Below, one piece after another: positions 1 through 43,033 of a DNA stretch of 43,033 nt. The translations under genes and the position numbers were made by a program. The notes beneath the pieces were generated by a model. The model was not told the DNA's origin and did not search any database. It worked only from the letters and a program-made list of their open reading frames with translations. Location of the stretch: the NCBI GenBank assembly GCA_027366615.1, contig DAHXNG010000071.1:1-43033 (forward strand), written 5' to 3'. The DNA comes from Nitrospirota bacterium (lineage in GTDB: Bacteria > Nitrospirota > Leptospirillia > Leptospirillales > Leptospirillaceae). Position 1 is the first letter of the stretch, and every line of letters begins with the position of its first letter.

Positions 1-123
1 GGAACTGCCATTTTTTACTACATCGTTATCTGGTTCCAGAAGTGGCAGGAAGGCTCCTTCTATCCCGAAGGACATCCTCTCCGCAAATCGGCCCAGACCA
101 CGGAAAGGGGACGTAAAGAATGA
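1..123 (+). CDS. C-terminal fragment of a membrane protein (probable respiratory complex subunit), truncated by the window start
   Basis: Frame 1 reads GTAIFYYIVIWFQKWQEGSFYPEGHPLRKSAQTTERGRKE* and its TGA overlaps the next ATG (ATGA at 120-123). The respiratory role is inferred from the neighbouring cytochrome. Confidence 0.6.
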   Translation, partial: GTAIFYYIVIWFQKWQEGSFYPEGHPLRKSAQTTERGRKE

Positions 124-1079
124 AAATGCGTATTTACGGTCTTTTCTTCCTCTCGACGATCCTTCTCGGGGCTGTCTTTTTTTACGAGCTCTACAAGGAC
201 ACACACCCGGAATGGATGACATACCAGCGCGCCTATTACCAGCTTCTGGCCAAAATCACGAAAAAGCCCGATCTGGCCACTTCCACGTTGACCGTGGTGC
301 AGATCTGGAATCCGATCATGAACAAGCCGGACCGTTGCATGACCTGTCATATGGGGATTGCCATACCCGCATTCAAGACGGCACCCGAACCCTTTACGAC
401 CCATCCGGATCTTTCCGGCTATATCGGAAAGCATCCTTTTGAGAAGTTCGGTTGCACCATCTGTCATGATGGGCAGGGAGTCTCCACGACGGTTTCCGAC
501 GCGCATGGCTTTAATACATCGCTCAATTATCAGCCCAAGCGGGGAGCCTTTTCCGAGGCCTCATGCCTTAAGTGCCATACGGATCTCTTTAAGCCGGGGA
601 TCAATCCACCGATGACGCCCTTCCTGAATCTTGCGAAAAAGACGATTATTCAGAAGGGATGTGGATCCTGTCATACGATGACCCAGTTCAATCTTCACGG
701 AGTTCTCGCGCCTGATCTTTCGGGCTTCGGAAGCCGGACGGAGCTTGGATTCTATAATGTTCACGACTTTAACCATGTTGGCGGTCTCCATTCGATGCGC
801 GAGTGGGAGTGGGAACATTTCAAGAACCCCCGCAAGATTTCGCCGGGAATCCCTGCATTCAAGGTTCCCCCGACGATCATGCCGAACTTTCACCTGACAG
901 ACCTGCAGACGACGGCCCTGACCACCTGGGTTCTCGGTCTTGATGATCCGTCGGTGATCACCATTCCTCAGAAGTTCCTTCCGATCGACCGGGACAATGG
1001 ACGTCCGATTCCGATTCCGATCACGAACTATAAGGGAGTCTTCATCCCCGGAGAAGAAAAGGTCGCCCAGACGAATTAG
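120..1079 (+). CDS. Multiheme (four CxxCH) cytochrome c, membrane-anchored or exported
   Basis: N-terminal hydrophobic segment (MRIYGLFFLSTILLGAVFF) and four heme motifs: CMTCH, CTICH, CLKCH, CGSCH. Confidence 0.9.
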   Translation: MKMRIYGLFFLSTILLGAVFFYELYKDTHPEWMTYQRAYYQLLAKITKKPDLATSTLTVVQIWNPIMNKPDRCMTCHMGIAIPAFKTAPEPFTTHPDLSGYIGKHPFEKFGCTICHDGQGVSTTVSDAHGFNTSLNYQPKRGAFSEASCLKCHTDLFKPGINPPMTPFLNLAKKTIIQKGCGSCHTMTQFNLHGVLAPDLSGFGSRTELGFYNVHDFNHVGGLHSMREWEWEHFKNPRKISPGIPAFKVPPTIMPNFHLTDLQTTALTTWVLGLDDPSVITIPQKFLPIDRDNGRPIPIPITNYKGVFIPGEEKVAQTN

Positions 1080-1101
1080 TCTGAGACCAGATTTTAATAA
1101 G

Positions 1102-1131
1102 ACGGCAGGAGAAATCCTGCCGTTTTTTTTT
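1102..1131 (+). terminator. Rho-independent terminator after the cytochrome c gene
   Basis: Perfect stem GGCAGGA-GAAA-TCCTGCC followed by a run of T (tttttttttt). Confidence 0.92.
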
Positions 1132-1233
1132 GTCCCGCGAAACCCTCCCCGAGAAAGATCCCTCGAACCTGAGGCTCGATCCGGGTAGAATAGAAAGATG
1201 AAAAGAGTCTCTGACAATAGGAATTGGGGAAAC

Positions 1234-2199
1234 ATGATGATTGAAGCCCGACATCTTTCTAAAGTCTATAAAGCCCGGAAGGGAGACCGGACGGCAGTTG
1301 ACGACATCTCCTTTTCGGTCGGGGAGGGAGAGTTTTTTTCTTTTCTAGGCCCTAACGGCGCGGGAAAGACGACGACAATTCAAATGATGGTGGCCCTGTT
1401 AAAGCCGACAAAGGGTACGATTACCATCGATTCGCTCGATGTCGTGGCCTCCCCTCATGAGGTCCGTCAGCGTATCGGAATTATTTTCCAAGACCCCAGC
1501 CTCGATGATCGCCTGACCGCCTGGGAGAATCTTGAATTCCACGGAAGGCTTTATGGAATCGATGCCGAGTCACGTCGGACAAGAGGTAATTTTCTCCTGG
1601 AGGTGTTGGGGCTGGCAGATCGAAAGGATGATCTGGTTCGAACCTTCTCGGGAGGGATGAAGAGACGGCTTGAAATTGCCCGGGGACTATTGCATGCACC
1701 GCGTCTTCTTATCCTTGACGAGCCCACATTGGGACTTGACCCCCACTCCCGTCGCTCGGTATGGGAGCATATTCATCGCGTCAGAAAGGAGGTCGGAATG
1801 ACCGTCTTTCTCACGACGCACTATCTCGAAGAGGCCGACAGCTCGGACAGGGTCGCTATCATCAATGGTGGCAAAATCGTGGCTGAGGGTACGCCCGATC
1901 GACTCAAGAAGGATCTCTCCTCCGAGATGCTGACCCTTGAAACCAATACTCCCGAAAAAGTGGTCACGTACCTCCTTGAGAGCTATCCGAAGCTATCCGG
2001 GATGATAAGAAAAGAGGAGGAGATTGTGTCATTTCCGATGCCCTCCGGAGAGGCTCTCTCACCATGGGATCTTCTCAGGGCATTGCCGTTTCCTATTCGT
2101 GAGGCCTCAGTGCGTCGCCCCAACCTCGATGATGTTTTTATTCATTATACGGGAAGTGAGCTTAAGGGGCAGACGTCAGAAAAGGGAGTCAGACCATGA
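1234..2199 (+). CDS. ABC transporter ATP-binding protein (ABC-2/DrrA-like)
   Basis: Walker A GPNGAGKTTT, signature SGGMKRRLEIARGL, Walker B LLILDEPTLGLDP. The start is placed at ATG 1234 (MIEARHLSKVYKA) rather than 1198. Confidence 0.93.
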   Translation: MMIEARHLSKVYKARKGDRTAVDDISFSVGEGEFFSFLGPNGAGKTTTIQMMVALLKPTKGTITIDSLDVVASPHEVRQRIGIIFQDPSLDDRLTAWENLEFHGRLYGIDAESRRTRGNFLLEVLGLADRKDDLVRTFSGGMKRRLEIARGLLHAPRLLILDEPTLGLDPHSRRSVWEHIHRVRKEVGMTVFLTTHYLEEADSSDRVAIINGGKIVAEGTPDRLKKDLSSEMLTLETNTPEKVVTYLLESYPKLSGMIRKEEEIVSFPMPSGEALSPWDLLRALPFPIREASVRRPNLDDVFIHYTGSELKGQTSEKGVRP

Positions 2200-3032
2200 C
2201 AGAGGAGAAAGCATTATCCTGGTCGGTCCTCGTGGGGAAAAGCCGTCCCCTTGCTCCCCCTCTTACGCGCGATTTGATGGGGATCTATACCCTCTGGCAG
2301 AGAGATGTCATCCGGTTGTGGCGAGACAGGATCCGTCTCGTGGGCTCCTTCATCCAGCCGCTTTTGTTTCTCTTTATCCTCGGGGGGGGGCTGTCGCCCC
2401 GAATGGGAGCGATGGGGGTGACGGGATCGGGGGGAACTCTTGGCTATCAGGGGTTTCTTTTCCCGGGGATCGTTGCCATGAGCGTCCTCTTTACCGCCTC
2501 CTTTGCCGGGGTGGCAATCGTCTGGGATCGGGAGGTCGGGTTTTTGAAGGAGGTCCTGGTCGCACCCCTGTCCCGGACGGCGGTCGTCATCGGGAAAATC
2601 CTCGGAGGGGCGACAAACTCTGTCGTTCAGGGGAGCCTTATTCTGCTGCTCTTTCCCCTCTTTCACCTGCACCCGTCACCGGGGAGAATTCTCCTCGCCT
2701 TTCTTGTCATGATCCTGATCGGACTGACCCAGACCTCGGTCGGAATTCTCCTCGGTGTCAGGATGACCTCCAGCCAGGGTTTCATGGTGTTGATGAACTT
2801 TGTCATTCTCCCTCTTTTTTTCCTGTCGGGGGCGCTCTATCCTCTGGACAGGCTCCCCCCGTGGCTAGCCATGGCTTCCCGGGCCGATCCGTTGACCTAT
2901 GGGGTCGACCTTTTACGCAGGGCGTTGACAGGAGTTCATTTTCATTCGATGCTGACCGATCTTGTCAGCCTCGGACTATTCATGGGAACGATGGCGACAC
3001 TCTCCGTCGTCCTCTTTAACAAAACGGACTAG
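2196..3032 (+). CDS. ABC-2 type transporter permease
   Basis: Multiple TM segments; ABC-2 pattern (PLLFLFILGGGLS, ILPLFFLSGALYPLDRLP, DPLTYGVDLLRRAL); 4-bp overlap with the ATPase gene. Confidence 0.92.
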   Translation: MTEEKALSWSVLVGKSRPLAPPLTRDLMGIYTLWQRDVIRLWRDRIRLVGSFIQPLLFLFILGGGLSPRMGAMGVTGSGGTLGYQGFLFPGIVAMSVLFTASFAGVAIVWDREVGFLKEVLVAPLSRTAVVIGKILGGATNSVVQGSLILLLFPLFHLHPSPGRILLAFLVMILIGLTQTSVGILLGVRMTSSQGFMVLMNFVILPLFFLSGALYPLDRLPPWLAMASRADPLTYGVDLLRRALTGVHFHSMLTDLVSLGLFMGTMATLSVVLFNKTD

Positions 3033-3055
3033 CTAAAGACTAAAAGGAGGGGACT

Positions 3056-3547
3056 ATGGCGTCTGACGCCTCATTTGACGTTGTCTCGAAGGTGGACTTG
3101 CAGGAGGCAAAGAATGCCGTCGACCAGGCCTTAAAAGAGATCGGGACCCGATTCGACCTCAAGGACAGCGCTGCCAGGATCGAATGGGAGAAGGAGGAGC
3201 TGGTCCTCTCGGCGAAAGACTCCCACAAGCTTGTGGCGGTCATCGATGTTCTCGAGTCCAAGCTTGTGCGCCGGGGAATCCCCCTTAAAAATCTCGACAA
3301 GAAAAAAGTCGAGGAGGCGCTGGGCGGGACGGTTCGGCAACGGATTGCCATCAAGCAGGGGCTCTCCACTGAGGTTGCCAAGGAGGTTGTCAAGGAGATC
3401 AAGGGGACAAAGCTCAAGGTCCAGGCGCAGATCCAGGGAGACAGCGTTCGCGTAAGCGGGAAGTCCCGTGACGATCTCCAGGGAGTGATCGCCCATCTTA
3501 AAGGGGCCGACTTTGGGATCGATCTCCAGTTTAATAACTACCGGTGA
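3056..3547 (+). CDS. yajQ: YajQ family (UPF0234) nucleotide-binding protein
   Basis: Typical MASDASFDVVSKVDLQEAKNAVDQALKEI...FDLKDS...LQFNNYR pattern; AGGAGG RBS at about 3043. Confidence 0.95.
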   Translation: MASDASFDVVSKVDLQEAKNAVDQALKEIGTRFDLKDSAARIEWEKEELVLSAKDSHKLVAVIDVLESKLVRRGIPLKNLDKKKVEEALGGTVRQRIAIKQGLSTEVAKEVVKEIKGTKLKVQAQIQGDSVRVSGKSRDDLQGVIAHLKGADFGIDLQFNNYR

Positions 3548-3602
3548 AAAGGTGGCAGGCGTTAAAGCATTGACAGAATCTAAAACAAGGTCAGGAGACA
3601 AG

Positions 3603-4607
3603 ATGTCACTCTCAGGACAGAACGCCGCAAGAAAAGGCGCCGGGGTTTTCTTTGCAGCGGTTTTTCTCTTTTTAGGCGGATGTATTACGGTAAACCTCTT
3701 TCCCGAGGACCGGGGACTTGTAGAGAAGGACCTCCGGCCGCCGGGGGGGGCAACGGAGAAGGTTGTCTTTCTCCATGTGAGGGGCTTTATCGGAGATCAG
3801 GAGAAAAAAAAGGGAACGCCCATGCTCGGGGGAAGGATCAATCAGGTCAGCGAGCTCGAGCGGGAGTTCGACAAGGCGTCACGCGACACTCATGTACGCG
3901 CGGTGGTGCTTGAGATCGATAGCCCTGGGGGAACGGTGACCGCCTCCGACAGGCTCTATCACAGGATCATGCTCTTTCGGGAGAGAACCCGGATCCCCGT
4001 TGTGGCCTTTTTCGGAGATCTCGGAGCCTCGGGGGCCTACTACGCAGCGATGGCGGCCGATGAGGTCTGGTCGCGACCGACGAGCGTGGTGGGAAGCATT
4101 GGTGTGCTGATCGCTAACATCGGGGTCGAGGGGCTCATGAAGAAGGTCGGAATTACCGACAGAACGGTGGCCTCGGGGGCGGAGAAGGAGATGGGGTCAC
4201 CTCTTCGAAAGATGACCCCCGAGGACAGGGCAATCTTTGAAGGGCTGGTAAAGGACTTTTACGGGAACTTCCTTCGGGTCGTAGAAAAGGGGCGAAGGCT
4301 CTCTCCTGAGAAGCTCCTCCCCCTGGCGGACGGCCGCGTCTATACCGCCTCTCAGGCGCTCTCTCTGGGTCTTGTGGACCGGGTGGGGTATCGATCGGAT
4401 CTTACGAATCACCTTGAAAAAATAACAAAAACCGCAAGCCTTCGGCTGGTCACCTACGAAGAGAGCGGCGGCGGATCGCCTCCTCTTTTTGGAATGGATG
4501 CAGGCGGGTTCTCGTCGGTTTCTGCGGCCGCTCTTATGGGGCTCATTCGCTCTATGGGACCCGAACCCCTCTATTTCTGGGCGCCGGGTGGACTGACCAT
4601 GAAGTAG
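3603..4607 (+). CDS. sppA: Signal peptide peptidase SppA (S49 family), lipoprotein-type signal
   Basis: EIDSPGGTVTASDRLYHRI and GASGAYYAAMAADEVWSRPTSVVGSIGVL motifs; lipobox-like LGGC at the N-terminus; start at ATG 3603. Confidence 0.9.
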   Translation: MSLSGQNAARKGAGVFFAAVFLFLGGCITVNLFPEDRGLVEKDLRPPGGATEKVVFLHVRGFIGDQEKKKGTPMLGGRINQVSELEREFDKASRDTHVRAVVLEIDSPGGTVTASDRLYHRIMLFRERTRIPVVAFFGDLGASGAYYAAMAADEVWSRPTSVVGSIGVLIANIGVEGLMKKVGITDRTVASGAEKEMGSPLRKMTPEDRAIFEGLVKDFYGNFLRVVEKGRRLSPEKLLPLADGRVYTASQALSLGLVDRVGYRSDLTNHLEKITKTASLRLVTYEESGGGSPPLFGMDAGGFSSVSAAALMGLIRSMGPEPLYFWAPGGLTMK

Positions 4608-4927
4608 GGAGCCTCCCTCAGAAGATGATGGGCGGGAGCAGGAAAACGGCTGCAGAAGTCTCGCCTGTGGGAATTGTGGATAAAATCCCTGAGGGCTCTC
4701 CTTCCGGGCTCTTGGGCCAGACTGCCCGATCTGCAGGCCTTCCCGAGGGTCTGCCAGGAGGTGGTCCGATAGAGCCGAAGGGCCTCCTTTACGTGATTCT
4801 GCGCCCACCAGACGACGGGATACTCAAGTCCGGGGGGCGGAAGCCCGGAGGAGTGAGCGGGAGAAGGGGAAAGAACAAAGAGACTTGCAAAGGCAAAAAG
4901 GAGAAGGGCCATCCGGCGAAATGTCAT
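4571..4927 (-). CDS. Small exported protein of unknown function
   Basis: Signal-peptide-like start MTFRRMALLLFAFASLFVLSPSPAHSSG. The ATG (4927) overlaps the stop of the upstream glycerate kinase gene (4924) as ATGA. The annotated ORF start at 5368 is too long. Confidence 0.55.
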   Translation of the reverse strand: MTFRRMALLLFAFASLFVLSPSPAHSSGLPPPGLEYPVVWWAQNHVKEALRLYRTTSWQTLGKACRSGSLAQEPGRRALRDFIHNSHRRDFCSRFPAPAHHLLREAPYFMVSPPGAQK

Positions 4928-6234
4928 GAAGTCCTCCGTGGGGTGGGCGAGGGAAGAACGACGACCATGAGAAGATCGTTGAGGTTGGTTCCTGAGGGGC
5001 CGGTCTTGATCCCTAATCCGTGGCGCTCGAGAAATCCCCCCGAATCGTGGCGGGAGAGGGCCTCCTGCCCTTCGTGAAAGAGGCGTTTTGTGTGGAAAAT
5101 ATCGGAGGGGAGGAGGGCTCCTGCGAGGCCGGAGTTCCCGTCGGCGCCGTCCGACGCAAGCGAAAGGATGAGTGCGGAGGTTTTTTGAAGCGAGAGGGCC
5201 AGGGAGAGAGCCAGCTCCAAGGTCCGCCCTCCCTTCCCGGGATCTGTCCGGGAGAGCGTGACGGTAGTCTCGCCCGAGGCCGCCCAGAGGCCGCCTTTTA
5301 AATGAGTGGCCGTCTGCCATCTGATCTGGGAGGCGAGGACCCGTCCAACCTCCCGGGCTTCCCCGCAAAGCTCCTCGGAAAGAATATGGAGCGGAAGCTC
5401 GGAAAGCGGGGGAATCGGCAGAAAAACCCTCTTCATGGTAGCGATAAGTGTTTTTGAGGAGGCCAGGACCCCACCAAAGAGGGCATGGGAGGGGAGCGCC
5501 GGAGGGGGGCCGGGAGGCAGGGAGAGAAGGAGCCTGCGGACCGGGTCAGGGATCCCGTCCTTGACCCAGAATTCAAGCTCGGAGAGCATCCCCGGTCCGT
5601 CTCTCGGGATGGAAAACATGGGAGATGAGCCGACGAGAGGAGCCCCGTCTCCGGGAATGTCGGAGAGAATATAGGTCAGCGAGGGGCGCGAGGCGATCAT
5701 CCGGGCCAATCCTCCCCCTTTGAATGCCGAGAGATGGATGCGCAGGGCATTGATCGTCTCGATCGGGGCCCCGCTCTCCATGAGACGCTTCGAGATCAGA
5801 ACCTTGTCCTCAAGCTCCACCGGGGGAACCGGGTGGACGACAAGGCTTGAGCTTCCTCCCGAAAGGGCGACGACAAGCGGCATGCCGTCCGGGAGGTTTT
5901 CTGTAAAGTCGCGAATGCGTAAAAATGCCTCGAGGCTCCGTCTGTCGGGAAGGGGATGGGACCCCGAAAAGAGAGGGAATGAGGGGGGAGGCGGGGGATA
6001 TCCCTCGGGAAGAATCGAAAGGGTTGCGGCGGGATCGATGCCGAACGCTTCGGCAAAGGAGGCCGTCATGGCCCCTGCCGCCTTGCCCAGGGAGAGAAGG
6101 GCCTTGGGGCCGGTCGGAAGCGGGGGCGCAGGGTTTTTCTCAAGATGGTGTCTTATGAGGGGGCCGGGGGCAATCTCCGCCATGTAGTCCGGAATCGCCG
6201 CAAGAAGTCTCGCCCGGAGATCTTCACTCTCCAT
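4924..6234 (-). CDS. Glycerate 2-kinase (MOFRL family)
   Basis: LLSLGKAAGAM, LVVALSGGSSSLVVHPVPPV, NALRIHLSAFKGGGLA, ILSDIPGDGAPLVGSSPM, and C-terminal LILSLASDGADGNSGLAGAL. Confidence 0.9.
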   Translation of the reverse strand: MESEDLRARLLAAIPDYMAEIAPGPLIRHHLEKNPAPPLPTGPKALLSLGKAAGAMTASFAEAFGIDPAATLSILPEGYPPPPPSFPLFSGSHPLPDRRSLEAFLRIRDFTENLPDGMPLVVALSGGSSSLVVHPVPPVELEDKVLISKRLMESGAPIETINALRIHLSAFKGGGLARMIASRPSLTYILSDIPGDGAPLVGSSPMFSIPRDGPGMLSELEFWVKDGIPDPVRRLLLSLPPGPPPALPSHALFGGVLASSKTLIATMKRVFLPIPPLSELPLHILSEELCGEAREVGRVLASQIRWQTATHLKGGLWAASGETTVTLSRTDPGKGGRTLELALSLALSLQKTSALILSLASDGADGNSGLAGALLPSDIFHTKRLFHEGQEALSRHDSGGFLERHGLGIKTGPSGTNLNDLLMVVVLPSPTPRRTS

Positions 6235-6505
6235 CGGGGGGGCCCGTTATTCGGGATTCGTGAGGGGGGGCAGGAGAAGACAGGTATCTGTCCCGGCACT
6301 CCCGGCTGCAGAAATAGACGGACCCGCCGGCTGGATCCCGGGCAGAAAGAGCCTCGGTCTTGTCGATATAGAGGCCGCAGACCGGGTCGACCACGAGGGG
6401 GCGGGGAGATTCGGGGGCGGATTTTTTGGGGCCCCCGAGGAAGGTGCGTGCCGCACGCCCGACCAGGACAAGAAGAAAGGCGATGACGAAGAGGCGGATC
6501 AGCAT
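6224..6505 (-). CDS. Small membrane-anchored protein with a YHS/TRASH-like metal-binding motif
   Basis: MLIRLFVIAFLLVLVGRAART TM segment, then DPVCGLYIDKTEALSARDPAGGSVYFCSRECRDRYL; overlaps the start of the glycerate kinase gene. Confidence 0.7.
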   Translation of the reverse strand: MLIRLFVIAFLLVLVGRAARTFLGGPKKSAPESPRPLVVDPVCGLYIDKTEALSARDPAGGSVYFCSRECRDRYLSSPAPPHESRITGPPDGE

Positions 6506-6535
6506 ATGTCGCCTGCCAGAGATAAGGATTGAGGG

Positions 6536-7690
6536 ATGGTAACCTTTTGCGAGTTCATGAGACAGGCGGCGGGATCTGACCGGGAAGGCTACTATACACG
6601 CCATGCGGGAATCGGCCATGAAGGGGGGGACTTCTACACGGCCCCCGAGACGAGTCCCGCGTTCGCGACCCTTCTGGCACTTCAGATCGGAGAGATCGAC
6701 CGCGCCTTGGGATCCCCCGACCCATTTTATCTGATCGAGGCGGGTCCCGGCAACGGAACATTGATGGACGACCTTCTCTCCATCTTCCGGAAGGCCGACC
6801 CGGCATTTTATGCCCGGGTCTCGCCGATCCTTTTCGAGCTGCCCGGGGTTTTGGAAAAACGTCAGCGAGAGAGGCTCTCCCGATGGGATCTCCCGCATCC
6901 CCCCCGCTGGATAGCTCCTCCGAACCCCTCGAACAACAACCTGACAAAGACAGAAGCTCTTCCCCTCCCGGGCAGTGGTGTCGTCCTGGGAAACGAGTTC
7001 CTCGACGCCCTTCCGGTTCACCGGCTCCGGGTCAATCGGGGGGGATGGGAGGAGTGCTACGTAGTGAAGGGCGATTCGGGGGATCTCTCCTATGTGTGGG
7101 GGGAGCTTTCGGATCCGGCTCTTCAGGTGGCCCTTTCGGAGGGCTTTGGCTCCGATCTTTCCCGACGGGAGGGACAGGAGACCGAGATCTGTCTGGAGAT
7201 TCCGGGGGTGCTGGGTTTTCTTGACGGCTTTCTCGAGAGGGGATTCATGCTCTGGATCGACTACGGGGACATCGGGGAGGAGCTCAGGTCGGAGAGGCGG
7301 CGGGAAGGTACCCTTCTCGCCTACAAAAAACACAAGGTCTCGGGAGAGCTTCTCGAATCTCCAGGAAAAACGGATCTCACAGCCTTTGTCGACTTTTCCC
7401 GGGTGGCGGGGACGCTCTCAACTCTTGGATTTCGTCTCGAGGGCTATACCGACCAGATGTCATGGCTCATGGGGCTGGGATTTGAGGAGTGGGTTAGTGC
7501 CAATGCCGACAGGCTCTCCCCAGAGGATCTAAAGAATGCGGGGATCCTTCTTCACCCTCTTAGGATGGGGCGCCTGTTCAAGGTCCTCCTCATGTCGAGG
7601 GGGCTCCAGGAGAGGCTTTCGTTTTCGGGATTCCGGTTCGGAGGGCTGCGGCTCCCCGTCGGTGAGGATCTCCCTTCTGGAGAGTGCTAG
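6536..7690 (+). CDS. SAM-dependent methyltransferase, NDUFAF7/COG1565 (DUF185) family
   Basis: YYTRHAGIGHEGGDFYTAPETSPAFATLLA, LIEAGPGNGTLMDDLL, GVVLGNEFLDALPVHRL. Confidence 0.9.
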   Translation: MVTFCEFMRQAAGSDREGYYTRHAGIGHEGGDFYTAPETSPAFATLLALQIGEIDRALGSPDPFYLIEAGPGNGTLMDDLLSIFRKADPAFYARVSPILFELPGVLEKRQRERLSRWDLPHPPRWIAPPNPSNNNLTKTEALPLPGSGVVLGNEFLDALPVHRLRVNRGGWEECYVVKGDSGDLSYVWGELSDPALQVALSEGFGSDLSRREGQETEICLEIPGVLGFLDGFLERGFMLWIDYGDIGEELRSERRREGTLLAYKKHKVSGELLESPGKTDLTAFVDFSRVAGTLSTLGFRLEGYTDQMSWLMGLGFEEWVSANADRLSPEDLKNAGILLHPLRMGRLFKVLLMSRGLQERLSFSGFRFGGLRLPVGEDLPSGEC

Positions 7691-8037
7691 CGCTGATTCT
7701 TGACGATATAGAGGGTGACCTCCCGGGCCTCGGTGTCGGAGAGAAAGCTTCGTCCGGTCTGTCTCATGTAGCGGTTCATCTTCAGGACGAGAATCCGCCA
7801 GTCCTCCGGCGTCCGGTGGGTCAGGGCCGGAAGGGCATGGCACTGTTCGCAATGGGAGCTGAAAAGGGCCGCTGGGGTTTCATTTGCCGGAGTCGGCGAA
7901 GCCGACCCTCCCTCGGAGGAGACCGGGGGGGTCCGGGAGTGGGGCCCGGGAATGAAAAGAAGAAGTCCGAAAAAAAATGCAGCCGCCCCGACCGTAATGG
8001 CCAGGGCTCTGCCGTTTGAGAGAGGACGATTTGTCAC
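7687..8037 (-). CDS. Membrane-anchored monoheme cytochrome c-like protein
   Basis: N-terminal TM (ALAITVGAAAFFFGLLLFI), CEQCH heme motif, downstream MNRYMRQTGR. Confidence 0.8.
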   Translation of the reverse strand: MTNRPLSNGRALAITVGAAAFFFGLLLFIPGPHSRTPPVSSEGGSASPTPANETPAALFSSHCEQCHALPALTHRTPEDWRILVLKMNRYMRQTGRSFLSDTEAREVTLYIVKNQR

Positions 8038-8696
8038 TGTGAAGCTCCTGTCTTGGCCTTGATTGACGGGATGAGGTCCTCCCGGAGACTCTTGGCAAAT
8101 AGCTCGCCCATCAGCGCCGAAAGTTTGTCGGGGTCGAAGGAGACGACCGGTTTGGGAGAGAGATGGCGGGCGATTTTTCGGGTGATTGTCCGGGTCGTCC
8201 GGCCCTCGTGGATGACGAGCGTCGCCTGGAATTCTATCCGGGCCGTTTGCTTCGCTTCGACAAGACTCTGGCGGACACTGTCCTCAAAGACCGTAACCTT
8301 GAGCGAAAGTGTCGGAGCGCCCTTGGGTGCCGGCGCGGGTGAGAGCACCGGATCGTATCCGGCTTTTTTGAGCTCATTGACGAGAATCGCGTCGAGGGCG
8401 GGGGCGACGGGGTCCCGGGGAACAAGCTGGGAATAGCTTCCGTCCTGATGGTAGAGCGTTCCCACATCGGTCATGCCGGAGGGAGTTTGTGTTGGCAGGA
8501 CCAAGAGGGGAGCGAGTCCTTGGGCGGTGACCGATCCGGCCCCTTCGGAGGTCGGAGCGGAGACGACCACCGGAGGCGCAGGTCCGTAAGATGCGCATCC
8601 CGAAAAGACAAGAAGCCCCACGATGGAGAGGACGGCCAGTGGTCCGGTCGGGAAAGGAAAGAATCTTCGAATGTGTCGTGATGTTGTCTGTCGCAT
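8034..8696 (-). CDS. Predicted lipoprotein of unknown function
   Basis: MRQTTSRHIRRFFPFPTGPLAVLSIVGLLVFSGCASYG with a lipobox-like FSGC; start placed at ATG 8696; ATGA overlap with the downstream cytochrome gene. Confidence 0.75.
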   Translation of the reverse strand: MRQTTSRHIRRFFPFPTGPLAVLSIVGLLVFSGCASYGPAPPVVVSAPTSEGAGSVTAQGLAPLLVLPTQTPSGMTDVGTLYHQDGSYSQLVPRDPVAPALDAILVNELKKAGYDPVLSPAPAPKGAPTLSLKVTVFEDSVRQSLVEAKQTARIEFQATLVIHEGRTTRTITRKIARHLSPKPVVSFDPDKLSALMGELFAKSLREDLIPSIKAKTGASQ

Positions 8697-8754
8697 CGTT
8701 CGTGTCTCCTTTCGAAAGACGTTTGAGGATGTTAAGTGACTCGAGCGGAGGATC

Positions 8755-9177
8755 CTAGGGGAGAACCTCCACTGTCTTGGTCTGGGCTTCGGATGAGCCC
8801 CCCGGAGGGTTTCTCCAGACGATGGAGATGGTGTGGTCTCCGGCGGGTTGAGCCGGAACGGTGATCCACGTGGAGGACTCCTCGGAAAGATCGGCCAGCG
8901 CGACCGGATGGCTGTCCACATCGACTTCGAGACGATAGAACTCCCTCGCCGGGGGGGGCTTGGGGAATTTTATCCGGATCTTGAGAGCCTCCCCCTGGTG
9001 GACACTCTTCGGGAAGGTGACGGCCAGGAGAGGAAGGTCCGTCCCTGGCCCCGCGGCCCAGACGATCGCAGGGACGAGAAAGACGAGTCCCAAGAGAGAG
9101 ACGCAGGCCGTCCACCAAGGTCTGACACCTCGCGGCGTTATCGATCCGGCTCCCGTATTCCGGAGTCTCCTATCCAT
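8755..9177 (-). CDS. Exported hypothetical protein
   Basis: Signal-like segment (WWTACVSLLGLVFLVPAIVWAAG) followed by a beta-rich sequence; no family recognised. Confidence 0.6.
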   Translation of the reverse strand: MDRRLRNTGAGSITPRGVRPWWTACVSLLGLVFLVPAIVWAAGPGTDLPLLAVTFPKSVHQGEALKIRIKFPKPPPAREFYRLEVDVDSHPVALADLSEESSTWITVPAQPAGDHTISIVWRNPPGGSSEAQTKTVEVLP

Positions 9178-9206
9178 ATCCGCTCCTCCTCTGGTACAAT
9201 GGCGGA

Positions 9207-9701
9207 ATGATCCTCTCCCGGCGTTCGCCCCTCTTTTTAAAATACATCATCCTTGAGCGTATTGCGAAGGGGTCACTCGCCTTTCTCATCGGTATCGGCG
9301 GACTCTCCCTGGGGCCGGTCCGCCTGAACCACCTGCTTTACCATTGGGCGCAGAACCTCAATATCGATACGGACAACGCCTTTACCGGCCAGATCTTTCG
9401 AAAGACAGGTCTTGTCGGGCCCAACATGCTGATGATCATCTCGGTGGGGGGGGTCGTCTACGGATTGCTCAATCTGGTCGTGGCATGGGGACTCCACCGG
9501 CGCTTCCGGTGGGCTGAGTATATGACCATCATCGAGATCTCGGCCCTCATCCCCCTCGAGGTCTATGCGATGCATTCCCATTTTTCCAATTGGAGGCTGG
9601 GGGCCTTTGTCCTGAATGTTCTTATCGTGATCTATCTTCTGAAGAACCGTCAGCTGTTCCATGGCATTCATGAGACAGCCGACAGCGTGGACCCTGCCTG
9701 A
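9207..9701 (+). CDS. DUF2127-like membrane protein
   Basis: LKYIILERIAKGSLAFLIGIGGLSL...YGLLNLVVAWGLHRRFRWAEYMTIIEISALIPLEVY; several TM segments. Confidence 0.8.
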   Translation: MILSRRSPLFLKYIILERIAKGSLAFLIGIGGLSLGPVRLNHLLYHWAQNLNIDTDNAFTGQIFRKTGLVGPNMLMIISVGGVVYGLLNLVVAWGLHRRFRWAEYMTIIEISALIPLEVYAMHSHFSNWRLGAFVLNVLIVIYLLKNRQLFHGIHETADSVDPA

Positions 9702-9731
9702 ACCGTTGGGGTGGTCAAGGAGAGCCTCTCC

Positions 9732-10955
9732 ATGAGATTCTTTCTTCCGGTTCTGCTCTTTCTTTCCAATCTTCTCAACTACCTCGACCGCCAGCTCTTC
9801 ACCGCGCTCTTTCCCGTTCTGGCCCCGGCCTATCGCCTCTCCGATGTGGAGATGGGCGCCCTTGGCTCTTCCTTTACATTTTCATACCTTCTGTCCGCCC
9901 CGGCATTTGGGGTTCTTTTGGACAGAATCTCCCCCCGAAGGCTTCTGGCCGGCGGGGTGCTCGTTTTCTCTCTGGGGATGGCGATCTGCGCCTTCGCCGG
10001 GGGGAAGGTCGGTCTTTTTTCAGGCAGGATCCTGACCGGTGTAGGCGAGGCCGCCCTGATTGTGGTGGGTCCGCGGATCCTTGGCGGGCAGAAGGGAACC
10101 GGAAAACGAATGGCTCTCTTCTTTCTTGCCATGCCCATGGGGGTGGCCTCCGGGTTTCTTCTCGCCTCACGAAAGATCTCCGACTTTCACCGGATTCTCT
10201 TCATGCCGGTTCTTCCCGGAGTTCTCCTGGCGCTGTTTTTCCTCCTTCCTCCCGCAGGGCGTGCGACGCCGGAGCGGGAGGGGGGGAGCGAATCGCGGAG
10301 TGACCTTCCGGTCCTTTCGAGGTTTTCCATGATTCTCTTCGACCGGCGGCTTCTGACCCTGGTCGTTCTTCAGAGCGTGACGTTTTTTGTGATGGGAGGG
10401 ATGGGGGTCTGGATTTCCGTCTACCTGACGCGGGTCAGGCATTTGTCGATGGCGTCGGCTGGACAGATAAGTGCGGTGGCTCTTGTAACCGGGGGGGTGG
10501 CAGGGATTCTTCTGTCAGGATTCTTTTGTGACAGGATTGGCGATCGCGATCTTGAGGGAGTCTTTTGGCTTCTGCTCCGCACCCAGCTTCTGGCCCTTGC
10601 AGGAGTCTGCCTTGTGCTCCTGTCAGAGGGGCGACCGATGCTGCTTTTTGGGATGCTGCTTTCGAGCGGTGCCCTCTTTGGCCTTAATGTCAGCCTTGTG
10701 GTGGCCTTTCTGAGAGTCTCCTCCCCTCCTCTCTGGGGATGCGTCCTGGGGGGAGGGCTTTTCCTCTCTCACCTGACGGGGGACCTTCCCTCCGGAGCCC
10801 TGATCGGATTTCTCTCGGCCCATGTGGGACTCAAGTCGGCGATCGAAATCCTTCTTCCCGGCCCCCTGCTGGCAGGATTGTTTGCCGTATGGCTAACCGC
10901 AACTAACGAGCGGAGGATCAGACTCAAGTCGGAGCTCCCGCTCCGGTCCGGGTAG
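9732..10955 (+). CDS. MFS transporter
   Basis: About 12 hydrophobic segments, NLLNYLDRQLFTALFPVLAPAYRLSDVEMGALGSSFTFSYLLSAP. The start is likely ATG 9732 with AAGGAG upstream. Confidence 0.85.
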   Translation: MRFFLPVLLFLSNLLNYLDRQLFTALFPVLAPAYRLSDVEMGALGSSFTFSYLLSAPAFGVLLDRISPRRLLAGGVLVFSLGMAICAFAGGKVGLFSGRILTGVGEAALIVVGPRILGGQKGTGKRMALFFLAMPMGVASGFLLASRKISDFHRILFMPVLPGVLLALFFLLPPAGRATPEREGGSESRSDLPVLSRFSMILFDRRLLTLVVLQSVTFFVMGGMGVWISVYLTRVRHLSMASAGQISAVALVTGGVAGILLSGFFCDRIGDRDLEGVFWLLLRTQLLALAGVCLVLLSEGRPMLLFGMLLSSGALFGLNVSLVVAFLRVSSPPLWGCVLGGGLFLSHLTGDLPSGALIGFLSAHVGLKSAIEILLPGPLLAGLFAVWLTATNERRIRLKSELPLRSG

Positions 10956-11044
10956 CGTCCCGTGCTATACTCTTTCGAGAGATCCGGAACCCGGGAACTG
11001 GAAGGTCGGAAAAAAAAGGCGAAATATCGGGACGCAGGGAGTTT

Positions 11045-11563
11045 TTGACCGGAGTCGGGAAAACAAAATCAGTGTTTATTCAGGAGCGGGACGTGGAGAA
11101 GACGGTCGGAGAGATCATGACAAAGAATGTGGTGACGGTAACTCCGGAGGACTCTCTTCGGAGACTTGCGGAGGTCCTGACCACGGGGAAGATCGCCGGA
11201 GCGCCGGTTGTCGACGGATCGGGGCGCTATCTGGGTGTCGTTGGAGAGCATGATCTGATTCGTCATGAAAAGCCCCTCCATATTCCCACGGTCCTGACCC
11301 TGTTCGATTCCTGGATCCCGCTTGAGCTTCCCTCCACACTGAAAAAGGAGATCTCTCGAATCGGAGCTACGACAGTCTCCGATATCGTGAACCGGGAGGC
11401 TCCCACCCTTTCTTCCGGAGCGCCCTTGCGGGAGGCGGTCCTGCTTCTCGATCGGGAGGATGTCGACATCCTCCCGGTGGTCGAGGCGGGCCGGATCCTG
11501 GGAGTTGTGGGGCGGGAGGATCTCGTCCGGCTCCTCCTGACAGGTGATGACACCGTCGACTAG
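11045..11563 (+). CDS. Tandem CBS domain protein
   Basis: IMTKNVVTVTPEDSLRRLAEVLTTGKIAGAPVVDGSGRYLGVVGEHDLI and a second CBS repeat at VEAGRILGVVGREDLVRLLL. The start is uncertain (TTG 11045 or a downstream GTG). Confidence 0.88.
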   Translation: MTGVGKTKSVFIQERDVEKTVGEIMTKNVVTVTPEDSLRRLAEVLTTGKIAGAPVVDGSGRYLGVVGEHDLIRHEKPLHIPTVLTLFDSWIPLELPSTLKKEISRIGATTVSDIVNREAPTLSSGAPLREAVLLLDREDVDILPVVEAGRILGVVGREDLVRLLLTGDDTVD

Positions 11564-12164
11564 CCGGGAAAAGGACGGTGCAGGCGACCTCCTGCGCGTT
11601 CCGCCGGAGATTCCTCTCGGCCGGATCGGTGAGTGCCTGGGACGAACAGCCTCTCCGGGGGCGCTGATACTTCTGTCCGGAGCCATGGGGACGGGGAAGA
11701 CCTCCCTTGCCGCGGGTGTCGCCCGGGGAATGGGGATTTCCTCCCGAATAGCCTCGCCGACATTTCTCTACCTGCAGGACTACCCGTCTTTGGCAGGGGG
11801 GGGTGCGCTAGGGCTTCTTCATGCCGACTGGGACAGGGTCTCACCGGGGGCGGAGGATCTCGAGGAGGCCCTTCTTGACGGCGCCTCCCGGCGGGTAACG
11901 ATGGTCGAGTGGGGAGAGAAGCTTCCCCGATCCCTTGTGGCATGCTTTCCGCTTCGCCTTCGATTGGGACTTTCGATTCCCGCGGAGGGTAGGGGCCGCT
12001 GTCTTACGCTCTTCTGGGAGTCCGATCCTCCCCGGGAAGAGGAGTGGGCCTGTGTCAGGGACTCCTTCTGGAATAGTCTTGCGAAGGAGGAGCCTTCTCT
12101 GTCCGGCCCTGATTCGGCCCTGATCCGGCCCATCCGGATGGATCCTCCTCGCGAAATGCCCTGA
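11544..12164 (+). CDS. tsaE: tRNA threonylcarbamoyladenosine biosynthesis ATPase TsaE
   Basis: LLSGAMGTGKTSLAAGVARGMG P-loop, SPTFLYLQDY, HADWDRV, VTMVEWGEKLP. Confidence 0.85.
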   Translation: MMTPSTSREKDGAGDLLRVPPEIPLGRIGECLGRTASPGALILLSGAMGTGKTSLAAGVARGMGISSRIASPTFLYLQDYPSLAGGGALGLLHADWDRVSPGAEDLEEALLDGASRRVTMVEWGEKLPRSLVACFPLRLRLGLSIPAEGRGRCLTLFWESDPPREEEWACVRDSFWNSLAKEEPSLSGPDSALIRPIRMDPPREMP

Positions 12165-12342
12165 CCTCTGTCGGCTCTGGGCGCCTCTGGGCGCAAAGGG
12201 GCGCAAAGGGCAGGGAGGACCGGGGCTCCCGAGAGAGGCCAAAGGGGCGGAGCCGGAATTCTCGAACGGTTTCGATACGATTATTGGCTAAAATTGTTGA
12301 CTTAATAAGATTGTTGACGTGATGACGGAGGGGCCAGAACGG

Positions 12343-12867
12343 ATGGAACATCTCTTTGCTCCCTGGCGTATGCGCTATATCAAGGGAGAGTCCCGGACGG
12401 CCAACGACGGGAGTTGTCTTCTTTGTGAGATTCCCCGGGAAGGGGTGAGTCGCGACCGGCTCGTTCTCTATCGCGGTGAGCTCTGTTACATTGTTATGAA
12501 CGCCTTTCCCTATACCAGCGGCCATCTGATGGTTGTCCCCCGCTCACATGGGGCGAAGATGGGAGATTTTTCGCTAGATGTTCTCGACGAAATGACTGCC
12601 CTTCTCAGGGAGTGCGAGAGAATCATCGGCGAGATTTTCCGTCCGGGAGGGTTCAACATGGGAATGAATGTGGGCTCAGCCGCTGGAGCGGGGATTGCCG
12701 GCCACCTTCACGCCCATATCCTCCCCCGGTGGGACGGCGATACCAACTTTCTGACGACGGTGGCGGAGACCCGAGTCGTTCCGGAGGACCTCCGCGAAAG
12801 CTACGACCGGATGCTTCCCTATTTTTTGAGTCTTCCCGCGAGCATGGCTCCCGGATCGGCTTCCTGA
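12343..12867 (+). CDS. HIT family hydrolase
   Basis: MEHLFAPWRMRYIKG, CLLCEIP, HLHAHILPRWDGDTNF histidine triad; RBS GGAGGGG supports ATG 12343. Confidence 0.92.
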   Translation: MEHLFAPWRMRYIKGESRTANDGSCLLCEIPREGVSRDRLVLYRGELCYIVMNAFPYTSGHLMVVPRSHGAKMGDFSLDVLDEMTALLRECERIIGEIFRPGGFNMGMNVGSAAGAGIAGHLHAHILPRWDGDTNFLTTVAETRVVPEDLRESYDRMLPYFLSLPASMAPGSAS

Positions 12868-12958
12868 GAGCTCCTGCCGGCATGGATGTTTACAGGAGAG
12901 AGGATCGGGCGTAGGATGAATGAGTGTTTTTCCTGAGAGGATATGTGAGGAGGTCGGC

Positions 12959-13693
12959 ATGAGAGTCTTTCGGCGTCTGTTTCTTTATGCGGTTCCTGTG
13001 GCGTTTGTCGTCCTGTCGGGCCTTTTTCCCCTCCTGACTCCCCCCGCCCGGGCCTGGGTCGTTGACGGGAAGCCCAATTATCCTGTGGCGGAGGTCCATG
13101 CAAGGCTTGCGGTCCTCTACGACAATTACAGGACCCTCGCCACCGAGATGGATGCGATGCTCGCCGACCCGAAGGTGACTTCAGCTCGCTACGAACCCTG
13201 GAAGAAGGACTGGTCAAAGCGCATGTTCGCCGCCGAGGCGGATCTCCGGACCTTTTACCCCTACTTCATGCCGATCAACCAGCATCCCTGGACCCGGGAG
13301 GCGGCGGTCTTTACCAACCTTCAGGGCGTCCGCGAATGGCTCTGGACAGTGGAGCAGGACAAGGAGAGTCTGGTCCTCGGAAAGCCGAACTTCGACATCG
13401 AAAATGGTGCCATCTATCCAAGGAATATCGATATGTACCGGGGATTTCTCCAGAAGGCCGGGGGTATCTTGACCGGGGGCCCCTTTTACGGTAATTTCTT
13501 CAAGGACACGCAGGCTACGATCCTTGCCAACTACTGCGTCTACCCCGAGGTTCACGGGGACGGTTCGACCCACATGACAAAGCTCGTCAAGCCATCCTTC
13601 CAGAAGATGGGGCTGGTGAACGGCCTGAAGGAGCGGCAGGAGGCAAAAAACTCCTCCTCTGCGCCATCGTCTTCGCCGGCCGTATCAAGATAG
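12959..13693 (+). CDS. Exported protein of unknown function, aromatic-rich
   Basis: Signal peptide MRVFRRLFLYAVPVAFVVLSGLFPLLTPPARA; GGAGG upstream of ATG 12959; no family recognised. Confidence 0.75.
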   Translation: MRVFRRLFLYAVPVAFVVLSGLFPLLTPPARAWVVDGKPNYPVAEVHARLAVLYDNYRTLATEMDAMLADPKVTSARYEPWKKDWSKRMFAAEADLRTFYPYFMPINQHPWTREAAVFTNLQGVREWLWTVEQDKESLVLGKPNFDIENGAIYPRNIDMYRGFLQKAGGILTGGPFYGNFFKDTQATILANYCVYPEVHGDGSTHMTKLVKPSFQKMGLVNGLKERQEAKNSSSAPSSSPAVSR

Positions 13694-14014
13694 CTCCGGT
13701 CTCGCCAATGGCTTCGGCCAGGATCGCCGGGCAAGGCGATCAGGACAGGAAATAGCAGCCTCTCCTCCGGCCCTCCAGGGGGGGGCATGAATTCTTCCAT
13801 CACTCCTTTAAATCCGGGACTGCGAGCCCGGAAAGGGGCTCATGATGTCTCAGCTGACCCGGTGGCAGGCACGTCCTTGTGGGACGGTCCGAACCGCACA
13901 TCGCCTCTCTTCGTGCCAATTCTTCGCTCTCTTTTTCTTTCCGGAATTGAATAGCGCCTGTCTTGATTGGCTCCTGTCTCGGCCAGCTTTGATGTTTCGG
14001 GGGGGGGAGGAGCT

Positions 14015-14575
14015 GTGAGCCTTTGGGAATCCCCCCGCCTTCTTCTCGACCCTCCCCGTATTGACCGTATTCTCAGGCGCATGGCCCACGAAATCCTGGA
14101 AAAGAACCAGGGGCCTTCCGGCCTCTATCTCGTGGGAATCCTCAAGGGGGGGGAGCCCCTGGCCGGGAAGCTTGCACAGCTGATCGAAGAATTCGAGGGA
14201 ACACATCCTCCCGTCGGCGCGCTCGATGTCACCCTCTACCGCGATGACCTCTCCGGTCGGGAGGGACTTCCCCTACTTCGTCAAAGCCATCTTCCCCTTC
14301 CCATCGACGGAAAGAAGATTGTTCTCGTTGACGACGTTCTCTTCACCGGAAGGACGGTCCGTGCCGCCATGGACTTCCTCGTCGACTTCGGGAGACCCTC
14401 CCGGATCATGCTGGCCGTTCTTGTCGACCGGGGCCATCGGGAGCTTCCCATCCGTGCCGACTTTGTCGGGAAAAATCTGCCGACCTCTCACGAAGAGAAG
14501 GTTCTTGTGGACCTCTCCGAGGGAGCGGAAAACGTGACGGTCGTTCGTCCGCTTCCGGGAGAAGACCATGCCTGA
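14015..14575 (+). CDS. pyrR: PyrR bifunctional regulator / uracil phosphoribosyltransferase
   Basis: PRPP-binding motif KIVLVDDVLFTGRTVRAAMD; first gene of the pyr cluster; GTG start with GGGGGGGGAGGAGCT upstream. Confidence 0.92.
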   Translation: MSLWESPRLLLDPPRIDRILRRMAHEILEKNQGPSGLYLVGILKGGEPLAGKLAQLIEEFEGTHPPVGALDVTLYRDDLSGREGLPLLRQSHLPLPIDGKKIVLVDDVLFTGRTVRAAMDFLVDFGRPSRIMLAVLVDRGHRELPIRADFVGKNLPTSHEEKVLVDLSEGAENVTVVRPLPGEDHA

Positions 14576-15563
14576 GCGCTCCCTTCCTTCCTCCCCCCCG
14601 TCCATTGGACCCCACCTGCTCTCGCTTTCCGGGATGACGAAGGAGAAAATTACCTCCATTCTCGATGCGGCAGAGACCTTTCTCGATGTGGGCCATCAGA
14701 CGGTCAAGAAGGTTCCGGTCCTTCGCGGGAAGACATTGGTCAACCTCTTTTACGAATCGTCGACCCGGACACGCTCCTCCTTCGAGATCGCGGCCAAACG
14801 CCTCTCGGCGGACGTGATCAATGTCACCCCGTCCCAGAGCAGCGTGACCAAAGGGGAGAGCCTTTCCGACACGGTCCGGACGATCGAGGCTTTGGGGGCG
14901 GACGGGATCGTGATTCGCCATGCCTCGTCGGGGGCCGCCGCCTTTGTGGCCGAGCGGGTAAACTGCCATGTGGTAAACGGGGGGGACGGCTGCCACGAGC
15001 ATCCGACCCAGGCCCTTCTCGACCTTTTTACCATAAGAAAGAAGAAGGGACGCATCGACGGCCTGTCGGTGGCGATCGTGGGGGACATCCTCCACAGCCG
15101 CGTCGCCCGTTCCAATATACTGGCACTTTCGGCCATGGGGGCCCGTATCCGGCTCGTGGCCCCACCGACCCTATTGCCCCGGGGAATCGAGGGCTGGCCG
15201 GTGACGATCCATCATCGACTCGACCGCGGGATCGAAGGTTGCGATGTGGTCATGGCCCTTCGCCTCCAGCTCGAACGCGCATCGGGGGGATATATTCCCT
15301 CGCTCTCCGAGTACGCAAGCCTCTACGGCCTTTCGGCCCGGGTTCTCGAACGCCATGCTCCGGAGGCGGTTGTCCTTCACCCGGGGCCGGTCAATCGCGG
15401 GGTCGAGATTTCAGGCGAAGAAGGCTTTCTAAACGAGGTGGCCATTCTCGATCAGGTCGAGTTCGGGGTCTCGGTTCGCATGGCTGTACTCTATCTTTTG
15501 ATGGGGGGTCGTCCTGAAGAGGCGGCACTCCTGTCCATGCCCGCAAGGGGGGAGGGTTCGTGA
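14568..15563 (+). CDS. pyrB: Aspartate carbamoyltransferase catalytic subunit
   Basis: NLFYESSTRTRSSFEIAAKRL, DGIVIRHASSGAA, GDGCHEHPTQALLDL, HPGPVNRGVEI. Confidence 0.97.
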   Translation: MPERSLPSSPPSIGPHLLSLSGMTKEKITSILDAAETFLDVGHQTVKKVPVLRGKTLVNLFYESSTRTRSSFEIAAKRLSADVINVTPSQSSVTKGESLSDTVRTIEALGADGIVIRHASSGAAAFVAERVNCHVVNGGDGCHEHPTQALLDLFTIRKKKGRIDGLSVAIVGDILHSRVARSNILALSAMGARIRLVAPPTLLPRGIEGWPVTIHHRLDRGIEGCDVVMALRLQLERASGGYIPSLSEYASLYGLSARVLERHAPEAVVLHPGPVNRGVEISGEEGFLNEVAILDQVEFGVSVRMAVLYLLMGGRPEEAALLSMPARGEGS

Positions 15564-16858
15564 AGGAGGCGTCGGGGGGAAATCTTCTGGTAAGAAACGT
15601 CCATCTGTTCGATCCCTCGGAAGGGATCTCGAAGGAGGGGGAGTCCCTCCTTGTCCTGGAGGGGCGGGTGGCCTCTCCGGGAAGCTCCGTTCCCGCAGGA
15701 ACGCCCGAGATCGACGGACGCGGAGGACTCCTCTGTCCCGGATTTGTCGACCTTCACGCCCATTTCAGGGAGCCAGGGTTCGAATACAAGGAGACCGTCG
15801 CTTCAGGGTCGCGTGCCGCCGCCGCCGGAGGCTTCACCTCCGTGTGCGTGATGGCCAATACGAACCCGGTCAACGACAACGCGGCCATTACCCGGGCCAT
15901 CCTCGATCGCGCCCGTGAGGTCGGTCTGGTCCGGGTCTTTCCGATCGGTGCAGTGACCCGGGGACTCGAGGGCGCAGAACTCTCCGAGATGGGAGCGCTA
16001 TCCGAGGCCGGATGCATCGCCTTCTCCGACGACGGTCGACCGGTCTCGACAGCCCTGATGCTTCGTCGGGCCCTCGAATACAGCCGCCTTTTCGGGAAGC
16101 CCGTCATCGACCACTGCGAGGATATGCCGCTGTCCAACCGCGGCGTCATGAACGAGGGGACGGTCTCGGCGGAGCTGGGGCTTGCGGGGATCCCCAACGC
16201 CTCCGAGGAGGTCTCGATCGCCCGGGACCTTGCGGTTCTCGAGCTGGCCGGGGGCCACCTCCATGTTGCCCACCTCTCCACCGCCGGAGGGGTCAGGCTT
16301 GTCCGGGAGGCCAGGCGCCGCCATCTTCGGGTGACTACAGAGACCTGCCCCCACTACTTTTCCCTGACGGACGAGGCTGTCCGGTGCCACGGGACCCATG
16401 CCAAGATGAATCCGCCTCTCAGGCGGGAGGAGGACCGGCTGGCTGTGATCGCGGGAATTCGGGACGGGACCATCGATGCGATCGCTACCGACCATGCCCC
16501 TCATGCTCCCCACGAGAAGGAGCAGGAGTTCGACCGGGCCCCGTTTGGCATTATCGGCCTTGAGACCGCTTTTTCCCTTTCTCTTGAGCTTGTCCGGGAC
16601 GGACACATCACCCTCTCCGAACTCATGACCCTCCTTTCTGCGCGTCCCGCCGAAATCTTCGGCCTTCCGCACGGGAGCCTCCACCCCGGGGGGCTTGCCG
16701 ACCTCGTTCTTCTTGATCTGGAGGGCGAATGGGAGGCGGGCCGACCGGGATACCGTTCGAAGAGCCGGAACTCTCCCTTTACCGGACGCACGATGAAGGG
16801 TCGCGTCGCCGCGACGATCGTCGGCGGCCGCGTCGTCTTCGAGGAGAGCCGCCCATGA
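15560..16858 (+). CDS. pyrC: Dihydroorotase
   Basis: DLHAHFREPGFEYKETVASGSRAAAAGGFTSVCVMANTNPVND, IDAIATDHAPHAPHEKEQEF. Confidence 0.96.
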   Translation: MKEASGGNLLVRNVHLFDPSEGISKEGESLLVLEGRVASPGSSVPAGTPEIDGRGGLLCPGFVDLHAHFREPGFEYKETVASGSRAAAAGGFTSVCVMANTNPVNDNAAITRAILDRAREVGLVRVFPIGAVTRGLEGAELSEMGALSEAGCIAFSDDGRPVSTALMLRRALEYSRLFGKPVIDHCEDMPLSNRGVMNEGTVSAELGLAGIPNASEEVSIARDLAVLELAGGHLHVAHLSTAGGVRLVREARRRHLRVTTETCPHYFSLTDEAVRCHGTHAKMNPPLRREEDRLAVIAGIRDGTIDAIATDHAPHAPHEKEQEFDRAPFGIIGLETAFSLSLELVRDGHITLSELMTLLSARPAEIFGLPHGSLHPGGLADLVLLDLEGEWEAGRPGYRSKSRNSPFTGRTMKGRVAATIVGGRVVFEESRP

Positions 16859-17961
16859 GGGATCGCGCCAAGAACAGGAAGATTTCCCTGGCACTTGAGG
16901 ACGGGACGATTCTCACCGGGCAGTCGGCCGGGGTCCCCGGAACGGTGGCCGGAGAGTTCGTTTTCAATACCGCAATGTCGGGCTACGAGGAGGTTCTGAC
17001 CGACCCCTCCTATGCCGGCCAGATCGTCGTGATGACCTCCCCCATGATCGGCAATACCGGAATCACCCGGGAGGATGCCGAGTCGGGCAAGGTTCACCTG
17101 TCGGGCTTCGTGGCCCGCGAGATCGTCGATCTTCCCTCGAACTACCGCTCCCGCCTTTCTCTTCCCGACTACTTCCGGGAGGAGGGGGTCGTGGCGGCGA
17201 CAGGGATCGACACGCGCCTTCTGACCCTTCGCATTCGTGACAGAGGGGTCCTCCGGGGGGTGCTGACCACCGAGGAGCATGATCCTGCGACCCTTCTCCG
17301 GATGGCCCGGGAGGTTCCTCCAATCGGGGAGAGCGACCTTGTCGGGCGGGTGGCGACCCGGGAGCGGCGGACGCTTCTTCCGGAAGGGCCCTCCACCCTT
17401 CGCGTCGTCCTCGTCGACTACGGGGCCAAGGAGTCGATTGCCCACTGTATTCTGTCGATGGGTGTGGCTGTGACCGTTGTTCCCCCACAGACCACCGCCC
17501 GCCAGATACTCGAGGATCGCCCCGATGGGGTGATCCTCTCGAACGGTCCGGGAGATCCGGCCGTCCTCACCTCGGTGGTGGAGGAGATCCGGGGCCTCGT
17601 GGGCCGGCTCCCCCTCTTCGGGATCTGTCTTGGCCATCAGCTTCTGGCGAGGGCGGTGGGGGCGCAGACCTTCAAGCTTCCCTTCGGCCACCATGGCATC
17701 AACCATCCGGTGCTCGACATTCTGGAGGGGCGCGTTCTGATCACCTCCCAGAACCACAACTACGCCGTCGATCCGGCAACGCTTCCCGAAGGGGCAGTCA
17801 GGACCTTCGAGAGCCTCTATGACCACTCGCTCGAAGGGCTCTGGTTTCGTGAGGCGAGGATCTATTCGGTCCAGTTCCATCCCGAGTCGGCCCCGGGCCC
17901 CCGGGACGGGCGGAGTATCTTTTCCCGCTTTCTTTCGATCCTTTCGGGGGAGGATCGGTGA
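16855..17961 (+). CDS. carA: Carbamoyl-phosphate synthase small subunit
   Basis: FNTAMSGYEEVLTDPSYAGQIVVMTSPMIGNTG; class I GATase FGICLGHQLLARAVG; ATG 16855 overlaps the pyrC stop. Confidence 0.96.
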   Translation: MRDRAKNRKISLALEDGTILTGQSAGVPGTVAGEFVFNTAMSGYEEVLTDPSYAGQIVVMTSPMIGNTGITREDAESGKVHLSGFVAREIVDLPSNYRSRLSLPDYFREEGVVAATGIDTRLLTLRIRDRGVLRGVLTTEEHDPATLLRMAREVPPIGESDLVGRVATRERRTLLPEGPSTLRVVLVDYGAKESIAHCILSMGVAVTVVPPQTTARQILEDRPDGVILSNGPGDPAVLTSVVEEIRGLVGRLPLFGICLGHQLLARAVGAQTFKLPFGHHGINHPVLDILEGRVLITSQNHNYAVDPATLPEGAVRTFESLYDHSLEGLWFREARIYSVQFHPESAPGPRDGRSIFSRFLSILSGEDR

Positions 17962-18956
17962 CCGGCTTCGTCTCCTCTCTCCGGGAACTTCCGGAGGAGG
18001 CCTCGGAGAGAGTCCGGGCGGGCTACGAGGCCCTGGGCAACTGCCGGGTCTGCCCGCGTTCCTGCGGCGTCGACCGCCTCTCGGGGGAGACCGGAACCTG
18101 CCGTACCGGCCTCCTCGCCAAGGTCGCCGCCGCCAATCTCCACTTCGGAGAGGAGCCCTGTCTGACAGGGACGAGGGGGTCGGGAACGGTCTTTTTCTCC
18201 GGCTGCAATCTGGCCTGCGACTTTTGCCAGAACTTTCCTCTCAGCCAGTTTGGTCAGGGACAAGAGAAGACGCCCCGGGAGATCGCTGAGATCTTTTTGG
18301 GGCTCGAAGGTCGGGGGGCTCACAACATCAACCTCGTCACGCCGAGCCATGTTGTGCCCCAGATCCTTCATGCCCTGGCGCTGGCCCGGAAGGACGGGCT
18401 CACCGTACCGGTGGTCTACAACTCGAACGGCTACGACGAGCCTGCCATGCTTCGCCTTCTCGAGGGATATGTCGACATCTATCTTCCCGACATGAAATAT
18501 GCCTCCGACCTCGTGGCCCTTCGTCACTCGAAGGCCCCCGGCTACGTGGAGCGAAATCGTGCCGCAGTGAGGGAGATGGCCCGTCAGGTTGGCCCTCTCT
18601 CCCTTGACGACAGAGGTCTTGCCCGGCGGGGTCTTCTTATTCGCCACCTGCTCCTTCCGGGAGGCTTGTCGGGGTTCGGCGAGGTTGCGAAATTCATCAG
18701 GGAAGAGCTTGGTCAGGAGACGGCCGTCTCCTTCATGGGGCAGTATTTTCCGACCCACCGGGCGCTCAGGATTCCCGCCCTGGCCCGGAGGATCACGAAG
18801 GATGAGTACGACCGGGGGCTTGAGATCCTCTTTTCGGAGGGGCTTGTCGAGGGATATGTACAGGAGTTCGAAGGGGAGGATGAGGGCCTGTTCCCGGCCT
18901 CCCAGGAAACAGAGGAGAGAGAGTGCCAAAGAGAGATGACCTTCGCCACATCCTGA
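17958..18956 (+). CDS. Radical SAM protein, COG1313/PflX-like
   Basis: [21 protein letters not shown]-terminal cysteines and radical [21 protein letters not shown] (CxxxCxxC). Confidence 0.9.
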
Positions 18957-21900
18957 TCATCGGCAGCGGGCCGATCGTGATCGGTCAGGCAGGCGAATTC
19001 GACTACTCCGGAACCCAGGCCGTCAAAACCCTGAAGGAGGAGGGGTACCGGGTCAGCCTCGTGAACTCGAATCCCGCCACCATCATGACCGACCCGGAGA
19101 TTGCCGACGCCACCTACATGGTTCCGCTTTCCGTGGAGAAGGTGAGCCAGGTACTTCTTCGCGAGAGGCCGGACGCCATTCTTCCCACAATGGGGGGGCA
19201 GACGGCGCTGAACCTGGCCGTGGCACTTGCCAAGGACGGCATTCTCGACCGTCTGGGGATCACCCTTCTGGGAAGCTCCATCGAGACGATCGAGATGGCG
19301 GAGGACCGGGGCAAGTTCAAGGAGGCGATGGCCCGTATCGGCCTCTCCGTCCCCCAAAGCTATCTTGTGCGTACGCTTCCCGAAGCGATTGAGGCCCTGG
19401 GGAAGCTCTCCTTCCCCATCCTTATCCGTCCCTCCTTCACGCTGGGCGGGACCGGCCAGTCGGTCGTCTATAACCGGGAAGAGTTCTCCCGCGCGGTTCT
19501 TTTCGGAATCGACCAGAGTCCGATCGGAGAGATTCTGGTCGAGGAGTCCCTGATCGGCTGGAAGGAGTTCGAGCTCGAGGTGGTCCGGGACAAAAAGGAC
19601 AATGCGATTATCGTCTGCAGTATCGAGAATGTGGACCCCATGGGGGTCCACACCGGAGACAGCATCACCGTCGCTCCGGCCATGACCCTGACCGACCGCG
19701 AGTACCAGGATCTGCGCGATGCGGCGATCGCGATCCTGCGCGAGGTCGGGGTCGAGACCGGGGGATCGAATGTGCAGTTTGCGATCAATCCCCGGGATGG
19801 CCGCGTCGTCGTCATCGAGATGAACCCGCGAGTCTCAAGGAGCTCGGCCCTGGCCTCCAAGGCGACGGGCTTTCCGATCGCCCGGGTTGCGACCCGGGTG
19901 GCGATCGGCTATACCCTCGACGAGATCTCCAACGAGATCACCGGGACGACCCCTGCCGCCTTCGAGCCCTCCATCGACTATGTCGTCGTGAAGATCCCGC
20001 GCTTTCACTTCGAGAAGTTTCCCCAGTCCGACCGGACATTGGGCCCCCAGATGAAATCGGTGGGCGAGGTCATGGGGATGGGCCACAACTTCCGGGAGGC
20101 TTTTCTCAAGGCTTTGCGCTCGCTCGAAAACGGAACGGACCATCTCATGCCTTGCGAGCTTCCGGAGGATCCGGAGGAGCGGGACCAGCTCCTCAAGACC
20201 CCCACCGACCGTCGGATCCACCAGATCGGGGAGGCGATCCGCCGGGGGCTCGATACGGAGACTCTTGTCCGCCTGACAGGATTTGACCCCTGGTTTCTCC
20301 GGGAGTTCGCCAAGATCGTTGAGTTTGAGGAGGAGATCCGGGAATATCGGGGACACCCCCTTTCCGGGGTGCCCCGGGAGCTTCTCCGGACGCTCAAGGA
20401 AAACGGCTTCTCGGACCGGGCCCTGGCCCGTTTTCTCGACCGGACAGAGGCCGAGATCCGCATCTGTCGGGAGGCCCATGGGATCCGGATGAACCTCCGC
20501 ACCGTCGACACATGCGCGGGAGAGTTTTCGGCAAGGACCCCCTACCTCTACGGGACCTATCATGGAGTGCCCGAATGGCGGCGCACATCCTCCTCCGACT
20601 CGGTCATCATCCTGGGGTCGGGCCCCAACCGTATCGGCCAGGGTGTCGAGTTCGACTACTGCTGCGTGCACGGGGTCATGGCGCTTAGGGAGATGGGGAT
20701 CTCTTCGGCCATGATGAACTGCAACCCCGAGACCGTCTCCACCGACTTCAATGTCTCGGACCGGCTCTTCTTCGATCCCTTGACCCTCGAGGATGTACTG
20801 GAGGTCATCGCCTGCGAACGTCCGCGAGGGGTCGTCGTCCAGTTCGGGGGGCAGACCCCCCTCCGGCTCATGAAGGGGCTCCACGAGGCGGGCGTGCCCC
20901 TTTTGGGCACCTCCTATGAAATGACGGATCTCGCCGAGGACCGGGAACGGTTCCGGGATCTGATCGACCGGCTGGGGCTCCTCCAGCCCCGGAGCGGACT
21001 CGTTCACCGCATCGATGAGGCACTTCCGGAAATCCGGCGCATCGGATTTCCCGTGCTGGTGAGACCCTCCTATGTTCTCGGGGGGGAGGCGATGGAGATC
21101 CTCTACGACCTGGAGGACTGGTTCGAATACGAACGGCGGATCGCCTCCCTCGACTTCCGGTTTCCCCTTCTGATCGACTCCTTCTTCTCCGATGCCACCG
21201 AGGTCGATGTCGACGCACTGGGCGACGGCCATGAGGTCGTGGTAGGAGGGATCCTCGAGCACGTCGAGCAGGCGGGGATCCACTCCGGGGACTCGGCCTG
21301 TTTCATCCCCCCGAGATCCCTTTCGGAAACCGTTCTCTCCGAGATCTCCCGGCAGACGAAGGTCCTGGGGGAGGCCCTTTCGGTCCGGGGTCTGATGAAT
21401 ATCCAGTTTGCCGTTCAAAATGAAACAGTCTATGTTCTGGAGGTCAATCCCCGGGCCTCCCGGACCGTTCCGTTCACCTCCAAGGCGATCGGCCTCTCTC
21501 TTCCCAAAATGGCGATGCGCATCATGATGGGAGAGACGCTGGCCTCGCTCGGCCTCTCGGGGCGCCGCCCACCGCTTCTTCCCTATACGGCCGTGAAAGA
21601 GGCGGTCTTCCCCTTCCGAAGGTTCCGGGGGGCTGATACGCTCCTGAGCCCCGAGATGAAGTCGACGGGCGAGGTGATGGGCGTCTCCGGCGACTTCGGT
21701 GGCGCCTTCAGGGATGCACAGGAGGCGTCGGGGATGGTTCTTCCGACCTCGGGGACGGTCTTCGTGAGCGTCAGCGACCGGGACAAGCCGGCGGCGGTTG
21801 AGGTCTCCCGAAGCCTTTTCGAGGCCGGATTCCGGATCATGGCCACGGGGGGAACTTCCCGGGCCCTCGCCACTGCAGGGATCCCTTCGGTGGGCGTTCT

Positions 21901-22162
21901 CAAGGTCAAGGAGGGTCGTCCCCACATCGTGGATCTTATCAAGGACGGGGAGGTTCAGCTCGTTATCAATACCGTCTCGGGCAAACAGGCCCAGAAGGAC
22001 TCCCTCTCCATCCGCCAGGAGACGCTCCTTCGGAACATTCCTTACTATACGACGATCGAGGGGGCCCGGGCCCTGGTTCTGGCCTTGGGGACAGGGCCGG
22101 ACTCAGGTGTCCGCTCCCTCCAGGAGCTCCACCGTCTGCTTTCTGACGGGGCCGGCGCTTGA
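18923..22162 (+). CDS. carB: Carbamoyl-phosphate synthase large subunit
   Basis: [32 protein letters not shown]..., two ATP-grasp halves, C-terminal MGS-like domain; GTG start. Confidence 0.97.
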
Positions 22163-22241
22163 GTTTTTTCGGAAAATTTGTTTAAGTTCGAAAAGAGCAC
22201 TTGTCCCGACGATATATTTGATGAACGACCCAGGAGGGACC

Positions 22242-22718
22242 ATGCAACAGACACCCATGACCAAGGAAGGATACGCAAGGCTCCAGGAGGAGCTCGACCG
22301 CCTGAAGAAGGTCGATCGGTCCAAGAACATCCAGGACATTGCGGAGGCGCGGGCCCACGGAGATCTTTCCGAAAACGCCGAATACCATGCCGCCAAGGAG
22401 AAGCAGTCCTTTATCGAGGGGCGTATCAAGGAGCTTGAGTCCAAGCTTTCCACCGCGATCGTCGTCTCTGCTGCCCACCAGGACAAGGATCGCGTGACCT
22501 TCGGTGCCACTGTCTCCCTCAAGAACAGTGCCACAGGTGAGGAGAAGGTCTATACTCTCGTTGGGCAGGAGGAGGTGGATATCAAGCGCGGCCGGCTTTC
22601 GGTGGCTTCCCCCGTTGGAAAGGCCCTTGTCGGACGGCGGGTGGGCGAGACCGTTCTGATCCGGGTGCCTGCCGGAGAGATCGAATACGAGGTCTGCCGG
22701 ATCGACTACGAGGGGTGA
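22242..22718 (+). CDS. greA: Transcription elongation factor GreA
   Basis: MTKEGYARLQEELDRLK...AEARAHGDLSENAEYHAAKEKQSFIEGRI; AGGAGGGACC RBS. Confidence 0.96.
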   Translation: MQQTPMTKEGYARLQEELDRLKKVDRSKNIQDIAEARAHGDLSENAEYHAAKEKQSFIEGRIKELESKLSTAIVVSAAHQDKDRVTFGATVSLKNSATGEEKVYTLVGQEEVDIKRGRLSVASPVGKALVGRRVGETVLIRVPAGEIEYEVCRIDYEG

Positions 22719-22741
22719 GTCTCTCCCTGAAAGGGGTTCCT

Positions 22742-22858
22742 GTGAAAAAGGCTCTGACGCTTGTCCTGTTTGCTCTCACGGTGGCCATTCCCGCCCTGGT
22801 CGTCTTCGGGATCTATTTCTTCGGCCCCCAACTCTCCCGCCTCCTGACCGGGGGATAG
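22742..22858 (+). CDS. Candidate 38-aa single-TM small protein
   Basis: GTG start after GAAAGGGG; VKKALTLVLFALTVAIPALVVFGIYFFGPQLSRLLTGG*. Absent from the ORF track because of length. Confidence 0.45.
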   Translation: MKKALTLVLFALTVAIPALVVFGIYFFGPQLSRLLTGG

Positions 22859-23000
22859 TGTTTCAAAACCGACGGGAGCCAGGGGGACTGTTTCATTGTC
22901 GGACAGTTTCTCTTTTTTTTTATTCCTCTTTTGAGAGGGGAATGGGTGGTAGTTCTGTTAAGGTACTGTTTCTTAAGTGTATTCTTTTTGTAAGCCATCT

Positions 23001-23018
23001 TTGGCATTCTTCTTGCAT
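23001..23018 (+). promoter_or_regulatory. Sigma54 (-24/-12) type promoter
   Basis: TTGGCATTCTTCTTGCAT: GG-N10-GC with TTGGCA and TTGCA elements, about 60 bp upstream of the small zinc-ribbon gene. Confidence 0.75.
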
Positions 23019-23078
23019 TTCTTTTAGGGCATCGGGGAGGAAGTCTGGACGTCTCCACGATCCACAAGGAGGAGTGCA

Positions 23079-23276
23079 ATGGACTGTCAGCGTTGTCATG
23101 GGAAGATGGTGGAAGAGGAATTCAGCGACATCAAGGATGACTCGGGCTTTCTGAACTTTCGCGGTTGGCGATGTCTCCTGTGTGGTGAGATCGTGGATTC
23201 GGTCATCCTTTCGAACCGATCCCACAGGCCCTCCCCCATTGTGAGCCGCAACCGAAAGATTATGGCCTATCACTGA
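23079..23276 (+). CDS. Small CxxC...CxxC zinc-ribbon-like protein
   Basis: MDCQRCHGKMVEEEFSDIKDDSGFLNFRGWRCLLCGEIVDSVILSNR; AAGGAGGAG RBS. Confidence 0.85.
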   Translation: MDCQRCHGKMVEEEFSDIKDDSGFLNFRGWRCLLCGEIVDSVILSNRSHRPSPIVSRNRKIMAYH

Positions 23277-23371
23277 GAGACAGCTTTTTCGGCCGGGCCC
23301 GGGTCCTCCCCGGACCCGGATGCACTCATAGGGGAGAGGATCTCCCCGGATATTATAAAAAAGATGATGAA

Positions 23372-23713
23372 ATGAACAGGAGTGAGACGATGATTACGAT
23401 GAGCGAAAAGGCAGTGGAAAAGGTCAACGAATATCTCAAGACGGAAAACAAGGCAGGTTACGGCCTCAGGGTCTATGTCTCCGGGGGGGGATGTCATGGC
23501 TTCCAGTACGGGATGTCCTTCGAGGAGGCTCCGGGCGACATGGACCAGGTTGTCGAGGAGGCCGGCGTGAAGCTCTTCATCGACTCGCAGAGTTATCCCC
23601 TTCTTTCCGGGGCGACCGTCGACTATGTCGAGAATCTTTACGGTTCGGGTTTTGCCATCAAGAACCCGAATGCAAAGAGCTCCTGCGGATGCGGAAGCTC
23701 CTTTTCGGTCTGA
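23372..23713 (+). CDS. Iron-sulfur cluster assembly A-type protein (IscA/ErpA/HesB family)
   Basis: Conserved cysteines GGGCHGFQYGM and SSCGCGSSF. The real start may be a downstream ATG (MITMSEKAVEKVNEYL). Confidence 0.93.
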   Translation: MNRSETMITMSEKAVEKVNEYLKTENKAGYGLRVYVSGGGCHGFQYGMSFEEAPGDMDQVVEEAGVKLFIDSQSYPLLSGATVDYVENLYGSGFAIKNPNAKSSCGCGSSFSV

Positions 23714-23743
23714 GACTTCCGGGGTTCGTTCCGGAAGGTCAGG

Positions 23744-23776
23744 GAGGGCCTGTGGCACAGCAGGCCCTCTTTTTTT
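23744..23776 (+). terminator. Rho-independent terminator of the IscA/ErpA gene, overlapping the next start codon
   Basis: GAGGGCCTG-tggcacag-CAGGCCCTC perfect 9-bp stem followed by TTTTTTT. Confidence 0.85.
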
Positions 23777-24315
23777 GTGCGCTTTTATGGCTTCTTTTGC
23801 GGCCGGCCCAGCTCCTGGCCGCCCCCTGCTCCATTCCTGCGGTTTCGGAATATATTACCTCCCACAGCCATCCTCCCCAATCCTCCGGGACAGCCGACCG
23901 GATGGCGGCTTCCCTGATCGCCGCCTCTCAAAGAACGGCGCTCCCCCTCTATCTTCTGGTCGCCATTGCGCAGCAGGAGTCCTCTTTTAACCCAAGAGCG
24001 GTCAACCGCGATTCGGGTGACTACGGTCTCTTCCAGGTCCACTACGCCTTCTGGCGGGCCCATCTGGCAAGAAGGTCTTCCCGGGGGCTTCGGGAGATCC
24101 GGCGGGCGGACCTCCTCAGTATCGACTTGAATGTGCGGGCAGCCGTGCTGATCCTCTCCCATGACCTCAGGCTCTCCGGGGGGGATGCCGTCTCGATGCT
24201 CGGCCGGTGGTCGGGGAGGGTGGGGGAGGCTCACAAGCGGTATGTGGAGGGGGTTCTGGAAAAAGGAATGGGATTTCTCAACGGGCTTCGTCGCCGGGGA
24301 ATCTCCTGCCGATAG
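23752..24315 (+). CDS. Lytic transglycosylase (SLT domain)
   Basis: LVAIAQQESSFNPRAVNRDSGDYGLFQVHYAFW; putative GTG start 23752 gives the signal peptide MAQQALFFCALLWLLLRPAQLLAAP. Confidence 0.82.
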   Translation: MAQQALFFCALLWLLLRPAQLLAAPCSIPAVSEYITSHSHPPQSSGTADRMAASLIAASQRTALPLYLLVAIAQQESSFNPRAVNRDSGDYGLFQVHYAFWRAHLARRSSRGLREIRRADLLSIDLNVRAAVLILSHDLRLSGGDAVSMLGRWSGRVGEAHKRYVEGVLEKGMGFLNGLRRRGISCR

Positions 24316-24339
24316 CTGCCAGGAGGAAGGTCTTGCCTC

Positions 24340-25692
24340 TCAGGAGGGGGCGGCGGCGACCCGGTCGCGTCCGCCGCGTTTGGCTTCGTACAGCATCCTG
24401 TCGGCCAGGGCGATGAGTTCATCCTCGCGGGAGAGGTCCTCCGGATAGTTTGCCACCCCGATGCTGACGGTCACGCCCCCGGCCTTGGGGTGTTTCAGTG
24501 AGCGGACCGTTCCCAGAAGCCTTTCGGCAATCCTGACTGCCGTCTCCTTTTCGATCTCGGGAAGCACGACGACAAACTCCTCCCCTCCATAACGTCCAAA
24601 CCCGTCTTTTGCCCGGAGCGTTCCTGCGATCTTGCTTGTCACGGAGACGATGATCTCGTCTCCGACCTGGTGGCCCAGGGTATCGTTCACATTTTTGAAG
24701 TGATCGATATCGACCATGAGAAGGGAGAGAGGGGTCTTTCTTGAAACGGCATCCATCCATGCGAGATGGATAAAGGTGTCGAGGGAGTCCCGGTTGAGGA
24801 TTTTCGTCAAGGGATCGTGCTCTGACTTTCGCTTGAGATGGCTTCGGTGGGCGAAGAGCGCATGGCTCGTTTCGAGGACCGGTGCCGAGAGTTCGAGAGC
24901 GTTCTGGAACTCAAGCTCCGGTTGGGGATTCTCCTCGGGGAATGGCGGGGGAAAGAGCAGGAGAAAGGGGATGGAGGGGGTCGTCTCCTGCTGGAGTTTG
25001 AAGATGACGATGTGCTGCGAGCCTGTATGAGGGAGATGAAGAATCCCGGTTTTTGCGGGGTCGAGTTCGTCAAAATATCTGTCATTGAGGAAGAGGATCT
25101 CGCGGACGGCCTCCGTCAGGGGGAAGGAGGCCTGCTCGGCAAAGAGGCTTTCTGGATCGCTTGACAGGACCGTTACCGTCCGGGCTTCGATCCTGGCTTC
25201 GCAGTAGGCGGCGGCGTTGGCCGAGAGGAGCTGGCGAAGCGACTGGCAAATCAGGGACTCGTAGGAAAAGGAGACTTCGAGCGGAATCAGGTTTGTGAGG
25301 CTCTGGGCAAAGGACCTGTAGCGGTTGAAGATGGCCATGAGACCGTTGCGCGCGGCGACCTGTTCGGCCAGAAAGGCGACGATGGAAAAAGAGATGCGGG
25401 GCCAGGGATCTCCCTGGTCGTCCATTATATCGGGAGCGCCATCCTCGAGTGCGATATGGGTAAAGCTCCCCGGGGGAAGTTCCTTGGCATTGTTGACAAT
25501 GGGAGTCCCGTCCATCGTGGCGACGATCTGGATGTTCTGGGAAGGGCGGGGATCGATGACGCCCGAGAGGACAAGGGAGGGATCGGAGATCTGCATGAGG
25601 GTCTGGACGATCAAATCCCATCGCAAGGGGGAGAGATAGCGGGGGCGAACAAGAAGGAGGCGGCAGACATCTTGGGGGGAAGAGGGGTCCAT
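24340..25692 (-). CDS. Diguanylate cyclase (GGDEF domain) with a GAF-like N-terminal sensor region
   Basis: HDPLTKILNRDSL, MVDIDHFKNVNDTLGHQVGDEII, GRYGGEEFVVVLPE (GGEEF active site), ADRMLYEAKRGGRDRV. Confidence 0.93.
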   Translation of the reverse strand: MDPSSPQDVCRLLLVRPRYLSPLRWDLIVQTLMQISDPSLVLSGVIDPRPSQNIQIVATMDGTPIVNNAKELPPGSFTHIALEDGAPDIMDDQGDPWPRISFSIVAFLAEQVAARNGLMAIFNRYRSFAQSLTNLIPLEVSFSYESLICQSLRQLLSANAAAYCEARIEARTVTVLSSDPESLFAEQASFPLTEAVREILFLNDRYFDELDPAKTGILHLPHTGSQHIVIFKLQQETTPSIPFLLLFPPPFPEENPQPELEFQNALELSAPVLETSHALFAHRSHLKRKSEHDPLTKILNRDSLDTFIHLAWMDAVSRKTPLSLLMVDIDHFKNVNDTLGHQVGDEIIVSVTSKIAGTLRAKDGFGRYGGEEFVVVLPEIEKETAVRIAERLLGTVRSLKHPKAGGVTVSIGVANYPEDLSREDELIALADRMLYEAKRGGRDRVAAAPS

Positions 25693-25801
25693 GGAGCCTT
25701 TTTTTTGACGAGTATGCCAAAGTGACGACCGGGGACGGCAAAAAAAACATTACGTTCGTTAGACTACCACAGGATAAGGGGAAAGTGAAAAGATGTGCGG
25801 A

Positions 25802-27259
25802 TCAGAGGGCGTCGGTCATCTCGTCGATGACGTAGCGGACGATCTCGGCCATGGTCGGATGGATGTGAAGGATCCTCTGATAGGTGTCGACGGTGGCACG
25901 AAGGGAAATTGCCACCCCGATCAAGTGGATAAGATCGGCGGCTCCCGGGCCGAACATTTCCGCGCCCAGGATCTCCCGGGTCTTGGCGGAGGCGGTGATC
26001 TTCAGTGCGCCCTCCGTCTGTCTGTTGACGATAGCCCGGCCGAGCTCGGAAAAGGGAAGATAGCCCGTCAAAACGGGAATGGCGCGTTCCCGGGCCTCCG
26101 ATTCGCTGATTCCGACCCGCGCAAACTCCGGCTCGGTGAAGATCGAAAGGGGAACAGGACGTTCTTCGACGATGCGCGGCGGGTCGAGGACGGCGTTTGT
26201 CCCGGCCATCTCCCCGTGGTAGGTGGCGAGGTTCAGGACGGGGAGGTGGCCTGTCACGTCACCGGCGGCAAAGATGTGAGGGTTTGATGTGCGGAGGCAG
26301 GGGTCGACGGCGATCGCCCCGGCATGGGAAAGGACGATTCCGGCGTGTTCGCAGCCAATCCCCGTGACGGCAGCCTGTCGGCCGGTCGCGAAGAGGATCC
26401 GGTCGGCCTCGAGGCGGAGGGCGTCTCCGTCTTTTCTTGTGGCATGGAGGATCGGCCGGCCGCCTGATGTCTCGAAGCGGTGGGCCGTCATGCCGAGATG
26501 CACCCTCAGTCCGCTTTTCTCAAGTGCGGCGATATATCCCTCCCCGATTCGAGGGTCGACGTTCGGGTTCCAGTGATGGGAGATCTCGACGACCTCGACC
26601 CGGACCCCCAGCATTGAGAGGTATTGTCCAAGCTCGAGTCCTACCGGACCTGCCCCCATGACAACCACCGACCGGGGAAGGGTGAGACATTCGAGGAGGT
26701 CGTCGGAGGTCCAGAGCCACTCCCGGTTGATCCCGGGGATCTCCGGGATGCGGGGGGTGGATCCCGTGGCAACGATGGCCCGGTCAAAGTGAAGGACCTC
26801 GTCTCCGACCCTGGCGGAGCTGTGGGAGAGGAATGTGGCAGGAGCGGGAATAAATCGTATGCCCGGGTTCCCGGTGACGCTCTGGTGAGCCGACTCGGCC
26901 ATCTCGCGGATCATGGAGTTCTTCATCGCCACGATGGTTGGAATGTCGATACGAAGAGATCCTGCGTCAAGGGAGATCCCCAGATCGGAAAGGCCCGTCC
27001 TGAGAAGGTGGAGGACGTGGGCTGGCCGGAGAAGGGCCTTGGAGGGCATGCATCCCTTCAGGATGCAGAGCCCTCCGAAGGGAGGCGGAGAGGCCAAAAC
27101 AACCTCCGCTCCGAGACTTGCCGCCTGTCTTGCGGCATAGCGCCCGGCCGATCCGGCGCCGATGACGAGAATCTTTCTTTTTTTCAAGGGAACCTCAGGG
27201 GGATTCGGGTGAGGAGTCTTCTGGGCCCGGGTTGCGCCTTCTCTCCGTAGAGAGAGCAT
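25802..27259 (-). CDS. FAD-dependent pyridine nucleotide-disulfide oxidoreductase (dihydrolipoamide dehydrogenase/mercuric reductase-like)
   Basis: KILVIGAGSAGRYAARQAASLG, redox CILKGC motif (CX4C), VVMGAGPVGLELGQYLS, IFAAGDVTGHLPVLN, C-terminal HIHPTMAEIV. Confidence 0.9.
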   Translation of the reverse strand: MLSLRREGATRAQKTPHPNPPEVPLKKRKILVIGAGSAGRYAARQAASLGAEVVLASPPPFGGLCILKGCMPSKALLRPAHVLHLLRTGLSDLGISLDAGSLRIDIPTIVAMKNSMIREMAESAHQSVTGNPGIRFIPAPATFLSHSSARVGDEVLHFDRAIVATGSTPRIPEIPGINREWLWTSDDLLECLTLPRSVVVMGAGPVGLELGQYLSMLGVRVEVVEISHHWNPNVDPRIGEGYIAALEKSGLRVHLGMTAHRFETSGGRPILHATRKDGDALRLEADRILFATGRQAAVTGIGCEHAGIVLSHAGAIAVDPCLRTSNPHIFAAGDVTGHLPVLNLATYHGEMAGTNAVLDPPRIVEERPVPLSIFTEPEFARVGISESEARERAIPVLTGYLPFSELGRAIVNRQTEGALKITASAKTREILGAEMFGPGAADLIHLIGVAISLRATVDTYQRILHIHPTMAEIVRYVIDEMTDAL

Positions 27260-27370
27260 AACTGAAATGGCCGAGAGAAGTCATCTTGAGGACGTTTTTC
27301 AGGCGGCAGGGGCCGCTTTGGGGCGTTTTGAAAGAGTTTTTGTGCGAATTGGGATTTTTCGAGAGGGATA

Positions 27371-27399
27371 TTGCCTTTTTTTAACTCACCGTGTAATCT
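27371..27399 (+). promoter_or_regulatory. Candidate sigma70 promoter for the glnA leader
   Basis: TTGCCT-N17-TAATCT. Confidence 0.4.
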
Positions 27400-27514
27400 T
27401 TGTGGAGATCGGTATCGCGAAAAACGCATCCAGACTTTCCAGGCCAAAGACAGGCCGCCAGGAAAGGATCATCGGCGATGTTCACGCAGAGACGGTGATC
27501 GGGAGCGAGAATAA

Positions 27515-27581
27515 GGGGCGAAGACAAGGGAGTCTTCATGAGTCGTCATGGAGGCTCTTTTTTTGTTTCGCCCCCTTTTTT
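27515..27581 (+). terminator. Nested intrinsic terminator in the glnA leader
   Basis: Inner 12-bp stem GAGTCTTCATGA-GTCG-TCATGGAGGCTC (27530-27557) then T7. Outer stem GGGGCGAA (27515-27522)/TTCGCCCC (27567-27574) then T6. Confidence 0.85.
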
Positions 27582-27671
27582 ATGTTCAGGCGGAGGCGGG
27601 ATCCGGGACCAGGTCCCACTCCGCCCCGGGTTTTCCCATCCCATGACCATCATTTAAGGAGCAGGATTCTC

Positions 27672-29081
27672 ATGACCCCGAAAGAAGTGCTTGACTATGC
27701 AAAGAAGAACAATGTTCAGATCATCGATGTGAAGTTTACCGATCTGTTTGGAACCTGGCAGCACTTTTCCATTACGCCCCTCCAGCTTTCCGAGGAGACC
27801 TTCGAGGAGGGCCTGGGCTTCGATGGGTCCAGTATCCGCGGTTTTCAGACCATCAACGAATCCGACATGCTCCTTATTCCCGATCCCAAGACTGCCTTCC
27901 TCGATCCCTTTACCCAGGTGCCGACGCTTTCCCTTATCTGCAACATCAAGGACCCCATCACGGGTGAGTCCTATGCCAAGGATCCCCGCTATATCGCGCA
28001 GAAGGCGGAAAACTACCTCAAGAAGGTGGCCGACATCTCCTACTGGGGCCCCGAGTGCGAGTTCTTTGTCTTCGACGACGTCCGTTACGGATCGGGACCG
28101 AACTTCTCCCACTACGCAGTTGACTCGATCGAGGGGGCCTGGAACACCGGCCGGGAAGAGGATCCCAACCTGGGCTACAAGATCCGCCACAAGGAAGGAT
28201 ACTTTCCCGTTCCGCCGACCGACACCCTGCAGGATCTCAGAAGCGAGATGGTCCTGACCATGGAGCAGATCGGGATCCGCTGCGAGGTCCATCACCATGA
28301 GGTTGCCACCGCCGGACAGTGCGAGATCGACATGCGCTTCGACACCATGACCAAGATGGCCGACAATGTGATGAAGTACAAGTATGTCGTGAAGAATACC
28401 GCCGTCAAGTACGGAAAGACGGCCACATTCATGCCCAAGCCTCTTTTTCAGGACAACGGCTCCGGCATGCACGTCCACCAGAGCCTCTGGAAGGCCGGCA
28501 AGAACCTCTTCTACCAGAAGGGCGGTTACGGAGACATTTCGGAGATGGCCCGCCACTACATCGGCGGACTGATCCATCACGCTCCGGCACTTCTGGCCTT
28601 CATCGCCCCCACGACCAATTCCTATCGTCGTCTGGTTCCGGGCTATGAAGCTCCGATCAACCTCATGTACTCGAAGCGGAACCGTTCCGCCTGCGTCCGC
28701 ATCCCCATGTACTCGAAGAGCGAGAAGTCCAAGCGTATCGAGTTCCGGACTCCCGACCCCTCGAGCAACCCGTACATCGTCTTTGCCGCCCTTCTCATGG
28801 CCGGTCTTGACGGCGTCGAAAGAAAGCTCGAGCCTCCGGCTCCGCTCGACAAGGATCTCTACGAGCTGACCGACCGGGAAAAGAAGAAGATCAAGCAGAT
28901 GCCGGGAAGCCTCGAACAGGCCCTTCAGGCACTCGAGAAGGATCATGACTTCCTCCTCAAGGGAGGGGTGTTTACCTCCGAGCTGATCGAGACCTGGATT
29001 CATGAAAAGATGAAGAAGGAAGTGGATGCAGTCCGTCTTCGTCCTCATCCCCATGAGTTCTTCCTGTATTACGACATCTAG
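27672..29081 (+). CDS. glnA: Glutamine synthetase type I (GSI-beta-like)
   Basis: GLGFDGSSIRGFQ, NGSGMHVHQSLW, APTTNSYRRLVPGYEAPINL, DLYELTDREKK adenylylation-site region; AAGGAG RBS upstream of ATG 27672. Confidence 0.97.
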   Translation: MTPKEVLDYAKKNNVQIIDVKFTDLFGTWQHFSITPLQLSEETFEEGLGFDGSSIRGFQTINESDMLLIPDPKTAFLDPFTQVPTLSLICNIKDPITGESYAKDPRYIAQKAENYLKKVADISYWGPECEFFVFDDVRYGSGPNFSHYAVDSIEGAWNTGREEDPNLGYKIRHKEGYFPVPPTDTLQDLRSEMVLTMEQIGIRCEVHHHEVATAGQCEIDMRFDTMTKMADNVMKYKYVVKNTAVKYGKTATFMPKPLFQDNGSGMHVHQSLWKAGKNLFYQKGGYGDISEMARHYIGGLIHHAPALLAFIAPTTNSYRRLVPGYEAPINLMYSKRNRSACVRIPMYSKSEKSKRIEFRTPDPSSNPYIVFAALLMAGLDGVERKLEPPAPLDKDLYELTDREKKKIKQMPGSLEQALQALEKDHDFLLKGGVFTSELIETWIHEKMKKEVDAVRLRPHPHEFFLYYDI

Positions 29082-29160
29082 ACCTCCCCGAAAGGGAACT
29101 TGGGAAGTCTTCGGCAACGGAGCCGCGGGCGCAGTTTGCCTTGGCCCGAAAAGTCATGCT

Positions 29161-29197
29161 GGGCCTGGACAAAGAGATTTGTTCAGGCCCTTTTTTT
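29161..29197 (+). terminator. Rho-independent terminator of glnA
   Basis: GGGCCTGGACAAA-GAGA-TTTGTTCAGGCCC (13 bp, one G-U) followed by T7. Confidence 0.93.
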
Positions 29198-29216
29198 GTG
29201 CGAGGACATAGGACCT

Positions 29217-30839
29217 ATGAATCACGAGCAGAAAATCATTCGGGAGCTGACGGCCTTTTTTGAGATCAGCCGGGAGCTTGCGAGCTCTCCGGACCTCGAC
29301 AGCGCCCTGGCCCACATTCTGGGAATCATGGACTCCCAGCTCAATCTCCACCGGGGAGCTATCCTCCTGCTCGATGCGCAGACCGACGAGCTCATGACGG
29401 AGCTTGCCTTCGGGATGTCGGAGGAGGAGAAGCGGAAGGGGCGTTTCAAGGCCGGGGAGGGGATCAGCGGGACGGTGCTTTCGACAGGACAGCCCATCGT
29501 CGTCCCCGACATCGATGCCGAACCCCGCTTTTTGAACCGCACCGGGAGTCGACGGGGGAAGGGACGGGCAAAGACGGCCTTCATTGCCGTTCCCCTGATT
29601 TTTCAGGGGAAGAAGCTGGGCGTTCTCTCGGCCGATTGCGACATGTCCAAGGAAGAGCGGGACCTCGAAGAGGACACACGCGTGCTCTCGATCATCGGGT
29701 CGACCATTGCCCAGGCGGTGCTTCTTCGCCAGCGGCTCTCCCTGGAAAACCGGAAACTCCTTGAGGAGGCCTCCCGCCTCGAGCATGCCCTGAAGGACCG
29801 GTATGCGATCGAGGGGTGGATCGGCCGCTCCAAGGTCATGCACCAGATCGCAGAGAGCGTCCACCAGGTGGCGGGAAGCCGGGCGACCGTCCTGATCCTG
29901 GGAGAAAGCGGGACCGGCAAGGAGGTGATCGCCAAGGCGCTCCACTTCATGAGCCCCCGGGCCAAGAACCCCTTCGTACAGATCAACTGTGCCGCCATCC
30001 CCGAGACCCTTCTTGAGAGCCAGCTTTTTGGCCACGAGAAGGGGGCCTTCACCGGAGCCCATATCTCCCGCCCGGGCAAGTTCGAGGCGGCCGACGGAGG
30101 GACGATCTTTCTCGACGAGATCGGAGAGATCTCCCCGGCTGTACAGGTAAAGCTCCTTCGGGTCCTCCAGGAGCGTTCGGTGGAGCGACTGGGAGGTCAG
30201 CGGGTCATCCCTGTCGACGTTCGGATCGTTGCCGCCACGAACAAAAATCTTGAGGAGATGATCCGCCGGAACCTTTTTCGGGAGGACCTTTACTATCGGC
30301 TGAACGTCGTACCGCTTGTCCTGCCGCCCCTTCGGGCGAGACGGGAAGATATTCCTCTGCTTCTCGACCATTTTCTGGAGCGATTCAACCGGGATAACGG
30401 ACGGACTGTCGAGCTCAGTTCGGGGGTCCTCGATCTTTTGATCGATTACGAATGGCCAGGCAATGTCCGGGAGCTTGAAAACATGGTGGAAAGGCTTGTG
30501 GTGATGGCCCGGGAGGACCGGATCACAGGGGAGGACGTCAGGAGGGCGATGACGCTCTATCCCCGTCCCTCCCGGATTGAGACCTCCCGGGAGCCATCGG
30601 AAGGGACCCCAAGGCCGAGTGTGGAGAGAGACGGGGAAATCCACGGGGAGGAGCCGGAGGTTCGGGCCAGGGGGCTACTCGGGGCGGTCAGCTCCCTTGA
30701 GCGGGAGCAGATCGAGTCTGTTCTGAAGCGCTACGGATATGTGAAGACCCGGGCGGCCAGGGCTCTCGGGGTGACTCCGCGCCAGCTTCGCTACCGCATG
30801 ATCAAGTACGGGATCCCCGACGACCTGCCGGAGGAGTGA
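29217..30839 (+). CDS. Sigma54-dependent transcriptional activator (GAF-AAA+-Fis HTH; NifA/NtrC family)
   Basis: GESGTGKEVIAKALH, GAFTGA loop, GGTIFLDEIGEIS, RLNVVPLVLPPLRARREDIPLL, C-terminal AARALGVTPRQLRYRMIKYGI. Confidence 0.95.
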   Translation: MNHEQKIIRELTAFFEISRELASSPDLDSALAHILGIMDSQLNLHRGAILLLDAQTDELMTELAFGMSEEEKRKGRFKAGEGISGTVLSTGQPIVVPDIDAEPRFLNRTGSRRGKGRAKTAFIAVPLIFQGKKLGVLSADCDMSKEERDLEEDTRVLSIIGSTIAQAVLLRQRLSLENRKLLEEASRLEHALKDRYAIEGWIGRSKVMHQIAESVHQVAGSRATVLILGESGTGKEVIAKALHFMSPRAKNPFVQINCAAIPETLLESQLFGHEKGAFTGAHISRPGKFEAADGGTIFLDEIGEISPAVQVKLLRVLQERSVERLGGQRVIPVDVRIVAATNKNLEEMIRRNLFREDLYYRLNVVPLVLPPLRARREDIPLLLDHFLERFNRDNGRTVELSSGVLDLLIDYEWPGNVRELENMVERLVVMAREDRITGEDVRRAMTLYPRPSRIETSREPSEGTPRPSVERDGEIHGEEPEVRARGLLGAVSSLEREQIESVLKRYGYVKTRAARALGVTPRQLRYRMIKYGIPDDLPEE

Positions 30840-30850
30840 TCCGGCAGGGG

Positions 30851-32608
30851 CTAGGAGAGTTTGAGCCCCAGGTCCCGAAGCTGGATGGAGTCGACCGGGG
30901 CCGGGGCCTCCGTAAGAAGGCAGGCGCCCTTCTGTGTTTTGGGGAAGGCCATGACATCCCGGATTGAATCGCGTCCGAGCAGGATCATTGCGAGGCGGTC
31001 GAGTCCGATTGCCATCCCGCCATGGGGAGGGGCCCCGAAGGAGAGGGCCTCGAGCAGAAATCCGAAGCGGCGGTCGGCCTCCTCTTGCGTCAGTCCGATC
31101 AGGTTGAAAATCCTCCGCTGAAGTTCAATCTCATGGTTTCTGATGCTTCCCCCTCCCACCTCCGTCCCGTTGAGGACAAGATCGTAGGCCAGCGAACGGG
31201 TCTTTTCCGGGGTGTCGGCGAGAACGCCCAGATCCTCGGGGTGGGGGGCGGTAAAGGGATGGTGGACCGCCTCGTGCCGCTTCTCGTCGTGGTTCCATTC
31301 GAGAAGGGGAAAGTCCACGACCCAGAAGAGGGAGGTCCGGGTCTTGTCGATGAGGTCGGCCTGGTGGGCGATGTGGGTTCGGAGTGCGCCCAGAATTTTG
31401 AGTGCGGTCTTCTTCTCATCGGCCACGAAGACAAGCAGATCTCCCTCCTCCGCCGCCATGCGCTCCCGGAGGGAGCTTCGGATATCTTCGGGGAAAAACT
31501 TCAGGATGGGACTTGAAAGTCCGGAGCTGTCGACCTTGATCCAGGCGAGCCCCTTGGCTCCCTGACTCTGGGTCCAGGCAGTGAGGTCCTCCACATCCTT
31601 GCGGCTGAGGGCCGCTCCTCCGGGGTAGCGAAGTCCCCGGACCGTTCCTTTCTCCGAGGCGGCAACGCTCGTGAAGACGGAAAAAGTGGTTTTTTTCGCC
31701 AGATCCGAGATGTCGACGATGGGAAGGTCAAAACGGAGGTCCGGCTTGTCGCTGCCGTAGCGCTCCATGGCCTCCTCATAGGTGAGCCGCATGAAGGGCC
31801 GGGAGAGGGTCTCGCCCCGGAAGGTCCGGAAGATGTCGCAGAAGAGGTCCTCCATGATGCCGAGGAACTTGTCGCGCGTCAGAAAGGAGGCCTCGATGTC
31901 GACCTGGGTGAACTCGGGCTGGCGGTCGGCACGCAGGTCCTCGTCCCGGAAGCAGCGGGCGATCTGGAAGTAGCGCTCGAGACCCCCGACCATCAAAAGC
32001 TGCTTGAAGAGCTGGGGCGACTGCGGAAGGGCGTAGAAGGAGCCCTTCTCGAGCCGGGAAGGGACAAGAAAGTCTCTGGCGCCTTCCGGGGTCGACCGGG
32101 TGAGAAGGGGGGTCTCGACCTCCCAGAACTGCTGGGAAGTCATGTGGTTGCGAATGAGGGTCGTCAGCTCGGAGCGGAACTTCAGCGCTTCGAGAAGGCG
32201 CGGGGAACGCATGTCGAGGTAGCGGTGAGTGAGCCGGAGGCTCTCCGAGACCTCTTCGGTGGTCCCGACCGGGAAGGGCGGGGTCTTTGCGGAGTTGAGG
32301 ATCGTGAGCCCCGTAACCCGGATCTCGCGGTCTCCCCCGGGGATGGTGGCATTGACTGTCCCTTCCGGACGGAGACCCACCACGCCATGTACGGAGATCA
32401 CCCATTCGTCCCTGAGATCCTTGGCCACCTCTTCTAGGGTCGCGTTTGCCGATGCGTCGATGACGCACTGGATGCGTCCGGAGCGATCCCGGAGCTCGAT
32501 GAAGAGAAGTCCTCCGTGGTCCCGGACCGTCTGGACCCATCCGGCAACAGTGACGGTGGTTCCGGAGGGGCAGGAGTAAAGGTCTGAGACAGGGTGCGAA
32601 CGGTACAT
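30851..32608 (-). CDS. aspS: Aspartyl-tRNA synthetase
   Basis: MYRSHPVSDLYSCPSGTTVTVAGWVQTVRDHGGLLFIELRDRSG...RYFQIARCFRDEDLRADRQPEFTQVDIE...GLDRLAMILLGRDSIRDVMAFPKTQKG; start at ATG 32608. Confidence 0.97.
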   Translation of the reverse strand: MYRSHPVSDLYSCPSGTTVTVAGWVQTVRDHGGLLFIELRDRSGRIQCVIDASANATLEEVAKDLRDEWVISVHGVVGLRPEGTVNATIPGGDREIRVTGLTILNSAKTPPFPVGTTEEVSESLRLTHRYLDMRSPRLLEALKFRSELTTLIRNHMTSQQFWEVETPLLTRSTPEGARDFLVPSRLEKGSFYALPQSPQLFKQLLMVGGLERYFQIARCFRDEDLRADRQPEFTQVDIEASFLTRDKFLGIMEDLFCDIFRTFRGETLSRPFMRLTYEEAMERYGSDKPDLRFDLPIVDISDLAKKTTFSVFTSVAASEKGTVRGLRYPGGAALSRKDVEDLTAWTQSQGAKGLAWIKVDSSGLSSPILKFFPEDIRSSLRERMAAEEGDLLVFVADEKKTALKILGALRTHIAHQADLIDKTRTSLFWVVDFPLLEWNHDEKRHEAVHHPFTAPHPEDLGVLADTPEKTRSLAYDLVLNGTEVGGGSIRNHEIELQRRIFNLIGLTQEEADRRFGFLLEALSFGAPPHGGMAIGLDRLAMILLGRDSIRDVMAFPKTQKGACLLTEAPAPVDSIQLRDLGLKLS

Positions 32609-32810
32609 GAATCGGTCCTCGGTGTTGGGGAAGAGCCGGCGAGGGGCTCTTCTTGGGGGGTGTCTGCGTGTCTTTTGGGAGTCGTCTGTGCGTGTTTTGC
32701 CCCGGCCTCTCGTGCGACCGATACTTCCGGATGGGGTCCGGATGGGGTCCGAATGCCGCCCGGATCCCATATGGGGCATTGGCCGGCCGGTTTTGCCGGC
32801 CGACGGCCCC

Positions 32811-32816
32811 ATTGTA
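32811..32816 (-). promoter_or_regulatory. Candidate -10 element of the aspS promoter
   Basis: TACAAT on the minus strand (ATTGTA on plus) about 200 bp upstream of aspS; no good -35. Confidence 0.35.
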
Positions 32817-32845
32817 GCACAGGAGGTCCTCCTCCGGGGGAAGGG

Positions 32846-33295
32846 TCAGGGGAGAGTTCGTCCCTCGTCGAGATCGATCAGGTCGAAGGGGGAGAGCGTT
32901 CCGATATCGGGACGCTGGGCCAGGGAGGGATAATTGCGCCTTCGGTGGCCCGTTCGTTTCTCGTCGGGAGGAGCGTTCTCGATTGCCTCCCGCCATGCGT
33001 CTTTCTCCTGATCGGTCCGGGGAACGGACTTTTCCTGAATCCAGGCAAGAACGGCCAAGTCGTCGGGAAGCCGGAGGATGGCCTTTTCAAGCGCGGCCGG
33101 ATCGAGTCCCGTAAAGGCAAGAAAACGTCCGTCGAGGGGATAGAGGCCGGTCTGGGGATCGATCGGCCGGAGGAGGTTTTGATGGTACTCCTCCGGAAGG
33201 GTTCCTTCGGCGTGTCGGCGGACCTTGTCGATGAGCCTGGGAAGGATCACGAACCCCCCCAGACTCTCCCGCGGGGATCTCAATGAGACGGTCAT
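32846..33295 (-). CDS. DUF5069-like protein
   Basis: LGGFVILPRLIDKVRRHAEGTLPEEYHQNL...FLAFTGLDPAALEKAIL. Confidence 0.75.
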   Translation of the reverse strand: MTVSLRSPRESLGGFVILPRLIDKVRRHAEGTLPEEYHQNLLRPIDPQTGLYPLDGRFLAFTGLDPAALEKAILRLPDDLAVLAWIQEKSVPRTDQEKDAWREAIENAPPDEKRTGHRRRNYPSLAQRPDIGTLSPFDLIDLDEGRTLP

Positions 33296-35949
33296 CGTCG
33301 AGGTCCGCGTTTGCCGGAGGGGGATCCGGGACGTTTGGGTCCCGAGGAGGAAGGCCTCCTTCCCGCCGTGGGTCGTGCACTCCTGGGGGCTCCTCCGGGG
33401 GAACTCTTTCTGGGCCCGCCCCTTTCGGATTGGGGGGCAGTTCGCGCGTCAGACCTTCCAGAAGGCCGGGAAGACCGTTCGGGGTGTGGTTTTCGATCGG
33501 CCCCCTCCCGGTTGTCAGCTCCCTCCCGGCGAGGTTCCCGTGTTTCCCGGTCTCTTTCGAAGCCCGCTCTCGGGGGGCGGGTCTCGGTATTCTTACGGAA
33601 GGGGCGGTCCTGAGAACTCTCCCGAGAGCGTCCCGGAGGCCGGTCTGACCGTTCTGGACGTTCCGATCGTTCTGGCCGGTCTTGGCGGTATGGGCGGTCT
33701 GGCCGGTCTTGGCGCTCTGGGCGAGCTGGCCGGTCTGAAGAGTCCCTCTCTCGAGCCGGCTCATCAAACTTCCGTCCCGGCGCGCTTCTTTTGAAGGAAC
33801 CTTCGGTCTTCCGGAAGGGGGGACGGCCTTCGGCTCGTCCTCCTGCCCGCGCGGAACGTTCGGGATAAGCGTTCCGTCCGGCCCCTTCCCGGCTGTCGGG
33901 TCTCTCCCGGCGGGGCTCGCGTGTTCCCCGGTCCCGTTCGAAGCCTTCTCTTGGGGGGCGGGAGTCGCTGTTTTTCCTGAACTCCCTGTCCGGGGAGCGC
34001 TCTTGAAAGCGTTCCGAGGGTCTGTCGGATCGCTCTGACTTGCCTGACCATTCTGGCCTGGCTGGCCGGTCTGGCCGGCCTGGCCTGTCTGGCCTGGCTG
34101 ACCGGTCTGATCGTTCCTTCCATTCTGTCCGGGCTGGTCGGTCAGAGAAGTCCCTCTCCCGGGCCGGCTCGTCAAACTTTCGTCCCGGCGCGCCTCTTTT
34201 GAAGGATCCGTCGGTTTTCCGGAAGGGGGGACGGCCTTCGGATCGCCCGAATGGCCGCGGAGAAGGCCGTTCAGACCGGCCTGAACTCTCAAATCGCTCG
34301 GACCGCCCTGGCCCCTCGGACCGCTCCGGCCGCTCGGAACGCTCGGAAAAGCCCCTCTCCCGGGCCGGCTCGTCAAACTTGCGTCCCGGTGCGCTTCTCT
34401 TGAAGGAACCTTCGGTTTTCCGGAAAGGGGGACGTCCTTCGGATCGCCCAAATGGGCGCGGAGCGGGACGGGAGGAGCGTTCGGTCGAGGCGTCCCGCTC
34501 GGCTCCCTCCCGGCGGGGCTCCCGTGTTCCCCGGTCCCGCTCGAACCCCTCTCTCGGGGGGCGGGAGTCACTTGTTTTTCGGAACTCCCGGTCCGGGGAG
34601 CGCTCTTGAAAGCGTCCCGGGGGTCTGTCGGAGCGCTCTGACTTGGATGACCATTCTGTCCGGGCTGGCCTGGCTGGCCGGTCTGATCGTTCAGAAAAGG
34701 TCCTCTCCCGGGCCGGCTCGTCAAAATTTCGTCCCGGCGAAGTTCTTTTGAAGGAGCCGTCGGTCTTCCTAAAGGGGGGACGGCCTTCGGATCGCCCGAA
34801 GGGTTTTCCGGAAGTCTCGCGCTGGGGCGCTCGTTCAACGCCCTCCCCGCTGTCAGGTCGTTCCCTTCGAAAATCCCTGTCTGCTTGCCCCTTGGAAAAA
34901 TCCTCTCTCGGGGTTCGCTCACCCCGCTCCCTGCTGAAGGAAGGGCGCGAGGGGCCGGTTCTCGTTGGGCGATCCGGGGACTCTTCGGAGGAGAAGCGTC
35001 TCGGCCGATCGGCTCCCCCGGCCGGGCGTCGGTATCTTTCTTGTGTTTCGGAGAACCCTCCGGCTCTCGGAGCCGACTTCCCGGGCGCCCTTCCGGAGTC
35101 TCTCCCGTAGCGGGAGTCAAGGTTCTTGGAATGGGTTCCGGGGCGGGTCCCGGCCAGAAGGGACTCGATTTCCGCGGGGGTCACGGTGCGGTATTCTCCG
35201 GGCTCAAGACCCGAGAGGGTCAGGGGGCCAAACGCTGTTCGGACGAGTTTTAGGACGAAGTAGTTTAGCGTCTCGAATAGACGCCGGACCTCGCGGTTTC
35301 TTCCCTCGGTCAGGGTGATGCGGTACCAGGCGTTGGTCGATGTCTGACGTTCGAGGACGAGCTCCAGGGGAAGGACCGCCCGTCCGTCGAGCTTGACGTC
35401 GCCCTGTGCCATCCGCTCAAGATGGGCAGGGGTCAGTCCTCCCTGGATCTTCACAAGGTATGTGCGGGGGATCTCGAAGCGGGGGTGGAGGATCCGCTGG
35501 GAGAGATCGCCGTTGTTTGTGAGGAGGAGCGCCCCTTCCGTCTGGAAATCGAGCCGGCCGATATGCAGGATGGGGTCGATCCCCGGAAAGTAGTCCTTGA
35601 GGGTCGGACGCCCTTCCGGATCGAAGAGGGTGGAGACCACCCCCTTGGGCTTGTAGAAGAGGAAGAGGAAGGTCTCCGACTCCCGGGGAAGGGGACGTCC
35701 GTCCACAAGGACATCCTGGGTCGTGGGGTCGACGCGCGTTCCCGGCTCGGTCACGACCTCCCCGTCAACTGTGACGGAGCCGGCGGCGATCAGCTGTTCG
35801 GATTTTCTTCGGGAGGCCACTCCGCGATGGGCGAGAAGCTTGTGGAGCCGGAGTCGGCCATCCGCCTCTTCTTGAGAGTCGGGGGAGTCGTCTGGGCTCC
35901 GGTCGAAGTCGGAACCTTGGGTTGTCATGTCGGGATCCTTTACTCCCAC
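33292..35949 (-). CDS. RluB/RsuA-family 23S/16S rRNA pseudouridine synthase with a ~600-aa repetitive Arg/Glu/Asp/Pro/Ser-rich C-terminal extension
   Basis: S4 domain LRLHKLLAHRGVASRRKSEQLIAAGSVTVDG; catalytic region HIGRLDFQTEGALLLTNNGDLSQRILHPRF; TEGRNREVRRLFETL. Repetitive tail begins near residue 268. Confidence 0.92.
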   Translation of the reverse strand: MGVKDPDMTTQGSDFDRSPDDSPDSQEEADGRLRLHKLLAHRGVASRRKSEQLIAAGSVTVDGEVVTEPGTRVDPTTQDVLVDGRPLPRESETFLFLFYKPKGVVSTLFDPEGRPTLKDYFPGIDPILHIGRLDFQTEGALLLTNNGDLSQRILHPRFEIPRTYLVKIQGGLTPAHLERMAQGDVKLDGRAVLPLELVLERQTSTNAWYRITLTEGRNREVRRLFETLNYFVLKLVRTAFGPLTLSGLEPGEYRTVTPAEIESLLAGTRPGTHSKNLDSRYGRDSGRAPGKSAPRAGGFSETQERYRRPAGGADRPRRFSSEESPDRPTRTGPSRPSFSRERGERTPREDFSKGQADRDFRRERPDSGEGVERAPQRETSGKPFGRSEGRPPFRKTDGSFKRTSPGRNFDEPARERTFSERSDRPARPARTEWSSKSERSDRPPGRFQERSPDREFRKTSDSRPPREGFERDRGTREPRREGAERDASTERSSRPAPRPFGRSEGRPPFRKTEGSFKRSAPGRKFDEPARERGFSERSERPERSEGPGRSERFESSGRSERPSPRPFGRSEGRPPFRKTDGSFKRGAPGRKFDEPARERDFSDRPARTEWKERSDRSARPDRPGRPDRPARPEWSGKSERSDRPSERFQERSPDREFRKNSDSRPPREGFERDRGTREPRRERPDSREGAGRNAYPERSARAGGRAEGRPPFRKTEGSFKRSAPGRKFDEPARERDSSDRPARPERQDRPDRPYRQDRPERSERPERSDRPPGRSRESSQDRPFRKNTETRPPRAGFERDRETREPRREGADNREGADRKPHPERSSRPSGRSDARTAPQSERGGPRKSSPGGAPRSARPTAGRRPSSSGPKRPGSPSGKRGPRR
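33755..34800 (-). repeat. Imperfect in-frame repeats inside the pseudouridine synthase tail
   Basis: Four copies of an ~85-90-bp unit encoding RPPFRKT(D/E)GSFKR.(A/S)PGR(K/N)FDEPARER, at about 33755-33837, 34163-34253, 34364-34454 and 34712-34800. Confidence 0.9.
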
Positions 35950-37481
35950 TCGATCGTGGAAGGCGGCTTGGGAGAGATGTCGAATACCACCCGGTTGATT
36001 CCGGGAACGGTGGCGATGATGCGGTGAGAGATGCGGGCGAGGAGCGCCGGGTCGAGAAAGTGGACGTCTGCGGTCATGCCATCGACCGATTGGACTGCCC
36101 GGATCGCCGCCACATTTTCATAGGTTCGGGCGTCGCCCATGACCCCGACCGACTTGACCGGGAGCAGGACGGCAAAGTATTGCCAGAGGTCGGCGCGGTA
36201 AGACGAGGCCTCGACCTCCTCCCGCACGATGGCGTCGGCCTCCCGAAGGATCTCGAGACGTTCCTCTGTGATCGATCCGAGGATGCGGATGGCGAGCCCT
36301 GGACCCGGAAAGGGCTGGCGAGAGACAAAACGGTCGGGAAGACCCAGCTCCCGGCCAAGACGACGCACCTCGTCCTTGAAGAGCTCCCGCAGGGGTTCGA
36401 CAAGGGCGAAGGGCATGCGCTTCGGAAGCCCTCCGACATTGTGGTGCGACTTGATCACGGCGGAGGGTCCCCCGAAGGAGGAGACGCTTTCGATGACGTC
36501 GGGGTAGAGTGTCCCCTGGGCAAGGTAGCGATAATTGCCCCGCCGTTTGGCCTCCCGGCCGAAGACATCGATGAAGGCCCTGCCGATGATCTTCCGTTTC
36601 TTTTCCGGGTCGGCCACGCCCCGGAGACGGTCGAGAAAGAGCTGGCGGGCGTCGATGACCTCAAGGGGGATCCCCAGGGAGTCGAGGTCACCCCGGAGTT
36701 CGGAGAGCTCGTTTTTCCGGAGAAGGCCGTTGTCGACGAAGAAGGCGTGGAAGCGGTTTTTCAGGGCGCGGTGGCAGAGAAGGGCGGTCACTGTGGAGTC
36801 GATGCCGCCGGAGAGGGCACAGATCAGGTGGTCGGATCCGACCTGGGATTGGATCGCCTCAACGTGGCGGTCGAGGTATCCCTTGAGCGTCCAGTTTTTT
36901 GAGATCCCGCAAATATCCCGAAGAAAATGGCGAAGGAATTCGACACCTCCTGCCGTCTGGGTCACCTCCGGGTGAAACTGGACCCCGTAGATCCCCTTCT
37001 TCCGGTTCTCCATGGCCGCCACCGGCGTTGTGGAGGTCTGTCCTGCGGCCGAAAATCCGGGCGGGAGAGTAATGATGTTGTCGCCGTGGCTCATCAGGAC
37101 GGGGGAGCCCGGAGGAAACACTTTCCAGAGAGGGGAGAGGGTCCCGGCAGGGGAAAAGGGCTGGACGCCGTACTCCCTGACCTTCGCCCGCTCGACCCTG
37201 CCGCCGGCTGTATGCGCAAGGATCTGCATCCCGTAGCAGATGCCCAGGATGGGAAGTCCCATTTCGAGCAGTGCGGGGTCGAGTGTGGGCGCTCCCGGTT
37301 CGTAGACCGAGGCCGGCCCCCCCGACAGAATCAGCGCAAGGGGATTTCTTCGACGGATCTCCTGCAGCGGGGTCGAGGCCGGAAGGATCTCCGAATAGAT
37401 CTCCATCTCGCGGATGCGTCGGGCGATGTTCTGCGTCAGCTGGGATCCGAAGTCGAGAATCAGCACAGGGGCGATGGTCAC
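35940..37481 (-). CDS. guaA: GMP synthase (glutamine-hydrolysing)
   Basis: VLILDFGSQLTQNIARRIRE, GICYGMQILAHTAGG, ALSGGIDSTVTALL, QPFPGPGLAIRILG, PPSTIEWE. Start placed at GTG 37481 (TIAPVLILDFGSQ); the longer ORF is spurious. Confidence 0.96.
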   Translation of the reverse strand: MTIAPVLILDFGSQLTQNIARRIREMEIYSEILPASTPLQEIRRRNPLALILSGGPASVYEPGAPTLDPALLEMGLPILGICYGMQILAHTAGGRVERAKVREYGVQPFSPAGTLSPLWKVFPPGSPVLMSHGDNIITLPPGFSAAGQTSTTPVAAMENRKKGIYGVQFHPEVTQTAGGVEFLRHFLRDICGISKNWTLKGYLDRHVEAIQSQVGSDHLICALSGGIDSTVTALLCHRALKNRFHAFFVDNGLLRKNELSELRGDLDSLGIPLEVIDARQLFLDRLRGVADPEKKRKIIGRAFIDVFGREAKRRGNYRYLAQGTLYPDVIESVSSFGGPSAVIKSHHNVGGLPKRMPFALVEPLRELFKDEVRRLGRELGLPDRFVSRQPFPGPGLAIRILGSITEERLEILREADAIVREEVEASSYRADLWQYFAVLLPVKSVGVMGDARTYENVAAIRAVQSVDGMTADVHFLDPALLARISHRIIATVPGINRVVFDISPKPPSTIEWE

Positions 37482-37515
37482 GGGCGTGCGGGCTTTCTGT
37501 AGTGGGAAGGAGGGA

Positions 37516-38994
<1,479 letters not shown>

Positions 38995-39019
38995 TCATAT
39001 TTGGTCGAATAATCTTTCT

Positions 39020-39048
39020 ATTCTAGATGAACTCCGTCTCAAAGTCAA
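39020..39048 (-). promoter_or_regulatory. Sigma70-type promoter of guaB
   Basis: Minus strand TTGACT-N17-TAGAAT, 35 bp upstream of the guaB ATG. Confidence 0.75.
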
Positions 39049-39119
39049 TGGAGGATCTTTGTGCTAATGCCGATTTATTTATTTTTGTTAATGTCTTAAT
39101 TGTTTTTATCCGGGAGGGA

Positions 39120-39995
39120 TTACAGGAGGCCGCGGAGCTTGAGGTCGACGAACTGACGGGCCGTTCTCCCCGACCGGGAGCCTCGTCCGCGGGAAAAGGA
39201 GAGCGCCGAAAGGAGAAGTCGGAGGGCAGGATCGGAGAGCTCTTCGACCGTGTCGCGGGAGGTCTCCTGCCAGGCGGCCAGGCGGGAGAGGACTCCTCCT
39301 TCCTCTTCCGAAAGGATGCCGGCGGCTCGGGCCTTCGCGAGAACGATGGAGAGGTAGCCCTCCTGCGAAGGTTCGTCGAAGGAGCGGACAATCCCGAAAC
39401 GGTCGCGGATAGCGTGGACGTCGTCGGCCTCCTCTTCGGGATGAAGGGAGTCCCCCCGGGCGGATCGGGACTCGGGGAGAAGGTTGCGGATGTTTGTGGT
39501 GACGACAAGTGCCATGTTCTCGGGAGGGGCCATGGCCCCCCCGTCGAGAAAGGCCTTGAACTGGCGAAAGTCCAGGTCGTCTGGAGAAAAGGCCAGGTCG
39601 TCGAGCAGGAAAAGGTAGAACTCGGGTCGCAGGGAGAGGAGATCGCTCAGGGGAGCGAAAAAAGGGATCCCGGTAATGTCGGCCTGAACGAGCCGGAGCG
39701 GGGGGAGTCCCGGATCCTGGTTCCACTCGTTCCAGAGGGAGAGGACAAGCGAGGTCTTTCCCGTTCCCCGGTGGCCGTGGAGAAGCGCCGGAAGGGGAGG
39801 CAGTCCCCGGGTCATTCCCCGGAGGTTCTTCCGGAGGATCTCTGCGGTCTCTTCCTGGCCGGACAGCTCTCCGGGAAGGATTGTCCGCGGATGGTGAATC
39901 GCGTGGAGAAAGGGGAGCTGGCCGGGAGGAGAGACGAGACGGAGGGCCTTGTGTGGTCCTTCGAGAACGTGACCTTCGTCGATCCTGTCAAACAT
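39120..39995 (-). CDS. DUF815 family AAA-type ATPase
   Basis: ALLHGHRGTGKTSLVLSLWNEW P-loop, FYLFLLDDLAFSPDD, RSGRTARQFVDLK. Confidence 0.88.
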   Translation of the reverse strand: MFDRIDEGHVLEGPHKALRLVSPPGQLPFLHAIHHPRTILPGELSGQEETAEILRKNLRGMTRGLPPLPALLHGHRGTGKTSLVLSLWNEWNQDPGLPPLRLVQADITGIPFFAPLSDLLSLRPEFYLFLLDDLAFSPDDLDFRQFKAFLDGGAMAPPENMALVVTTNIRNLLPESRSARGDSLHPEEEADDVHAIRDRFGIVRSFDEPSQEGYLSIVLAKARAAGILSEEEGGVLSRLAAWQETSRDTVEELSDPALRLLLSALSFSRGRGSRSGRTARQFVDLKLRGLL

Positions 39996-40650
39996 CGAAG
40001 AAGAGGTCGCCCGCTCCGTCCTTCCGGTTTTCCTGGGCCATCTCGGTCTCGAAGGTGATCTTCTTGAAGAGGAGAAGATCGTAAAGCCGTCCCGCCTGAG
40101 TCCTGATGTCCGGAGCCTCCAGAAGAAACTGGCGTTCCGTGGCCGTGAAAGGAAGGAATGCCGACCAGTGCTGGAGAAGGGAGATCGGATCCTTTGCCGA
40201 CTCGTTGATCCACTTGAGTTCGGATGTCAGGTCCCACTGGGTCAGCACCTCCGAGACGACGGAGCCGATACGGTCCATGTCGGCCTGGGCCAGAGGCCAG
40301 CGGCTCTCTGGGCGAAGGACGGAGACGAGGGCCGTGCGCCACTCCTCATTGGAGGTCTCCTCTTCGATATCGAAGGTCGAGATGCCGAGGAGGGTGATAT
40401 AGTAGCGCCCGTCGGGGAGTCTGTTGCTCTGGACGATCTTTCCCAGTGTTCCCCGTTTTTCGACAGGAGGAGTCTGGTCGTACTGCTCCTCCCAGCCTTC
40501 CTTGAGGAGGGTCATGCCGACGAGGTGCTCCCCCTCGAGGGCGGATTCGATCATCTTCCGGTAGCGCGGCTCGAAGATATGAAGGGGCCGGAGGGTCTTC
40601 GGAAAAAGAACGACATTCGGAAGTGGAAATAGTGGAATCTCTATGGGCAT
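39988..40650 (-). CDS. LON peptidase substrate-binding domain protein (COG2802)
   Basis: IPLFPLPNVVLFPKTLRPLHIFEPRYRKMIESAL...RGTLGKIVQSNRLPDGRYYITLLG. Confidence 0.9.
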   Translation of the reverse strand: MPIEIPLFPLPNVVLFPKTLRPLHIFEPRYRKMIESALEGEHLVGMTLLKEGWEEQYDQTPPVEKRGTLGKIVQSNRLPDGRYYITLLGISTFDIEEETSNEEWRTALVSVLRPESRWPLAQADMDRIGSVVSEVLTQWDLTSELKWINESAKDPISLLQHWSAFLPFTATERQFLLEAPDIRTQAGRLYDLLLFKKITFETEMAQENRKDGAGDLFFDV

Positions 40651-40771
40651 GGCGGCTTAACCTCCCATGAAGGCCGTGAGGAATGGATCCGGGAGAAGGG
40701 CGCTCCTGCTCCTCCCCGTATGTGCTTACTGTATGGTGACCCGGAACCCTTTGGTCGTCGGTCCATGACGA

Positions 40772-41155
40772 TCAGTCCTCTTCATAAAGTGTATAGCCAG
40801 CAGGCTCTTTTCTGATGATTCCTCTGGCATCGGGAAAGGCCGCCCCGAAGAGGGCAAGCCTCCCGAACCATACTGTCGTATCGGCAGAATACGGGAATGT
40901 CTTGAGCCTTCCAGGAACCCTTCGTTCGAGGGCGCCCAGCGCCGCCTCGAAGGTCGGATAGCTCCCGACCTTGAGAAGGTGATTGCTTGCCGCAAGTCTC
41001 TGGTGAACCGCCGGCGAGGCGAGTTCGTGCATCCCGTAGAAGGCGCCCCCGGAGATCAGGAGGAGGCCCAGGGTCACCATGACGGCAAGCTGGCGGGAAA
41101 AGCTCTGGAATGCGGCCGACCAGCTGGAGCTGTCGCCTTTTGAAAAAAAAGCCAC
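40772..41155 (-). CDS. Small membrane-anchored hypothetical protein
   Basis: GTG start 41155 with TCAGGAGG upstream; one TM (LAVMVTLGLLLISGGAFYGM). Confidence 0.6.
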   Translation of the reverse strand: MAFFSKGDSSSWSAAFQSFSRQLAVMVTLGLLLISGGAFYGMHELASPAVHQRLAASNHLLKVGSYPTFEAALGALERRVPGRLKTFPYSADTTVWFGRLALFGAAFPDARGIIRKEPAGYTLYEED

Positions 41156-41297
41156 GAAGGCCTCCTGAGGGGTAAGGGGAGTCGTCAACCCTATTATCGT
41201 TCCGGATTCGGGGGGTGGAGTCAAGTCTTGCGATTTGCTAAGGTTTGAGGGAAGGGAAGGGACTTGGTCCGCGCATGGTTTACGGGGGGGGTGGACG

Positions 41298-41858
41298 ATG
41301 GAAGGATCGAAGAGGAGTGCCGAAGAAGACCGCTCATCGTGGCGGGTGGTCCCTGCCGTCCCGGGAGATGCCGCTGTCATGGCCCGATTCTGGGTCCGGC
41401 TGATGGACGAGGAGGCGCCGCCCCTCTTCCGTGCCGGGACGGAAGGTCTGTCCCGGGCGGAAAAGGCCTTCGACCGGATGCTTGCGCAACGGGCCACCTA
41501 CCGGGGATTCCTGCTTTACCCGGTATCGCCTCTCCCTGCGGTAGGCCGGGAGGCCCGGGGGGAGGGAGCCGTGCGGGAGCCTGGGGGCTTCATTCTGGGT
41601 TCGGTCTATGAGCGGCTCTACGGGGAACCCTCCCGGGCGGGCAATATCATGCACTGGTATGTTCTCCCCGAGCTGCGGGGGAGAGGGGAGGGGGGGAGAC
41701 TCTACCACGCGCTCATGGACTGGTTCCGGGCGGAGGAGGTGGAGAGCGTCGAGGTGATGGCCCGCGCCGAACCGTCGCGGACTGCGGCCTGGAGTCGGCA
41801 GGGTTTTTCCGTTGTGCTCGACCTTCTTGTCATGCGGGCGCCCTGGTCCTCCGACTGA
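41298..41858 (+). CDS. GNAT family N-acetyltransferase
   Basis: WYVLPELRGRGEGGRLYHALMDWFRAEEVESVEVMARAEPSRTAAWSRQGFSV. Confidence 0.8.
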   Translation: MEGSKRSAEEDRSSWRVVPAVPGDAAVMARFWVRLMDEEAPPLFRAGTEGLSRAEKAFDRMLAQRATYRGFLLYPVSPLPAVGREARGEGAVREPGGFILGSVYERLYGEPSRAGNIMHWYVLPELRGRGEGGRLYHALMDWFRAEEVESVEVMARAEPSRTAAWSRQGFSVVLDLLVMRAPWSSD

Positions 41859-41871
41859 CAGGGAGGATCGT

Positions 41872-43027
41872 CTAGAGATCGGGAAGGTCGTCTCCCTTTC
41901 CGGTGAAGAGCTTTCCTTCCCACCGCGCAAGAAGGAATCCCCGGATGTAGGGGTCGATCTTGCCATCGAGGATTTCGTCGACCCGGGAGGATTCGATGCC
42001 TGTCCGGTGGTCCTTCACGATCTGGTAGGGCTGAAGGACATAGGATCGTATCTGGCTTCCCCAGGCGTTGTCCTTCTTGTTCTCGGCCCCGGAGACCATG
42101 TCGAGCTCGGCCTTCTTCTTCTGGCGTTCGAGTTCGAAGAGGCGCGCCCTCAGGACCTTGAAGGCCATCTCGCGGTTCTGGATCTGGGAGCGCTCGTTCT
42201 GGCTCGAGATGACGATCCCTGAGGGCATGTGTGTGAGCCGGACCGCTGACGAGGTCTTGTTCACGTGCTGGCCACCGGCCGAGGAGGCGCGGAAGGTATC
42301 GATCCGGATATCTTCGTCGCGAATGTCGACCTCGATATCCCCCTCGATCTCGGGGTAGACGAAGACGGAGGCGAAGGAGGTGTGGCGGCGTTTGGCCGCA
42401 TCGAAGGGGGAGATGCGGACCAGACGGTGGACGCCGCTTTCAGCCTGGAGAAAGCCGAAGGCAGACTCCCCCCGGATCCGGACCGTGGCACTCTTGATGC
42501 CGGCCTCCTCTCCTGGCTGAAGGTCGAAGACTGTCGTCTCGAAGCCCCGGCCCTCGGCCCACCGGAGGTACATGCGGAGCAACATCTGGGCCCAGTCCTG
42601 GGACTCCGTTCCCCCGGCCCCCGGATGGATCTCGAGGATCGCGGGGCTGTCCGAGTACTCGTCGGAGAGGATCTCTTCGAGCTCGAGCTGATCGATCTTC
42701 GAGATGAAGAGGGGAAGGATTCGGGCCGCCTCCGCCAGAAGATCCGGATCCTCTCCCATATCGAGTGCCGTTTCGATCTCCCCTTCCTCTCCGGAGATCT
42801 CCCGGAGGAGATCCCGCCTTTTCTCGATCCGACGCTTTTCCTTGAGAAGCCGCGTGGCCCGTTCGGCATTTTTCCAGAAGGCGGGATCCGCGCTCTGGGC
42901 CTCGAACTGTTCGATGGTCAGGGAGAGGCGTTCCGGGTCAAAGATGCCTCCGGAGCTGGTCAAACCTGTCGCGGTTTTGGGAAAATCGGTCCCGGATTGC
43001 CTGAATATCAATATGGTCTCCGTTCAC
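41872..43027 (-). CDS. prfB: Peptide chain release factor 2, expressed by programmed +1 frameshifting (join of complement 42941..43027 and 41872..42939)
   Basis: GGQHVNKTSSAVRLTH, HPGAGGTESQDWA, HRLVRISPFDA (SPF). Zero-frame N-terminus from GTG 43027 reads VNGDHIDIQAIRDRFSQNRDRFDQLRRHL then CTT TGA C. The real start could lie outside the window. Confidence 0.92.
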
Positions 43028-43033
43028 GGAGGG

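Follow-up and report, generated by a model that had tools for sequence, protein, structure and literature searches.

ANTAR antitermination of nitrogen genes

Several nitrogen genes are known to be governed by antiterminator proteins whose output domain is ANTAR: NasR acts at the nasF leader of Klebsiella, AmiR at amiE and NasT at nas, and in Geobacter sulfurreducens the ANTAR-type response regulator GnfR acts on nitrogen genes. Control of glnA is often discussed at the level of initiation (NtrC with sigma54) or in terms of glutamine riboswitches.

By definition a canonical ANTAR target has two hexaloops, those of hairpins P1 and P2, set 5–12 nt apart (PMC3369931). For the EutV/EutW-controlled eut leaders of Enterococcus faecalis both hairpins and the 5–12 nt linker are required (PMC3369931, PMC8934654), and in vitro antitermination was lost once the linker was made 20 nt longer (PMC8934654). 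In the main text of Ramesh et al. (2012, PMC3369931) targets are predicted in diverse bacteria before genes for PII, ammonium transporters and glutamate and glutamine synthases; the search described there demanded the dual hairpin, and that main text names no Nitrospirota.

The locus considered here is the glnA leader on the forward strand of a 43,033-nt Nitrospirota contig from the family Leptospirillaceae, the whole of which we call the window. We judge it likely, with good confidence, that this leader is an ANTAR-type transcription antiterminator, and the case is built on mutually exclusive folds, conservation, covariation, co-occurrence with ANTAR genes and linkage in relatives. With the eut leaders (PMC3369931, PMC8934654) it has in common a P2 hexaloop with A1 and G4 that overlaps the 5′ arm of a terminator, and its candidate regulator shares with EutV an ANTAR domain having most of the same RNA-contact residues. 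It differs in that the conserved canonical P1 hexaloop 5–12 nt upstream is missing, that the target is glnA and that the likely regulator is a GAF-GAF-ANTAR or a nif-linked receiver-ANTAR protein rather than phosphorylated EutV. The targets of Ramesh et al. (PMC3369931), as its main text describes them, share both the RNA logic and the class of gene, glutamine synthetase included.

An ANTAR output domain and a leader terminator before nitrogen-assimilation genes are likewise common to the NasR, AmiR and NasT systems, whose sensor domains (NIT in NasR) and targets (nitrate or amidase genes) are different. The mechanism is thus of a kind already known and apparently undescribed in Nitrospirota; a literature search found no paper joining ANTAR, GAF and Nitrospira.

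Architecture of the glnA leader

The glnA gene (27672–29081) encodes a type I glutamine synthetase of 469 aa (Pfam PF00120 and PF03951) that is 96–99% identical to that of the nearest MAG relatives and 82–84% identical to that of Leptospirillum; its start is kept in relatives and is preceded by the Shine-Dalgarno sequence AAGGAG (27656–27661). A GC-rich hairpin, GGCGGAG...CTCCGCC, is predicted by folding between the terminator and the Shine-Dalgarno sequence (27589–27625). The frame of glnA is open for some 135 codons upstream of the start (27267–27671), probably by chance, and an N-terminal extension of GlnA was rejected since this frame, open back to 27267, is unconserved and the start and Shine-Dalgarno sequence are conserved. 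Downstream lies a gene for a NifA-like GAF-sigma54 activator-HTH protein (29217–30839, forward strand; Pfam), matches to which adjoin glnA in many relatives; a strong terminator picked by the terminator scan (29161–29190) separates it from glnA, and it is probably outside the switch.

A sigma70-like promoter for glnA, TTGCCT (27371–27376) and TAATCT (27394–27399) with a 17-nt spacer, would start transcription near 27406. Its match to consensus is weak and it is not listed by the sequence scan, but it occupies the same, homologous place in every relative whose upstream sequence reaches far enough, the other genera having TTGACA-N17-TAGAAT. Between the −10 box and P2 there are 33 to 184 nt, depending on the leader, and the sequence upstream of the terminator is likewise variable across the family; what the leaders keep in common is P2 and the terminator. 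Within the highly variable sequence 5′ of P2, an alignment of six subclade leaders nevertheless has one near-invariant block, ATCGGGAGCGAGAATAAGGGGC (27498–27519).

Gene identity and leader position might have suited a glutamine-sensing riboswitch (glnA RNA or the downstream-peptide motif) or ribosome-mediated attenuation by a leader peptide, yet either seems to us hardly credible. No Rfam family, the glnA RNA/glutamine riboswitch included, matches at the gathering threshold, and the relaxed threshold adds nothing but hairpins of viral microRNAs, with scores far short of gathering; the 33–36 nt between −10 box and P2 in the other genera are too short for an aptamer. A leader peptide was rejected, the only mini-ORF noticed (ATG 27479, six codons) not being kept in relatives.

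The terminator: fold, conservation and covariation

The intrinsic terminator (27526–27564) has a core stem of GAGTCTTCATGA (27530–27541) and TCATGGAGGCTC (27546–27557), 12 bp with two G-U pairs, closed by the loop GTCG (27542–27545), extended from 27526 by A-U and G-U pairs and followed by T7 (27558–27564). A sequence-only reading of this DNA had described the inner hairpin exactly so, and had also placed correctly the outer stem and T-run considered below and the position of the whole on the coding strand of glnA about 90 nt before the ATG (the distance from 27581 to the ATG at 27672 is 91 nt). The oxidoreductase gene upstream (25802–27259) is divergent, as that reading had it, and for this reason a terminator of the upstream gene was rejected. 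What escaped it were the alternative hairpin P2, the promoter and the ANTAR regulator.

At −43 kcal/mol, the predicted fold of the 91-nt region is far more stable than those of its shuffles (mean −23.9, z −5.9; none of 200 as low). The inner hairpin was also picked by the terminator scan, which found little more than background (9 against 7.0 expected), and the inner terminator is kept in 36/36 leaders of the family; the hairpin thus stands above chance because of its conservation, not by the scan alone. Over the 19 distinct leaders, terminator pairs 3, 6, 10, 12 and 13 vary on both sides. When the alignment is confined to the window's genus, 97% of its cells are paired as against 38–65% in slid versions, and two-sided covariation within that genus alone is found at one terminator pair only.

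In the complete 2.56-Mb Leptospirillum genome G004 the best match to a covariance model made from the window's genus is the glnA leader, and the model also recovers the leaders of other family genera; the further matches inspected in G004 are plain terminators without the P2 arm. Outside the family, the model matches a Fimbriimonadaceae locus (L080:1976-2026; 26.7 bits, E 0.007) just past the glnA match, where it probably meets an ordinary gene-end terminator.

An alternative hairpin, P2

Just 5′ of the terminator stem GAAGAC (27520–27525) can pair with GTCTTC (27532–27537) inside the terminator 5′ arm, leaving the hexaloop AAGGGA (27526–27531). This hairpin, P2 (27520–27537), and the terminator are mutually exclusive, the P2 loop and 3′ arm being the terminator 5′ arm with 12 nt common to both. 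In a scan for hairpins with an A-N-N-G-N-N loop whose 3′ part serves an intrinsic terminator, a P2 overlapping and excluding the terminator, with a stem of at least 3 bp and a hexaloop with A1 and G4, was found in 36/36 Leptospirillaceae glnA leaders (20/21 genomes). Certain loci represent one genome that is present in two collections, and, the species being related, the counts are not independent. The same scan found it in 1/62 other glnA leaders (L038, from another Nitrospirota MAG) and in 0/1000 dinucleotide shuffles.

The P2 loop is always AANGGN (AAGGGC, AAAGGC, AAGGGA or AAGGGG across the family, AATGGA in L038), with A1, A2, G4 and G5 invariant over the 19 distinct leaders, among which pair 6 is G-C, G-U or A-U and pair 4 is A-U or G-C. 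The GAAGAC arm is kept although the terminator does not require it. P2 is worth −4 to −6 kcal/mol against −14 to −27 for the terminator, and a weak P2 facing a strong terminator fits what is expected of a protein-dependent switch.

These features bear on the possibility of a constitutive leader terminator, which would release a short RNA of about 70–160 nt and allow a fixed read-through into glnA with no antiterminator protein. The presence of a strong promoter-proximal terminator in every relative speaks for it, but it leaves unexplained why the GAAGAC arm, which is no part of the terminator, is kept and why the AANGG loop is invariant, as well as the covariation of P2 and the linkage to ANTAR genes, and we hold it improbable. 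The suggestion of the sequence-only reading that a short RNA ends here is weaker, since the would-be RNA 5′ of the terminator is conserved neither in sequence nor in length. Its other suggestion, that glnA is controlled by termination or antitermination, is supported and can be made specific: P2 and the terminator are conserved and covary, with two-sided changes at terminator pairs 3, 6, 10, 12 and 13 and at P2 pairs 4 and 6, so that the proposed comparison of the stems in relatives did not refute it, and antitermination would be of the ANTAR type.

When G004 was scanned for other combinations of P2 with a terminator, loops of the A..G type gave 8 matches and other loop types 1–10; as this is within the range of the others, only glnA, with the highest score, stands out in that genome.

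The outer stem

In the window the terminator is enclosed by a further, basal stem of 8 bp, GGGGCGAA (27515–27522) with TTCGCCCC (27567–27574), followed by C and then T6 (27576–27581). The window's subclade has six leaders, all with this stem and with a compensatory change of G-C to A-U among them; the stem is absent from the rest of the family. That both stem and T6 exist, and that the stem covaries in the subclade, would accord with the earlier claim of two independent terminators nested in tandem. However, the T-run follows the stem in just 2/6 subclade leaders (T6 in the window and T5 in L003, with none in L004, L005, L006 and L021) and the stem is limited to this one subclade; the claim of a second terminator does not hold up well, and we regard it as very improbable. 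To judge from the sequence comparison, the outer stem is an extension of the terminator; as three bases of the P2 5′ arm (GAA) are tied up in it, it probably biases the leader towards termination.

The missing recruitment hairpin

Each leader was searched for a canonical P1, that is a hexaloop with A1 and G4 lying 5–12 nt before P2, and it is absent from nearly all those of the family; L012 (linker 11) and the outgroup L038 (linker 7) alone have one. Most relatives in the subclade of L012 have a 7-base loop at the P1 position, and the short leaders of the other family genera have nothing of the P1 kind. Folding of the window gives a P1-like hairpin (27435–27466), CTTTCC/GGAAAG with an inner GGCC-AAAGACA-GGCC and so a 7-base loop, whose inner stem ends 63 nt, and the whole hairpin 53 nt, before P2; it is thus outside the definition of P1, and may possibly be a displaced recruitment hairpin. 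With the canonical P1 missing, the leader is classed as a variant rather than as a full member of the ANTAR targets, and it would apparently work like an ANTAR antiterminator with one hexaloop.

ANTAR regulators and phylum-wide linkage

An ANTAR domain (Pfam PF03861, 63.6 and 75.4 bits against a curated cut-off of 27.3) is encoded in 19/21 genomes of the family; no ANTAR gene was found in the window's own assembly, which is 70% complete, or in one 64%-complete family genome. There are two kinds. One is GAF-GAF-ANTAR, in open frames of about 415–505 aa; in the loci read, its gene neighbours aroB. The other, receiver-like-ANTAR of about 215 aa, lies in the loci read between two PII-type (nifI-like) genes and nifV, as at L125 (G004:2501213-2504371) and L119, and is likely a nitrogen-fixation regulator. 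GAF-GAF-ANTAR keeps the equivalents of the EutV RNA contacts Arg142, Lys143, Tyr164, Met172, Asn173 and Arg175, among them the G4-stacking tyrosine and the methionine that acts as a plug, and differs at three others (Lys147 to Arg, Arg168 to Gln and Arg177 to Ser). In the genome of L038, the outgroup leader with the full dual hairpin, no ANTAR was found; this genome comes without a completeness figure.

The linkage of motif and protein extends through the phylum. In 296 Nitrospirota genomes matches to GACAANGGNGTC plus a following T6 were mapped with coordinates, all counts being at least those given, and a terminator was taken as strong at −16 kcal/mol or lower on folding of the listed strings. 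Among the matches listed, strong-terminator motifs are present in at least 43 genomes outside the Leptospirillaceae, all of them ANTAR-positive, and ANTAR-negative genomes have only weak folds. Also among the matches listed, the motif follows the ANTAR domain at 129–173 nt, on the same strand, in at least 13/16 genomes of family f18 (for example at G254:C1:1624120 and G190:C6:291557), in family f10 it lies 1.2–12 kb downstream of ANTAR, 120–240 nt after glnA or about 1.7–2.1 kb upstream of amtB, in families f25 and f31 it lies about 1.8–1.9 kb upstream of glnA, and in some genomes it is near amtB-PII-glnA. This independently supports the view that motif and ANTAR protein belong together, with counts inflated by the relatedness of species.

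Which ANTAR protein would act is a separate matter. Were it the receiver-ANTAR of the nif cluster, its place among PII-type nitrogen sensors beside nifV would be apt, and it is the only kind seen in G009, the closest relative (96% complete). Against this, G001, G007, G011 and G019 show GAF-GAF-ANTAR only and yet retain P2, and the motif-linked ANTAR genes elsewhere in the phylum are, among the matches listed, of about 420–500 aa, the size of GAF-GAF-ANTAR. Granted that the switch is real, we think it unlikely that the receiver-ANTAR is the acting protein; the regulator is most likely the GAF-GAF-ANTAR of the phylum, with the nif-cluster protein an alternative or a second input.

A model for the switch

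In the ANTAR-type mechanism we favour, RNA polymerase would start near 27406 from the sigma70-like promoter and, by default, the nascent RNA would fold as the terminator of 27526–27564, ending transcription near 27564, before glnA. An ANTAR protein activated by a nitrogen-related signal would bind and stabilize P2 via loop positions A1 and G4; with P2 held, the terminator could not form and polymerase would read into glnA. Here we infer from sequence the binding by ANTAR, the direction of regulation, the signal and both the start and the stop of transcription. In multi-omics of ammonium-rich Leptospirillum ferriphilum cultures glutamine synthetase is reported to be highly expressed (PMC5772234), so that a plain model in which ammonium turns glnA off may not be correct.

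Implications

If the above is right, these leaders let one ask, in a natural setting, whether antitermination can do with a single ANTAR hexaloop, a question left by the EutV–RNA structure (PMC8934654). GAF-GAF-ANTAR, an orphan sensor, gains a candidate target, and its signal becomes testable. It is conceivable, and we put it forward tentatively, that the Nitrospirota have a phylum-wide GAF-GAF-ANTAR regulon for ammonium assimilation which has been reduced to P2 only in the Leptospirillaceae, in which case co-transcriptional antitermination by ANTAR proteins would be able to dispense with the recruitment hairpin P1; the other families carrying the motif may include nitrifiers. The main switch of glnA would here be an antiterminator held by protein, in a phylum for which genetic tools are few, and an iron-oxidising cell of the Leptospirillum family could probably switch glnA on after transcription has begun.
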